NCBI RefSeq assembly: GCF_008973485.1
Contig: NZ_CP031223.1
Location: forward strand, 4,116,001-4,180,000
Reading direction: 5' to 3'
DNA from: Psychrobacillus glaciei
Lineage (GTDB): Bacteria; Bacillota; Bacilli; Bacillales_A; Planococcaceae
Length of the DNA stretch: 64,000 nt
Below the pieces are notes generated by a model. That model did no database searches. It saw only the letters and a list, made by a program, of their open reading frames with translations, and was not told the origin of the DNA. The position numbers and the translations under genes were made by a program. Positions 1 through 64,000 of this stretch are shown piece after piece (the first letter of the stretch is position 1; each line of letters begins with the position of its first letter).

Positions 1-1
1 T

Positions 2-673
2 ACTGATCCAAGTTTACAAAGTGAAAATGTCATGGTTAGCCCATTCACCCTTATATTCGAAAAGGCTGGGATTGCCTTTGCAGCATCCCTTATGAACGCG
101 GTTATTTTAACGGCTGTATTATCAGCTGGAAACTCTAGTCTATATGCATCTACTCGAATGTTATATTCCATGGCGAGAGAAGGTCAAGCACCTCAAATTT
201 TTGCAAAACTTAATAAACGTGGTATTCCTGTTGCTGGTATGGTTTTAACATGTGCAGTCGGTACACTTGCCTTTTTAGCATCATTCTTCGGCGATGGTAA
301 AGTATATATCTGGTTAATGAATGCTATCGGTATTACAGGATTTATCTTTTGGCTAGGTATTTCTATTAGTCACTATCGCTTTCGAAAAGCATTTATGGCT
401 CAAGGTCATTCATTGGATTTACTTCCGTATAAAGCCAAGTGGTTTCCAATTGGGACAATTTTTGCGATTGCTTGTGGGTTAATCGTTATTTTGGCACAGA
501 ATTTCCAGGCTTTCCTTGCAGATGAAGTTGATTGGGGTAGCGTGATAGCAGCATATTTAGGTGTCCCACTTTTCCTTTGTTTGTGGTTTGGATATAAAAT
601 TGCGAAGAAAACGAAATTAGTTAAACCAGAAGACGTAGAATTTGAATTTGATTATGAAAAAAAAATTAAATAA
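2..673 (+). CDS. lysP: LysP-type amino acid permease, C-terminal part (5' end outside window)
   Basis: Membrane permease of the amino acid-polyamine-organocation superfamily; the closest family I recognise is the lysine-specific permease LysP, an H+-coupled importer. About 223 C-terminal residues are present, and the frame is open to the window edge, so the start lies upstream. Segments such as NAVILTAVLSAGNSSLYAST and the ISHYRFR motif followed by a GHS/LPY loop match LysP closely. At least five hydrophobic membrane spans are visible, followed by a charged cytoplasmic tail. It is the only confident plus-strand gene and converges on rpsI, with a terminator just after its stop. Lysine specificity is inferred from similarity; another basic amino acid is possible. 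Confidence 0.85.
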   Translation, partial: TDPSLQSENVMVSPFTLIFEKAGIAFAASLMNAVILTAVLSAGNSSLYASTRMLYSMAREGQAPQIFAKLNKRGIPVAGMVLTCAVGTLAFLASFFGDGKVYIWLMNAIGITGFIFWLGISISHYRFRKAFMAQGHSLDLLPYKAKWFPIGTIFAIACGLIVILAQNFQAFLADEVDWGSVIAAYLGVPLFLCLWFGYKIAKKTKLVKPEDVEFEFDYEKKIK

Positions 674-687
674 ACTATCGATAGATC

Positions 688-721
688 GGACAACATCCTA
701 TGCATGTTGTCCGTTTTTTTG
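688..721 (+). terminator. intrinsic terminator of the permease gene
   Basis: Perfect 9-bp stem GGACAACAT / ATGTTGTCC with a 7-nt loop, followed by GTTTTTTTG, 15 bases after the permease stop. Confidence 0.9.
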
Positions 722-733
722 TACTTGTTTAGT

Positions 734-768
734 CAAAAAAAGCCCCCAACCAAATTGGTTGAGAGCCT
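734..768 (-). terminator. intrinsic terminator of rplM-rpsI
   Basis: Read on the minus strand, an 11-bp stem (two G-U pairs) GCTCTCAACCA / TGGTTGGGGGC is followed by seven T. It lies just after the rpsI stop and faces the permease terminator. Confidence 0.85.
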
Positions 769-782
769 TTGAAAATTTGAAA

Positions 783-1175
783 TTAACGTTTTGAGAACTG
801 AGGTGCACGACGAGCGCCTTTAAGTCCTGGTTTTTTACGTTCTTTCATACGTGGGTCACGTGTTAAGAATCCTGCAGATTTCAATGCTGGACGGAAATCA
901 GGATCTACTGTAAGTAGCGCACGTGCAATACCATGACGGATTGCTCCTGCTTGACCTGTGAATCCACCACCATTAACGTTTACGTGTACATCATAGCTAC
1001 CTAGAGTTTGAGTAGTTACTAATGGTTGTTTAATAATTTCACGTAAAGTTTCGAATGGTACGTAATCTTCTACGTCACGTTTGTTGATAACAATTTTGCC
1101 TTCGCCCGGTACTAAACGTACGCGTGCTACTGAACTTTTACGGCGACCAGTGCCGATATATTGAACTTGTGCCAA
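783..1175 (-). CDS. rpsI: 30S ribosomal protein uS9
   Basis: uS9 binds the head of the 30S subunit, and its extended C-terminal tail reaches the P-site tRNA. The 130 residues cover the whole family, including [14 protein letters not shown] near the N-terminus, [15 protein letters not shown] in the middle and the basic tail ending in QFSKR. The start is a TTG codon, chosen because GGAGG sits 8 bases upstream and the protein then begins [10 protein letters not shown] as in other Bacillales. It is the second gene of rplM-rpsI, 22 bases after rplM, and ends at an intrinsic terminator. Confidence 0.97.
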
Positions 1176-1197
1176 GTGTATGTCCTCCTCTTAATAA

Positions 1198-1635
1198 TTA
1201 TCCGCGAAGCTCGTATGCTTCTGGTTTTTGTGCTGCATGTGGATGTTCTGCTCCAACATAAACGTTAAGTTTTGTGAACATTTGACGTCCTAAAGAGTTT
1301 TTAGGAAGCATCCCTTTAACTGCTAATTCAAGCATTTTAGTTGGGTATTTAGTACGCATTTCTAAAGCTGTACGTTGTTTAAGTCCACCTGAGAATTGAG
1401 TGTGACGATAGTAAATCTTGTCATTTAACTTGTTCCCAGTTAAATGAATTTTTTCAGCGTTGATGATGATCACATGATCACCTGTGTCAACGTTTGGTGT
1501 AAATGTTGGTTTGTTTTTACCACGTAAAATAGCTGCAACTTCAGAAGCAAGACGACCAAGAGTTTGGCCTTCAGCGTCTACTACTAACCATTTACGTTCT
1601 ACTTCGTGACCTTTAGCCATGAATGTTGTACGCAT
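1198..1635 (-). CDS. rplM: 50S ribosomal protein uL13
   Basis: uL13 is an early-assembly protein of the large subunit that binds 23S rRNA. The 145 residues match the Bacillus length and begin MRTTFMAKG. Family landmarks include [47 protein letters not shown] and the terminal YELRG. The start has TAGGAGGA 8 bases upstream. It is preceded by a strong sigma-A promoter in the truA-rplM gap, so rplM-rpsI can be transcribed independently of the ecf-truA genes upstream. Confidence 0.97.
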
Positions 1636-1736
1636 GTATTTTGTCCTCCTAATTCAATCATAATCGATCTAAAATTTTCTATATCCTCATACCAATAAGT
1701 TTCGGGGCTTATATTGTGGGGTTAATGAAAATGCCA
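1636..1736 (-). promoter_or_regulatory. 5' leader of rplM, possible L13 autoregulatory leader
   Basis: About 100 nt lie between the predicted transcription start and rplM. The part with ATAAG / CTTAT and a CCCCGAAA loop can form a short hairpin flanked by CCCC and GAGG. Firmicutes rplM transcripts are known to carry an L13 leader; I cannot align this sequence to that model, so identity is an inference. Confidence 0.4.
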
Positions 1737-1742
1737 TACATC

Positions 1743-1771
1743 ATCATACCCCGGATATGTCATTTAGTCAA
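1743..1771 (-). promoter_or_regulatory. sigma-A promoter of rplM-rpsI
   Basis: Minus-strand TTGACT (1766-1771), 17-nt spacer, TATGAT (1743-1748). It lies 33 bases beyond the truA stop. Confidence 0.8.
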
Positions 1772-1803
1772 GCATTTTACGAAAAACACCTGGAAAGGTT
1801 GCT

Positions 1804-2553
1804 TCACGGTTTATACTCTACCTTTTCTAAGTATAAACCGTGTGCTGGAGCGGTTTTCCCAGCCTTCGAACGATCACAAGATTCTAGAATTCCGCGCAAC
1901 TCGCCCACACTTTTTTGCCCAATTGCAATTTCCCATAAAGTTCCTGCGATAATTCGCACCATATTATATAAAAAGCCATTTCCGTTAATAACCATATGCA
2001 CCTGGTTCGACTCTTTTTTCATTTCAAATTTAATCGAATGCACGGTTCGTACGAAATCTTTCACACTCGTATTTGAGGCACAAAAACTGGAGAAATCGTG
2101 TGTTCCTAGTAAATATAGCGATGCTTCTTTCATTAATTCTACATTTGGCTTGTACCGATCAACATGGACGGAATAATTCCGCTCAAATGGGCTATGCACT
2201 TCATTTAAAGACCAAATGTATCGATATGTTTTCCCTGTAGCATCGTAGCGCGCATGAAAATCATTACGAATTTGCTCTACCGATGATATACGTATATCTC
2301 CTGGAAGCTGTACATTTAAAGCTGTTCTCCAGTTATCCATTGGTATTGTAAGTGGACTATCAAAATGGATAACTTGTCCCGTTGCATGGACACCTGCATC
2401 CGTTCTTCCACTACCTATTACCTTCACTATATCGCCTTTGTGCATGATGCATAAAACACGTTCCAATTCCTGTTGTACAGTTCGTTTTTCTGGCTGAACT
2501 TGATAACCCGAAAAACCACTTCCATCATAACTGATGATTGCTTTTAATCTCAT
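1804..2553 (-). CDS. truA: tRNA pseudouridine(38-40) synthase TruA
   Basis: TruA isomerises uridines 38, 39 and 40 in the anticodon stem-loop of many tRNAs. The 249-residue protein has the family N-terminus ISYDGSGFSGYQVQP and the catalytic motif GSGRTDAGVHA, with the nucleophilic aspartate at residue 52. A second conserved block, RYIWSLNE, and the GNGFLYNMVRIIAGTL segment near residue 190 complete the fold. It follows ecfT by 14 bases, the conserved Bacillales order ecfA1-ecfA2-ecfT-truA-rplM-rpsI. The start ATG is preceded by a GAGGTGCGG-type ribosome site. Confidence 0.95.
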   Translation of the reverse strand: MRLKAIISYDGSGFSGYQVQPEKRTVQQELERVLCIMHKGDIVKVIGSGRTDAGVHATGQVIHFDSPLTIPMDNWRTALNVQLPGDIRISSVEQIRNDFHARYDATGKTYRYIWSLNEVHSPFERNYSVHVDRYKPNVELMKEASLYLLGTHDFSSFCASNTSVKDFVRTVHSIKFEMKKESNQVHMVINGNGFLYNMVRIIAGTLWEIAIGQKSVGELRGILESCDRSKAGKTAPAHGLYLEKVEYKP

Positions 2554-2567
2554 TACCGCACCTCGTT

Positions 2568-3365
2568 TTATTGCCTAAAGTATACAAGTATTCCTGCGAA
2601 CACAACGAGAGAAAACATTATTATGGTATCCCTTGTTGCCCATTCTAACTTGCGATACCTTGTTCTACCTTCTCCACCTTTGTATCCTCTAACTTCCATC
2701 GCTGTAGCCAAGTCCTCTGCACGCTTAAAGGCACTCACAAACAAAGGAATGAGAAGTGGAACAATGGCACGCATTCTTTCTTTCATATTGCCTGTTGTCA
2801 TATCAGACCCTCTTGCCATTTGTGCTTTCATAATTTTATCCGTTTCATCCATTAAAGTCGGGATGAATCTTAAAGAGATAGACATCATTAGCGCTAATTC
2901 ATGCACAGGGAGCTTCCATTTCTTCAAAGGGCCTAATAGTGTCTCCAAGGCATCCGTAATTGAAATAGGGGTCGTAGTGAGTGTTAGAATAGACGTTAAA
3001 ATAACAAGTACGAAAAATCGGATGGCAATAAATATCCCCTGTCTCAATCCCTCTTGATAAATCGTTATAAACTTCCAATGAAAAATAATGTCGCCCTCAC
3101 GCGTAAATATTAAATGTAACAAAAAAGTAAAAATGATTAATATAACAACTGGCTTCAATCCGTTTATTAAAAAGTATAGTCTAATTTTGGACATACGAAT
3201 TATTAAAAAAGTAAATACGAGTAAAATACCATATGTAATCCAGTTATTTGCAATAAAAACGATAGCAATAAATAAAAATACAAAAATCATTTTAGCTCGT
3301 GCATCTAGTCGATGAATAAATGAATCACCAGGAATATATCGACCAAATATCATTTTTTCAAGCAT
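2568..3365 (-). CDS. ecfT: ECF transporter transmembrane energising subunit EcfT
   Basis: EcfT couples the two ATPases EcfA1 and EcfA2 to interchangeable vitamin- or metal-binding S-components in the membrane. The 265 residues show an N-terminal cytoplasmic part (GRYIPGDSFIHRLDARAK), then several hydrophobic spans between residues 26 and 130. The two coupling-helix signatures are ARG at residues 184-186 and VRG at 225-227. A last span precedes the C-terminus. The start overlaps the ecfA2 stop region by one base, indicating translational coupling. No S-component gene is in the window, so the substrates are decided elsewhere, as in group II ECF systems. Confidence 0.94.
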   Translation of the reverse strand: MLEKMIFGRYIPGDSFIHRLDARAKMIFVFLFIAIVFIANNWITYGILLVFTFLIIRMSKIRLYFLINGLKPVVILIIFTFLLHLIFTREGDIIFHWKFITIYQEGLRQGIFIAIRFFVLVILTSILTLTTTPISITDALETLLGPLKKWKLPVHELALMMSISLRFIPTLMDETDKIMKAQMARGSDMTTGNMKERMRAIVPLLIPLFVSAFKRAEDLATAMEVRGYKGGEGRTRYRKLEWATRDTIIMFSLVVFAGILVYFRQ

Positions 3366-4234
3366 TACACTTCACGCTCCTTCTTAATAAGTTGCGCAAG
3401 TTCTTCTGCTAATGACTCCTCAGTTAGACAAATAGTTGGAAAGCTTTTCCCAATCATTTGCTCCATCTTTTTTTGAAATTTAACACTTTGTGGTACCTCT
3501 AATCGATAATCCGTTAGACGCTCTTCATTTCTAAAAACCGCTTGAGGTGTATCTTCTAAGACACATTTACCATTATGCATAATAGCAATACGATCGGCGT
3601 ATCTCGCAGCATCTTCCATACTATGTGTTACTAAAACGGTTGTTAAACTCTTCTCTTTATGAAGTTTATAAAACAAATCCATTATTTCTTTTCGTCCTCT
3701 TGGGTCAAGACCAGCAGTGGGCTCATCTAACACTAACACTTCAGGATTCATCGCGAGCACTCCTGCTATAGCTACTCGTCTCATTTGTCCTCCTGATAAG
3801 TCAAAGGGTGACTTTTCCATTACTTCGTCAGGAAGGCCAAGGAGTTTTACTAATTCAATCGCACGATGTTTGGCCTCTTCTTCAGATACTCCAAAGTTCA
3901 TAGGACCAAACATAATATCTTTCAAAACGGTTTCATCAAACAATTGATGCTCTGGAAACTGAAAAACAATTCCTACCTTTTGCCTTACTTTTCTTAGTTG
4001 CTTATTTTTCTTGTCGGCTTTTATTTCTACATCTCCAATTTGAATTGAACCTTCCGAAGGTTTTAATAAAGCATTTAAATGTTGTAAAATGGTCGATTTA
4101 CCTGAACCGGTGTGCCCAATAATCGCTTGATAGCTACCTGATGGGATATGTAAATCGACATCATATAAAGCCCGTTTTTCAAATGGAGTATTTTTAGCAT
4201 AAGCATAACTTACTTGTTGAAGTGTGATGTCCAT
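3365..4234 (-). CDS. ecfA2: ECF transporter ATP-binding subunit EcfA2
   Basis: One of the paired ATPases of the ECF energising module. In 289 residues the order is Walker A GHTGSGKST (40-48), Q-loop FQFPEHQLF (91-99), signature LSGGQMRR (146-153), Walker B VLVLDEP (166-172) and the H-loop VTHSMED. The Q-loop form and the C-terminal extension are typical of EcfA2. It overlaps ecfA1 by 25 bases and touches ecfT, so the three products are probably made in fixed proportion. Confidence 0.95.
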   Translation of the reverse strand: MDITLQQVSYAYAKNTPFEKRALYDVDLHIPSGSYQAIIGHTGSGKSTILQHLNALLKPSEGSIQIGDVEIKADKKNKQLRKVRQKVGIVFQFPEHQLFDETVLKDIMFGPMNFGVSEEEAKHRAIELVKLLGLPDEVMEKSPFDLSGGQMRRVAIAGVLAMNPEVLVLDEPTAGLDPRGRKEIMDLFYKLHKEKSLTTVLVTHSMEDAARYADRIAIMHNGKCVLEDTPQAVFRNEERLTDYRLEVPQSVKFQKKMEQMIGKSFPTICLTEESLAEELAQLIKKEREV

Positions 4235-5058
4235 AAATCATTCACCAACTCTTCTTCTGACATATGATCCGCTACTAGTGATATTCCTTGTAAACGCAAT
4301 AAACGGGATATATTCATCGCAAAAGGCAAATCTAAACCTAAGTCTACTAATTCTTGCCCTTTTTGAAATATCTCTTCCGGCGTACCTTCCGCATACTTTT
4401 CCCCATGATTCATCATAATTATTCGATCAGCTAGCAACGCTTCTTCTAAATCATGTGTTATTGAAATAACCGTCAAATCCGTCTCCTCTTTAAGCTGACG
4501 AACAGTTGCAAGTACCTCTTCTCTTCCTTGGGGATCTAACATAGAAGTGGCTTCATCAAGTAATAAAATCTTCGGTTGTAACGCTATGGCTCCAGCAATT
4601 GCCACACGCTGTTTTTGCCCACCCGATAAATGATGAGGCTCGCTATTCATAAACTCGCTCATCTTCACTTTTACTAATGAAGCTTCTACTCGTTCCACCA
4701 TTTCCTCAAAGGGGATTCCGTTATTTTCCAAGGCAAATGCTACATCATCTTGAACTGTGGCTCCTACAAACTGATTGTCCGGGTTTTGAAACACCATTCC
4801 CATCTTAGAACGAGTTTCCCACAGATTATGTTCATTCAACTTTTCCCCAAAAATACGTACACTTCCCGTCTGAGGAAATAGAAGACCATTCATTAAACGC
4901 GCAAGTGTCGACTTACCTGATCCATTGTGCCCGACAATCGCAACCCATTCACCTGCTTGAATAGAATAGCTAACGTTATTCACCGCTGGACGCACATTTT
5001 TGTCTTCTATTGCATATGTAAAAGTTACATCTTGTAAAGTAATAATTTTGGTGCTCAT
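4210..5058 (-). CDS. ecfA1: ECF transporter ATP-binding subunit EcfA1
   Basis: First gene of the ECF module; it pairs with EcfA2 to drive vitamin or metal uptake. The 282 residues carry Walker A GHNGSGKST (43-51), Q-loop FQNPDNQFVG (90-99), signature LSGGQKQR (144-151), Walker B LLLDEATSMLDP and the H-loop ITHDLEEA. The ribosome site AGAGGAGG lies 7 bases before the ATG. Unlike many relatives, where it follows rplQ directly, here it has a promoter-like sequence and a 180-nt structured leader with a terminator in front of it. Confidence 0.95.
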   Translation of the reverse strand: MSTKIITLQDVTFTYAIEDKNVRPAVNNVSYSIQAGEWVAIVGHNGSGKSTLARLMNGLLFPQTGSVRIFGEKLNEHNLWETRSKMGMVFQNPDNQFVGATVQDDVAFALENNGIPFEEMVERVEASLVKVKMSEFMNSEPHHLSGGQKQRVAIAGAIALQPKILLLDEATSMLDPQGREEVLATVRQLKEETDLTVISITHDLEEALLADRIIMMNHGEKYAEGTPEEIFQKGQELVDLGLDLPFAMNISRLLRLQGISLVADHMSEEELVNDLWTSHFNK

Positions 5059-5120
5059 CCTTTACCTCCTCTAGCTCTTCTCTGCTTGGCTAAGCTCATG
5101 CTATTATTTTACGATAAAAT

Positions 5121-5210
5121 AAAAAAGCGCGCACCTCATTTTGAGAAATGCGCTCTTCTATAACGATTTCAAGACTGGCTGCTCAAGACCAATCATGAAA
5201 ATGAGGTGCG
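5121..5210 (-). promoter_or_regulatory. structured leader with intrinsic terminator upstream of ecfA1
   Basis: On the minus strand GCGCATTTCTC (5143-5153) can pair with the segment GAGG..TGCGC just before a GC-TTTTTT tract (5121-5128), forming a short terminator. The same 3' arm (AAAATGAGGTGCG, 5130-5142) is an exact 13-base complement of CGCACCTCATTTT at 5198-5210. That longer helix encloses a GATTGG / CCAGTC hairpin (5173-5194). The stems are read directly; a regulatory role is inferred. It could instead be a palindromic dispersed repeat. Confidence 0.6.
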
Positions 5211-5247
5211 TAGAGCTAGACGAGTCGCTACTACTAAAAGTACGCTC

Positions 5248-5276
5248 ATCATAACACTCAGCTTTTATATTGTCGT
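5248..5276 (-). promoter_or_regulatory. probable sigma-A promoter of the ecf-truA genes
   Basis: ACGACA (5271-5276), 17-nt spacer, TATGAT (5248-5253) on the minus strand, just after the rplQ terminator. The -35 box matches consensus at four of six positions. The 5211-5247 stretch between promoter and leader shows no gene. Confidence 0.55.
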
Positions 5277-5298
5277 ATAAATCTAATTAAATATGTTA

Positions 5299-5339
5299 GA
5301 AAAAAGAAGAGGGTGGTAGAAACACCAATGACCCTCTTC
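5299..5339 (-). terminator. intrinsic terminator of the S10-spc-alpha operon
   Basis: Minus-strand 9-bp perfect stem GAAGAGGGT / ACCCTCTTC with a 16-nt loop, followed by TTTTTT. It is the first strong terminator after rpsJ, about 14 kb upstream. Confidence 0.9.
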
Positions 5340-5400
5340 AACTTTAAATGTAAATCAAATTCATTTTGGCGTATTGCATGTAAACGCCTGTTGAATTGAA

Positions 5401-5781
5401 TTAAACTAACTCAATTACTACAACTGGTGCTCCGTCTCCACGACGAGGTCCAACTTTCATAATACGAGTATAACCGCCTTGACGTTCTGCATAGCGTGGT
5501 GCTACATCATCAAACAATTTTTGTAATGCAAAGATTGTTGATTCATTACCTTCTTCATCAGTAGATGTAACTACTTCACGACGAATGTAAGCAGCTGCTT
5601 GACGACGTGCGTGTAGATCTCCACGTTTGCCTAAAGTGATCATTTTTTCAACAACAGAACGTAATTCTTTGGCACGTGCTTCAGTAGTTTGAATACGCTC
5701 ATGAATGATTAGGTCAGTTGTTAAGTCACGTAACATCGCTTTACGTTGAGAACTTGTACGTCCAAGTTTTCTGTAACCCAT
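5401..5781 (-). CDS. rplQ: 50S ribosomal protein bL17
   Basis: bL17 sits on the solvent side of the large subunit near the exit tunnel. The 126 residues begin [20 protein letters not shown], the family signature, and contain [10 protein letters not shown] and RQGGYTRI. The C-terminal [12 protein letters not shown] is standard. It is the last gene of the long ribosomal cluster, 53 bases after rpoA, as in Bacillus subtilis, and is followed by a strong terminator. Confidence 0.97.
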
Positions 5782-5834
5782 AGATGTTTCCCTCCTTTGG
5801 TGAATAGTTCAAATCTAGCTATATCAAAATTTGC

Positions 5835-6779
5835 TTAGTCTTCTTTTCGTAATCCTAAGCCAAGCTCATCTAACTTTGCTCTAACTTCTTCTAGTGATTT
5901 ACGTCCAAGGTTTCTTACTTTCATCATATCGTCTTCTGATTTGCTTGCAAGCTCAAGTACTGTATTAATACCAGCGCGTTTTAAGCAATTATAAGAACGA
6001 ACAGAAAGATCAAGTTCTTCGATAGTCATCTCTAATACTTTTTCTTTTTGGTCTTCTTCTTTTTCGACCATGATTTCAGCAGTTTGTGCCTCGTCTGTCA
6101 TCCCTACAAAAATATTCAAGTGCTCCATTAGAATTTTCGCTCCAAGCGAAATCGCCTCTTTCGGACCGGTGCTGCCATCTGTCCACACATCAAGAGTTAA
6201 TTTATCGTAGTTAGCTGACTGGCCAACACGAGTATTTTCCACTTGAAAATTAACGCGTGAAACTGGAGTATAAATAGAGTCGATCGGGATTACGCCGATA
6301 GGAAGATCCTCACGTTTGTTTTGAACAGCAGGAGTGTAGCCACGGCCCCGACCTGCGTACATACGCATACGGAAATGACCATTTTTGCCGATTGTAGCAA
6401 TATAGAGTTCTGGATTTAAAATCTCAACGTCACTGTCATGTGTAATGTCAGCAGCTGTAACCGTTCCCTCGCCTTTTACATCAATCTCAATGACTTTTTC
6501 TTCATCAGAGTAGATTTTTAAAGCTAGCTTCTTCACATTCATAATAATAGATGCAACATCTTCCACAACGCCTTCAATAGTTGAAAACTCATGTAAAACG
6601 CCATCGATTTGAATAGAAGTAATTGCAGCTCCTGGTAAAGAAGACAGAAGGATACGACGTAAAGAATTACCCAAAGTATTTCCATAGCCACGTTCTAGCG
6701 GTTCTACAACAAACTTACCAAACTTGGTATTTTCGCTGATTTCTACACTTTCAATCTTTGGTTTTTCAATTTCGATCAT
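5835..6779 (-). CDS. rpoA: DNA-directed RNA polymerase subunit alpha
   Basis: The alpha subunit dimerises to start RNA polymerase assembly and contacts UP elements and activators. The 314 residues comprise the N-terminal assembly domain (about 1-228, with [19 protein letters not shown] near residue 30 and RGRGYTP near 145). An acidic linker EKEEDQKEK follows, then the C-terminal DNA-binding domain (about 248-310) with the helix-hairpin-helix block [16 protein letters not shown] and [11 protein letters not shown] 135-base gap to rpsK holds no convincing promoter. Confidence 0.98.
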
Positions 6780-6914
6780 TCCAATTTACCCTCCCTCAAA
6801 ACATCGAATGTATAGGTTCTTTCCATCATGAATTCGATCGTTTAACTGATTGCTGTCTACACAACCTCAGTCTGTACAATAAATGATGTTCTCAAACAAT
6901 TGAGTTTCACCTAT

Positions 6915-7322
<408 letters not shown>

Positions 7323-7329
7323 TTACCGA

Positions 7330-7695
7330 TTATTTTTTCTTGTTCGCAACTGTTTTACGAGGACCTTTACGAGTACGAGCATTATTTTTCGTATTTTGTC
7401 CACGAACTGGTAAGCCGCGACGGTGACGGATACCTCGGAATGAACCGATTTCCATCAAACGTTTAATGTTAAGTGATACTTCACGACGAAGGTCACCTTC
7501 TACTTTGTATACACCGATTTGTTCACGAATTTTGTTTAACTCGTCTTCAGTAAGATCGCGAACGCGAGTTTCTTCAGAAATACCAGCTTCCGCCAATACT
7601 TTTTGTGCAGTAGTTTTACCAATTCCGAAAATGTATGTTAATGAAATAACAACGCGTTTATCGCGTGGAATGTCAACACCAGCAATACGTGCCAT
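7330..7695 (-). CDS. rpsM: 30S ribosomal protein uS13
   Basis: uS13 lies in the 30S head and makes intersubunit bridges with the large subunit near the A and P sites. The 121 residues start [19 protein letters not shown] and contain the helix-hairpin-helix motif [11 protein letters not shown]. The rRNA-binding block [14 protein letters not shown] and a lysine-rich tail ending VANKKK follow. It is 23 bases after rpmJ. Confidence 0.97.
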
Positions 7696-7718
7696 ATGTG
7701 TCGTGCACCTCCTTCTAA

Positions 7719-7832
<114 letters not shown>

Positions 7833-7869
7833 CTAACCTAACCTCCTTAGTAGTCCGGAGTGCAAAAGA

Positions 7870-8088
7870 TTATTTAAAACGGTACGTAATACGACCGCGT
7901 GTTAAATCGTAAGGAGATAGTTCAATTGTGACTTTATCTCCAGGTAAAATGCGTATAAAATGCATACGAATTTTACCCGATACATGGGCAAGTATTGTAT
8001 GACCGTTTTCTAATTCTACCTTAAACATCGCGTTTGGCAAAGTCTCAACAACTGTTCCTTCGACTTCAATTACATCATCTTTCGCCAT
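7870..8088 (-). CDS. infA: translation initiation factor IF-1
   Basis: IF-1 is a single OB-fold protein that blocks the 30S A site during initiation. The 72 residues start [15 protein letters not shown] and contain [33 protein letters not shown] and the end [15 protein letters not shown], the full family pattern. ATG at 8088 is chosen over a TTG one codon earlier because it gives the family N-terminus and correct spacing from GGGAG. Upstream, where map would normally be, is only a gene remnant. Confidence 0.96.
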
Positions 8089-8299
8089 CAACCCTGTCTC
8101 CCTTCTATATACAAATCAGGTTCTCATCAAAATTCAAACGTAATTTGCTGTTAGTATAGCCTCAAATCGAACGAAACTATCCGTTTCAAGCATATGTTTG
8201 GAAATCATGAGAGATGTTCGAAAGACACTCGTATGGTTTCGCTTTTAGCAATCCACGGAGTAGACTGACTGGTAGAAACCTGTCTCCCTCATGTCAACA

Positions 8300-8521
8300 T
8301 ATTCTTACGAAAGTGTTGGATGAGTTCCATAGTACCCGTTCGTTACATAGATGCTTCCACGAAACCCATTATACCCCTTCAGAATATGAAATGCACGTGG
8401 ACTAGGGGGTCCGCGCTTTGATACATCCCTTTTCTTCCGTTTGTATACCGGGCGCAATATGCTTTTGCAGCTCTCGAAAAAAACATTTTCGTTCTTTGCA
8501 TACTGCCCGGCAATTAGTCAT
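8300..8521 (-). pseudogene. map: remnant of type I methionine aminopeptidase gene (map)
   Basis: Between adk and infA, where Bacillus carries map, the minus strand has only map-like fragments. An open segment at 8402-8521 includes ELQKHIAPGIQTEE, resembling the ELKKHIKPGI-T-KEL region of MetAP. It ends at a TAG. At 8344-8379, in another frame, is KGYNGFRGSIYV, matching the family's FKGYNGF.GSIC.S block. The spacing between the two fragments is close to that in intact enzymes. The metal ligands (two Asp, His, two Glu) and the last two thirds of the protein are absent. Functional MetAP must therefore come from elsewhere in the genome. The remaining 8089-8300 interval shows no gene. Confidence 0.75.
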
Positions 8522-8538
8522 CTGTGACAGGCACCGGG

Positions 8539-9252
<714 letters not shown>

Positions 9253-9258
9253 CCGACA

Positions 9259-10551
9259 TTATTTCATAAAGCCTTTATAATGACGCTTAACTAATTGTGA
9301 TTCTAGCTGTTTCATCGTTTCGAGTGCAACACCCACAACGATAAGTAAGCTTGTTCCGCCAATTTGTGCCGATTGTGGAAGACCCGCAAATTTGACAAAC
9401 AATAATGGCATAATCGCTATAAGCGCTAGGAAAATTGAACCAACAAATGTTAAACGATATAATACGCTAGTCAAATAATTTTGTGTGTTAATTCCTGGAC
9501 GAATCCCTGGAATATACGCACCTTGCTTTTTCAAATTGTCTGCCACGTTCTCCGGATTCACTTGAATGAATGCATAGAAGTAAGTAAACGCAATGATTAG
9601 AGCAATATAAAATGTCATACCAATTGGTTGTGTATAATTTAGTGCATTCGTAATAAAATCAGTTACCTTATTTTGACCAAAAAATAAAACAATAGATTGT
9701 GGTGCCATAAGGAACGCGGATGCAAAGATTACCGGGATTACTCCCGCAGCATTTACTTTTAAAGGCAAGTGTGTTTGTTGAGCACCAGTTTGAGCAGTAC
9801 CCGCAACACGTTTCGCATATTGAATAGGTATTTTACGCAACGCTTGTTGAACGTAAATTACACCAACAGTTACAGCAATAATAGCAGCTAAAAGTAAAAC
9901 TAACACAATAATATTGATAAACAATGCATCCCCAGCGTCTTGAATCTGTGAAGCGTACATTTGGTTTACTGCATTTGGAATAGCGGCAGCAATGCCGGCG
10001 AAGATAATAATAGAAATACCATTACCAACACCTTTTGACGTAATCTGCTCACCTAACCACATTAAAAATGCGGTTCCAGCAGTTAACACAACAGCGATCA
10101 CAAAATAAGTCATAACGCCTTCGTTTTTTATCAAAGACCCACTAAACATACGGTTAAACCCATATGACATTGCGATTGCTTGAATAAAAGCTAAGATAAT
10201 TGTGAAGTAACGAGTGAACTGTGCAAGTTTCCGTCTTCCGACTTCTCCTTGTTTTGACCACTCTGTAAACTTAGGTACAACATCCATTTGTAACAACTGG
10301 ACGATAATAGATGCAGTGATGTAAGGCATAATCCCCATTGCTAAAATGGAGAATTTCTTTAATGCCCCACCACCAAATGTATTTAAAAATCCAATCACAC
10401 CTAAGTGATCTGCTTGTTTTAATACACTTGCATCGACATTCGGAACTGGTATGAATGTACCAATACGAAAGACAATTAACATCAATAAAGTAAAAATGAT
10501 TTTATTTCGAATATCTCGCACACGCATAAAGTTAGAGATTGTCTGAAACAT
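9259..10551 (-). CDS. secY: protein translocase subunit SecY
   Basis: Central channel of the Sec translocon in the cytoplasmic membrane. The 430 residues begin [21 protein letters not shown] and contain ten predicted spans. Recognisable blocks are the lateral-gate and plug region [19 protein letters not shown] (about 60-78), [11 protein letters not shown] and [20 protein letters not shown]. The cytoplasmic loop [13 protein letters not shown] (about 342-354), which docks SecA and ribosomes, is also present. The start overlaps the rplO stop by one base (TAATG). Its partner secE is far away at 38129-38314. Confidence 0.97.
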
Positions 10552-10991
10552 TAAACCACCTCAGTTTGTCCGCCAGCGTTCTCAATAGCCTCTTTAGCTG
10601 ACGCAGAGAATTTATGAGCTTTTACAGTTAACTTCTTGTCAAGAGTTCCATTACCTAGAATCTTAATACCAGACTTTTCACTACTCACAACACCTGTTTC
10701 GATTAATAGAGCAGGTGTTACTTCTGTGCCTTCTTCGAAACGATTTAATGTGTCAAGGTTTACAATTGCAAACTCTTTACGGTTAATGTTCGTAAATCCG
10801 CGTTTAGGTAAACGACGGAATAATGGGTTTTGTCCGCCTTCAAATCCTGGACGAACCCCACCGCCCGAACGAGCGTTTTGACCTTTATGACCTTTACCTG
10901 ATGTTTTACCTGTACCAGAACCAATACCGCGTCCTATACGTTTGCGTGAAGAACGAGATCCTTCTGTAGGTTTTAACTCATGTAGTTTCAT
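10551..10991 (-). CDS. rplO: 50S ribosomal protein uL15
   Basis: uL15 binds 23S rRNA late in assembly and bridges several domains. The 146 residues begin [20 protein letters not shown] and include the glycine/basic extension [38 protein letters not shown] and the globular C-terminal domain. One-base overlap with secY suggests coupling. The ribosome site AGGAGGTG lies just upstream. Confidence 0.97.
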
Positions 10992-11023
10992 ATGGTGGCA
11001 CCTCCTTATTCTTAAATTAAACT

Positions 11024-11206
11024 TTAAATTTCTTTCAAAGTTACTAAGTGAGCTACTTTGCCAACCATCCCACGGATCGCAGCATTGTCTTGATGCTCAA
11101 CTGATTGATGTAATTTACGTAATCCAAGAGCTTCTGCAGTTTTACGTTGATTTGGTTTAGTACCAATCAAGCTTTTAATAAGGGTAATTTCTAATTTAGT
11201 TGCCAT
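11024..11206 (-). CDS. rpmD: 50S ribosomal protein uL30
   Basis: Small large-subunit protein of 60 residues with the family pattern [27 protein letters not shown] near the N-terminus (shown here only as a landmark in parts: ITLIKSLIG, then [10 protein letters not shown]) and [10 protein letters not shown] at the end. It lies between rpsE and rplO, 15 and 32 bases from each, in the spc-operon order. An AAGGGGGGAA-like ribosome site precedes the ATG. Confidence 0.95.
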
Positions 11207-11220
11207 TGTAATTTCCCCCC

Positions 11221-11721
11221 TTATCCTAACAGTTCTTTTACTGATTTACCACGTAATTTAGCAACGTCCTCAGCACGTTTTAGTTGAGTTAAACCTTTAA
11301 CTGTAGCACGAACCATGTTAATTGGTGTGTTAGATCCAAGTGATTTCGATAAGATATCAGTGATACCAGCTAATTCTAGTACCGCACGCACCGGTCCACC
11401 AGCAATAACGCCTGTACCAGGTGCTGCAGGTTTAACTAGAATAGAACCAGCGCCGAAGCGTCCAATAATTTGGTGAGGAGTAGTTCCGCCAACTCTTGGT
11501 ACTTCGATCAAGTTTTTCTTCGCATCTTCAACAGCTTTACGGATTGCATCTGGAACCTCTTGTGCTTTACCAGTACCAAATCCTACATGTCCGTTTTTGT
11601 CACCGACAACTACTAATGCAGTAAAACGGAAACGACGTCCACCTTTTACAACTTTAGCAACACGGTTAATCGTAACTACGCGTTCTTCAAGTTCAAATTT
11701 GTTTGGGTCAATACCACGCAT
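11221..11721 (-). CDS. rpsE: 30S ribosomal protein uS5
   Basis: uS5 acts at the mRNA entry channel and in decoding accuracy. The 166 residues have the N-terminal S5 fold with [20 protein letters not shown], then [17 protein letters not shown], the loop next to the spectinomycin site, which looks intact. The C-terminal domain contains [12 protein letters not shown] and [18 protein letters not shown] ribosome site precedes [11 protein letters not shown]. Confidence 0.97.
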
Positions 11722-11742
11722 GAAATATGTCCCTCCTTCTTC

Positions 11743-12111
11743 TTAAAATTCTAAGCCGTTTTCACGTGCGGCTTCAGCTAATGCTTTAACACGTCCATGA
11801 TATAAGTAACCGCCACGGTCAAATACAATAGATTTGATGTTTTTCTCAACAGCACGTTTTGCAATTGTTTCACCAATTGATTTTGCAGCTTCAACATTTC
11901 CAACTGTTCCACCAAAGTCTTTATCCATTGTAGACGCACTAACGATTGTTAGACCTTTAGAGTCGTCTATAAGTTGTGCGTAAATATGTTTATTAGAACG
12001 GAATACATTTAAACGAGGACGTTCAGTAGTACCCGTGATTTTTGTACGAACACGTGCATGACGTTTTTTACGAACTTGATTTTTGTCTTGTTTCGTAATC
12101 ACAGTGGTCAC
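11743..12111 (-). CDS. rplR: 50S ribosomal protein uL18
   Basis: uL18 binds 5S rRNA together with uL5 and forms the central protuberance. The 122 residues start [20 protein letters not shown], a basic N-terminal tail. The family blocks [33 protein letters not shown] and the terminal AARENGLEF follow. It sits between rplF and rpsE in the usual order. Confidence 0.97.
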
Positions 12112-12132
12112 TCCTTTCTAATGCGAGATGCA

Positions 12133-12672
12133 TTATTTACCTGTTTTACCTTCTTTGCGGCGTACAACTTCGCCTACATAACGAATACCTTTACCTTTGT
12201 AAGGCTCTGGTGGACGAACTTGACGAATGTTAGATGCTAATGCACCAACGCGTTCTTTGTTAATACCGCGAACGATAATTTTTGTATTCGAAGGAACTTC
12301 GACTTCAATTCCGTCTTCAGGAGTGAACTCAACTGGATGTGAGTACCCTACATTAAGTACAAGTTTAGTACCTTGTAGTTGTGCACGGTAACCTACCCCA
12401 ACTAATTCAAGTCCACGCTCAAATCCTTGAGAAACACCAGTGATCATGTTAGCTAATAAAGCACGTGTTGTTCCGTGAATTGTGCGATGGTCTTTTGACT
12501 CTGAAGGACGTACTAAAGTAATTATAGTACCTTCTTGCTCAATTTTAATATCTTGATTAAAAGATCTTGTTAATTCACCTTTTGGTCCTTTAACAACTAC
12601 TGTATTATCTTCATTGATAGCTACAGTAACGTTTGCAGGAACCTCAATTGGTTTTTTACCTACTCGAGACAT
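12133..12672 (-). CDS. rplF: 50S ribosomal protein uL6
   Basis: uL6 stabilises the region near the sarcin-ricin loop and the GTPase centre. The 179 residues consist of two repeated domains. Signatures are [26 protein letters not shown] near residue 72, and the C-terminal rRNA-binding stretch [15 protein letters not shown] basic end, RRKEGKTGK, follows. The ribosome site GGAGGTGCAA precedes the ATG. Confidence 0.97.
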
Positions 12673-12702
12673 TTTGTTGCACCTCCATTCGTTTGTTGAT
12701 TA

Positions 12703-13101
12703 TTACCAAACGTAAGCTACGATTTCTCCGCCAACTTGTTTAGCGCGAGCTTCTTTATCTGTTAATAAACCATTTGAAGTAGAAACTAAAGCAATTCCTA
12801 AACCATTTAATACTCTAGGTACTTCGTTTGTTTTAGCGTAAACGCGTAGACCAGGTTTTGAAATACGTTTCAAACCAGTAATAACGCGTTCGTCGTTTTG
12901 ACCATATTTTAAGAAGATGCGGATGATTCCTTGTTTGCTATCTTCTACATATTCAACATCACGTACGAAACCTTCGCGTTTTAATATTTCAGCGATTTCC
13001 TTTTTCAAGTTTGAAGCAGGAACTTCTAATTTCTCGTGACGAACCATGTTAGCATTACGAATGCGTGTAAGCATATCTGCAATTGGATCTGACATTGTCA
13101 T
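12703..13101 (-). CDS. rpsH: 30S ribosomal protein uS8
   Basis: Primary binder of the 16S rRNA central domain and, in some bacteria, a translational repressor of its operon. The 132 residues begin [18 protein letters not shown], with [12 protein letters not shown]-like and [18 protein letters not shown] blocks in the C-terminal half. It ends [10 protein letters not shown]. It is 29 bases after rpsN and uses an AAGGAGG ribosome site. Confidence 0.97.
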
Positions 13102-13130
13102 TACATTTACCTCCTTCCCAGTTTAGGGGA

Positions 13131-13334
<204 letters not shown>

Positions 13335-13874
13335 TTACTTTTGGAATGGCATACCGAATTGTGTTAATAACTCACGAGCTTCTTCGTCAGAGTTCGCAGT
13401 TGTTACAATTACGATGTCCATACCGCGTACTTTAGAAACTTTATCATAATCGATTTCAGGGAAGATTAATTGCTCTTTTACTCCCAGCGTGTAGTTACCG
13501 CGACCGTCAAATGCTTTTTTAGAAACACCGCGGAAGTCACGTACACGTGGAAGAGAGATAGCGATTAATTTATCCAAAAAGTCATACATACGTTCACCAC
13601 GTAGTGTAACTTTTGCACCGATTGGCATTCCTTCACGAAGACGGAAACCAGCGATCGATTTTTTAGCTTTCGTAACTACAGGTTTTTGACCAGCGATAAT
13701 TTGTAACTCTTCAACAGCAGCGTCAAGTGCTTTTGTATTTGATACAGCATCACCCACACCCATATTGATAACGATTTTATCAACTTTAGGTACTTGCATT
13801 ACTGATTTATATTCAAACTTGCTCATTAGAGCAGGAGAAACTTCCTTAAGAAATTTTTCTTTTAGGCGGTTCAT
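13335..13874 (-). CDS. rplE: 50S ribosomal protein uL5
   Basis: uL5 binds 5S rRNA and touches the P-site tRNA through the central protuberance. The 179 residues start [20 protein letters not shown]. They contain the conserved [47 protein letters not shown] and the C-terminal LLTQFGMPF. It is 23 bases after rplX. Confidence 0.97.
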
Positions 13875-13897
13875 GTGTGTACCTCCCTTCTTTTTAC

Positions 13898-14206
13898 TTA
13901 TTTAATAATTTCACCAGTTTTTTTCGCAACACGAACTTTTTTGCCATCTTCTACTTTAGAACCTACGCGAGTCGGCTCGCCAGTTTTTGGGTCGATTAAC
14001 ATAACGTTCGAAACGTGAATTGCAGCCTCTTGACTTACAATTCCGCCTTGCTGATTAGCTTGGTTTGGTTTCGTATGTTTTTTGACGATGTTTACACCTT
14101 CAACTAACACACGATCTTTCTTAGGAAAAGAAGAAAGGATAACACCTGTTTTACCTTTATCTTTACCTGAGATTACCTTAACTTTGTCGCCTTTTTTAAC
14201 ATGCAT
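13898..14206 (-). CDS. rplX: 50S ribosomal protein uL24
   Basis: One of two assembly-initiator proteins of the large subunit. The 102 residues open with a KOW motif ([20 protein letters not shown]). Then come [15 protein letters not shown], a basic hairpin used in rRNA binding, and [23 protein letters not shown] ribosome site precedes the ATG, 36 bases after rplN. Confidence 0.96.
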
Positions 14207-14242
14207 TCTGTCGCACCTCCTTGATTGGCACTTTCATGTAAA

Positions 14243-14611
14243 TTAAAGAACTTCTGGAGCTAGAGAAACGATTTTCATAAAGTTGCTATCGCGTAATTCA
14301 CGAGCAACTGGTCCAAAAATACGAGTCCCGCGCGGTCCTTTATCGTCTTTGATGATAACGCATGCATTCTCATCGAATTTGATATAAGTTCCGTCTTTGC
14401 GGCGCACGCCGCTTTTTGTGCGAACGATTACAGCTTTAACGACGTCACCCTTCTTGACAACGCCACCTGGTGTTGCTTTCTTAACTGTACATACGACGAT
14501 ATCACCGATATTAGCAGTTTTACGACCAGTACCACCAAGCACTTTTATTGTTAAAACTTCACGTGCACCTGAGTTGTCAGCAACTTTCATACGAGTTTCT
14601 TGTTGGATCAC
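14243..14611 (-). CDS. rplN: 50S ribosomal protein uL14
   Basis: uL14 lies at the subunit interface and is the docking surface for the silencing factor RsfS. The 122 residues carry [39 protein letters not shown] and the C-terminal [21 protein letters not shown] pattern. The start ATG overlaps no neighbour; rpsQ ends 43 bases before it. Confidence 0.97.
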
Positions 14612-14654
14612 TTAGGTAACCTCCCTTCGGAATTATTGAGTTCCGAATTTATTA

Positions 14655-14918
14655 TTAGATAATAACCGCTTTTTCTACAACTTCTAATAAACGAAAACGT
14701 TTTGTAGCTGACAGCGGACGAGTTTCCATAATGCGAACGATATCGCCGATTTGGGCTTCGTTTTGTTCATCATGTGCTTTTAATTTCTTAGAATATTTAA
14801 CACGTTTACCGTATAATTTATGTTTCTTATGAGTTTCAACTAAAACAGTAATTGTTTTTTCCATTTTATCAGAAACTACACGGCCAGTGTATACTTTGCG
14901 TTGATTACGCTCAGTCAT
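14655..14918 (-). CDS. rpsQ: 30S ribosomal protein uS17
   Basis: Primary 16S rRNA-binding protein with an OB fold. The 87 residues include [39 protein letters not shown] and [20 protein letters not shown], all typical. It is 18 bases after rpmC, and a AAGGAGG site precedes the ATG. Confidence 0.97.
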
Positions 14919-14936
14919 GCCCGAAAACCTCCTTTA

Positions 14937-15561
<625 letters not shown>

Positions 15562-15562
15562 A

Positions 15563-16219
15563 TTATTTGCCTCCTTCCTCAGAGTTCTTCTTCACTGGAA
15601 GGACTTCACCACGATAAATCCATACTTTAACGCCAAGCTTACCATAAGTTGTGTCAGCTTCAGCATGTGCATAATCAATGTCAGCACGTAATGTATGAAG
15701 TGGTACAGTACCTTCACTATAGTGTTCAGCACGCGCGATGTCAGCGCCGCCAAGACGTCCAGATACTTGAGTTTTAATACCTTTAGCGCCTGAACGCATA
15801 GTGCGTTGAATTGCTTGTTTTTGAGCACGACGGAAAGATACGCGGCCTTCTAATTGACGTGCGATACTTTCAGCTACTAATTTAGCATCTAAGTCTGCTC
15901 TTTTAATTTCTACGATGTTGATGTGTACACGCTTGCCAGTAATATCGTTCAAGTGTTTACGAAGTGCTTCGACTTCAGTACCACCTTTACCAATTACCAT
16001 ACCTGGTTTTGCAGTGTGAATTGTGATGTTTACACGTTTTGCTGCACGTTCAATTTCTACTGTAGAAACTGATGCATCTTTTAAACGAGTTTCAATGTGC
16101 TTACGAATTTTTAAGTCTTCGTGAAGTAGAGTTGCATAGTCTTTACCTGCGTACCATTTTGACTCCCAGTCACGAATAATACCAATTCGTAATCCTATTG
16201 GATGTACTTTTTGACCCAC
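15563..16219 (-). CDS. rpsC: 30S ribosomal protein uS3
   Basis: uS3 lines the mRNA entry tunnel and takes part in mRNA unwinding. The 218 residues start [20 protein letters not shown]. They contain a type II KH domain with the GXXG loop in [14 protein letters not shown] (about residues 77-90). The C-terminal blocks [20 protein letters not shown] and [16 protein letters not shown] follow. It is 3 bases after rplV. Confidence 0.97.
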
Positions 16220-16222
16220 GGA

Positions 16223-16567
16223 TTATCCCTCCTTCTTCTCAGATACCACTACTGTAATGTGGCTAGTACGTTTGTTTATAGCACTTGCACGCCCCATTGC
16301 ACGTGGACGGAATCGTTTTAATGTTGGACCTTCGTCAACAAAGACTTCAGAAACAACAAGATTGTTAATATCTAAATCATAATTGTGCTCAGCGTTTGCA
16401 ACAGCAGATTTTAGTACTTTCTCAACAACAGGCGATGCTGCTTTTGGAGTAAGTTGTAAAATTGCAATTGCTTCACCGATTTGCTTACCTCTGATTAAAT
16501 CTACGACTAATCTTACTTTACGAGGAGCAATGCGCACTGTTTTAGCAATAGCTTTTGCTTGTGACAT
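16223..16567 (-). CDS. rplV: 50S ribosomal protein uL22
   Basis: uL22 extends a long beta-hairpin into the nascent-peptide exit tunnel; changes there cause macrolide resistance. The 114 residues include [30 protein letters not shown] and the hairpin tip region [16 protein letters not shown]. No insertion or deletion is apparent in the hairpin. The end is [12 protein letters not shown]. Confidence 0.97.
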
Positions 16568-16587
16568 TTGAATGACCTCCTCTCAAA

Positions 16588-16866
16588 TTAGCGTCTTGTT
16601 TTCTTATCATCTGCACCATGACTTTTATAAGCGCGCGTTGGTGCAAACTCGCCTAGTTTATGACCTACCATATCTTCAGTCACGTATACAGGAACATGTT
16701 TGCGTCCGTCATATACCGCGATAGTTAATCCGATAAAAGTAGGGAAAATAGTAGAACGGCGAGACCAAGTCTTAATCACTTGTTTTTTCTCAGAGTCCTT
16801 TTGAGCATCGACCTTTTTCAATAAATGATCGTCTGCAAAAGGTCCTTTTTTCAAGCTACGACCCAT
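16588..16866 (-). CDS. rpsS: 30S ribosomal protein uS19
   Basis: uS19 is in the 30S head and contacts the A-site finger of 23S rRNA. The 92 residues show [56 protein letters not shown] and a basic end. The gene lies between rplB and rplV, with a GGGAGG ribosome site. Confidence 0.97.
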
Positions 16867-16926
16867 GCTGGAACCTCCCTCCGTGATTGCACCACGGTTC
16901 GATCTTTGAACCGTAGTAAAACCACT

Positions 16927-17757
16927 TTATTTTTTACGACGACGAATGATAAGCTTGTCGGATTTGTTTTTCTTGCTACGAGTTTTGTATCCAAGAGTTG
17001 GTTTACCCCATGGAGACATAGGTGACTTACGACCGATTGGCGTACGTCCTTCACCACCACCGTGTGGGTGATCGTTAGGGTTCATTACAGATCCACGTAC
17101 AGTTGGGCGTTTACCTAACCAACGATTACGACCAGCTTTACCAATGTTCACAAGTTCATGTTGTTCGTTTCCAACTTCACCGATAGTAGCGCGGCATACA
17201 GAAAGGATTAAGCGAACTTCACCAGATTGTAAACGTACAATTACGTATTTACCTTCTTTACCAAGTAATTGAGCAGATGTTCCAGCAGAACGAACTAACT
17301 GACCACCTTTACCAGGTTTCATTTCGATATTATGGATAGTAGTACCCATTGGGATGTTTTGTAATGGAAGTGCGTTTCCTACTTTAATATCGGCTTCTGG
17401 ACCTGACAAGATTGTCATGCCAACTTCTAAGCCTTTAGGAGCTAGGATGTAACGTTTTTCCCCATCCACGTAATTAATTAATGCGATATTCGCAGTGCGG
17501 TTTGGATCATATTCAATAGTAGCAACACGTCCTGGTATACCATCTTTGTTTCGTTTGAAATCAATGATACGGTATTGACGTTTGTGTCCACCACCATGAT
17601 GACGAACAGTAATTTTACCTTGATTGTTACGGCCGCCTTTACGTTTCACAGGAGCAAGTAATGATTTCTCAGGCTTGTCAGTTGTGATTTCAGCGTAATC
17701 TAATGAAGTCATATTACGACGTCCGTTTGTCGTTGGTTTATACTTTCTAATCGCCAT
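16927..17757 (-). CDS. rplB: 50S ribosomal protein uL2
   Basis: uL2 is needed for subunit joining and peptidyl-transferase activity. The 276 residues begin [20 protein letters not shown], with [17 protein letters not shown]-type and [19 protein letters not shown] blocks. The key C-terminal loop [19 protein letters not shown] carries the histidine implicated in activity. A lysine/arginine-rich tail ends the protein. Confidence 0.97.
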
Positions 17758-17799
17758 TTTATTCCCTCCTTCTTGAGTATTAATTCCTTCTAATAAGGA

Positions 17800-18084
17800 T
17801 TAGATCTCGAATAATTCGATTTCTTTACTTTCAGTAGTTAGTTTAACAATCGCTTTGCGGCGTTTGTTTGTATATCCACCAAATTTACCTACGCGTTTGT
17901 ATTTACCTTTGTAGTTCATGATGTTCACTTTCTCAACTTTTACTCCAAAGATTTCTTCAACAGCATATTTAACTTGTGTTTTGTTAGCGCGAGTGTCCAC
18001 ATCAAATGTGTACTTTTTATCTGCCATAACTTCAGAAGAACGCTCGGTAATGACCGGACGTTTAATAATATCACGTGCTTCCAT
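17800..18084 (-). CDS. rplW: 50S ribosomal protein uL23
   Basis: uL23 is the main docking site for trigger factor and SRP at the exit tunnel. The 94 residues include [25 protein letters not shown]-like sequence (landmarks RPVITERS and [11 protein letters not shown]), and [20 protein letters not shown] in the central extension. The start overlaps the rplD stop by one base (TAATG). Confidence 0.96.
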
Positions 18085-18707
18085 TAACCAAGCACCTCCT
18101 CTACTTTTTCTACTGCAGCTTTAGTCATCACTAATTTGTCGTGACCAACTAAATCTAATACGTTAATGCCTGTTGCAGACACAACTGTGATCCCAGGGAT
18201 GTTACGAGCAGCTAGTGCAACGTTCTCATCTAAATCAGCAGTTACGAATAATGCTTTTTTATTGATTGAAAGTCCAGAAAGTACTTTCAAAAATTCTTTT
18301 GTTTTTGGTGCATCAAATGCTAACCCTTCAAGTACTACGATGCTTTCTTCATGAACTTTAGTTGAAAGTGCTGAAAGAAGAGCTAAACGACGTACTTTCT
18401 TAGGTAATTTATAGCTGTAACTACGTGGAGTCGGACCAAATACAATACCACCACCACGCCATTGTGGAGAGCGAATTGAACCTTGACGAGCACGACCAGT
18501 TCCTTTTTGTTTCCAAGGCTTGCGGCCACCACCAGCTACTTCAGAACGGTTTTTCACTTTGTGATTACCTTGACGAAGTGATGCGCGTTGAGCAATGATA
18601 GCTTCAAATAAAACAGATTCGTTTGGCTCGATACCGAAAACTTTGTCGTTTAACTCGATTTCGCCAACAGAAGCTCCTGTTTGATTGAATAAAGATACTT
18701 TTGCCAT
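18084..18707 (-). CDS. rplD: 50S ribosomal protein uL4
   Basis: uL4 lines the exit tunnel and in some bacteria also regulates the S10 operon. The 207 residues have the long basic loop with [19 protein letters not shown] (about 60-78), [14 protein letters not shown] and the C-terminal domain [17 protein letters not shown]. The tunnel loop has no unusual insertion. It sits between rplC and rplW. Confidence 0.97.
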
Positions 18708-18731
18708 TCCTGTTTCCTCCTTTCTCAGAGA

Positions 18732-19361
18732 TTATTTCGATTTAATAGCAGCTTTCACAACTACTAATGATTTACGAGAACCAGGAACATTACCTTTAAT
18801 AAGTAACAAGTTACGTTCAGCATCCACTCTTACGATTTGTAAGTTTTGGATAGTAACTACATGTCCACCCATTTGACCAGGTAATTTCTTTTGTTTAAAT
18901 ACACGGTTCGGAGCAACTGGCCCCATTGAACCTGGACGACGGTGATAGCGAGATCCATGGGCCATTGGTCCACGAGATTGTCCATGACGTTTAATAACAC
19001 CTTGGAAACCTTTACCTTTAGTAACACCCGTTACATCGATTACATCGCCTTCTGCGAAACTTTCAACGTTGACTTCTTGACCAACCTCGTAATTAGCTGT
19101 ATCCAAACCGCGGAATTCGCGGATGAAGCGCTTAGGAGCAGTGCTTGCTTTAGCTACATGCCCTTTAGCTGGTTTGTTAGAAAGCTTTTCACGCTTATCT
19201 TCAAAACCTAACTGAATTGCTTCGTAACCATCTGTTTCAACTGTTTTCTTTTGAAGCACTATGTTTGGAGAAGCTTCAACTACAGTTACAGGGATTAAGT
19301 CACCGTTCTCAGCAAATACTTGCGTCATACCGATTTTTCTACCTAAGATTCCTTTGGTCAT
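18732..19361 (-). CDS. rplC: 50S ribosomal protein uL3
   Basis: uL3 starts large-subunit assembly with uL24 and reaches the peptidyl-transferase centre. The 209 residues show [14 protein letters not shown] at the N-terminus. The extension [20 protein letters not shown] (about 128-147) contains the glutamine methylated in some bacteria. [20 protein letters not shown] follows. A GGAGGTGTGA ribosome site precedes the ATG. Confidence 0.97.
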
Positions 19362-19405
19362 CTGTCACACCTCCTATAATAATTTGTTGTTTTTTATGTT
19401 TACCA

Positions 19406-19837
<432 letters not shown>

Positions 19838-19842
19838 TCAAC

Positions 19843-19871
19843 ATTATACACATTAAAAAAAGATTTCGCAA
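19843..19871 (-). promoter_or_regulatory. sigma-A promoter of the S10-spc-alpha operon
   Basis: TTGCGA (19866-19871), 17-nt spacer, perfect TATAAT (19843-19848) on the minus strand. Confidence 0.85.
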
Positions 19872-20014
19872 GTGTTTTTACGAAATTCTTTTACTATGTT
19901 GCAAATACATATTTTCTATTTAATAAACATCGTTTTTTTAGCCGTTTTTTAGTATACAAAAACTAGAGTATAAAATCAAATGATAAGGTAAGATGCATCC
20001 GTAAAACAGTAGAG

Positions 20015-20043
20015 ATAAAAAAGAAAGGCTCCTAATAGCCTTT
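20015..20043 (-). terminator. intrinsic terminator of the YuiF-type gene
   Basis: AAAGGCT / AGCCTTT stem with a 6-nt loop, followed by CTTTTTT on the minus strand; it begins 5 bases after the stop codon. Confidence 0.85.
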
Positions 20044-20047
20044 CCTT

Positions 20048-21364
20048 CTATAATATATAAACAATCGCAATCCACCCAAAGAAAATTAACGGTATGTTAT
20101 AGCAAATGAACGTCGGCACACATGTATCCCAAATATGATTGTGTTGCCCATCCACATTTAGACCTGCAGTTGGTCCGAGTGTTGTATCTGACGCAGGAGA
20201 ACCAGCATCACCAAGAGCTCCTGCAGTTCCGATTAAAGCAATGATTGCTAAAGGACTTAATCCTAACTCCAACCCAAGTGGTACGAAAATTGCAGCAATG
20301 ATTGGGATGGTAGCAAAGGAAGATCCAATCCCCAACGTTACAAATAAGCCAACGAATAACATAATTAAAACAGCTATGCTAACATTACCTTTTAATAAAC
20401 TGGCAGAAGCATTTACTAAACTCTCTACATCTCCAGTTGCGTTAATAACTGCTGCAAAACCATTTGCGGTAATCATAACAAATCCTACAAAAGCCATCAT
20501 ACGCATTCCTTCTGTTAATAGTTGGTCCGCTTCTCTCCACTTTAAGGCACCTGTTACATATAGAACTGTAATTCCTGCAAGAGCACCGGCAATCATAGCT
20601 TCCGTCTCTATTTGAACAAATAACGCAGCGATTAGTGCTAGAACAGTAAACACTACACTACTTTTTTTCACTTTAACTTCAAGAACTTCTACTTCAGCTT
20701 CTGCTTGTTTATAGTTCCTTGGTTTTCTAAACAATATAAAGGCCATTATTAGTCCAAATAACATCCCTAACGCAGGAATAACCATCGCCTTCGGAATATC
20801 TGCTAGTCCAACATTAAGTCCCGACAATCCTATTTGCGTCGCTAAAATTTGTTGATAGATAGCTCCAAAACCAAATGGAAGAAACATATATGGAGTAATT
20901 AAGCCGAACGCTAGAATACAAGCTATCAAACGACGATCGACTTGTAGCATATTTAATATTTTTAATATTGGTGGCACTAACAATGGAATAAATGCTATAT
21001 GAATCGGGATTAGGTTTTGCGAAAAAATAGCCATCATTAATAGTAATAAAAAAACTAATACTTTTGCTAAACCTGTTTTTGGTGAATCGCCTTCTCTTTT
21101 TACTAGTTTCAAAATGGCTACTACTAAAAGCTCTGGAATACCTGTTTTAGAAATAGCAATTGCAAAGCCCCCTAATAGCCCATAACTCAATGCAATTGTA
21201 GCTCCTGCACCCAACCCACCTGTAAATGCATCAATTGTCTCTGCAATCGACAAACCGGCCGTTAGACCACCCACAAGAGCTCCTATGATCAACGAGAATA
21301 CAACGTTTATACGTAGTAGACTCAATACTAACATTATAACAACTGCAACAATAACAGCATTCAT
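20048..21364 (-). CDS. yuiF: Na+/H+ antiporter-family transporter, YuiF-like
   Basis: Integral membrane protein of 438 residues in the NhaC/YuiF-like family. In B. subtilis YuiF has been linked to histidine transport, while the family name implies Na+/H+ exchange; the sequence alone does not decide. It begins MNAVIVAVVIMLVLSLLRIN and has about 10-12 hydrophobic spans. Two inverted-repeat-like halves are visible, each with a glycine-rich re-entrant segment (GGLGAGATIALSYGLLGGFA, about residues 49-68, and GTAGALGDAGSPASDTTLG, about 385-403). It is a single-gene unit with its own promoter and terminator, inserted between the S10 and str operons. Confidence 0.8.
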   Translation of the reverse strand: MNAVIVAVVIMLVLSLLRINVVFSLIIGALVGGLTAGLSIAETIDAFTGGLGAGATIALSYGLLGGFAIAISKTGIPELLVVAILKLVKREGDSPKTGLAKVLVFLLLLMMAIFSQNLIPIHIAFIPLLVPPILKILNMLQVDRRLIACILAFGLITPYMFLPFGFGAIYQQILATQIGLSGLNVGLADIPKAMVIPALGMLFGLIMAFILFRKPRNYKQAEAEVEVLEVKVKKSSVVFTVLALIAALFVQIETEAMIAGALAGITVLYVTGALKWREADQLLTEGMRMMAFVGFVMITANGFAAVINATGDVESLVNASASLLKGNVSIAVLIMLFVGLFVTLGIGSSFATIPIIAAIFVPLGLELGLSPLAIIALIGTAGALGDAGSPASDTTLGPTAGLNVDGQHNHIWDTCVPTFICYNIPLIFFGWIAIVYIL

Positions 21365-21406
21365 AAAAACAGCTCACTTTCACACACTAGATTGCTAATA
21401 TAGAAG

Positions 21407-21435
21407 AGTTTAGTTGTTCTTAATATCTTTGTCAA
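21407..21435 (-). promoter_or_regulatory. sigma-A promoter of the YuiF-type gene
   Basis: TTGACA (21430-21435), 17-nt spacer, TAAACT (21407-21412), minus strand. It starts right after an upstream terminator. Confidence 0.75.
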
Positions 21436-21439
21436 TACA

Positions 21440-21470
21440 AAAAGCCCCTTTGCTAATAAAACAAAGGGGT
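21440..21470 (-). terminator. intrinsic terminator with no obvious gene directly upstream
   Basis: CCCCTTTG / CAAAGGGG perfect 8-bp stem, 9-nt loop, then CTTTTTG on the minus strand. The main tuf terminator lies about 260 bases earlier. The interval 21471-21731 holds a dispersed repeat and no ORF I would support. Confidence 0.8.
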
Positions 21471-21611
21471 CTTAGACAGTTATTCCAAAATGCTTTTAGA
21501 AATCATTAAGAGCTCCTTAACCAGGCATATTTTATTACGCTTTATCCCACCACTTCGAGACTAATCGGTAGTCACAGTAAGTATTCGATGATTCTGTAAT
21601 TCAAAATTAAA

Positions 21612-21663
21612 GAATTCAGCGCGCAACGATTTTTTTGCGACGAGTCTGCGCTGGAGCAAATAG
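21612..21663 (+). repeat. dispersed repeat, copy A
   Basis: Begins GAATTCAGC and contains TTTGCGACGAG, GCGCTGGAGCAAA. The same sequence with small changes occurs at 30385-30455 on the opposite strand (TCTGCGACGAG, GCGCAGGAGCAAA). Confidence 0.6.
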
Positions 21664-21731
21664 TTATTAGGAGTTTTATTAGATAGACACTTTTTCAGTT
21701 CATTTCAGTTAGTTTTCGCTATTTTTTCATA

Positions 21732-21768
21732 CAAAAAAAATCCACCTCATCGTCACGAGGTGGATTTT
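21732..21768 (-). terminator. intrinsic terminator of the str operon
   Basis: AAAATCCACCTC / GAGGTGGATTTT 12-bp stem followed by an uninterrupted T-run, 18 bases after the tuf stop. Confidence 0.9.
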
Positions 21769-21785
21769 GACTTGTAATTTATTAA

Positions 21786-22973
21786 TTATTTAGTAATTGT
21801 AGCAACTACGCCAGCGCCTACAGTACGTCCACCCTCACGGATAGAGAATTTAGTACCTTCTTCAAGAGCGATTGGTGAGATCAAAGAAACGATCATTTCA
21901 ATGTTATCACCAGGCATAACCATTTCTACGCCTTCTGGTAAGTTACAAACTCCAGTTACATCAGTTGTACGGAAGTAGAACTGTGGACGGTAGTTTGTGA
22001 AGAATGGAGTATGACGTCCACCCTCTTCTTTTGAAAGAACATAAACTTCTGCTTTAAAGTCTGTGTGTGGAGTAATTGTACCTGGTTTAGCTAGTACTTG
22101 TCCACGTTGGATATCTTCACGAGCAACCCCACGAAGAAGAGCACCAATGTTGTCACCAGCTTCTGCATAGTCAAGAAGCTTACGGAACATTTCAACACCT
22201 GTTACAGTAGTTGATTTTGGATCTTCAACAATACCAATAATGTCTACAACATCACCGATTTTAACTTGTCCACGCTCAACACGACCAGTAGCAACTGTTC
22301 CACGACCAGTGATTGAGAATACATCCTCAACTGGCATCATAAATGGTTTGTCAGTTTGACGTTCTGGAGTTGGGATATATGAATCAACAGCGTCCATTAA
22401 TTCAACAATTTTTTCTTCCCAATTTTCTTCGCCTTCTAATGCTTTAAGAGCTGAACCTTTGATAACAGGAATATCATCACCAGGGAAGTTATACTCAGTA
22501 AGTAGATCACGGATTTCCATTTCTACTAATTCAAGTAACTCTTCGTCATCTACCATATCACATTTGTTCATGAATACTACTAAGTATGGTACACCAACTT
22601 GACGAGAAAGAAGGATATGTTCACGAGTTTGTGGCATTGGGCCATCAGCAGCAGATACTACTAAAATCCCGCCGTCCATTTGAGCAGCACCAGTGATCAT
22701 GTTTTTAACATAATCGGCATGTCCTGGACAGTCAACGTGTGCATAGTGACGTGTAGCAGTTTCATACTCAACGTGAGATGTATTGATAGTGATACCGCGT
22801 TCTTTTTCTTCAGGTGCGTTATCGATTTGAGCATAGCTCATTGCAGTACCACCAGAACGTTTTGCAAGAACTGTTGCGATTGCTGCTGTTAATGTAGTTT
22901 TACCATGGTCAACGTGTCCGATTGTACCAATGTTTGCATGTGTTTTGGAACGGTCAAATTTTTCTTTTGCCAT
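21786..22973 (-). CDS. tuf: elongation factor Tu
   Basis: GTPase that brings aminoacyl-tRNA to the ribosome. The 395 residues have the G-domain motifs GHVDHGKT (19-26), the switch [26 protein letters not shown] and NKCD. Domains II and III follow, with [13 protein letters not shown] and [20 protein letters not shown]. No other tuf copy is in the window. It follows fusA by 117 bases that contain a large hairpin. Confidence 0.98.
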
Positions 22974-23011
22974 TTGAGATTGCCTCCTCAGTAATTGTTT
23001 GTTTTTTTATG

Positions 23012-23048
23012 ATAAAAGGTAGAGGGCGTACGTCCCTCTATCTTTTAT
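23012..23048 (-). other. hairpin in the fusA-tuf gap
   Basis: 15-bp stem with one G-U pair (ATAAAAG..TAGAGGG paired with CCCTCTA..CTTTTAT) around a 7-nt loop. No T-run follows on the minus strand, so a processing or mRNA-stability role between fusA and the highly expressed tuf is more likely than termination. Confidence 0.55.
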
Positions 23049-23090
23049 ACGTTATAAATTAGTTATACTTGAATATTGGTGAAAATTCAA

Positions 23091-25169
23091 TTATTCACCT
23101 TTATTTTTTTTAATAATTTCTTCAGAAATTGATTTTGGAACATCTTCATAGTGGTCAAACACCATAGAGAATACTCCACGTCCTTGCGTATTAGAACGTA
23201 AAGACGTTGCATATCCGAACATTTCAGCAAGCGGCACCATCGCACGAACTACTTGTGCGTTACCACGCGCTTCCATACCTTCAACGCGTCCACGGCGAGA
23301 CGTAATGTCTCCCATGATGTCTCCTAAATATTCTTCAGGAATAACAACTTCTACTTTCATAAGTGGCTCAAGAATTACTGGATTTACTTTAGATACAGCA
23401 TTTTTAAGTGCCATTGATGCAGCAATCTTAAATGCCATCTCATTCGAGTCAACATCATGATAAGATCCGTCATATAGCTTAGCTTTAATATCGATTAGTG
23501 GATATCCAGCAAGTACACCATTGTTAAGTGAGTCACGAAGACCTGCCTCAACAGCTGGAACGTATTCACGTGGAACTACCCCACCGACAACTGCATTTTC
23601 AAATTCAAAGCCTTTTCCTTCTTCGTTTGGAGAGAATTCAATCCAAACGTGTCCGAATTGACCACGTCCACCGGATTGGCGAACGAATTTACCTTCAACT
23701 TTAGCAGAGCTACGGAATGTCTCACGGTAAGATACCTGTGGAGCACCTACGTTAGCTTCTACTTTAAATTCACGGCGCATACGGTCAACTAAAATATCCA
23801 AATGAAGTTCACCCATACCAGCGATGATTACTTGACCAGTTTCTTGGTCCGTATGTACGCGGAATGTAGGATCTTCTTCTGAAAGTTTTTGTAGAGCTTG
23901 CCCCATTTTATCTTGGTCAGCTTTTGTTTTCGGTTCAACAGATAATGAAATAACTGGTTCTGGGAATGTCATAGACTCAAGAATTACAAGAGCTTTTTCA
24001 TCACACAGTGTGTCTCCAGTTGTTGTATCTTTTAAACCTACAGCTGCAGCAATATCTCCAGCGTATACTTGTGAAATCTCTTCACGAGAGTTAGCATGCA
24101 TTTGTAGAATACGTCCTACGCGTTCACGCTTACCTTTTGTAGAGTTTTGCACATATGAACCCGCTTGAAGTGTACCAGAATAAACACGGAAGAATGTTAA
24201 TTTACCAACGTAAGGATCAGTCATAACTTTAAATGCTAATGCAGAGAATGGTTCTGAGTCATCTGAATGACGTTCAATCTCTCCATCAGTGTCTGGGTCA
24301 ATCCCTTGCATAGCTGGAATATCAAGTGGTGATGGTAGGTATGCAACAACTGCGTCTAGAACTTTTTGAACACCTTTGTTTTTAAATGCAGTACCACATA
24401 CTACTGGATAGAATTCTACGTTTAGAGTACCTTTACGGATACCAACAACTAATTCTTCGTTCGTAATCTCTTCTCCACCAAGATATTTTTCCATTAAATC
24501 TTCGTCAAGTTCAGCTACCGCTTCAACTAACTTTTCACGGTACTCATTAGCTTGAGCTTTAAATTCTTCTGGAATTTCCACTTCTTCCATGTCAGTTCCT
24601 AGGTCATTAGCGTACATAGTAGCAGTCATTGTTACTAAGTCGATAATTCCGCGGAAATCTTCTTCAGCACCGATTGGTAACTGAATTGGATGAGCATTAG
24701 CTTGTAAACGGTCATGTAGTGTTCCTACAGAATACAAGAAATCTGCTCCCGTTTTATCCATTTTGTTAATGAAAACAATACGTGGTACGCCATAAGTTGT
24801 AGCTTGACGCCATACTGTTTCTGTTTGTGGTTCAACACCAGATTGCGCATCTAGTACTGTAACCGCGCCATCAAGTACACGAAGTGAACGTTCAACTTCA
24901 ACTGTGAAGTCTACGTGACCAGGTGTATCGATGATATTTACACGGTGACCATCCCAAGCAGCTGTTGTCGCAGCAGAAGTGATTGTAATACCACGTTCTT
25001 GCTCTTGCTCCATCCAGTCCATTTGTGAAGCACCTTCATGAGTTTCTCCAATTTTATGGATTTTCCCAGTGTAATAAAGAATACGCTCCGTAGTAGTCGT
25101 TTTACCAGCATCTATGTGAGCCATGATCCCGATATTACGTGTTTTTGCTAAGGAGAACTCTCTAGCCAT
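23091..25169 (-). CDS. fusA: elongation factor G
   Basis: GTPase that drives translocation. The 692 residues carry [19 protein letters not shown] (about 17-35), the switch motif [27 protein letters not shown] and NKMD. Domains II-V follow, including domain IV with the [13 protein letters not shown] loop and the C-terminal [16 protein letters not shown]. Fusidic-acid contact regions show no obvious oddity, though single substitutions were not assessed. It is 51 bases after rpsG. Confidence 0.98.
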
Positions 25170-25220
25170 ATTGTATTTCTCCTTTCAATTTCGGATTAGA
25201 GTATGATTTTTAAATAAATC

Positions 25221-25691
25221 CTACCAACGATAGTGTGCGAACGCTTTGTTAGCTTCCGCCATTTTGTGCATATCTTCACGTTTCTTAACTGAAGCACCAG
25301 TGTTGTTTGATGCATCAAGAATTTCGTTAGCTAAACGTTCTTCCATCGTTTTCTCTCCACGAAGGCGTGAATAGTTCACTAAGTAACGAAGACCTAGAGT
25401 TGAACGACGATCTGGACGTACTTCTACCGGCACTTGGTAGTTTGCACCACCAACACGACGAGCACGTACTTCAAGAACTGGCATTACGTTAGTTAATGCA
25501 GCTTCAAATACTTCTAAAGCATCTTTACCAGAACGTTCTTTTACTAGTTCGAACGCTCCGTATAGGATTTTTTGAGAAGTACCTCTTTTACCATCTACCA
25601 TCATTTTATTGACTAAACGAGTTACTAGTTTCGAATTATAAATTGGATCTGGTAACACGTCACGTTTGGAAACAGGACCTTTACGAGGCAT
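25221..25691 (-). CDS. rpsG: 30S ribosomal protein uS7
   Basis: uS7 nucleates assembly of the 30S head and contacts E-site tRNA. The 156 residues begin [20 protein letters not shown] and include [20 protein letters not shown], the rRNA-binding loop, and [14 protein letters not shown] at the C-terminus. It lies 41 bases after rpsL in the str operon. Confidence 0.97.
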
Positions 25692-25732
25692 GTGTTTTCC
25701 TCCTTTCGACTAATTGTCTAATTATTTAAAAA

Positions 25733-26152
25733 TTATTTTTTTACTTTCGGGCGTTTTGCACCGTATAAAGAACGACTTTGCATACGACCTGTAACACCAG
25801 CTGTATCAAGAGCACCACGTACGATATGGTAACGTACCCCTGGTAAGTCTTTCACTTTTCCTCCGCGGATAAGTACAACACTATGTTCTTGTAGGTTGTG
25901 ACCTTCACCAGGAATATAAGCAGTAACCTCTAACGTATTTGTCAAACGTACACGCGCATATTTACGAAGTGCTGAGTTTGGTTTCTTCGGCGTCATAGTA
26001 CCAACACGAGTACAAACCCCACGCTTTTGTGGAGAGTTAAGATTTGTAGCTGACTTTTTAAAGCTGTTATAGCCTTTTCCTAAAGCTGGAGACTTTGAGT
26101 TCGTAATTTTGGATTGACGAGGCTTACGTACCAATTGGTTAATTGTAGGCAT
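25733..26152 (-). CDS. rpsL: 30S ribosomal protein uS12
   Basis: uS12 is at the decoding centre; changes at two lysines give streptomycin resistance. The 139 residues contain [19 protein letters not shown] and [17 protein letters not shown], so both key lysines are present and the sequence looks wild type. The N-terminus [15 protein letters not shown] and the end GAKRPKVKK are standard. Confidence 0.97.
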
Positions 26153-26250
26153 CGATTATTCCTCCCTTCATTTATTCTTTTTAATACCACACATCCAGGT
26201 GGTTCATTTTTTGGGTAAAAACAAAGTCTTTGTGTTTTACACAAAAACTG

Positions 26251-26499
26251 TTACACAATAAGAGCTACTACTGATGCACCTAAGCGCAATCCACAAGCTT
26301 TACCAAGATCTATTTTAGACTTTACGTAGTGTATAAGAACATTGTTATCTTGTGCTGTTGATCGTGCTAGATCAATAATTCTTTCCTCTACATCAAGTGC
26401 AATATAAACTTCTTTGACAAGCCCTTTTTCCATCGCTTTTACTGATTGCTTTATACCTATGATTGTTTTTTTTGCTTGTTTCACTTTTTCATAAGACAT
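26251..26499 (-). CDS. ybxF: L7Ae-family K-turn-binding ribosomal protein YbxF
   Basis: Small RNA-binding protein of the L7Ae/L30e/S12e family; B. subtilis YbxF binds kink-turns. The ATG at 26499 gives 82 residues beginning MSYEKVKQAKKTIIGIKQ and has GGAGG 8 bases upstream. Earlier in-frame starts overlap the ribosome site. The LGKACGLRLGASVVALIV end matches the family RNA-binding face. It is first in the str operon, before rpsL, and directly follows the operon promoter. Confidence 0.9.
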   Translation of the reverse strand: MSYEKVKQAKKTIIGIKQSVKAMEKGLVKEVYIALDVEERIIDLARSTAQDNNVLIHYVKSKIDLGKACGLRLGASVVALIV

Positions 26500-26546
26500 T
26501 TTCATATCCTCCAAAGTCACAAGTCAGATAACTATCAACCTTAAAC

Positions 26547-26575
26547 ATATTATCACTCTTAGAAAAGACTGTCAA
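26547..26575 (-). promoter_or_regulatory. sigma-A promoter of the str operon
   Basis: Consensus TTGACA (26570-26575), 17-nt spacer, TAATAT (26547-26552), placed immediately after the rpoC terminator. Confidence 0.85.
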
Positions 26576-26585
26576 CACTAATCTT

Positions 26586-26631
26586 AAAAATATTAGGGAG
26601 AACTACCATGACGTTTCTCCCTAATATTTAT
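26586..26631 (-). terminator. terminator of the rpoBC operon
   Basis: 15-bp perfect stem AAATATTAGGGAGAA / TTCTCCCTAATATTT around a 12-nt loop, 5 bases after the rpoC stop. The T-run is partly inside the stem (ATTTTTAAG). Confidence 0.85.
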
Positions 26632-26634
26632 TTT

Positions 26635-29600
26635 TTAATCAGTGCTTATTGTTTCTTTTCCTTTATCCGCTTTATTACTAGTAATCTGAATCTGACGATA
26701 ACGTTGCATACCCGTTCCAGCTGGAACTAGTTTACCAATAATTACATTTTCTTTTAATCCTAGTAATTCATCACGTTTCCCTTTAATCGCTGCATCCGTT
26801 AAGACACGAGTCGTTTCTTGGAATGATGCTGCAGATAAGAATGATTCTGTTTCTAGAGAAGCTTTCGTAATACCAAGAATTACTGGGCGACAAGTTGCAG
26901 GGATCTTACCTTGTAAAACTGCATCCTTATTTGCCTCAGCAAATTGATGAATATCAAGCAGCGAGCCTGGAAGTAATTCCGTTTCACCAGCTTCAATGAC
27001 ACGAATCTTACGAAGCATTTGACGTACCATTACTTCGATGTGTTTATCACCAATTTCTACCCCTTGCATACGATAAACTTTTTGTACTTCTTTTAATAAG
27101 TACACTTGAACGGTAGAAACGTCTTTTACTTTCAATAATTCTTTTGGATCAGTAGAACCTTCCGTTAATACCTGTCCACGTTGAATTGTATCATTTACTT
27201 GAACTTTTATACGCGCATTATAAGGCGCTAAATATTTACGAGTTTCTACATTACCTTGAATTGTAATTTCTTTTTGGCCCTCTCTAATTTCATCAATTTC
27301 AGTAACAATACCTGTAATTTCTGAAATAACAGCTTGCCCTTTTGGATTACGAGCTTCAAAAATCTCTTGGATACGTGGAAGACCTTGAGTAATATCATCT
27401 CCGGCAACCCCACCTGTATGGAATGTACGCATCGTTAACTGCGTACCTGGTTCTCCGATTGATTGAGCAGCAATAATACCAACCGCTTCTCCAACTTCTA
27501 CAGTGTCTCCAGTAGCTAAGTTGAGACCGTAACATTTTTTACAAACACCGTGCTTCGTATTACATGTAAACGCTGAACGGATTGTTAACTCTTTGAGACC
27601 CGCTTCTTCAATAATGCGAGCGACATCCTGTGTAATTAAACCGTCTTTCACTAGGATTACCTCATTCGTTGTTGGATGGAAGATTGTTTTCTTCGTATGA
27701 CGACCGACAATACGTTCACCAAACTCTTCAATTACTTCCGTGCCTTCCATAAGTGAACCTATTAGTAATCCACGGTCAGTTCCACAGTCTTCTTCTCTAA
27801 CAATTACATCTTGAGCTACGTCAACAAGTCGACGAGTCAAGTAACCTGAATCGGCAGTTTTAAGTGCAGTATCAGCAAGTCCTTTACGAGCACCATGAGT
27901 CGAGATGAAGTATTCAAGAACTGTTAAACCTTCACGGAACGATGATTTGATCGGAAGTTCGATAATTCGTCCAGCTGGATTGGCCATAAGACCACGCATA
28001 CCTGCAAGTTGCGTAAAGTTAGATGCGTTACCACGGGCACCTGAATCACTCATCATGAAAATTGGGTTAGAATTATCAAGGGATTTCATCAGTTTGTCTT
28101 GAATAATCTCTTTTGCTTTACTCCAATGTCCTATGACACTTGCATAACGCTCTTCTTCAGTGATTAAACCACGACGGAATTGTTTAATTACTTTATCTAC
28201 TTTACCTTGCGCTTCTTCTAGAATTTCACCTTTGTCTGGAAGTACCACGATATCAGAAATACCGATTGTAATACCAGCTTTAGTAGAATATTTAAATCCA
28301 AGTGCTTTCATGCGGTCTAGCATTTTCGAAGTTTCTGTAATATGGAAACGTTTAAATACTTCTGCAATGATATTTCCAAGGATCTTTTTCTTGAATGGTT
28401 GTATAAGATCCATTGCCTCAATATGTTTCTTTATATCTGTATTTGTAGAAACAAAGTAGTTTGATGGAGTTTCAATTTGCAAATTGAAGTCAGTTGGTTC
28501 ATTAATATACGGGAACGTCTCTGGTAATATTTCATTAAAAATTACTTTACCAACAGTTGTTGTTAACAACATTTTGTTTTGTTCTTCCGTAAATGTTTGG
28601 TTTTTAAGTGATGATGCATCAATTGCGATACGTGTATGCAAATGTACATGACCAGTGTTATATGCGATTAATACTTCTTCTGGACCATAGAAAGTAGAAC
28701 CTTCTCCTGTTGCCCCTTTTCGCTCAAGTGTTAAGTAATAGTTTCCTAAAACCATATCTTGAGAAGGTGTAACAACTGGTTTTCCATCTTTCGGGTTCAA
28801 AATGTTTTGTGCTGCAAGCATTAATAAACGGGCTTCCGCTTGAGCTTCTGCCGATAAAGGAACGTGAACTGCCATTTGGTCACCATCAAAGTCAGCGTTG
28901 TAAGCTGTACACACAAGAGGGTGAAGACGAATTGCACGGCCTTCTACTAATGTTGGTTCGAAAGCTTGAATACCTAAACGGTGAAGAGTAGGTGCTCGGT
29001 TTAATAAAACCGGATGCTCCCTAATGACGTCTTCTAATACATCCCATACTTCAGCATGCATACGTTCAATTTTTCGTTTAGCACTTTTAATGTTGTGAGC
29101 TAAGCCACGTTCAACTAGTTCTTTCATTACAAATGGTTTAAATAATTCAATAGCCATTTCTTTTGGAAGACCGCATTGATACATTTTTAAGTTAGGTCCT
29201 ACTACGATAACCGAACGACCAGAATAGTCTACACGTTTACCAAGTAAGTTTTGGCGGAAACGACCTTGTTTCCCTTTCAACATATGAGAGAGTGATTTTA
29301 ATGGACGATTACCTGGTCCTGTAACCGGACGACCACGACGACCATTATCAATCAAAGCATCTACAGCTTCTTGTAACATACGTTTTTCATTTTGTACGAT
29401 AATACTTGGAGCACCTAAGTCAAGTAAACGTTTTAAGCGGTTATTACGGTTAATAACACGACGATATAAATCGTTTAAATCAGATGTAGCAAATCGTCCA
29501 CCATCTAATTGAACCATTGGACGCAATTCTGGAGGAATTACCGGAAGTACGTCTAAAACCATCCAATCTGGCTTATTTCCTGAATTACGGAAAGACTCTA

Positions 29601-30237
29601 CTACTTCTAAGCGTTTAATAGCACGTGTACGACGCTGACCTTGTGCAGTTTTCAGCTCTTCTTTTAAGCTTTCTGTTTCACTCTCTAAATCAAGTTCTTG
29701 AAGTAGACGTTTAATTGCTTCTGCACCCATAGCAGCTTGGAACTTTGTACCAAACTTATCACGGTATGCACGATATTCTTTTTCAGAAAGTAATTGTTTC
29801 TTTTCAAGTGGTGTATCAGCAGGTTCAATTACCACATAGGAAGCAAAATAAATTACTTCTTCAAGGGATCTCGGAGACATATCCAAAATTAGACCCATAC
29901 GACTTGGAATACCTTTGAAATACCAAATATGTGAAACTGGTGCTGCTAATTCGATATGTCCCATGCGTTCACGACGTACTTTTGAACGTGTTACTTCTAC
30001 TCCACATCGATCACATACTACACCTTTATAACGAACTCGTTTGTATTTACCACAGTGACATTCCCAGTCTTTAGTAGGACCAAAAATACGTTCACAGAAC
30101 AAACCATCTTTTTCAGGTTTTAATGTTCGATAGTTGATTGTTTCAGGTTTTTTAACTTCCCCGTAAGACCAAGAGCGAATTTTATCAGGTGAAGCTAAAC
30201 CAATTTTCATATACTCAAAATTATTAACATCTATCAA
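26635..30237 (-). CDS. rpoC: DNA-directed RNA polymerase subunit beta'
   Basis: Catalytic subunit of RNA polymerase. The 1200 residues include the N-terminal zinc ribbon (CHCGKYKRV...CDRCG, about residues 60-78), the clamp helices [13 protein letters not shown], and the active-site loop [12 protein letters not shown] with the three Mg-binding aspartates. The bridge helix and trigger loop region is present ([20 protein letters not shown]-like block), as is a second zinc site ([17 protein letters not shown]). Length matches Bacillus. The 219-base gap to rpoB is unusual, because it contains a duplicated piece of the rpoB end. Confidence 0.98.
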
Positions 30238-30317
30238 GGAGCCTACCTCCCTTTAGTCTTGTGTCTTTTAAAAGACTTTCCAAGTAGCTCTGCATAATGC
30301 AATTTTATACGGAAATA

Positions 30318-30338
30318 CGGACAGGCATCACCTGTCCG
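30318..30338. other. perfect hairpin in the rpoB-rpoC gap
   Basis: CGGACAGG / CCTGTCCG with a 5-nt loop. A T-rich run follows it on the plus strand (ATTTCTTTTT) rather than on the coding strand, so it is unlikely to stop rpoBC transcription. Confidence 0.55.
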
Positions 30339-30352
30339 ATTTCTTTTTACCT

Positions 30353-30390
30353 TTTATTCCACTATCCCTACTGGTTCCTCTTCTTTTGCT
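30353..30390. repeat. 38-bp direct repeat, downstream copy of the rpoB 3' end
   Basis: Identical over 38 bases to 30456-30493, which encodes the last residues of RpoB ([11 protein letters not shown]) plus its stop. The copies are separated by 65 bp that belong to a dispersed repeat. The duplicate lies outside the gene, in the rpoB-rpoC gap. Confidence 0.9.
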
Positions 30391-30455
30391 CCTGCGCACA
30401 GCTCGTCGCAGAAAACACTTGTTAGTCGCCGCGAAATAGTTGTCTAGCTGTATTC
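30385..30455 (-). repeat. dispersed repeat, copy B
   Basis: On the minus strand it begins GAATACAGCTAGAC and ends with TCTGCGACGAG, GCGCAGGAGCAAA. Its last about 33 bases closely match copy A at 21612-21663. It separates the two 38-bp copies of the rpoB end. Confidence 0.6.
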
Positions 30456-30456
30456 T

Positions 30457-33400
30457 TTATTCCACTATCCCTACTGGTTCCTCTTCTTTTGCTTGTGGCA
30501 AAATTCCAAGTGCGTCCGCTGCAGGAATATCGTCATCTTCATCTAAATCGCGAAGTTCTATTTCTTCTTCGTCAATAGTTAGCATTTTAACGTCCATACC
30601 TAAACTTTGTAATTCTTTGATCAATACTTTGAATGATTCAGGAACACCTGGTTCTGGCACGCTTTCACCTTTAACGATTGCTTCATACGTTTTTACACGC
30701 CCTACAACGTCATCGGATTTAACTGTTAAAATTTCTTGCAGTGTATAAGCGGCACCATAAGCTTCTAGTGCCCATACTTCCATTTCTCCGAAACGCTGAC
30801 CACCAAATTGCGCTTTCCCTCCAAGAGGCTGTTGCGTAACTAGTGAGTAAGGACCCGTTGAACGAGCATGTAACTTATCATCAACCATGTGGGCAAGTTT
30901 AATCATATACATAACCCCAACAGAAACACGGTTATCAAATGGTTCACCTGAACGACCATCATAAAGAGTCGTTTTACCATCACGGTTAAGTCCAGCTTCT
31001 TCCATCGTATTCCAAACATCTTCCTCGTTGGCACCATCGAATACTGGTGACGCCATATGAACACCTAGAAGTCTAGCAGCCATACCTAAGTGAAGCTCTA
31101 GTACTTGCCCAATATTCATACGAGAAGGTACACCTAGTGGATTTAACATGATATCAACAGGTGTTCCGTCTGGAAGGAAAGGCATATCTTCTTCCGGAAG
31201 AATCCTTGAAATTACCCCTTTATTACCATGACGTCCGGCCATTTTATCCCCTACAGAGATTTTACGTTTTTGAACGATATATGCACGGACTAATTGGTTA
31301 ACGCCTGGAGATAATTCATCGCCATCTTCACGGTTGAATACTTTTACATCTAAAATTATCCCACCAGCACCATGAGGTACGCGTAGAGATGTATCACGAA
31401 CTTCACGAGCTTTTTCACCAAATATAGCATGAAGTAAACGCTCTTCCGCAGTTAGTTCTGTAACCCCTTTTGGTGTTACTTTCCCAACTAGGATGTCTCC
31501 ATCACGAACTTCTGCACCAATACGGATAATTCCACGATCGTCTAAATTGCGTAATGCATCTTCTCCGACGTTCGGAATATCTCTCGTAATTTCCTCTGGC
31601 CCAAGCTTCGTATCACGCGATTCTGATTCATACTCCTCAATATGCACAGAAGTGTATACATCATCTTTCACGAGACGCTCGCTCATTATAACGGCATCCT
31701 CATAGTTATATCCATCCCATGTCATGAAGGCTACTAATACATTACGACCTAATGCTAGTTCACCTTTTTCCATAGAAGGACCATCTGCAAGCATATCAAG
31801 TGGTTTAACTCGATCCCCAATTTTCACAATTGGACGTTGGTTAATAGAAGTACCGTGATTTGAACGTTCAAATTTGTGTACTTTATAAGATGTTAAATCT
31901 CCTTTTACTTCTTTTCCATCGACTTCTTCGATGCGACGAACTCTAATTTCTTTCGCTTCTACGTGTTCTACGATACCATGGTATTTTGCAATAACAGCAG
32001 CACCTGAATCACGTGCATTCACATGTTCCATACCTGTTCCTACAAAAGGAGCTTCTGGATTCAGTAAAGGAACTGCTTGACGTTGCATGTTCGCTCCCAT
32101 AAGAGCACGGTTCGAGTCATCATTCTCTAAGAAAGGAATGCATGCTGTTGCTGCAGAAACTACTTGTTTCGGCGATACATCCATGTAATCAATCTGATCT
32201 CTTCTAAATACAGTATTATCCCCACGGAAACGACCTACTACTTCTTCTTTAACGAATTCACCATCTTCTGATAAGGGAGAGTTCGCTTGCGCTACTACAT
32301 AGTTATCCTCTTCATCAGCTGTTAGATAATCAATGCGTGAAGTAACGAGACCTGTTTCAGGATCAACACGTCGGTATGGAGTTTCAATAAATCCAAATTT
32401 ATTTACTTTTGCAAAACTTGAAAGCGAGTTAATAAGCCCAATATTCGGACCCTCAGGCGTTTCAATCGGACACATGCGACCATAGTGAGAGTAATGAACG
32501 TCACGCACTTCGAATCCAGCACGTTCACGCGTTAAACCACCAGGTCCAAGAGCAGAAAGACGACGTTTATGCGTTAGTTCTGCAAGAGGGTTTGTTTGGT
32601 CCATGAACTGAGATAATTGTGAACTACCAAAAAATTCTTTAATAGATGCAATGACCGGACGAATATTGATCAATTGTTGTGGAACAATTGATTGTGTATC
32701 GTTAATAGACATTCTTTCACGAACTACTCGTTCCATACGAGAAAGACCAATACGGAACTGATTTTGTAACAACTCTCCTACCGAACGTAAACGGCGATTT
32801 CCTAGATGGTCAATGTCATCCGTATTTCCAACATTGTATAAAAGATTAAAGAAGTATCCAACAGAAGAAACGATATCGGCAGGCGTAATGTTTTTAACTT
32901 CTGTTTCCACATACGCATTGCTAATTACATTAATCTCCTTTTGTTCTTCTTCATTTGGTGCATAGATTTTAATGGATTGAATGGTAATATCATCTTCTAA
33001 AACACCACCTGCTTGAGATAATGTTTTAAACCCTATACCATTCTCTAAATGAGGGATCAGTCTATCAAGTACTCGACGATCTATCAGAGTACCCGCTTCT
33101 ACTAATATCTCGCCTGTTTCAGGATCCACTAGCGTTTCTGCTATCGTTTGATTAAACAAACGATTTTTTATATGCAATTTTTTATTCATTTTGTAACGAC
33201 CAACATTCGCTAAATCATAGCGTTTTGGGTCAAAAAAGCGAGAATACAACAAACTTTTTGCACTTTCAACTGTTGGTGGTTCACCAGGGCGTAGACGCTC
33301 ATAGATTTCAAGTAACGCTTTTTCAGACGTTTCCGTATTATCTTTTTCAAGCGTATTACGTAGATATTCATTGTCACCAATTAAATCAATGATTTCTTGA

Positions 33401-34020
33401 TCAGATCCTAAGCCTAATGCGCGAAGTAAAACAGTAACAGGTAATTTACGCGTGCGATCGATTCGAACGTATACGACGTCTTTTGCATCAATTTCATACT
33501 CTAACCATGCGCCACGGTTTGGAATAACTGTAGATCCAAAGCCTTTTTTACCATTTTTGTCTGTTTTGTCATGAAAATAAACACTTGGTGAACGGACTAA
33601 CTGAGATACGATAACGCGCTCAGCACCATTAATTACGAAAGTACCTGTTTCTGTCATCAGTGGGAAATCACCCATGAATACATCTTGTTCTTTCACTTCG
33701 TCCGTTTCTTTGTTGTGGAGACGTACTTTTACGCGCAGTGGAGCTGCGTATGTTGCGTCACGTTCTTTTGATTCGTCGACTGAATACTTCGGTTCATTTA
33801 AACTATAGTCGACGAATTCAAGTGATAGATTGCCTGTAAAGTCCTCGATTGGTGAAATATCTTTAAACATTTCACGTAAACCTTCTTCAAGGAACCATTC
33901 GTAAGATGCTGTTTGAATTTCGATTAGATTCGGAAGTTCAAGCACCTCACTAATACGCGCAAAACTTCTGCGTTGGCGGTGTTGTCCGTACTGAACTAGT
34001 TGACCTGTCAACTCATTCAC
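30457..34020 (-). CDS. rpoB: DNA-directed RNA polymerase subunit beta
   Basis: Second catalytic subunit of RNA polymerase, 1187 residues. The rifampicin region [20 protein letters not shown] and [11 protein letters not shown] is wild type. Other landmarks are [37 protein letters not shown]-like sequence and [17 protein letters not shown] with active-centre lysines. The C-terminal clamp [20 protein letters not shown] is present. The acidic tail ends [11 protein letters not shown] and is a little shorter than in B. subtilis. The last codons and stop are repeated 103 bases further on. The start is preceded by GAGGGG and a long leader with two promoters and an attenuator-like stem. Confidence 0.98.
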
Positions 34021-34083
34021 CCCTCAATAAAGCGATAATAGGTCTTTCCCATATCAACAAATTAGTGTATGATATCGAAAAGA

Positions 34084-34119
34084 CAAAAAGAAAACGAGTT
34101 CTAAATAAGAGCTCATTTT
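34084..34119 (-). terminator. attenuator-like terminator in the rpoB leader
   Basis: AAAATGAG.TCT / AGA.CTCGTTTT stem (one internal mismatch, one T-G pair) with a 5-nt loop, followed by CTTTTT. It is downstream of both candidate promoters and about 65 bases before rpoB. Confidence 0.65.
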
Positions 34120-34145
34120 TAAATAACCAAACTTTTCTTTCGGCC

Positions 34146-34175
34146 AGTATACCCGTATTTAATACATTTATTCAA
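34146..34175 (-). promoter_or_regulatory. candidate rpoB promoter P2
   Basis: TTGAAT (34170-34175), 18-nt spacer, TATACT (34146-34151), minus strand. Confidence 0.6.
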
Positions 34176-34214
34176 AAAGGCATACGTCCTCAAAATAATA
34201 TTTTACATTTCATT

Positions 34215-34243
34215 ATAATATCATAGCGATTTTGTCAAGTCAA
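34215..34243 (-). promoter_or_regulatory. candidate rpoB promoter P1
   Basis: TTGACT (34238-34243), 17-nt spacer, TATTAT (34215-34220). An overlapping TTGACA (34233-34238) with 15-nt spacing to TATAAT is an alternative. The -35 overlaps the ybxB stop codon. Confidence 0.65.
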
Positions 34244-34842
34244 TCTTTTGTAGCTTTTAAAATCCAGTAGCCTTTTGCTTTTTCTACTATTTCCACTTGA
34301 CCAAAAATCTCTTCTAAATAACTAAAAGTTGATGGTGCCCCTTGTTTCTTTTGAATCACAATCCACAATTCTCCCTTTGAAACCAATATTTCATAAGATT
34401 CCTTGTAAAAACGAAAAATAGTCTCTTTTCCAGCGCGAATTGGTGGATTAGTTATAATAGCCGCAAAGTTTGCAGTCTGAACCGCTGACAACCCATCACT
34501 TTCATAGATTCGTACATTTTGTATCCCGTTAGCAGCAGCATTTTTTTCTGCAAGTTGGATTGCACGTGTGTTAACATCTACTAAATGAACTGTTCTTCCT
34601 TCATTTGCTTTCGCAATAGACAGACCAATCGGACCGTATCCACAGCCTATATCTAAAAAATCTCCTTCTAGATCAGGTGTTTCAAAAGCATCGATTAATA
34701 CACGGGAGCCAAAATCTACTTCGCTCTTACTAAAGACACCAGCATCTGTTTCAAATCGAAAGGCATTCCCAAGCAATGTAAAATTCCAGTGACGTGGCTT
34801 ACTTTCCGTTTGAGGTTTTCTAGAGTAATAGTGATCAGACAC
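34240..34842 (-). CDS. ybxB: class I SAM-dependent methyltransferase, RsmC-like (YbxB)
   Basis: Probable rRNA guanine-N2 methyltransferase of the RsmC/MTS family; the exact target is inferred. The GTG at 34842 gives 200 residues beginning MSDHYYSRKP, 7 bases after GGAGGG. An earlier ATG would include the ribosome site, so I rejected it. The SAM motif I is LDIGCGYGPIGLSIA, motif II HLVDVNTRAI, and the catalytic NPPIRAG matches the NPPF/NPPI motif of base-N methyltransferases. The rplL-ybxB-rpoB order is conserved in Bacillales. Confidence 0.9.
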   Translation of the reverse strand: MSDHYYSRKPQTESKPRHWNFTLLGNAFRFETDAGVFSKSEVDFGSRVLIDAFETPDLEGDFLDIGCGYGPIGLSIAKANEGRTVHLVDVNTRAIQLAEKNAAANGIQNVRIYESDGLSAVQTANFAAIITNPPIRAGKETIFRFYKESYEILVSKGELWIVIQKKQGAPSTFSYLEEIFGQVEIVEKAKGYWILKATKD

Positions 34843-34866
34843 CGAATAACCCTCCATAATACATAC

Positions 34867-34906
34867 GAAGAAAAGCCCGTCGTTAACTGACGAGCTTTTT
34901 TTCTTC
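34867..34906 (-). terminator. terminator-like hairpin between rplL and ybxB
   Basis: GAAGAAAA..GC.CGTC / GACG.GC..TTCTTC with a 7-nt loop, 15 bases after the rplL stop. The following T-run is short and interrupted, so partial readthrough into ybxB is likely. Confidence 0.6.
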
Positions 34907-34920
34907 GAACTGTACAAAAA

Positions 34921-35283
34921 TTACTTAACTTCTACGTTAGCGCCGACTTCTTCAAGTTGAGCTTTGATAGCTTCAGCGTCTTCTTTAGATACGCCTTCTT
35001 TAACTGCTTTTGGTGCGTTATCAACTACTTCTTTAGCTTCTTTCAAACCAAGACCAGTGATTTCACGAACAACTTTAATTACTTTAATTTTTTGATCGCC
35101 TGCAGAAGCAAGGATTACGTCAAATTCAGTTTGCTCTTCAGCTGCAGCAGCACCGCCACCTGCAGCCATTGCTACAGGAGCAGCAGCAGTTACACCAAAT
35201 TCTTCTTCAATTGCTTTTACTAAGTCGTTTAACTCAAGAACTGTCATTTCTTTGATAGCTTCTAAGATTGCTTCTTTGTTCAT
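34921..35283 (-). CDS. rplL: 50S ribosomal protein bL12 (L7/L12)
   Basis: bL12 forms the flexible stalk, as dimers on L10, that recruits translational GTPases. The 120 residues have an N-terminal dimerisation helix pair ([20 protein letters not shown]), an alanine/glycine hinge ([17 protein letters not shown], about 36-52) and a C-terminal domain. That domain carries [20 protein letters not shown] and the end EVGANVEVK. It is the partner of rplJ, 71 bases upstream. Confidence 0.97.
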
Positions 35284-35354
35284 TTTATTTTCCTCCTATA
35301 ATGGATATTTTTTAGGCTATTTGCCCTTTTTTAGTTGTTAAGCCGCGTAATAAA

Positions 35355-35855
35355 TTATGCGCCTTGTTCTTCTTTTTGTTCTGCAACAGCTTTTGTTGCA
35401 AGCGCGAAGTTGCGCATTGGAGCTTGAAGTACTGAAAGAAGCATAGAAAGAAGACCTTCTCGTGATGGAAGTTCAGCTAATGCTTTCACGTCTTCAGCAG
35501 ACGCTACAATACCTTCGATGATACCAGCTTTGATTTCAAGATGTTCGTTCTTTTTAGCAAAATCATTAATGATTTTTGCAGGTGCAACTACGTCTTCGTT
35601 AGAAAATGCTACTGCGTTTGGTCCAACAAGATGTTCGTTGATTCCATCCACACCAGCAACTTCAGTCGCACGGCGTGTAAGAGAGTTTTTGTAAACTTTG
35701 AATTCCACACCAGCTTCGCGAAGTTGTTTACGTAGTTCAGTTACTTGCGCAACGTTTAAACCACGGTAGTCAACTACTACTACTGAAGCAGCAGCTTTAA
35801 ACTTTTCTGCAATGTCTTGAACTTGCACTTTTTTTGTTTCAATTGCTTTGTTCAT
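35355..35855 (-). CDS. rplJ: 50S ribosomal protein uL10
   Basis: uL10 anchors the L12 dimers at the stalk base. The ATG at 35855 gives 166 residues beginning [19 protein letters not shown], with TAGGAGGTG upstream. The open frame extends 46 codons further into the leader, which is not coding. [20 protein letters not shown] and a C-terminal helix for L12 binding are visible. Regulation by an L10 leader is expected from the upstream sequence. Confidence 0.96.
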
Positions 35856-36035
35856 TTTGGCACCTCCTATAAGAATTGGCCATTTATACCGACAAAAGAA
35901 AAGCCTCTGATCTACGGATAGACACAGAGGCAGAAAGTCATCATCTAAGAAGAATCTGAATTTGCTTGTCCTCGGTAGGATATTAAGTGACATGCCACTC
36001 CTACTGTCTTCGGTACAAATGTATATTTCACAACA
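35856..36035 (-). promoter_or_regulatory. L10 (rplJ) autoregulatory leader with attenuator
   Basis: On the minus strand ACCGAAGACAGTAGG and ATCCTACCGAGG (35970-36016) form the characteristic L10-binding kink-turn stem. Downstream GCCTCTG / CAGAGGC (35903-35931) followed by TTTTCTTTT is a terminator-like stem. Excess L10-L12 is known in Bacillus to bind such leaders and reduce expression. Confidence 0.85.
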
Positions 36036-36041
36036 AAAGCC

Positions 36042-36070
36042 ATCTTAACAGATAGACCTTTAGTTGTCAA
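36042..36070 (-). promoter_or_regulatory. sigma-A promoter of rplJ-rplL
   Basis: Consensus TTGACA (36065-36070), 17-nt spacer, TAAGAT (36042-36047), starting 4 bases after the rplA stop. Confidence 0.85.
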
Positions 36071-36073
36071 TTA

Positions 36074-36766
36074 TTATTTAATTGATTGAGCGTCAACTTT
36101 AACAGCAGGACCCATTGTAGTTGTAACATTAACAGATTTCATGTAAGTACCTTTAGAAGCAGCTGGTTTAGCTTTTTGCACTACTTCAAATACCGCCAAG
36201 AAATTTTCTACTAATTTTTCATCTTCAAAAGATACTTTACCGATTGGCGCATGAATGATACCAGTTTTGTCAGCGCGGTATTCTACTTTACCAGCTTTGA
36301 TTTCTCCGATAGCTTTCGTAACATCAAATGTAACAGTACCTGTTTTTGGGTTTGGCATTAAGCCTTTAGGTCCAAGTACGCGACCAATTTTACCAACTTC
36401 ACCCATCATATCCGGAGTTGCTACGATTACATCGAAGTCAAACCATCCTTGTTGAATTTTGTTGATGTATTCTGTATCACCAGCATAGTCTGCACCTGCA
36501 GCTTCTGCTTCTTTCAGTTTTTCACCTTTAGCGAATACTAATACGCGTTGTGTTTTACCAGTTCCGTTTGGAAGCACAACTGCCCCACGGATTTGTTGGT
36601 CATTTTTACGAGTATCGATCCCTAAACGGAAAGCAACTTCTACAGTTGCATCGAAGTTAGCAGTGCTAGTTTTTTTCGCAAGTTCAATCGCTTCTTTAGC
36701 CGAATATAATACATTACTATCGATTAATTTTGAAGCTTCTTGTAATTTTTTACCTTTGTTAGCCAT
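36074..36766 (-). CDS. rplA: 50S ribosomal protein uL1
   Basis: uL1 forms the mobile L1 stalk that moves deacylated tRNA out of the E site, and it can repress its own mRNA. The 230 residues show [58 protein letters not shown] and the C-terminal [19 protein letters not shown]. It follows rplK with 126 bases between them that hold a hairpin. Confidence 0.97.
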
Positions 36767-36819
36767 TAAAATGTCCTCCTTGATAGTGGTTTTAGCGGAA
36801 TAAACCTCCCACGTGTAAA

Positions 36820-36851
36820 GGTTGTAGTTATTCTAAGGAACAACTACAACC
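36820..36851 (-). other. hairpin between rplK and rplA
   Basis: Perfect 10-bp stem GGTTGTAGTT / AACTACAACC around a 12-nt loop. On the minus strand only TTTACA follows. It may be a weak terminator, a processing site, or part of an L1 target. Confidence 0.55.
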
Positions 36852-36892
36852 TCCAAAAAACAAATGCATTATATTAAAATGCACATTAAATA

Positions 36893-37318
36893 TTAGTCTT
36901 CGATTGTAATACCCATGCTACGTGCAGTACCTTCAACCATCAACATAGCTGCTTCAACAGACGCTGCATTTAAATCTGGCATTTTTTGTTCTGCGATTTC
37001 GCGAACTTTATCACGTTTCACTTTCGCCACTTTTACGCGGTTTGGTTCACCTGATCCAGATTGAATACCTGCTGCTACTTTAAGTAGCACTGCTGCCGGC
37101 GGAGTTTTTGTAATGAAAGTAAATGAACGATCTTCAAATACAGAAATTTCAACCGGAATGATTAGACCTGCTTGATCGGCAGTACGTGCGTTGAACTCCT
37201 TACAGAATCCCATGATATTAACACCCGCTTGTCCTAATGCAGGACCAACCGGTGGCGCTGGGTTTGCTTTACCAGCAGGAATTTGTAATTTAACAACTTT
37301 AATCACTTTTTTAGCCAC
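36893..37318 (-). CDS. rplK: 50S ribosomal protein uL11
   Basis: uL11 binds the GTPase-associated centre of 23S rRNA and is needed for RelA-type activation. The start is GTG at 37318, 7-8 bases after AAGGAGGT, giving the usual 141 residues ([20 protein letters not shown]). The proline-rich N-terminal domain [20 protein letters not shown] and the rRNA-binding C-terminal domain with GTARSMGI are clear. It has its own promoter and is separate from nusG-secE. Confidence 0.96.
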
Positions 37319-37419
37319 GAGACACACCTCCTTAAGTCCGTGATGTGGTAATTGGGTTGCCCCTCCCACTCAAATATCTGTCTCTCAGCGAATTGCTGAT
37401 AACATTAGAAAAATTCATA

Positions 37420-37438
37420 CAGACTTATTTTAAGTCTG
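37420..37438 (-). other. 5'-terminal hairpin of the rplK transcript
   Basis: CAGACTTA / TAAGTCTG with a 3-nt loop, a few bases after the predicted start of rplK transcription. Confidence 0.45.
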
Positions 37439-37447
37439 ACCTTTGAA

Positions 37448-37476
37448 ATGATACCACTATTTTCAACCTTTAGCAA
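37448..37476 (-). promoter_or_regulatory. sigma-A promoter of rplK-rplA
   Basis: TTGCTA (37471-37476), 17-nt spacer, TATCAT (37448-37453), downstream of nusG. Confidence 0.7.
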
Positions 37477-37491
37477 GTAACTAAATAAAAA

Positions 37492-38025
37492 TTATATTTT
37501 CGTTACTTGAACGAAGTCTAATTCCATATTTGTTTCTCGGCCAAACATATCTACAGAAACAGTTACTTTACCTTTAGTAGAGTCAATTACCTCTACTTTC
37601 CCTTGGAAATGAGCAAACGGTCCTTCTAATACTTCAACCAATTCGCCTACCGCGAAGTCTACTTCTACTCTTGCTTCATTGCTGCCCATTTGTTTCAACA
37701 TAGACTGCACTTCTTCAGGAGCTAAAGGTGTTGGTTTTGTTCCTCCGCCTGAAGAACCCAGGAATCCAGTTACCCCTGGAGTATTTCTTACAACATACCA
37801 AGCATCATCTGTCATAATCAGTTCAACGAATACGTACCCAGGGAAAGTTTTTCTCGAAACGACACGTTTTTTTCCATCTTTAAAATCCGTTTCTTCCTGT
37901 TCAGGGATATATACGCGGAAAATTTTATCTGACATTCCCATTGTTTCTACACGCTTTTCTAAGTTTGCTTTTACTTTATTTTCATACCCAGAGTAAGTAT
38001 GAACAACATACCAATTTTTTTCCAT
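37492..38025 (-). CDS. nusG: transcription elongation/termination factor NusG
   Basis: NusG binds the RNA polymerase clamp and stimulates pausing or Rho action in Bacillus. The 177 residues have the NGN domain (KNWYVVHTYSGYENKVKANL, TFPGYVFVELIM, VRNTPGVTGFLGS) and a C-terminal KOW domain (GELVEVLEGPFAHFQGKVEV). The Shine-Dalgarno AGGAGGG lies about 22 bases before the ATG, with an AGGAC/GTCCT hairpin in between, an odd arrangement. A terminator-like stem separates it from secE. Confidence 0.96.
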   Translation of the reverse strand: MEKNWYVVHTYSGYENKVKANLEKRVETMGMSDKIFRVYIPEQEETDFKDGKKRVVSRKTFPGYVFVELIMTDDAWYVVRNTPGVTGFLGSSGGGTKPTPLAPEEVQSMLKQMGSNEARVEVDFAVGELVEVLEGPFAHFQGKVEVIDSTKGKVTVSVDMFGRETNMELDFVQVTKI

Positions 38026-38031
38026 GGCTGT

Positions 38032-38056
38032 AGGACTGATCGTCCTTCCCTCCTTT
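38032..38056 (-). promoter_or_regulatory. nusG ribosome-binding site with an intervening hairpin
   Basis: On the minus strand AAGGAGGG (about 38048-38055) is followed by AGGAC-GATCA-GTCCT (38032-38046), then six bases and ATG. Folding of the hairpin would shorten the effective spacing to a normal value. Confidence 0.6.
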
Positions 38057-38067
38057 TCTTAGACAAA

Positions 38068-38098
38068 TGAAAAAACCCGTTCGTTTAGTAAGACGGGC
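38068..38098 (-). terminator. terminator-like stem between secE and nusG
   Basis: CCCGT / ACGGG stem (extendable by weaker inner pairs) followed by TTTTTT on the minus strand. It would partly uncouple nusG from secE. Confidence 0.75.
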
Positions 38099-38128
38099 TA
38101 TTTTCAAAAAATATTTACAAAATGCATT

Positions 38129-38314
38129 TTATAGATCCAAATACCAACGGAAAAGTTGAGAAATCCCTAAATCTACTAAACCAAAGAATACAGCCATAAC
38201 TATCACTGTCGCTAGTACGACAACTGTATATCTTGTAAGCTCTTTCCTTCTAGGCCAACTTACTTTTCTCATTTCAGACATTACATTTTTAAAAAATCCT
38301 CCAACATTAGCCAT
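38129..38314 (-). CDS. secE: protein translocase subunit SecE
   Basis: SecE clamps the two halves of SecY. The 61-residue single-span form is typical of Gram-positives: an amphipathic segment FFKNVMSEMRKVSWPRRKEL (about 7-26), then one hydrophobic helix (about 29-52), and the short end RWYLDL. The rpmG-secE-nusG order is conserved. Confidence 0.96.
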   Translation of the reverse strand: MANVGGFFKNVMSEMRKVSWPRRKELTRYTVVVLATVIVMAVFFGLVDLGISQLFRWYLDL

Positions 38315-38357
38315 CTTAGCTAAACCTCCATACGGAAAATCTATCTTATTTACATAC

Positions 38358-38507
38358 TCACAACGTTTGTTTGTGAAGTGTATGTGCGTTACAATGCGTA
38401 CAATACTTTTTTCGTTCTATACGTATAGATGCACTCTCTTTTGATGTATTAACCGTATAATTTCGGTGACCACATTGTGTACAACTCAAGACAATTTTCT
38501 TAGTCAT
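38358..38507 (-). CDS. rpmG: 50S ribosomal protein bL33, zinc-binding type
   Basis: A 49-codon gene found by translating the gap before secE. It begins MTKKIVLSCTQCGHRNYTV and ends CNAHTLHKQTL. C9, C12, C36 and C39 form the zinc ribbon of the C+ type, as in the secE-linked rpmGB of Bacillus. The start is preceded by AAAGGTGAG, and a consensus sigma-A promoter lies about 40 bases upstream. Confidence 0.92.
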   Translation of the reverse strand: MTKKIVLSCTQCGHRNYTVNTSKESASIRIERKKYCTHCNAHTLHKQTL

Positions 38508-38540
38508 TTTCTCACCTTTTTGGCGTTTAAGTCTTTTTAA

Positions 38541-38569
38541 AGATTATCATCTTACATAAACTGTGTCAA
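38541..38569 (-). promoter_or_regulatory. sigma-A promoter of rpmG-secE-nusG
   Basis: TTGACA (38564-38569), 17-nt spacer, TAATCT (38541-38546), minus strand, just after the sigH stop. Confidence 0.8.
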
Positions 38570-38583
38570 CAGAATCCCAGTGT

Positions 38584-39228
38584 TTATACATAATTACTAC
38601 CAATCTCCATATAACGCTCTAATTTTCGTTTCACTCTTTGAAGCGCATTATCAATTGATTTCACATGTCTATTCAACTCTTCTGAAATCTCTTGGTAAGA
38701 CTGCCCATCTAAATATAACACAAGCACTTGTTGCTCCAGTTCACTTAAAATCTCCGTCATTTTCTCTTCCATACTATTATAATCTTCCCGATTTATAATT
38801 AACTCTTCTGGGTCATCTATTACCGAACCAGCAATCATATCCATCAAAGTTCGGTCAGATTCTTCATCATAGATAGGTTTATCTAATGATACATATGAGT
38901 TTAGCGGAATATGCTTTTGACGAGTTGCAGTTTTAATAGCTGTAATAATTTGTCGAGTAATGCATAACTCGGCGAACGCTCGGAAAGATGCTAGCTTTTC
39001 TTCCTTAAAATCTCGAATTGCTTTATATAATCCAATCATGCCTTCTTGGTGAATATCTTCTCTGTCAGCGCCAATTAAAAAGTAGGATCTGCCTTTCATA
39101 CGAACGAACGAGCGGTACTTCGTTATTAAATAATCTAGTGCTTCAGTGTTCCCTTGATGAACCATCTCTACAAGTTCCTCATCTTGTAAACTATCCAATT
39201 GTTGTAGATTATGTTCCGCCTTTTCCAA
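38584..39228 (-). CDS. sigH: RNA polymerase sigma factor SigH (sigma-30)
   Basis: Alternative sigma factor for the transition phase and the start of sporulation in Bacillales. The start is a TTG at 39228, 6 bases after AGAGGTG. A GTG three codons earlier is part of that ribosome site, so I rejected it. The 214 residues contain region 2 (DALDYLITKYRSFV-like, SYFLIGADREDIHQEGMIGL, AFAELCITRQIITAIKTATR) and region 4 (LYLDGQSYQEISEELNRHVK, SIDNALQRVKRKL). Its presence supports a spore-forming ancestry. Confidence 0.95.
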   Translation of the reverse strand: MEKAEHNLQQLDSLQDEELVEMVHQGNTEALDYLITKYRSFVRMKGRSYFLIGADREDIHQEGMIGLYKAIRDFKEEKLASFRAFAELCITRQIITAIKTATRQKHIPLNSYVSLDKPIYDEESDRTLMDMIAGSVIDDPEELIINREDYNSMEEKMTEILSELEQQVLVLYLDGQSYQEISEELNRHVKSIDNALQRVKRKLERYMEIGSNYV

Positions 39229-39264
39229 TGAAGTCACCTCTGCAATATACGAATAGATATAACA

Positions 39265-39294
39265 AGTATACAGGAAGAAAATTTACAGCGTCAA
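39265..39294 (-). promoter_or_regulatory. candidate sigma-A promoter of sigH
   Basis: TTGACG (39289-39294), 18-nt spacer, TATACT (39265-39270), in the 70-base gap between rae1 and sigH. Confidence 0.7.
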
Positions 39295-39298
39295 TGCA

Positions 39299-39808
39299 TC
39301 ATTTCATTCCTCTTCGCCATTTTTCGAAAATTTCTGCAACTTCCTCTGTTAAAGGTATCTTAGAAGTTGGTTTGTTTTCTTGGATACGCCTCACATTTTT
39401 CGTAATATTCGATGAAATAGAAGCCATTTCGATTTCAAATTCTCGGGCAGATTTTCTTAATGCACCTTGTCCAAAAACTACTCTTTGCTCTGTCATATCG
39501 GAAGTCGCTACGTGAATTTGAACTCTTCTACCACTTAATTCCTGCGTAAGCTTTTCAATTCGTTCATCCGCTGTCTCATTTTCACGAGTAAATATTACCT
39601 CTACATCATTTTGCCTCTGCTTGTTTTCTACTCCCGGAACTAGATGTGCATCAAAAACCACAATCACTCGAATACCTGTAAATGCTTTATATTCTGCCAT
39701 TAGTTCAATTAGTCGGTCTCTCGCATCTAAAAGTTTGTCGCTTTTTAATAATCTTAATTCATTCCATGCGCCGATGATATTATAGCCATCGACAAGTAGG
39801 ATCTGCAT
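39299..39808 (-). CDS. rae1: ribosome-dependent mRNA endonuclease Rae1 (YacP, NYN domain)
   Basis: NYN/PIN-like nuclease; B. subtilis Rae1 cleaves mRNAs in the ribosomal A site. The ATG at 39808 gives 169 residues beginning MQILLVDGYNIIGAWNELR. Conserved acidic residues are in VDGYN, RDRLIELM and VVFDAH. A TSDMTEQ block and a basic C-terminal tail (EIFEKWRRGMK) follow. It starts 4 bases after the rlmB stop, so the two are probably coupled. Confidence 0.9.
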   Translation of the reverse strand: MQILLVDGYNIIGAWNELRLLKSDKLLDARDRLIELMAEYKAFTGIRVIVVFDAHLVPGVENKQRQNDVEVIFTRENETADERIEKLTQELSGRRVQIHVATSDMTEQRVVFGQGALRKSAREFEIEMASISSNITKNVRRIQENKPTSKIPLTEEVAEIFEKWRRGMK

Positions 39809-39812
39809 CTGT

Positions 39813-40583
39813 TTAGCCTTTAAGCGGACGTCTAACACGCAATACTTCGTATAAAAGTATTGCGGTAGCAACAGACGCATTTAAACTTGTCACATGACCG
39901 ACCATCGGCAAGTGGTATAAGAAGTCACACTTATCTTTTAATAAACGACTCATACCTTTTCCTTCACTACCAATAATAAGTGCTAGCGGAAGTGTTGCAT
40001 CCATATTTCGATAGTCCGTTGATTTTGCTGCATCAGTTCCCGCAATCCAAACACCACGTGTTTTTAACTCATCCACTGCTTGTGCTAAGTTGCCGGCACG
40101 ATATACAGGGATATGCTCTATGGCACCTGTTGATGCCTTTGCAACTACTGCCGTTAACCCTACAGCTCGTCTTTTTGGAATAATGATCCCGTGCGCTCCA
40201 ACTGCATCTGCCGTACGCATAATGGAACCAAGATTATGTGGGTCTTCAATTTCATCTAAAATAATAAAAAGAGGATCCTCTTTTTTACTAGCTGCTAGTT
40301 CAAACAAATCATCTAGCTCTGCGTAACGGTAAGCAGCAACTGAAGCAACAATTCCTTGATGATTTGCATCCGTTAAGTTATCCAACTTCTTTTTCGGAAC
40401 AAATTGAACAATAATACCCGCTTCTTTTGCTAATTGAATAATTTCATTGACTCCACTTTTTTGTATACCTTCCGCAATCCATACCTTGTTCATATCTCTC
40501 CCGGAACGCAACGCCTCGACTACAGGGTTCTTCCCTGCGATAATCTCACCTGTTTGTTCTGTTTGCTCTGTTTGTTCTGTCAT
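39813..40583 (-). CDS. rlmB: 23S rRNA (guanosine-2'-O-)-methyltransferase RlmB
   Basis: SPOUT-class TrmH-family enzyme that 2'-O-methylates a P-loop guanosine of 23S rRNA. After a short repetitive N-terminus ([10 protein letters not shown]) it has the substrate-binding domain ([16 protein letters not shown]) and the knotted catalytic domain. The knot motifs are [38 protein letters not shown] and [20 protein letters not shown]. The 256 residues overlap mrnC by four bases (ATGA). Confidence 0.94.
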
Positions 40584-41002
40584 TTACTTTTCTCCCCTTT
40601 CTGTGCGTCGATAAATTCAATGGAGAATTGCAGCAACTCCTGCAACCGCTCTTTTTGTTCACTTAAATATAAACTTCCTATCACCGCTTCAAACGCTGTA
40701 CTATAATGATATGTTTGAACATCTGTGTTTTTCGGCACAGTTCCAGACTTTGCATTTCGACCTCTTCTTAATACAGCTTCTTCTTCTTCAGTCAGAAAAT
40801 GAGTGTTTAAAAGTTCTCTAACAATTGTTGCTTGTGCTTTTGCTGATACATAGTTTGTAGCCTCTCTATGCAAGATATTAGGTTTTACACGCCCCGAACG
40901 AATGAGATGCTCACGAACAACTTGCTCTAACACAGCATCTCCCATATATGCTAAGGCTAAAGAGTTTAGTTGTTTTACATCAGAAAGTTTAAAATTACTC
41001 AC
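40580..41002 (-). CDS. mrnC: Mini-ribonuclease III MrnC
   Basis: Catalytic-domain-only RNase III that matures 23S rRNA termini in Bacillus. The 140 residues contain the core [21 protein letters not shown] with the catalytic Asp, and [18 protein letters not shown] with the second acidic site. No double-stranded-RNA-binding domain is present. The start is GTG, 8 bases after AGAGG. It begins 4 bases after the cysS stop and overlaps rlmB. Confidence 0.93.
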
Positions 41003-41006
41003 AAGT

Positions 41007-42407
41007 TTATCCTCTTTTCCATCGGATACCTTGCGCAGTATCTTCTAAAATAATATTCATGTCTTTTAATTGATCTCTGATTTCATCTGCTCGCGCAAAA
41101 TTGCGATTTTGTCTCGCTTCATTACGCTCTTCGATTAACGCATCGATATCTTCATCCAATACTTCTTTCTCTTGTTTAAGCGAAAGCCCTAACACGGATG
41201 TTAGTTCATCAAAAACCATTAGGAATTGGTTTAATACTGGTTCAGAAGTTTGCTTTTCGAGTAAATAGGTATTTGCAAGCTTTGATAGTTCAAATACTGC
41301 TGCAATTCCGTTCGCTGTGTTGAAGTCATCATCCATAGCAGTAATAAATTGTTCTTTCACTTCTCCGATTTTGTGTAGCCAAATATCACTGTGATCACCT
41401 AAATCAGCAGTTGCATTTAAGCGATGCACCACATTTGCATAAGAAGTTCGAATTCTTTCAAGACCAGCTTTCGCTTGTTCTACTAGATCTCCAGCGTAGT
41501 TAATCGGATGACGATAATGTACACTTAGCATGAACAGTCTTAATATTTGTGGATCAATTTGCTGACGGATATCGTTAACTAGTACAAAGTTCCCGAGTGA
41601 TTTAGACATCTTTTCATTATCAATATTAATATAACCATTGTGCATCCAATATCTTGCAAAGGTTTTTCCAGTTCTTGCTTCTGATTGCGCAATTTCATTT
41701 TCGTGATGAGGGAAAGTTAAATCTTGGCCACCTGCATGAATATCAATTGTGTCTCCTAGAATCTCACGCGCCATTACTGAGCACTCAATATGCCATCCTG
41801 GGCGTCCTGAACCCCAAGGGCTTTCCCAGAAAATTTCTCCTGGTTTCGCCGCTTTCCATAACGCAAAATCAAGCGCATCCTCTTTCTTTTCACCCGTTTC
41901 AATACGTGCGCCAATTTTCAAATCATCTACTGACTGGTGGGAAAGTTTACCATAACCATCAAATTTTCTTGTGCGGTAATACACATCTCCATGGGATTCA
42001 TATGCATACCCTTTTTCTTCTAGCACTTTTATAAACTCTATAATTTCGGTCATATGATCCGTTACTCGAGGATGGGAGTCTGCTCTACTGCAGCCCAATG
42101 CTTCCACGTCTGCAAAATAAGCATTTATGAAACGTTCTGTTAAATCGGAAACGTCTTCACCGAGTTCATTTGCCGCCTTAATAATTTTGTCATCTACATC
42201 AGTAAAGTTTGATACGTATGTCACATCATAACCACGATATTCTAAATACTTTCTGACCGTATCGTATACGATTACAGGTCGGGCGTTCCCAATATGAATG
42301 TAGTTATATACGGTTGGTCCGCACACATACATTTTAACCTTTCCCTCTTCCATTGGTACAAAGGGTTCTTTTTCACGTTTTAATGTATTAAAAATTTGAA
42401 TTGCCAT
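41007..42407 (-). CDS. cysS: cysteinyl-tRNA synthetase
   Basis: Class I synthetase, 466 residues. The zinc-binding [19 protein letters not shown] segment includes the HIGN nucleotide motif. The [15 protein letters not shown] block, [10 protein letters not shown] and the KMSKSLGNF motif (KMSKS) are present, followed by the helical anticodon-binding domain. The gene overlaps cysE by 20 bases and lies under the same cysteine T-box, so charging and synthesis of cysteine respond together. Confidence 0.97.
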
Positions 42408-43059
42408 ACTCTTTCATCTCCTCTACTTTTGTCAGTCTCTCTATTTCTTCTTGTAACACTTTTATTTCATTTTCCATCTTTTTGCATCTATCAGCAAAAG
42501 GATCCGGTAGATCTTGATGATTTAAATTCCGCTTCAATTTCACACCATTTTGAATAACGACTACACCAGGAATACCAACAACTGTTGAGTTAATCGGAAC
42601 ATCTTTTAACACGACAGAACCTGCTCCCACTTTACTATTTTCTCCAATTGTAATGGATCCTAAAACCTTTGCACCTGTTGCTACTAGCACATTATCGGCA
42701 AGGGTGGGATGTCTTTTTCCTTTTTCTTTTCCTGTCCCCCCCAATGTAACCCCTTGATAAATTGTACAATCCTCTCCAATTTCACAAGTTTCCCCAATAA
42801 CTACACCCATTCCGTGGTCAATAAAAAATCGTCTGCCGATTTTAGCACCTGGATGAATTTCGATTCCTGTAAAAAAACGGCTAATTTGCGAAATGATCCG
42901 CGCAAGGAAAAATAGCCTCTTTTTATATAGAGCGTGGGCAATTCGATGGCTCCAAATAGCGTGTAAACCTGAGTATGTTAATACTACTTCTAGCATACTT
43001 GTTGCTGCAGGATCCTGTTCAAACACAACGGCTATATCTTCTTTCATTCGCTCAAACAT
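42388..43059 (-). CDS. cysE: serine O-acetyltransferase
   Basis: First enzyme of cysteine synthesis: L-serine + acetyl-CoA to O-acetylserine. The ATG at 43059 (AAAGGAGAG upstream) gives 223 residues beginning [19 protein letters not shown]. The open frame runs 42 codons into the T-box leader, which is not coding. An N-terminal helical part is followed by a left-handed beta-helix with [36 protein letters not shown] and hexapeptide repeats (GATVLGSI-type). It is longer at the C-terminus than minimal forms, ending in a charged coiled-coil-like tail that overlaps cysS. Confidence 0.95.
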
Positions 43060-43067
43060 CTGTATCT

Positions 43068-43345
43068 CTCCTTTTGGAAAAAAATAAAAAAAAGCGTCTC
43101 TGTCTATTGAAAATAGACAGAGACGCTTTAGGCGCGGTTCCACTCTGATTGAAAAGGTGTTTACAATACCTTTTCCACTTAGCATCTTTAACGCAGATGA
43201 TACGTCCAGCCTACTCGTACGTTCGGCATGGCACTCAGAGGTGCATTTCAGTAACTCATTGGTTCAGACCACTTTCAGCCGGTGATGGTCCTCTCTAAAG
43301 AACTTGCGTTACTTACTTCTCCTCATCTTAGCTTTTTATAGATTT
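43068..43345 (-). ncRNA. T-box riboswitch, cysteine-specific
   Basis: On the minus strand the conserved T-box AGAGTGGAACCGCG is at 43133-43146. Directly after it is a 17-bp terminator stem (43092-43108 with 43112-43128) and a T-run. The Stem I specifier region reads GAAATGCACC, giving codon TGC (43243-43245), that is Cys. The leader fills the 337-base gltX-cysE gap. Uncharged tRNA-Cys should switch on cysE and cysS. Confidence 0.95.
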
Positions 43346-43396
43346 CGTTCGGAATTTGTATCCTCATTTTCACACCTAATTACATGAAAGTCAATC

Positions 43397-44860
43397 TTAT
43401 TGTTTTGCGTATTTAGCCACTCGAGCAATTACTTTTTCTTTTCCGATTAGGCTGATTGCATCCGCTAACTCAGGACCGTGCGTTTGACCAGTTGTCACTA
43501 CACGAATTGGCATGAATAGATTTTTTCCCTTATGGCCTGTTTCTTTTTGAACTGCTTTTATAGCCCCCTTAATCTCTGTTGCTTCAAAAGTGTCTAAAGA
43601 TTCTAATTGCGTTTTAAATGCAGCCATAACTTCAGGAACTTGTTCACCAGCCAATACTTCTGCCGCTTCTTCAGTATATGCAATTTCATGATCAAAGAAC
43701 TGAGAAGATAATTCAACGATTTCAGCTCCGAAGCTCATTTGGTCATGATAAAGAGCGATCAGCTTCGTTGCCCATGCTTGTTCATCTGCACTTAATTCTG
43801 CCGGAAGAAGTTCTGCCTTTTGTAGATGAGGAAGTGCAAGTTCAACGACTTTTTCAAGTGGTAATTGTTTAATGTATTGATTATTCATCCATGTTAACTT
43901 TTGTTTATCAAACATTGACGGTGATTTAGATAAACGATTTACATCAAAAATATTAATGAATTCCTCTTTCGAGAAAATTTCATCTTCCCCTTCAGGAGAC
44001 CATCCTAAAAGTGCAAAGAAGTTGAACATTGCTTCAGGTAAGTAACCAAGATCTTTGTATTGAGTGACAAATTGAATAATGGACTCATCACGTTTCGATA
44101 GCTTTTTACGACTTTCATTAATAATTAAGGTCATATGTCCGTACTTCGGATATTCCCATCCAAATGCGTCAAATACCATTAATTGTTTTGGTGTATTAGA
44201 TAGATGTTCTTCTCCACGGAATACATGTGAAATCTTCATAAAGTAGTCATCTAATACTACCGCGTAGTTATACGTTGGGATTCCATTTGCTTTCACAAGT
44301 ACCCAATCTCCAACATCTTTCGATTCAAATGTAACCGAACCACGAACTAAATCCTCAAATGTGTATGTTACGTTATCTGGTACACGCATACGAATTGTAA
44401 ATGGCAAACCTGCAGCTTCTTTTACTTGTACTTCTTCAGCTGATAAATGGCGACATTTCCCATTATACATAGGGGCTGCTACACCTTTTTCTCTTTGTAC
44501 TTCACGATCAGCTTCTAATTCCTCTGACGTACAGAAACATTTATAGGCATGTCCATTTGCTAGCATTTCTTCCGCATGCTTCATGTAAATATCCAGGCGT
44601 TCCATTTGGCGATACGGTGCATAAGGTCCACCGATGTCAACGGATTCATCATATTCAATACCTAACCATTTTAAGTTTTCGAGTTGTGATAATTCGCCAC
44701 CCTCTACATTGCGTTCAATGTCTGTATCCTCGATACGAACGATAAATTTTCCGTTATGATGGCGTGCATATAAATAGTTAAATAATGCTGTACGTGCTCC
44801 TCCAATATGTAAAAACCCCGTTGGACTTGGTGCATATCGTACGCGAACTTCTTGTGTCAT
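43397..44860 (-). CDS. gltX: glutamyl-tRNA synthetase
   Basis: Class I synthetase, 487 residues. It has [20 protein letters not shown] (HIGH-type motif, about 10-29), [28 protein letters not shown], the KKLSKRDES signature (KMSKS-type) and a C-terminal anticodon-binding domain. In organisms lacking GlnRS it also glutamylates tRNA-Gln for the transamidation route; this is expected here but not shown. It lies upstream of the cysE T-box, as in B. subtilis. Confidence 0.97.
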
Positions 44861-44930
44861 TGTAATATCCTCCTAGTTTTCGAGCATGTAAACTTTATTT
44901 ATTTTACCATTGCTACTGTGCTTTTTAAAG

Positions 44931-45410
44931 TTAGTCTTTCTTTACAAGTAAAATAGTTGCCATCGAAGCTATACCTTCTTCACGACCTGTAAAACCTAAT
45001 TTTTCTGTTGTCGTTGCTTTTACATTCACTTGACTAACATGCGCCTGAAGAAGCTCTGCAACCCGTGCACGGATCGTTTCAATATGCGGAGCCATTTTCG
45101 GCTTTTGCGCAATAATAGTACAATCAATATTTCCCAACTTATAACCACGAGCATCTACGATTTTCCAAATATGTTCCAGTAATTTAGCTGAATCCGCGTC
45201 TTTAAAATCTGGATCGGTATCAGGGAAGTGTCTCCCAATATCTCCTTCTCCTATTGCTCCTAGAGCTGCATCTGTAATCGTATGGAGCAACACATCTGCA
45301 TCCGAATGTCCAATAAGCCCTCTCTCGTAAGGAATTGCAATTCCTCCAATAATTAACGGGCGATTATCTGCAAATTCATGTACATCAAACCCTTGACCAA
45401 TTCGTATCAT
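44931..45410 (-). CDS. ispF: 2-C-methyl-D-erythritol 2,4-cyclodiphosphate synthase
   Basis: Fifth step of the MEP isoprenoid pathway, a zinc-dependent cyclase trimer. The 159 residues have GQGFDVHEF with metal ligands D9 and H11, [30 protein letters not shown] and the C-terminal [14 protein letters not shown]. It starts 4 bases after ispD, and both act in the same pathway. Confidence 0.97.
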
Positions 45411-45414
45411 TTTA

Positions 45415-46104
45415 TTAATCCCCCTGCTTATGTTTGTTTAATATTACTTCCCCCAAAAGAAGATCTTCTTTTGTCGTCATCTTTACATTATCATACGTAC
45501 TTTCCACAATGTGCACTTGCTCTCCTAGACGTTCGACAAGCATCGCTTCATCAGTACCCAAAAAGCAATCTTTGTCCGCAAGACGCTCAGCTTTTTCTAA
45601 TAGTGCATACTGAAAAGCTTGTGGCGTTTGGATAACCCATAAACTTTCCCGATCCACCGTTTCTTGAATTATACCATTTTCTACTTTTTTCATTGTATCC
45701 TTTGCACGAACTGCCGCTACTGCTGCTCCCGATTCCTCAGCAGTTTGGACAAGTTGATGAATAACTACTTGTTTAATAAAAGGTCTTGCCGCATCATGCA
45801 CAAGTACAATGCCTTGGTCTGGAGAGGATTTTAGACACGCGTATACGCTATGTTGTCTCTCTGCTCCGCCTTCTGTAATAGCGACCACTTTTGTAATATG
45901 ATGTTTTATCAACATCTGCTCAATAAATGTTTGTTCTTCTTTTTTTACTGCCAATACGATAGATTTACACTTCGAATCTTGCTCAAAAACACGCAAAGTA
46001 TGTATTAAAATAGGAATCTGTCTCAATTCTAAAAACAGTTTATTTTGACCTGCTCCCATGCGCTTTCCACTACCTGCTGCAGGCAATAACACCGTATACA
46101 TCAA
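45415..46104 (-). CDS. ispD: 2-C-methyl-D-erythritol 4-phosphate cytidylyltransferase
   Basis: Third step of the MEP pathway: MEP + CTP to CDP-ME. The 229 residues begin [20 protein letters not shown], the nucleotide-binding signature. [20 protein letters not shown] and [13 protein letters not shown] follow, with the acidic [11 protein letters not shown] block. The ribosome site is AGGAGGAG. A terminator-like hairpin lies between it and yacL. Confidence 0.96.
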
Positions 46105-46127
46105 ATACTTCTCCTCCTGTTACCAAT

Positions 46128-46172
46128 AGAAAAAGGGCGTTTTCCTACTAAATCTTAGGAAACTACCCCTTC
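46128..46172 (-). terminator. terminator-like stem between yacL and ispD
   Basis: AAGGGG..GTTTCCT / AGGAAAACGCCCTT with an inner loop, followed by TTT on the minus strand. It would reduce readthrough from yacL to ispD-ispF. Confidence 0.6.
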
Positions 46173-46174
46173 CA

Positions 46175-47263
46175 TTATTTTGAGTCTTGTGGTTTCGCGA
46201 AAATCATTCGACCTGCAGAAGTTTGAAGAACGCTCGTCACTTCCACATTAATCGCTTGTCCAATATACACTTTGCCACCTTCAACTACAATCATCGTTCC
46301 GTCGTCTAAGTAAGCGACACCTTGGTTATGCTCTTTGCCGTCTTTAATAACGACTACATGCATTATTTCCCCGGGAATAACGACTGGCTTGACTGCATTT
46401 GCAAGATCATTAATGTTAAGAACGCGCACTTGATGAAGGTCACAAACTTTATTTAAGTTGAAATCATTCGTCACCACAATTCCATTCATTTTCTTCGCCA
46501 AACGCATAAGTTTTAAGTCTACTTCTTGTATGTCTTCAAAATCTTCTTCCACAATTAATACAGCGGAAGCACGTTCCGTTTGCAATGTTTTTAACACATC
46601 TAGTCCACGACGTCCTCTTGTTCTTTTTAAGGTGTCAGATGAATCTGCAATATGCTGTAGTTCCGTAAGTACAAACTGTGGAACTACCAATACACCTTCC
46701 ATAAAACCAGTCTTTGAAATATCCGCAATACGTCCATCTATAATGACACTTGTATCGAGAAGTTTATACGTCCCCAAACTTAAATCCTGTTCCTCATCGT
46801 CTGAACCTTTTTTCTTTTGCCCAGGTTGTTTGGCAGTAGTGAAAACTTGTAGTAACTCGTCCCGTTTTTTAAAACCTACTTGAAAACCTAAATACCCAAG
46901 CACAATAGATAATAAAACCGGAACAACCGATCCAATACCTAGAATAACTATATTGTTAATAGCCGTTCCGAGTAGAAACGCTACAATTAACCCAATGACA
47001 AGTCCAATTGTCCCAAATAGCAGATCACCTATCGGCGCCATTAAGAGACGTTCTTCCATCCAACGAATAAAGTTAATTAAGTAGTCTGTTAAAAAAAATG
47101 CAGCAATATACAGTATGATTGCACCAATAATAACAGATACATAAGGATTTTGAATCCATGGGTTATCAGATAAATTTATTATTTCGTATAAGTGCGGTAA
47201 AAATATTAACCCTAATGTACCTCCTATTAAAATGAATGCAATTTGAATAATCCATTTTAACAA
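46175..47263 (-). CDS. yacL: membrane-anchored PIN/TRAM-domain protein YacL
   Basis: Conserved Firmicutes protein with four N-terminal membrane spans (residues about 5-135), a cytoplasmic PIN nuclease-like domain and a C-terminal TRAM domain. The PIN start is LLDTSVIIDGRIADI, with acidic residues in VTNDFNLNKVCD. The physiological role is not established. The start is a TTG at 47263, 7 bases after GGAGGT, giving 362 residues (MLKWIIQIAFILIGG). An ATG five codons earlier overlaps the ribosome site, so I rejected it. Confidence 0.88.
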   Translation of the reverse strand: MLKWIIQIAFILIGGTLGLIFLPHLYEIINLSDNPWIQNPYVSVIIGAIILYIAAFFLTDYLINFIRWMEERLLMAPIGDLLFGTIGLVIGLIVAFLLGTAINNIVILGIGSVVPVLLSIVLGYLGFQVGFKKRDELLQVFTTAKQPGQKKKGSDDEEQDLSLGTYKLLDTSVIIDGRIADISKTGFMEGVLVVPQFVLTELQHIADSSDTLKRTRGRRGLDVLKTLQTERASAVLIVEEDFEDIQEVDLKLMRLAKKMNGIVVTNDFNLNKVCDLHQVRVLNINDLANAVKPVVIPGEIMHVVVIKDGKEHNQGVAYLDDGTMIVVEGGKVYIGQAINVEVTSVLQTSAGRMIFAKPQDSK

Positions 47264-47287
47264 ACATCCCACCTCCATTTACCTTTT

Positions 47288-47317
47288 ATTATACCGCCAA
47301 CCTTCATTCTACGTCTA
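47288..47317 (-). promoter_or_regulatory. candidate promoter of yacL
   Basis: TAGACG (47312-47317), 18-nt spacer, perfect TATAAT (47288-47293). The -35 is weak. Confidence 0.45.
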
Positions 47318-47325
47318 TTATGTTA

Positions 47326-47351
47326 AACAGGAGTAGACAGTTACTCCTGTT
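47326..47351 (-). terminator. possible terminator after radA
   Basis: Perfect 10-bp stem AACAGGAGTA / TACTCCTGTT with a 6-nt loop, 39 bases after radA. The T-run is poor, so efficiency is doubtful. Confidence 0.5.
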
Positions 47352-47389
47352 AGTTAAGTTAAACGTATAGAAGAACTACTTAAAATTGA

Positions 47390-48760
47390 TTACCGAAAAG
47401 CTTCTTTCATGACTTCATTTACCGTTTCTACCCCAATTACTTGAATACCTTTTGGATAATCCCAGCCACCTAAATTGGATGCAGGAATCACGATGCGTTT
47501 AAAACCTAATTTGGTCGCCTCTTGCACTCTTTGCTCAATTCTCGATACTCGTCTCACTTCGCCAGTTAGTCCTACCTCCCCCACAAAACAATCGGTAGGT
47601 GCTACTCCTGTGTCCCGGAAACTGGATACGATACTTACTAGGACGGCTAAATCAATCGCAGGTTCGTCTAATTTAACTCCACCCGCAACTTTTATATAAG
47701 CATCTTGTGTTTGCAAAAGTAATCCCATACGTTTTTCTAATACTGCCATGAGTAAAGAAATTCTATTTTGATCGATTCCTGTTGCCATTCGTTTTGGATA
47801 ATTAAAACTAGATTGCGTAACTAGTGCTTGAATTTCAACCAAGATGGGTCTTGTCCCTTCCATCGAAGCAACAATGGCTGAGCCAGCTGCTCCGTGTGAA
47901 CGCTCTTGCAAAAATAGTTCAGATGGATTCAACACTTCTTTTAAACCTTGCTGCACCATCTCAAAAATAGCAATTTCATTTGTTGAACCAAATCTATTTT
48001 TTTGTGACCGTAAAATTCGGTATGTATGATGTCGTTCTCCCTCAAAATATAAAACCGTATCTACCATATGTTCCAATAAACGTGGTCCAGCAATTTGTCC
48101 CTCTTTCGTTACATGTCCTACTAAGAAAATTGCTATATTTTTTGTTTTAGCAATGCGCATTAGTTCAGCTGTACATTCCCGCACTTGAGACACACTTCCT
48201 GGAGCACTTGTCACTTCCGGATGATGTACAGTTTGAATGGAGTCGACAATAACAAATCTAGGCTCCACACTATCAATCGTTTCATTGATTAATTCTAAAT
48301 TTGTTTCAGAATATATATACAGTTCAGCAGATGTGACACCCAAACGCTCGGCGCGAAGCTTCGTCTGTCTAATCGATTCCTCACCTGAAATATATAACAC
48401 GCGCTCTCCCTTATTTGCGAGCAGTGCAGAAACTTGTAAAAGCAAAGTCGACTTTCCGATTCCCGGATCTCCACCTATTAATATAAGGGAACCAGGCACA
48501 ATTCCACCGCCAAGTACTCGATTCAACTCCATGAGTTCCGTTTCTACTCTCGGTTCATCCGCTGTCTCCACCGCAATAATTGGTGTGGCTTTCTGAGCTA
48601 CTCCAGTAGAATGTTGAAAAGATCGTTTTGGTCCTTTTGAAACAACCTCCAACTCTTCTACCATCGTATTCCATTCTCCGCATCCTGGACATCTTCCCAT
48701 CCATTTGGCAGACTCATAACCGCAAGAATTACACATAAACTTCGTTTTTCGTTTTGCCAT
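47390..48760 (-). CDS. radA: DNA repair and recombination protein RadA (Sms)
   Basis: RecA-like branch-migration helicase acting in recombination. The 456 residues have an N-terminal zinc ribbon ([20 protein letters not shown], about 9-28), a RecA-type ATPase with Walker [15 protein letters not shown] (about 91-104), and the RadA-specific KNRFGSTNE motif. A C-terminal Lon-like domain ([20 protein letters not shown]) follows. It lies after clpC, beyond a terminator. Confidence 0.96.
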
Positions 48761-48774
48761 TTGTTCCTCCTATG

Positions 48775-48812
48775 TAAAAAAAGGCATTCCTTACTTAGCG
48801 TTTGGAATGCCC
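48775..48812 (-). terminator. terminator of the ctsR-clpC operon
   Basis: GGCATTCC / GGAATGCC perfect 8-bp stem with a 13-nt loop, followed by seven T, between clpC and radA. Confidence 0.85.
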
Positions 48813-48818
48813 ATTATT

Positions 48819-51266
48819 TTAAACCTCTGTTACTATCGCTTTTGTACGAACGACAAATTCATCATTCTCCACATCAAACACAACATGTTGGCCAGCTAGT
48901 ACTTCACCTTTAAGAAGTTCTTCGGATAATCGATCTTCCACATGCTTTTGCAATGCTCGACGTAGTGGTCTAGCACCATATGCAGGATCGTACCCTTCTG
49001 TCGTAATCTTTTCTTGAGCGGCTTCTGTTAACTCTAGTTCAATACCTTGCTCTTTTAAACGTTGCGCTAATTGTTGCGTCATTAACGAAACAATTCGTTT
49101 TAAATGTTCTCTTTCTAGCGAGTGGAACACGATCATTTCATCTAAACGGTTTAAGAACTCAGGTCGGAATGCTTTTTTCAATTCCTCTAACATTTTACTT
49201 TTCATATCTTTATAATCTGTTTTTCCACCTTCTTGTAAGTTAAATCCAACGTACTTATTGTATTTAAGCGCATCCGCACCAACATTAGATGTCATGATAA
49301 CAACTGTATTACGAAAATCGACTGTACGCCCTTTGGAGTCTGTTAAACGACCATCTTCTAATACCTGAAGAAGAATATTAAATACATCAGGATGCGCTTT
49401 TTCTATTTCGTCTAACAAAATAACAGAGTAAGGTTTACGGCGTACTTTCTCCGTCAATTGACCTCCATCATCAAATCCAACATAACCTGGAGGGGAACCT
49501 ACAAGACGTGAAGTAGAATGTTTTTCCATATACTCAGACATATCTACCCGAATCATTGCATCTTCATCACCAAACATCACTTCTGCGAGAGCACGTGCAA
49601 GTTCCGTTTTACCTACACCAGTAGGACCAAGGAAAATAAATGAACCAATCGGACGTTTTGGATCTTTCAAGCCTGCACGAGCGCGACGAATTGCACGAGA
49701 AATTGCATCAACAGCTTCTGCTTGGCCAATTACTCTTTCATGTAGCTTATCTTCTAATTTTAATAACTTTTCAGATTCCGTTTGTGCAAGTTTGGATACA
49801 GGAACCCCCGTCCACATAGAAACAACGGACGCAATATCTTCCACTGTCACTTCAGACTCTTCTTTACCTTGTTTTTCTTTCCATGAGTCTTTCATTTTTT
49901 CTAGCTCATCTTTTATTTTTTGTTCTTTGTCCCTGAAAGATGCAGCTTTTTCAAACTCTTGACTTTGTACCGCTGCATTTTTCTCCGAGCGAACTGCTTC
50001 TAATTTTGCTTCTAATTCTTTTAAATTAGGAGGAGTTGTATATGAGCGCAGACGAACTTTTGAACCGGCTTCATCGATTAAATCAATTGCTTTGTCAGGT
50101 AAAAAGCGATCCGAAATATAACGGTCTGACATTTTAACTGCTGCTTCAACCGCTTCGTTCGTAATTTTTACACGATGATGCGCTTCGTAACGATCTCGCA
50201 ATCCATATATAATTTGAATCGCTTCGTCCACAGAAGGTTCATCTACTTGAATTGGTTGGAAACGGCGTTCAAGCGCTGCATCTTTTTCAATATATTTACG
50301 ATACTCGTCTAATGTAGTGGCACCGATACATTGAATTTCACCACGCGCTAGCGCAGGTTTCAAAATATTAGAAGCATCAATTGCCCCTTCTGCTCCACCA
50401 GCTCCGATTAATGTATGGAGTTCATCGATGAATAAAATAACATTTCCAGCTTGGCGAATTTCATCCATTACTTTTTTCAAACGATCTTCAAATTCACCAC
50501 GGTATTTAGTGCCAGCTACGACCGTCCCCATGTCAAGTGTCATTACCCGTTTATCACGCAAAATTTCTGGTACTTCATTTTGTACAATTTGTTGCGCAAG
50601 CCCTTCGGCAATGGCCGTTTTACCTACCCCTGGTTCACCAATTAAAACAGGGTTATTTTTTGTACGTCGTGCCAAGATTTCAATCACACGCGTAATTTCT
50701 TTGCTTCGACCAATAACAGGATCTAATGTACCTTCTCTCGCTATTTGTGTTAAATCTCGTGCTAACCCATCTAATGTTGGAGTACTAGCAGGCGCGGCAC
50801 TATTACTCCCATTACTATGAGATTGATCGGTACTCCCTAACAATTGAAGTACTTGTTGACGAGCTTTATTTAAGCTAACTCCTGCATTATTTAAAACCCT
50901 TGCAGCAACGCCTTCTCCTTCACGGATTAACGCAAGTAGTAAATGCTCCGTTCCAATATAGGAATGACCAAGCTTTCGTGACTCATCTACGGAAAGTTCG
51001 ATCACTTTTTTGGCACGGGGTGTGTAGTGAACGATTGGACCAACTTCTTCTGCTCCCGTTCCCACTAACTCTTCAATTCCAGCTTCAATAGCTTTCGGAT
51101 CTACTTCTATCGCTTCCAATGCTTTGGCTGCAATGCCGCTTCCTTCTCTTATTAGTCCAAGTAATATATGTTCTGTTCCAATTGATTCATGCTTTAAGCG
51201 AATAGCTTCTTCTTGCGCTAGTTGTAATACCTTTTGAGATCTTTGTGTAAATCGATTAAACATCAT
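48819..51266 (-). CDS. clpC: AAA+ unfoldase ClpC
   Basis: Hexameric ATPase that feeds substrates, including arginine-phosphorylated proteins, to ClpP. The ATG at 51266 (AGGAGAGG upstream) gives 815 residues beginning [17 protein letters not shown]. The N-domain has two repeats. The first AAA has [15 protein letters not shown], followed by a UVR-containing middle domain ([20 protein letters not shown]), and the second AAA has [16 protein letters not shown]. The start overlaps the mcsB stop by four bases. Expression should be under CtsR. Confidence 0.97.
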
Positions 51267-52357
51267 GCTAGTTCCTCTCCTTTTGTTTTCGGATTTTCTC
51301 CCATTTGCAAACGTTCCCTTAATAACTTTGCCCGAAACGTATCTCGCTCCGAAGCATTCAAAGTGGTTTCTGCATACTTTTGTAGAAACCCTGGTTGCAT
51401 AAAAACCATGCATTCATTCAAAATAGTCACATCTACATCTTTTATGAGCCCTATATCTATTCCTAAACGTACATCCGACAAGCACCTAGCTGCTTCCTCC
51501 GTCGTTATTATACGAGCATAAGACAAAGTTCCCAATGAACGGTATAACCGATCTTCTAGTGTATTGGCAGAATGGCTTAATAGTGCACTTCTTGCTTCTT
51601 TTTCTTTTTGTATGATTTGTTCTGTAATACTTTGAAGATCCGATAAAATATCCTCTTCTGTTTTGCCCAGCGTTGTTTGATTGGATACTTGGTAAACGTT
51701 ACCAAGAGCTTCACTGCCCTCGCCGTATATTCCTCTTACGACCATTCCTAGTCTCGAAATGATTGTAACGATCCTGTTCATTTGTTTCGTCATTGTTAAC
51801 GCTGGTAAATGCATCATTACGGATGCACGCAACCCAGTACCAGTATTAGTAGGGCAACTTGTCAAATAACCAAATTGCTCATCAAATGCATATGGTAATT
51901 CTTTATCTAGTAATCGATCGATTGTATCCGCTTGTGCATATGCTTCTTGAATCTGAAGTCCAGGAAACAAGCATTGAATTCGAATATGGTCTTCCTCATT
52001 AACCATCACACTCACCGATTCATCGTCGGATAGTAAAACCGACCCAGTCATCGGTGAATTGGCTAGCTTAGGACTAATAAGGTGTTTTTCTACTAATACT
52101 TGCCGACTTAATTCGGATAAATCTTTTATTTGAATAGAGGAGAAGTTCATTTGTATTTCTTCATCTGCATCCAAAAGAGTCGCTGAAACTGATTGGTCAA
52201 TTTTATGCGCTTCATCTTCGGTAAATGCCAATGGAAATCGGTACCCATTTAAGTTTCTGGCTAGCCGAATTCGCGTACTCATGACGATATCCGAATGATC
52301 TCCGCTACCAGCCATCCAACTAGAAGGAGAATTATCTAAAAAACGTTCAATTGACAT
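51263..52357 (-). CDS. mcsB: protein-arginine kinase McsB
   Basis: Phosphorylates arginines on proteins, marking them for ClpCP. The ATG at 52357 (GGAGGTGA upstream) gives 364 residues beginning [15 protein letters not shown]. The guanidino-kinase fold shows [34 protein letters not shown]-like sequence, [34 protein letters not shown] and [14 protein letters not shown]. It overlaps mcsA by 11 bases and clpC by 4. Confidence 0.96.
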
Positions 52358-52892
52358 GCGTTTCGTCACCTCCGGATGCAATCCTACTTTCAAGCTCTCT
52401 TGCCTCGTCTCTTAACTTAGCAGCTTCCTCGAAACGTTCTGTTTCAATGGCTTCCTTCATTTGCGAACGAATAGCTTCAATCCTTTTTTTCAGTTCTAAT
52501 TTTTCACCTAGAGCTCCTGGTGCTTTTCCTATATGTGTAACGTTTCCGTTATGCAATCGCTTTAATACATTTGGCAACTGTTTACGGAAACTATTATAGC
52601 AAGAGGCACACCCAAATTTCCCTTCATCTAAAAATCGTTGGATGGACCAACCGCATTCATCGCAAACTAGTTTTGGCCTATCTTGTTTTGGGTGTACTGG
52701 TTGCTGTTCTGCATGATTAAACCAGTTTGATAATAGCTGGTGTAGAGATAACGGATCTTGTTTATACTCTACGTAAAACGGGTGGAGACTATTGGCACAA
52801 TTCTCACAATAATGTCTTTCAAAGTGTTCACCGTTATGCACTTGCGTAACAGTTACTTTAGCTGGTCTCTGCTTACAATTTTCACAAATCAC
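52347..52892 (-). CDS. mcsA: McsB activator McsA
   Basis: Zinc protein that activates McsB. The 181 residues have paired CXXC motifs: CENC (about 3-6), CENC (about 29-32), CDECG (about 76-80) and CASC (about 95-98). A C-terminal UVR-like coiled coil (RFEEAAKLRDEARELESRI) follows. It lies between ctsR and mcsB, 21 bases after ctsR. Confidence 0.95.
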   Translation of the reverse strand: MICENCKQRPAKVTVTQVHNGEHFERHYCENCANSLHPFYVEYKQDPLSLHQLLSNWFNHAEQQPVHPKQDRPKLVCDECGWSIQRFLDEGKFGCASCYNSFRKQLPNVLKRLHNGNVTHIGKAPGALGEKLELKKRIEAIRSQMKEAIETERFEEAAKLRDEARELESRIASGGDETHVN

Positions 52893-52913
52893 TTTTCAAC
52901 ACCCCGTTTACCT

Positions 52914-53381
52914 TCACTTTATTTCATATTTTAATGTTAGCAACATGGCACATAATATACGCGAGCGTAATTCATCTCTCACAGGTAGTGGAATTGCAAG
53001 TGTAGTTCGATTAAGACCCGCTAAAATGAGCTTTGCTTCTCGTTTGGATATAACCTCTTCGTCAATTAATCTGAAAACGATGTCTTCTGTCATGGATTCA
53101 GACGCCCCGTTTTCTAGGCTTTGTATTATATGCTCAATCAAATCAGCCTTTGTATGCGCACGTACGCGGAGAATTCGAATATATCCCCCACCACCGCGCT
53201 TACTTTCCACTAAATAACCGCGATCTTGGGTAAAACGGGTATTTATCACATAGTTGATCTGAGAAGGAACACATTGAAACTTTTCTGCAATTTCACTTCT
53301 TTTTATTTCAATTTGTCCCTTACTCTCTTCTTCTATAATAGACTTTAAATAACCTTCAATTATGTCAGATATATTTTTCAT
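52914..53381 (-). CDS. ctsR: class III heat-shock repressor CtsR
   Basis: Dimeric winged-helix repressor that senses heat through its glycine-rich wing. The 155 residues show MKNISDIIEGYLKSIIEEE, the recognition part KFQCVPSQINYVINTRF and the wing KRGGGGYIRI (about 62-71). A C-terminal McsB/dimer domain follows. It autoregulates through heptad repeats just upstream. Confidence 0.97.
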   Translation of the reverse strand: MKNISDIIEGYLKSIIEEESKGQIEIKRSEIAEKFQCVPSQINYVINTRFTQDRGYLVESKRGGGGYIRILRVRAHTKADLIEHIIQSLENGASESMTEDIVFRLIDEEVISKREAKLILAGLNRTTLAIPLPVRDELRSRILCAMLLTLKYEIK

Positions 53382-53407
53382 CTTCTCACCTCTTCTCGCA
53401 AACTGAC

Positions 53408-53424
53408 TTTGACTAACTTTGACT
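53408..53424 (-). promoter_or_regulatory. CtsR operator
   Basis: AGTCAAAGTTAGTCAAA on the minus strand: two heptads with a 3-base gap, the CtsR consensus arrangement. It lies immediately downstream of the -10 box, so bound CtsR would block initiation. A third partial heptad (GTCAG) follows. Confidence 0.92.
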
Positions 53425-53426
53425 AT

Positions 53427-53455
53427 ATTATAACGAGAAAATTATTTATGTGCAA
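53427..53455 (-). promoter_or_regulatory. sigma-A promoter of ctsR-mcsA-mcsB-clpC
   Basis: TTGCAC (53450-53455), 17-nt spacer, perfect TATAAT (53427-53432). Confidence 0.88.
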
Positions 53456-53572
53456 TTGATACGATTTTTAAGAAATACACATGATTTAACACCCACAACA
53501 TTAGGGAATGAAAAATTTTTGGATTGTTTACCAAAGAGAAATTCCAAGTTCTAATTTCTTCCTCTTTCACTT

Positions 53573-53596
53573 AAAAAAACGTAAATGTCCTTTACG
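53573..53596 (-). terminator. orphan intrinsic terminator upstream of ctsR
   Basis: CGTAAA / TTTACG with a 5-nt loop followed by seven T on the minus strand. No gene ends here. The stretch 53456-54151 shows no protein gene I would support. Confidence 0.7.
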
Positions 53597-53755
53597 TGCA
53601 TACTATCTTTACTATTCCCTGAGTACTTTAGACGAAACGTAGGCTACATTTTTTTCGGTAATCTTGTGGCAAATACTTGTTCGTTGCCCTCTTGAATTAC
53701 GTAGAGACTAGGTGAGTAAGGTGTGGTTAATGAGAGAATAAATCCTTTCCTATTC

Positions 53756-53789
53756 TTTTAAAAGCGAACGAAGAGTCAATTTCGTCCGC
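53756..53789 (-). terminator. orphan terminator of a possible small RNA
   Basis: 9-bp stem GCGGACGAA / TTCGTTCGC (one G-T pair), 8-nt loop, then TTTT on the minus strand. A perfect TATAAT box is at 53862-53867 but its -35 is poor; the product would be about 100 nt. Confidence 0.5.
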
Positions 53790-54151
53790 TCAACGCTTCT
53801 TTATCAATGGATACTATCTATTTTTTTTAGGTTCCACCAGCTCTATTCATCTACCCAATGAATTATATGCTCTTTTTAAATTGTTAATAAAATGAAAAAC
53901 AAATAAAAAATCAAGCTCTAGCGAGTTGAAAGGCTTCACTTATCAGCGCCTCATGCAACTCCGTCTAAACACTCGTTATAAGCACTAATTCATTATTTCG
54001 GCAAAGCATATTGTCTTTTTTGCTTTGGACTAAATATTGGATACACTATTACCGCGGGAATTCTTGTGGTGAAGTAAGATGAAGACGAAGGCGAAAAAAA
54101 ACAACTCGAACTCTAGATTATAAGCATACCCATTTTATATAATTTCTTTTC

Positions 54152-54188
54152 ATAAAAAAAACTACTAACCAGAGCGATTAGTAGTTTT
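54152..54188 (-). terminator. intrinsic terminator of the rsgA-like gene
   Basis: 11-bp perfect stem AAAACTACTAA / TTAGTAGTTTT, 9-nt loop, then TTTT, about 55 bases after the stop. Confidence 0.88.
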
Positions 54189-54242
54189 GGGTTATTCTAA
54201 TTTCAGGCTAACACTTAAAAGATATAGTGAAGTTAATATGCC

Positions 54243-55298
54243 TTATTTTTTCTTTATATAATTTTTCCGGTTATTTTTCGTAATTTGCTTCCACTTATTC
54301 GCTTCTGTTTTTTTGGCAACAACATTATTTTTTCGTTCGATATGGGCAAGCTCTCTTAATAATTTTATATAACTCCTATATCGTTCTTCTTTGAGTGTAC
54401 CGTTAGATATTGCTTCTTGAATCGCACAACCAGGTTCTTTTTTATGTTGACAGTCCCTAAAGCGACATCCTTCTGCTAACTCCTCAATGTCTTTAAAGCT
54501 AGCACTTACACCTTCCGCGCTATCCCATAATTGAAATTCTCGCATCCCAGGGGTGTCTATTAAAAGACCTCCTCCTGGGAGCAACGATAATTCACGATGT
54601 GTTGTCGTATGACGCCCTTTACTATCATCTTCTCGAATATCACTAACCACCATTACTTCTTCCCCAGATAATGCATTGATCAACGAGGATTTACCAACTC
54701 CCGAGGAACCTAAAAGTGCGCCTGTTTTACCTGCAGATAATAGTGTAGCAAGATGATCAATTCCCTCGCTCGTCACACTACTCACTGCAAACACATCTAC
54801 ACCAAAGGCAACTGATTCTACTTCATTCATATAATAGGCCAAGTCGTCACATGCATCTTTTTTTGTTAACACAACAACAGGTGCAGCACCTGAATCCCAT
54901 GCTGCTAATAAATATCTCTCTAAACGACGTACATTAAAGTCATCATTAAGAGACATAACAAGAAATACATAATCAACGTTGACAGCGATTAACTGAATAT
55001 CCGTTGTTTGACCAGCTACTTTTCTTGAAAACTGTGAACTGCGGGGGAGCACTTCCTGAATAATTCCTTTTTCTTCACCAGGCATTTGCTCCATCACAAC
55101 CCAATCCCCTACTGCGGGAAATGCTTCTCGGTCATGGTCAAACTTGAATTTCCCCGAAAGAGAGCATAGCCATTCACCTTCATTTGTTATGACACGATAT
55201 AAGTGTTTGTGCTCAAGTAAAACACGACCCACAATTCCTTTACCAAACATTTTTTCTTCCCATTTATTATTCCAACCATATTTTTCGATTAAATTCAA
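54243..55298 (-). CDS. rsgA: RsgA-family circularly permuted GTPase (long paralogue)
   Basis: Small-subunit-assembly GTPase family. The permuted order of motifs is clear: OB-fold with FPAVGDWVVME, then TKKD (G4), GSSGVGKSSLINALSG (G1), the KGRHTTTHREL switch and DTPGMREFQ (G3). A zinc site CRFRDCQHKKEPGC (Cys, Cys, His, Cys) follows. The 351 residues with the N-terminus NLIEKYGWNNKWEE and a basic tail (KNNRKNYIKKK) mark the longer paralogue group rather than the housekeeping RsgA/YloQ. The start is TTG, 8 bases after GGAGG. It lies just after a terminator and a 21-codon ORF, suggesting attenuation. Confidence 0.88.
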   Translation of the reverse strand: MNLIEKYGWNNKWEEKMFGKGIVGRVLLEHKHLYRVITNEGEWLCSLSGKFKFDHDREAFPAVGDWVVMEQMPGEEKGIIQEVLPRSSQFSRKVAGQTTDIQLIAVNVDYVFLVMSLNDDFNVRRLERYLLAAWDSGAAPVVVLTKKDACDDLAYYMNEVESVAFGVDVFAVSSVTSEGIDHLATLLSAGKTGALLGSSGVGKSSLINALSGEEVMVVSDIREDDSKGRHTTTHRELSLLPGGGLLIDTPGMREFQLWDSAEGVSASFKDIEELAEGCRFRDCQHKKEPGCAIQEAISNGTLKEERYRSYIKLLRELAHIERKNNVVAKKTEANKWKQITKNNRKNYIKKK

Positions 55299-55323
55299 TT
55301 TAACTTCCTCCTAATTTTCCATA

Positions 55324-55361
55324 TAAAAAAACCATGACTGCACAAATCAGCAATCATGGTT
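55324..55361 (-). terminator. intrinsic terminator between the small ORF and the rsgA-like gene
   Basis: AACCATGA.TGC / GCA.TCATGGTT stem, closed by TTTTTTT on the minus strand, only 26 bases before the rsgA start. No promoter is visible between it and rsgA. Confidence 0.8.
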
Positions 55362-55417
55362 CCCCGGTCATTAGTAAAGAAGCATATCAAAAAGAAAAGT
55401 AATAAACACTTACTTTT

Positions 55418-55483
55418 TTAGAGACATTTAGAGTGGGACATCATGAACTTACTGATTCGTGGATTTTTAATTACACTTGCCAT
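55418..55483 (-). CDS. 21-codon ORF, possible leader peptide of rsgA
   Basis: I do not recognise this product. It begins MASVIKNPRI, contains FMM and ends SHSKCL. Translation signals are good: AAAGGAG 9 bases before an ATG. A promoter-like TTGACA / TATTCT pair inside a palindrome lies upstream. Directly after its stop, AAAAGTAA / TTACTTTT can form a hairpin, and a strong terminator follows before rsgA. The layout promoter, short ORF, terminator, gene is what translation-dependent attenuation looks like. It could instead be a free-standing peptide. Confidence 0.45.
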   Translation of the reverse strand: MASVIKNPRISKFMMSHSKCL

Positions 55484-55526
55484 AATGCCTCACTCCTTTC
55501 CTTAAGTTATTTTCAGAATACTATAA

Positions 55527-55547
55527 GTATTGACATTATGTCAATAC
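55527..55547. promoter_or_regulatory. 21-bp palindromic operator-like site
   Basis: Perfect dyad around 55537; its core is TATTGACATTATGTCAATA, extended by G and C. It starts 5 bases after the ABC permease stop. On the minus strand it embeds a TTGACA -35 box (55539-55544) with TATTCT 18 bases on (55515-55520), so a bound regulator would cover the promoter. Confidence 0.65.
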
Positions 55548-55551
55548 ATTT

Positions 55552-56502
55552 TTATGCAGTTACATCTCTCTTAGTAAAAGACCAGTAACTAATAACTAAA
55601 AAGACAATGACATATACCAAAATGACTGCTATAGAAAATAGCATTGTTTGTCCCTCAATCATCGGGTGGTTATTTCCTATATATTGGCTTAGATTTGTAT
55701 TTGCGAATAAGACGTACTTCACAAACTCAAATCTGGATAAAATCATTACTATGTTTACCCCCATGAACATAAGGAAAATGGATATACCAATAGCAAGTGA
55801 ACTTGACCGGAATACGGAACCTATCATAAAAGCAAGCGTTCCAATAACAAATACATTTATAAGTGATAAACCAGTTAATAATAGAAGTCTTCCCCAGAAA
55901 GAAACGACTACAATCTGCCCATTCACTAACTCTAATTCTTTACCACCAATGGAATCAAAGAAGATATATCCACTTATCACACCTACTATAAATAGAACCA
56001 TTGTCATTACAATTGCAAATATCCCAACCGTAATAAGTTTAGAGGTTAAAATTTTCCATCTCTTCACCGGTCTAGTTAATAGCATTTTAATAGTACCTTG
56101 TGAAAACTCTGAGGCTACAATACCAGCGGCAACTACAACAGTAAATAATGTAATTATAGATAACATCCCAGGAATATCGCTGATAAAATATTTTTCTTCG
56201 TCAAGATCTATTGGAGCAATATTATGTTCTAAACGGTACTTTTCAACCTCTATCGATTCTTTAAACTGTTGCTTTTGATCTTTGGTCAAATTAGGAATTG
56301 CTAACTGTCCCTCAGAAGTCGTAATTTTTTCCTGACTATCCTGTTTCCAATCTACCCGCGATTCTGATTGGTTGTTAATCCATTTATTAATTCCTGCAAA
56401 ACCAATCATGAGAAGAGCAACGAGCACAACCATCACCCAAGTAGCTTTCTTACTCCAGAGTTTTAACCATTCATTTCTTATGAGATTCAGCAATTTGCCC
56501 AC
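55552..56502 (-). CDS. ABC-2 type transporter permease (YhcI/BcrB-like)
   Basis: Membrane subunit of an ABC exporter, 316 residues. An N-terminal cytoplasmic helix (LLNLIRNEWLKLWSKKATWV) leads into the first span. A large extracytoplasmic loop (about 40-105, rich in Lys, Gln and Glu) follows, then five more hydrophobic segments with SEFSQGTIKMLLTRPVKRW, the typical ABC-2 coupling region. It overlaps the ATPase gene by 32 bases. Substrate unknown; relatives are linked to peptide-antibiotic resistance or have no known role. Confidence 0.85.
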   Translation of the reverse strand: MGKLLNLIRNEWLKLWSKKATWVMVVLVALLMIGFAGINKWINNQSESRVDWKQDSQEKITTSEGQLAIPNLTKDQKQQFKESIEVEKYRLEHNIAPIDLDEEKYFISDIPGMLSIITLFTVVVAAGIVASEFSQGTIKMLLTRPVKRWKILTSKLITVGIFAIVMTMVLFIVGVISGYIFFDSIGGKELELVNGQIVVVSFWGRLLLLTGLSLINVFVIGTLAFMIGSVFRSSSLAIGISIFLMFMGVNIVMILSRFEFVKYVLFANTNLSQYIGNNHPMIEGQTMLFSIAVILVYVIVFLVISYWSFTKRDVTA

Positions 56503-57394
56503 CTCCAGTTAATTCTAAAAATTGATCTTCCAACGTTTTTTTATGTGGACTGAACAAATAGATATGCAAATTACTTGCAACCATTTCCGCAATAAAAGAT
56601 GGAACTGCCTTCTTTTCTAATGGCAATACGAAACCATCTCCAATCACTTCTACCGGAATGTTTTTAATAGCAAAGAATGTAGTTGCTTGTTCTTTCGGAG
56701 TAACTTCCACGTAGTAATGTGACTCTCGTTCTTCTTTAACTTCTTGTATGGAGATTAATTTTCCATTTTGAATAACGGCGATTCTATCACATATTAACTC
56801 TATTTCAGCTAATAAGTGACTCGACACAAAAATAGAAACTCCATCTTCCGTCGCAATTTTGCGTAAGTACATTCGGAATTCCCGAATTCCAGCTGGATCT
56901 AATCCATTTGTCGGCTCATCTAATATTAAAAACTTAGGACGATGTAGAAGAGCCTGGGCAAGTCCTAAACGTTGGCGCATTCCAAGTGAATACGTTGAAA
57001 CTTTCTCGTGAATTCTATTTTGTAAGCCTACTTGAGCAATTACTTCATCTATTCGAGCTTTTGTTACACTTTTGTTCATTCGTGCAAAGTGCAGCAAGTT
57101 TTTATAGCCACTCATAAATTTGTACATCTCAGGGTTTTCTACAATTACTCCCACTTTACTCATGGTTTCCTCAAAATTTATAGAAATTGCTTGCCCATCA
57201 ATAAATACCTCTCCGGACGTTGGTTTCATCAGTCCTGTCATCATACGTATCGTCGTTGTTTTTCCTGCTCCATTAGGACCTAAAAATCCTGTGATTTGAC
57301 CCGGCAATAAATCTAAGCTGAGGTCATCAATAATCTTCTTTTTTCCAATTACTTTCGTTACATTTTGTAGTTTAACAATTGGTTTCGTTTCCAT
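56471..57394 (-). CDS. ABC transporter ATP-binding protein (YhcH/BcrA-like)
   Basis: ATPase partner of the downstream permease, 307 residues. Walker A is GPNGAGKTTTIRMM (about 39-52), Q-loop VIVENPEMYKFMSG, signature YSLGMRQRLGLAQAL (LSGGQ variant SLGMR), Walker B FLILDEPTNGLDPAG and the H-loop SSHLLAE. The SLGMRQR signature and C-terminal accessory domain are typical of the bacitracin-type and NatA-like exporters. A GGAAGGTGTGAGG ribosome site precedes the ATG. No two-component system or immunity gene is adjacent. Confidence 0.88.
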   Translation of the reverse strand: METKPIVKLQNVTKVIGKKKIIDDLSLDLLPGQITGFLGPNGAGKTTTIRMMTGLMKPTSGEVFIDGQAISINFEETMSKVGVIVENPEMYKFMSGYKNLLHFARMNKSVTKARIDEVIAQVGLQNRIHEKVSTYSLGMRQRLGLAQALLHRPKFLILDEPTNGLDPAGIREFRMYLRKIATEDGVSIFVSSHLLAEIELICDRIAVIQNGKLISIQEVKEERESHYYVEVTPKEQATTFFAIKNIPVEVIGDGFVLPLEKKAVPSFIAEMVASNLHIYLFSPHKKTLEDQFLELTGGGQIAESHKK

Positions 57395-57512
57395 TTCCTC
57401 ACACCTTCCTTACTAGGTTATACGTTTTAATACAACAAAAGTTCATTTTAATTAGTAAAATTTTTCATGGAGAGTTACTCGCTAATTCTGCATTACCCTT
57501 TTCGGAGGTGGA

Positions 57513-57535
57513 ATTTGTTATAAAGGATAACAAAT
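57513..57535. repeat. inverted repeat after ykfD
   Basis: ATTTGTTAT / ATAACAAAT, 9-bp perfect dyad with a 5-nt loop, directly beyond the ykfD terminator. Function unknown; it could be an operator for the ABC genes or chance. Confidence 0.4.
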
Positions 57536-57566
57536 AGAAGCATCTCCCTAGGGCAGATGCTTCTAT
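57530..57566 (-). terminator. terminator of the dpp-ykf cluster
   Basis: 12-bp perfect stem ATAGAAGCATCT / AGATGCTTCTAT around a 9-nt loop, just after the ykfD stop. The following T-run (TTGTT) is short. Confidence 0.7.
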
Positions 57567-57568
57567 AC

Positions 57569-58531
57569 CTATTTATATAAATGACACGCCACAAAGTGAC
57601 CTGATACTTGTTCCTTCCAAGCTGGTTTTTCTTCCGTGCAAATAGACATAGCACTGGCACAGCGAGTTCTAAATACACATCCAGAAGGAGGGTTTATGGG
57701 ACTAGGCAGCTCTCCTTGTAACAGAATGCGCTGCCGTGATTCTTCTATGTCTGGATCCGGAATTGGAATTGCCGATAACAATGCTTTTGTGTAAGGATGC
57801 AATGGATTCTCATACAACTGTTTACTTGTCGTAAGTTCTACCATATGCCCCAGGTACATTACACCAATTCGATCGGAAATATATTTTACCATAGATAAAT
57901 CGTGAGCGATAAACAAATACGTTAGTCCTTTTTCTTTTTGCAGTCGTTGCAATAACTTAACTACTTGCGCTTGAACAGACACATCTAAAGCTGATATTGG
58001 TTCATCTGCTATGATGAATTCTGGATCTAGGGCTAGTGCACGTGCAATTCCAATGCGCTGTCTTTGTCCACCAGAAAATTCATGTGGATAACGATTAGCA
58101 TGATCCCTATTAAGCCCTACATCCTCTAATAGCTCATATACTTTATTTTTTAACGCTTCTTTTGATTTATATAATTTATGTACTTCCATTGGTTCTGCAA
58201 TTATTTCTAGTACTGTTGAACGTGGATTTAAAGATGCATATGGATCTTGAAAAATCATTTGCACTTTTTTCAAATAGACTTTTCGCTCTTTATCCGTCAT
58301 CTCATGCACACTTCTACCCTCAAACAGAACATTTCCTTCTGTTTTATTGTACAACCCTAAAATGGTTCGCCCTGCAGTGGACTTTCCACAACCTGACTCT
58401 CCAACAAGGCCAAATGTTTCACCCCGAACGATGTCGAAACTAATCCCATCTACCGCCTTTAATGTTTCTCCATGTCCTATTTCAAAATGGCGTTTCAAAT
58501 TTTCTACAGACAAAAGAACTTTTTCTGTCAC
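57569..58531 (-). CDS. ykfD: oligopeptide ABC transporter ATP-binding protein (OppF/YkfD-like)
   Basis: Second ATPase of a peptide importer, 320 residues. Walker [15 protein letters not shown] (about 44-57), Q-loop [11 protein letters not shown], signature [15 protein letters not shown], Walker [13 protein letters not shown] and the H-loop AHDLSMV are present. The C-terminal oligopeptide-transporter domain has GCVFRTRC..A and CTEEKP cysteines, which often bind an iron-sulfur cluster. It is last in the cluster, as ykfD is in B. subtilis, and partners DppD at the other end. Confidence 0.92.
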
Positions 58532-58542
58532 GCAAATCCCCC

Positions 58543-59466
58543 CTAAACCGCGTACCTTCTCACTGCACAGATTTCCTTCTCCAAATTGGATCCTTCTATC
58601 ACTAAAATTTCAACTGTTTTTCCGGTAGAATGAGAGTGCAATAATTGTCCATTTCCATAGTAAAACCCAACATGGCGCACAGGTCCTGTACCTTCATCAT
58701 TTGCAAAAAAGATTAAATCCCCTTTTTTCCAAGCGGAAGGATCATCTATCGAGACTTCTTGTCCATTACGAGCTTGGTCACTTGCATCACGCGGTATTAA
58801 ATATCCACAAGCTTTCAACATATTGTACGAAAATCCTGAACAGTCAAACCCGTAAGGAGACATCCCACCCCATAAATAAGGCAAGTCTAAGTAAAGTTCG
58901 CCTAAAGTTACTGCATATTCTGCAGGACATTTTGGGTATTGCCATATCGATTTTGCAAATTCAGCATGCTGTTTTAGTAGCAATGCTTCCCCATGAGGTG
59001 TTTGGACTTTAAAATGAGTGTCATCTTCTGAAACAACTGGAAGAGTCGCATTAAATGGCACAATGAGCAACGGCTTCTTTTTCATGTCCCATAACTGAGA
59101 TCTCACTGAAGAAACACGAGCAACCCCTATAGAATTCACTTGTTCAGATTTCTGTAATTGCGTTATAGGAACCCACCCTGGATATCCACGGCTCTCTTTT
59201 TTAGAAGGCTGCCAAATAGCTACAATTTTTGCCCAGTCTCCTATTATTTCCTCGACAAGTACGGGTTCTCCATATAGAAGTTGTGTCTGCACTCTATTTT
59301 CATTACAAAGGGCGAGTCTTTCTTTATATGGTAATGCTTCAAGCCATTCAACTAATAAAACAGGATTTGCAGTCCCAGGTGCATCCAGTTCTCTAGCAGA
59401 GGCCGGCTCCGTCCAAACAGTTGCAACTTTTACTGAACAAATCCATTCATTCGCTACTATCGTCAT
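58543..59466 (-). CDS. ykfC: gamma-D-glutamyl-L-diamino acid endopeptidase, NlpC/P60 (YkfC-like)
   Basis: Cytosolic cysteine peptidase that cuts L-Ala-gamma-D-Glu-diaminopimelate murein peptides. Of 307 residues, about 1-175 form SH3-like domains that recognise the free N-terminal alanine. The catalytic NlpC/P60 domain follows, with the nucleophile in [13 protein letters not shown] and the histidine in [20 protein letters not shown]. No signal peptide is present, consistent with an intracellular role. The product suits YkfB next door. Confidence 0.92.
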
Positions 59467-59477
59467 CTACTAACCTC

Positions 59478-60560
59478 CTATCCCTTTTCCACACGTAAAA
59501 TACCAAGACCAGGCTCTTGTGAGAACCTCATTTTACTTCTTTCATAAACGACCCCACCAACAACGAGATCTTTTGCCAGCATCAGAGGTGCATCAAAATC
59601 ATAGTATTGGATATTTTGATGGCTGGCAGCAAAATGAGCAGCGGCTGTAATTCCTATTTTCGTTTCAATCATACTTCCTACCATACATGCAACTCCACTT
59701 GCTTCCGCTAGTGTATTAATCTTTATAGCGTTATATATACCGCCGGATTTCATTAGCTTTATATTAATCAAATCGGCAGCCCGCATTTCTAAAACTCTTT
59801 TTGCATCATTTACTGAAAACACACTCTCATCCGCCATGATAGGTGTATATGTACGATCTGTTACATATTTTAGTCCTTCTATATCATGGGCAGGAACGGG
59901 TTGTTCTACAAATTCAATTTCAAGACCAGCATCTTCCATTGATTGAATAGCTCTTACTGCTTCTTTGGCATTCCATCCTTGATTTGCATCAAGTCTTAAC
60001 TTAGGCTCATTTCCTACACGTTCTCGAATAGCGTAAATACGAGCAATATCATCTTTAATGTTACCTATCCCTACTTTTACTTTCAGTACATTAAATCCTT
60101 CATTTATATATCGTACAGCATCATCTGCCATTTCTTTAGGCTCATTAATACTAACTGTAAAATCAGTTTCGAGTTTACTTTGATATCCTCCGAGAAATTG
60201 AAACAACGGAAGCGCTGATTGACGAGCAAGTAAATCGTAAATTGCCATATCAACAGCAGCTTTCGCACTTGTATTTCGAACGAGCGATGCATTCAGTTTT
60301 TGAAAAATACGTTCACTTTCTAAGAGATTAAGACCTATTAATGAAGGAGCAATTATTTCATTTATCGCATATCGAATACTATCCATCGATTCACCCGTAA
60401 TTACATGCGTTGGGGGTGCTTCCCCATACCCAATAAGTCCTTCACTAGTAGTTACCTTTACATATACGGAATACGCTGTAGTTACTGTTCGGAGTGCAGT
60501 TTTAAAAGGCTTCGTAAGTGGAACAGCTACATCGAATGTTTCGATAGAATGAATTAGCAT
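59478..60560 (-). CDS. ykfB: L-Ala-D/L-Glu epimerase (YkfB-like)
   Basis: Enolase-superfamily racemase that converts L-Ala-D-Glu to L-Ala-L-Glu, making murein dipeptides digestible. The ATG at 60560 (AAAGGGGG upstream) gives 360 residues. The KxK catalytic motif is in NVLKVKVGIG. Metal ligands are in LRLDANQGW, IEFVEQPV and PIMADESVFS, and the second lysine is in LINIKLMKSGG. The specificity is inferred from the ykf neighbours. Confidence 0.93.
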   Translation of the reverse strand: MLIHSIETFDVAVPLTKPFKTALRTVTTAYSVYVKVTTSEGLIGYGEAPPTHVITGESMDSIRYAINEIIAPSLIGLNLLESERIFQKLNASLVRNTSAKAAVDMAIYDLLARQSALPLFQFLGGYQSKLETDFTVSINEPKEMADDAVRYINEGFNVLKVKVGIGNIKDDIARIYAIRERVGNEPKLRLDANQGWNAKEAVRAIQSMEDAGLEIEFVEQPVPAHDIEGLKYVTDRTYTPIMADESVFSVNDAKRVLEMRAADLINIKLMKSGGIYNAIKINTLAEASGVACMVGSMIETKIGITAAAHFAASHQNIQYYDFDAPLMLAKDLVVGGVVYERSKMRFSQEPGLGILRVEKG

Positions 60561-60573
60561 TAATTGGCCCCCT

Positions 60574-61497
60574 TTACTCAACTCCCGGTAAAATAACAAG
60601 TGCTAAATTATTGGCATCTAACTCTGCCTCTGCTCCAAGCGGAACGGCAAAATGAGGTTCACAATGTCCAATCTTGAATCCTCTCACAGCAGGTTTTCCT
60701 AAACTACCTAAGTAATGATTTAGCACTTCATCTAAGGACAAAGATACTTGGCGTTTTTTTGGTTCTGCATCTTTAAAGTCTCCAATAATAAATCCTGCAG
60801 CCGCGTCCAGTATGCCTGCTTGTCGAAGTTGATTGAGCATCCCATCTACCCGATACGGTTCTTCCCCAATATCTTCTATTAATAATAATTTACCTCTTGT
60901 GTCTACCTGGTATTTCGTTCCAACTCCACTTGCAAGGAGTGACAAATTACCTCCTGTTAACTCACCTTGAGCCACTCCCCCTGAAAAGCGTGTTAACGGA
61001 GAAATTGCTTCTGTATAATGCAGTTCCATTGGTGTAAACAATTGCTGAAACATTTTTTTGGATAGATCAGAAAACGTGTCTTTCCCTACATCTGAAGCCA
61101 GCATAGGGCCATGGAAAGTCACAATATCGGAGTATAAATTCATACTTGTATGTAAAAAAGTAATATCTGAATAACCCCAGAAAATTTTCGGACATTCATT
61201 CATTAATTGAAAATCTATTTTATCCGTGTATCTAGCAGACCCATATCCTCCACCAGCACAAATGATTCCTGCAATATTTGGATCAGCGAACATCTCATGT
61301 AAGTCTTCTAAACGTTCCTCATCTGAGCCAGCAAGATAACCATACACGTTTTCTAAACTTTTCCCCATTCGATAAGATAAACCTAGCTCATCTAGGAATT
61401 TTAATGAGCGCTTTAGTTGTTTAGGATTTGGTGGACTAGACGGAGCAATAATACCAATTGTATCTCCTATTTGTAATCGTTTCGGACGAATTTTCAT
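60574..61497 (-). CDS. ykfA: LD-carboxypeptidase (YkfA/LdcA family, S66)
   Basis: Serine peptidase of the S66 family, expected to remove the terminal D-alanine from tetrapeptides. The ATG at 61497 (AAAGGAG upstream) gives 307 residues beginning MKIRPKRLQIGDTIGIIAPSS. The nucleophile lies in ICAGGGYGSARY. FHGPMLASDVG, GGNLSLLASGVG and the histidine in FKIGHCEPHFAVPLG complete the active site. The protein lacks a signal peptide. Confidence 0.92.
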   Translation of the reverse strand: MKIRPKRLQIGDTIGIIAPSSPPNPKQLKRSLKFLDELGLSYRMGKSLENVYGYLAGSDEERLEDLHEMFADPNIAGIICAGGGYGSARYTDKIDFQLMNECPKIFWGYSDITFLHTSMNLYSDIVTFHGPMLASDVGKDTFSDLSKKMFQQLFTPMELHYTEAISPLTRFSGGVAQGELTGGNLSLLASGVGTKYQVDTRGKLLLIEDIGEEPYRVDGMLNQLRQAGILDAAAGFIIGDFKDAEPKKRQVSLSLDEVLNHYLGSLGKPAVRGFKIGHCEPHFAVPLGAEAELDANNLALVILPGVE

Positions 61498-61525
61498 CTT
61501 TTTTTCTCCTTTATTACTTATCAAA

Positions 61526-61551
61526 AGCCGCGGCGCTTTTTAGGTGCCGCT
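61526..61551 (-). other. GC-rich hairpin between dppE and ykfA
   Basis: GCGGC / GCCGC stem (extendable by C-G) followed by GGCTTTTG on the minus strand. It may lower expression of the ykf genes relative to dppE, or mark a processing site. Confidence 0.45.
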
Positions 61552-61625
61552 ACTTTCTCTATTATTCAAAAAGTATTTCTTGTTCACTTAGGTACTGTCT
61601 AGATTAGAATCTTAAGTGCCTGTTC

Positions 61626-63278
61626 TTAGTTTATATCCGCCCATTTTAAGTCCAAGTAACCTACTGGATGTCTTAGAATACCAGATACCAATGGCTTTTC
61701 AAGCGCTACTTGGTTGTAATAATAAAGTGGGAATATCGGCATTTCATCTAGTAATAATTTGTCAGCTTGAATTAGCATTGCCCAACGCTTTGTTGGATCT
61801 GTCTCGTTCTTAATATCTTTAATCAATTTGTCATACTCTGCATTCGACCAAGTTGTACGATTCATAGAAGAACCTGTTATAAAACTTTCTAGTGCGTTCG
61901 TTGGATCTGCATAATCAAACAAGAAAGAAGAACGTGACAATTGGTATTTAAATTCTTTTTGTTCCGCTGCAAAAACGCTTGCCTCAACATTTTGTAACGA
62001 TACATCCACACCTAATACTTCTTTAAATTTACTTTGAAGTGCTTCTGCAATTTTCTTATGAGAATCACTTGTAGAGTAAGTTAATGTTACTTCAGGTAAC
62101 TTATTATAACCTTCTTCTGCCATACCTTCGGCTAATAGAGTCTTTGCTTTATCTGGATCAAACCCAATTAGTTTTCCTGCGGATTCTCTGAATTCCTTAC
62201 CATCTGGTCCAATAAAACCATAAGGAACAAAACCTTCTGCCGCTTTTTGCCCAACCTTTGTTACATAATCAACAATTTCCTGTTGGTTCACTGCGTAAGC
62301 AAATGCTTGACGAATTTTTTTGTTTGTAAATGGTTCCATTGAAACATTGAATCGATAGAAATATAATCCTGCCTGATCTTCATTTTTTAATTCTGGATCA
62401 TTTATTAAACTTTCTGCAAGTTCAGATGGTACTCCGGATGTATCTAATTCACCTGTTTGATACATCTGATATTCCGTATTGGAGTCATTAATCATTGCCC
62501 ATTCCACTCTATCTAACTTTACAGTCGATGCATCCCAATAATTTTCATTTTTTACAAACGTAAAACTCGTATCATGTTTCCATTCCTCTAATTTAAATGG
62601 ACCATTTCCTACAAAAGTATTTGCATCCGCAAACCAAGTAGGATTCCCTGTTGCTACTTTTTCATTTACTGGAAAGAAGCTTGGATTTGTAATAATGTTC
62701 AAGAACGCTTCTGTTGGTGCGTTTAGTTTCACTTCGAATACTCTGTCTTCTAACGCTTTTATCCCAACCGCATCAGCATCTCCTTCGCCGTTATTGTATG
62801 CTTCTGCTCCTTCAATGAAATATCCAAGGAAAGATGCTGGAGATGCAGTTTCTGGAGCTAGCATATGCAACCAACCGAATACAAAGTCACTTGCTAATAC
62901 AGGGTCTCCATTAGACCATTTTGCATCTTCACGAATAGTAAAAGTATACGTTAAACCGTCATCTGATATATCTATTTTCTCTGCAGTAGCTGGCTCTGCT
63001 AAATGATCTTTTGAAAGTCTCACCAGACCTTCCATAATATTATTTAATGCATTCCAAGATACTGCATCAAATCCTACAGATGGATCGAACGATGTTGGTT
63101 CATTTCCATTATTCAAACGGAGTACTTTTTCTGTTGGCAATGTTTCTGTAGTTGTTCCTGTTTCCTCTTTGCTGCTTTCTTTTTCTGTACTCGATTGTCC
63201 AGCATCTTTGTTAGCTGTACAAGCACTCAACACAAGTACAAAAAATGCTACTACAAATAATGATAAACACTTTTTCAT
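61626..63278 (-). CDS. dppE: peptide ABC transporter substrate-binding lipoprotein (DppE/OppA-like)
   Basis: Extracytoplasmic peptide-binding lipoprotein. The ATG at 63278 (AAAGGGGGA upstream) gives 550 residues. The signal peptide MKKCLSLFVVAFFVLVLSAC ends in an LSAC lipobox with the lipidated cysteine at residue 20. A Ser/Thr/Glu-rich linker and an SBP_bac_5 fold follow, with RLNNGNEPTSFDPSVGFDA, KWSNGDPVLASDFVFGW and NKKIRQAFAYAVN. The neighbours indicate murein-peptide capture. Confidence 0.94.
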   Translation of the reverse strand: MKKCLSLFVVAFFVLVLSACTANKDAGQSSTEKESSKEETGTTTETLPTEKVLRLNNGNEPTSFDPSVGFDAVSWNALNNIMEGLVRLSKDHLAEPATAEKIDISDDGLTYTFTIREDAKWSNGDPVLASDFVFGWLHMLAPETASPASFLGYFIEGAEAYNNGEGDADAVGIKALEDRVFEVKLNAPTEAFLNIITNPSFFPVNEKVATGNPTWFADANTFVGNGPFKLEEWKHDTSFTFVKNENYWDASTVKLDRVEWAMINDSNTEYQMYQTGELDTSGVPSELAESLINDPELKNEDQAGLYFYRFNVSMEPFTNKKIRQAFAYAVNQQEIVDYVTKVGQKAAEGFVPYGFIGPDGKEFRESAGKLIGFDPDKAKTLLAEGMAEEGYNKLPEVTLTYSTSDSHKKIAEALQSKFKEVLGVDVSLQNVEASVFAAEQKEFKYQLSRSSFLFDYADPTNALESFITGSSMNRTTWSNAEYDKLIKDIKNETDPTKRWAMLIQADKLLLDEMPIFPLYYYNQVALEKPLVSGILRHPVGYLDLKWADIN

Positions 63279-63334
63279 TCTAGTTCCCCCTTTGTATTGT
63301 ATATGTGAATGCACTCTCGTGCGCTCATCCGTTC

Positions 63335-64000
63335 TTATCTTTGTACTTGTAAAACCTTTGCACGACTGTCTTGTAGCCAACAGTCGACACCATGTGCTAC
63401 AGATAACTTAGTTGTAATTGGATAAACATGATCACACACTTCCATTGCGTAATCACAACGTGCTGAAAATGGACATCCCTTTGGTGGTGAGAATAAATCC
63501 GGTGGAGTTCCTTCGATTGGTTGCAACTCCTCTTCCACTAAGTCTAGCCGTGGAACAGAGTTTAACAATCCTTTTGTATAAGGATGCTCGGGAGTATAGA
63601 ATATTTCTCTTTTATCCCCAATCTCTACAAGTTTCCCTGCGTACATAACAGCAATCCGATCGGCAATTTTTGCAACTACTCCTAGATCATGCGTGATTAA
63701 GATAATCGATATTTGTGTTTTCCGTTGAATTTCTTCAAACAGCTCTAAGATTTGCGCTTGAATCGTTACATCTAAGGCTGTTGTTGGTTCATCTGCAATA
63801 AGTAACTCCGGATCGCATATGAGTGCAATTGCAATCACAATTCGTTGGCGCATTCCCCCTGAAAATTGGTGAGGAAACTGTTTCAATCGTTCTTCTGGAT
63901 TCGAAATTCCTACAAGCTCCAACATATCAATCGCTTTCTGCTTAGCTTCTTGCTTTCCTATTTTTTTGTGAGTGCGAAGACCTTCCGTTAGCTGTTCCCC
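63335..64000 (-). CDS. dppD: peptide ABC transporter ATP-binding protein (DppD/OppD-like), 5' end outside window
   Basis: About 221 C-terminal residues of an ATPase, with the frame open to the window edge ([13 protein letters not shown] is the first visible stretch). The Walker A lies outside. The signature [15 protein letters not shown], Walker [14 protein letters not shown] and the H-loop ITHDLGVV are present. The C-terminal cysteine motif [15 protein letters not shown] typical of OppD/DppD follows. With ykfD it forms the heterodimeric motor of the importer; the permeases should be upstream of the window. Confidence 0.93.

Follow-up and report, generated by a model that had tools for sequence, protein, structure and literature searches.

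The 64-kb window from Psychrobacillus analysed here (the whole stretch of 64,000 nucleotides, to which all coordinates without a prefix refer) carries on its minus strand rsgA2, a gene for an RsgA-type GTPase that is preceded by a structured leader (Table 1). RsgA2 matched TIGR00157 with 183 bits (cut-off 100) and PF03193 with 180 bits, and the motifs GSSGVGKS, GRHTTT and DTPG as well as the zinc motif CxxxxCxH are intact. RsgA functions in folding of the decoding centre of the 30S subunit (PMC9032327). An initial reading of the DNA (referred to below as the sequence-only reading) had described the gene as a second RsgA; it is indeed an extra copy, although the genome actually encodes three RsgA homologues, so that "second" was right in spirit. 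In a tree of 48 proteins RsgA2 and canonical RsgA formed separate clades (support 100/100), E. coli RsgA also branched outside RsgA2, and a grouping of RsgA2 with the canonical housekeeping RsgA (the YloQ/CpgA orthologue of the prkC-rsgA-rpe operon) was not found. Canonical rsgA is located at C1:1446735, between a PASTA kinase gene, which it follows directly, and rpe. Canonical RsgA was present alongside RsgA2 in 24 of 24 genomes (24 genera), which had been picked for carrying RsgA2, and none of these 24 canonical genes was preceded by a uORF. The third paralogue (C1:2411080-2412090, minus strand, locus L002, 45% identity) grouped with copies from Listeria and Lachnospiraceae; a short uORF (MANSTYMVIWS) and hairpins are found upstream of it.

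Table 1. Features of rsgA2 and its leader, given in the order of the minus strand (positions in the window).
Feature	Position	Strand	Evidence or remark
Promoter-like site, TTGACA-18 nt-TATTCT	55515..55544	-	10/12 consensus matches
uORF Shine-Dalgarno (SD1), AAAGGAG	55493..55499	-	
H1 5' arm (predicted anti-antiterminator), spans SD1 and AUG	55480..55496	-	fold, swap test, conservation
uORF, 21 codons, MASVIKNPRISKFMMSHSKCL + stop	55418..55483	-	uORF homologues in further Psychrobacillus and in relatives
Antiterminator strand in uORF, codons 8-14	55442..55461	-	pairs with terminator 5' arm and loop (predicted: 55461-55442 with 55358-55341)
H1 3' arm, within uORF codons 13-18	55430..55446	-	fold, swap test, conservation
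Weak hairpin directly after uORF stop	55395..55417 (approx.)	-	fold
TTCTTT, matches NusG pause motif TTNTTT	55376..55381	-	sequence match
Anti-SD2 stretch CTTCTTTACTAAT, H3 5' arm	55370..55382	-	fold; swap test moderate
Intrinsic terminator hairpin CCATGATTGC..GCAGTCATGG	55332..55359	-	fold, -19 kcal/mol
Terminator U-tract	55325..55331	-	
H3 3' arm, includes rsgA2 SD (SD2) AGGAGG at 55312-55307	55304..55315	-	fold
rsgA2, RsgA-type GTPase, 351 aa, TTG start	54243..55298	-	TIGR00157, PF03193, distinct clade

Along the minus strand a promoter-like site, a Shine-Dalgarno sequence, a uORF of 21 codons, a weak hairpin, the TTCTTT motif, an anti-SD stretch, a terminator and SD2 follow each other in front of the TTG-started rsgA2. 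The promoter-like site and the uORF with its SD were recovered where the sequence-only reading had placed them, and the strong intrinsic terminator that it had proposed 26 nt before the start codon of rsgA was borne out. It had further claimed that no promoter follows the terminator; in agreement with this, no second promoter-like site was found between the terminator and rsgA2. A hairpin had also been assigned to the stop codon of the uORF, and here the picture has to be divided: the main hairpin, H1, lies elsewhere and joins the SD/AUG region of the uORF to codons 13-18, while only a weaker hairpin is found after the stop. Two elements were absent from that reading, namely the stretch complementary to the rsgA2 SD, by which SD2 is predicted to be sequestered in helix H3, and an antiterminator within the uORF. 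The gene for a permease ends upstream at 55552, adjoining the promoter-like site. TATTCT and the bases after it are conserved in other Psychrobacillus leaders. A perfect palindrome (GTATTGACATTATGTCAATAC, 55527-55547) covers the -35 region of the leader promoter and is not palindromic in the other Psychrobacillus leaders that were read.

The leader folds with -58.9 kcal/mol (z = -4.2), a value equalled by none of 200 shuffles. The combination of an SD-preceded uORF and an intrinsic terminator was found for rsgA2 alone among 54 genes of the 64-kb window, from which the base rate of the layout was taken, and the exact SD1-AUG pattern occurs once in the genome, where no copies of the leader with this pattern were found before other genes. 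No Rfam family matched the leader at the gathering threshold (best E = 0.99), and a riboswitch or T-box leader was ruled out for this reason. The sub-threshold match concerned the terminator region (55311-55366, minus strand) and the Streptococcus sRNA SpF36, and is probably due to chance. Elsewhere in the window, on the same strand, a T-box leader (43116-43338, RF00230, 119 bits) and a ribosomal protein L10 leader (35888-36031, RF00557, 73 bits) were recognised by Rfam. The TTNTTT motif was present in 31 of 76 own-family leaders, compared with 15.3 +/- 3.2 in shuffles, and in 18 of 18 Psychrobacillus leaders it is located 17-19 nt upstream of the terminator.

Pairing between the uORF and the terminator was analysed by a swap test on 76 leaders, in which predicted duplex energies were compared for uORFs and terminators taken from the cognate leader or from different genera. 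For the antiterminator duplex -24.6 kcal/mol was obtained for cognate and -14.3 kcal/mol for swapped partners; 60 of the 76 leaders reached the 5% level or lower. H1 likewise favoured the cognate partner (-19.9 versus -13.9 kcal/mol), and a control pair gave -11.3 and -11.2 kcal/mol, respectively. Within the own family 48 distinct combinations of uORF and terminator cores were counted, which are mostly perfect or near-perfect complements. Within Psychrobacillus, three pairs of the antiterminator carry compensatory changes on both sides, its covariation score was matched by 0 of 500 shuffles and slid pairings failed; H1 and the terminator are likewise conserved. Antiterminator and terminator are predicted to be mutually exclusive. 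A candidate antiterminator in which the uORF SD pairs directly with the terminator was rejected, as a cognate advantage was absent in the swap test.

The influence of ribosome position was modelled by a stall scan, in which about 30 nt were blocked to represent the ribosome and the rest of the leader was folded at equilibrium and not co-transcriptionally. Without a ribosome the probability of the terminator was 0.95. P-site positions at codons 1-3 lowered it to 0.47-0.59, and from codon 5 on it was back at 0.93 or above; the drop upon early arrest held for three footprint sizes. When the uORF middle was scrambled, the probability returned to 0.95; with only the H1 5' arm removed, it was 0.40. 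Therefore, H1 would act as an anti-antiterminator, and the switch would be ON with a ribosome held at the uORF start. An anti-antiterminator hairpin that takes up the initiation region of the uORF, as modelled here for H1, is one of the features of a vmlR-type attenuator. Modelled termination falls only with ribosomes at codons 1-4, in Psychrobacillus at codons 1-2, which makes the predicted inducing state, ribosomes held at the uORF start, narrower than the stalled ribosomes of the sequence-only reading. In about 31 of 73 leaders early arrest left the terminator at a probability of at least 0.7, and in the Psychrobacillus model H3 was not opened by it (accessibility of SD2 about 0.05-0.1). 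Arrest at the 3' end of the uORF, at the SHS motif, was ruled out as the ON state by a mean modelled terminator probability of at least 0.93. The codons of the uORF 3' end follow RNA pairing, and Brevibacillus-like leaders read the same RNA stretch in different frames.

Of 261 genomes of the order, which consists of one family, 213 encode an orthologue of RsgA2; across the class the figure is 187 of 398 sampled genomes. Among the 83 orthologue leaders of the own family, about 80 were called automatically as having both uORF and terminator, and in two that the caller missed (L037 and L069) the elements are visible by eye. Among the Psychrobacillus species the upstream neighbour gene varies while the leader is constant. 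SD-preceded uORFs before rsgA2 were also found in many other families of Bacilli, in Listeria and in one genome of the Clostridia (Peptoclostridium); sampled leaders of other families without a convincing uORF were excluded from the counts. Conservation of the ORF-terminator layout, which the sequence-only reading had named as a check, is thus strong in the own family, and uORF leaders related to it occur in further families. Leaders without a terminator occur in several families, and in these the uORF end mimics SD2 and is predicted to be able to bind the anti-SD. In such translational-type leaders (some other families, Listeria, Peptoclostridium) SD2 was open in the model with a ribosome at codons 1-8 and closed once the ribosome covered the uORF end, although several of them gave no clear early-arrest rule in the scan. 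Our reading of the models is that the terminator and SD-mimic platforms obey the same early-arrest rule, though it is not visible in every leader.

With no independent promoter, a conserved layout and an antiterminator that exists and covaries, these results support the original proposal of a translation-dependent attenuator before an extra RsgA. We consider it likely that the leader works as a vmlR-type attenuator under the control of ribosomes, in which a ribosome held early, probably by an inhibitor, would switch on RsgA2 as a putative partner of the housekeeping RsgA. In the absence of a ribosome on the uORF, H1 would bind SD1 to the 3' half of the uORF and mask the uORF middle, so that the terminator halts transcription. 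During normal translation of the uORF, which we infer to take place, ribosomes would cover the uORF middle and the terminator would form again. Only a ribosome that is held on the first codons (P-site at about codons 1-4, in Psychrobacillus 1-2) would block the H1 5' arm and leave the uORF middle free to pair with the terminator 5' arm and loop, whereupon transcription would enter rsgA2. The likeliest signal would be an inhibitor of the pleuromutilin, lincosamide or tetracycline type, by which ribosomes are caught at initiation or immediately after it, and RsgA2 would then act as an inducible partner of housekeeping RsgA on 30S subunits under such stress. Expression of rsgA2 may be induced by a drug or by starvation, as the sequence-only reading had it. 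Our most likely guess for the role of RsgA2 is that it protects against drugs by which ribosomes are held early.

In the own family the early codons of the uORF mostly read M-[A/T]-x-[V/L], and some of these patterns may resemble the peptides that cause arrest in erm leaders. Of 60 occurrences of ATTG in the early uORF, 51 are in frame, and 38 of 77 distinct uORFs encode Ile-Val/Ala, versus 17.9 +/- 3.3 in shuffles; therefore part of the early peptide appears to be selected, which would fit context-dependent arrest as well as branched-chain codons. The RLR (+x+) arrest motif of hflXr/erm-type macrolide leaders is absent from MASVIKNPRISKFMMSHSKCL. An amino-acid attenuator, in which uncharged tRNA at early codons (Ile, Val, Leu or other) stalls the ribosome and turns rsgA2 ON, would agree with the modelled early arrest, with the in-frame ATTG and with the content of Ile and Val in the 77 uORFs from all families, which is 24.7% in codons 2-12 versus 13.2% after codon 12. 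It is nevertheless unlikely, as the Psychrobacillus uORFs contain no run of one amino acid and vary in their early codons (MASV, MANL, MAIV), control by a single amino acid would be odd for a GTPase of ribosome assembly, and the T-box leader in the window shows another route of amino-acid sensing in this genome.

The ON state of the model, with codon 1-2 occupied by a subunit or ribosome, would also suit a feedback on assembly, in which immature or slow 30S subunits held at the uORF start are themselves the early-arrest signal and call up RsgA2 as a 30S maturation GTPase, in line with the role of RsgA in decoding-centre folding (PMC9032327). However, Ile-Val/Ala is kept in frame within codons 3-9 of many relatives, so that elongation through the early codons matters there, and we regard such feedback as unlikely too, if not slightly more so. 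That the uORF is accidental, and that the terminator just cuts readthrough or ends the transcript of the upstream ABC transporter, is suggested by the permease gene ending just ahead of the promoter-like site, but uORF, H1, antiterminator and terminator co-occur before rsgA2 in many genera despite differing upstream genes. This explanation is highly improbable and was discarded on the covariation of the antiterminator and on the canonical rsgA genes that served as controls.

The preferred reading, an attenuator of the vmlR type, finds its closest counterpart in the B. subtilis vmlR leader itself, in which drugs act as inducers by stalling ribosomes at initiation and the antiterminator is freed (PMC9226507). 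As far as predicted for rsgA2, both leaders place the uORF (MIN in vmlR) within an anti-antiterminator hairpin, followed by a pause hairpin with TTNTTT, a terminator and an SD-sequestering helix (PMC9226507); by analogy with SL-2 of vmlR, the weak hairpin after the uORF stop is possibly an RNA polymerase pause hairpin (PMC9226507). They differ in the uORF, which has 3 codons in vmlR (PMC9226507) and 20-29 codons in the rsgA2 leaders, in the antiterminator strand, for which the rsgA2 leader, unlike vmlR, uses the middle of the uORF coding sequence itself, and in the target, an ABC-F protein there and an RsgA-type GTPase here. In the Listeria hflXr leader rli80 control of an extra gene copy for a ribosome-associated GTPase likewise rests on a small ORF and alternative RNA structures (PMC6310831), but its uORF contains the RLR macrolide motif (PMC6310831), which the Psychrobacillus uORF lacks, and HflX splits 70S ribosomes whereas RsgA acts on 30S subunits. 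The cplR leader of Clostridioides difficile (uORF MRI) also combines transcription and translation attenuation with a 5' hairpin that sequesters the uORF, and differs by its three-codon uORF, its ABC-F target and an SD within the terminator stem (PMC10201436). Start-codon arrest by tetracycline or retapamulin at the E. coli toiL uORF opens a downstream gene as proposed for rsgA2, although on a translational/Rho-dependent platform and with a toxin-antitoxin target (PMC12121999). SCO6149 of Streptomyces coelicolor is a second RsgA that is controlled by WblC/WhiB7 and raised under translation inhibition, with activation by WblC under tetracycline; it is likened here as an RsgA paralogue and not as an RsgA2 orthologue, and its control by a transcription factor differs from the leader switch at rsgA2 (PMC7157823).

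The mechanism is known from vmlR, and the rsgA2 leader would be a new case of it. The literature covered, which comprised papers outside subscription, contained no description of such a leader ahead of rsgA in Bacillota. Attenuators such as the vmlR, hflXr and cplR leaders have repeatedly flagged unrecognised antibiotic-tolerance factors, and a leader before a separate RsgA subfamily in many families of Bacillota, Listeria among them, offers a concrete and cheap test of whether an assembly GTPase of the small subunit was turned into an inducible protection factor. An inducible RsgA2 would also offer a reason for the presence of two RsgA genes in so many Bacillota. The leader, conserved across Bacillota, appears to switch on an extra assembly GTPase when ribosomes are stuck at the uORF start, which hints at an undescribed response to blocked protein synthesis. 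More tentatively, and with no more than about an even chance of being right, RsgA2 may be an ancient, Bacillota-wide inducible GTPase for protection of the small subunit, kept off by leaders that differ in platform (terminator or SD mimic) and share the early-arrest ON rule, conferring tolerance to inhibitors of initiation and early elongation.

Two plasmid-borne copies were noted apart from this. On plasmid pMGMM7 of Lysinibacillus fusiformis (L169, 3977-5499) rsgA2 is located directly before the fosfomycin resistance gene fosM. A cyanobacterial rsgA2 copy on a plasmid of Leptolyngbya boryana (L208, 1358-1445) is preceded by an SD-equipped uORF (MTVFFAEITSMLQPQGTEGLVFSCTIQG), as if the leader had travelled with the gene.
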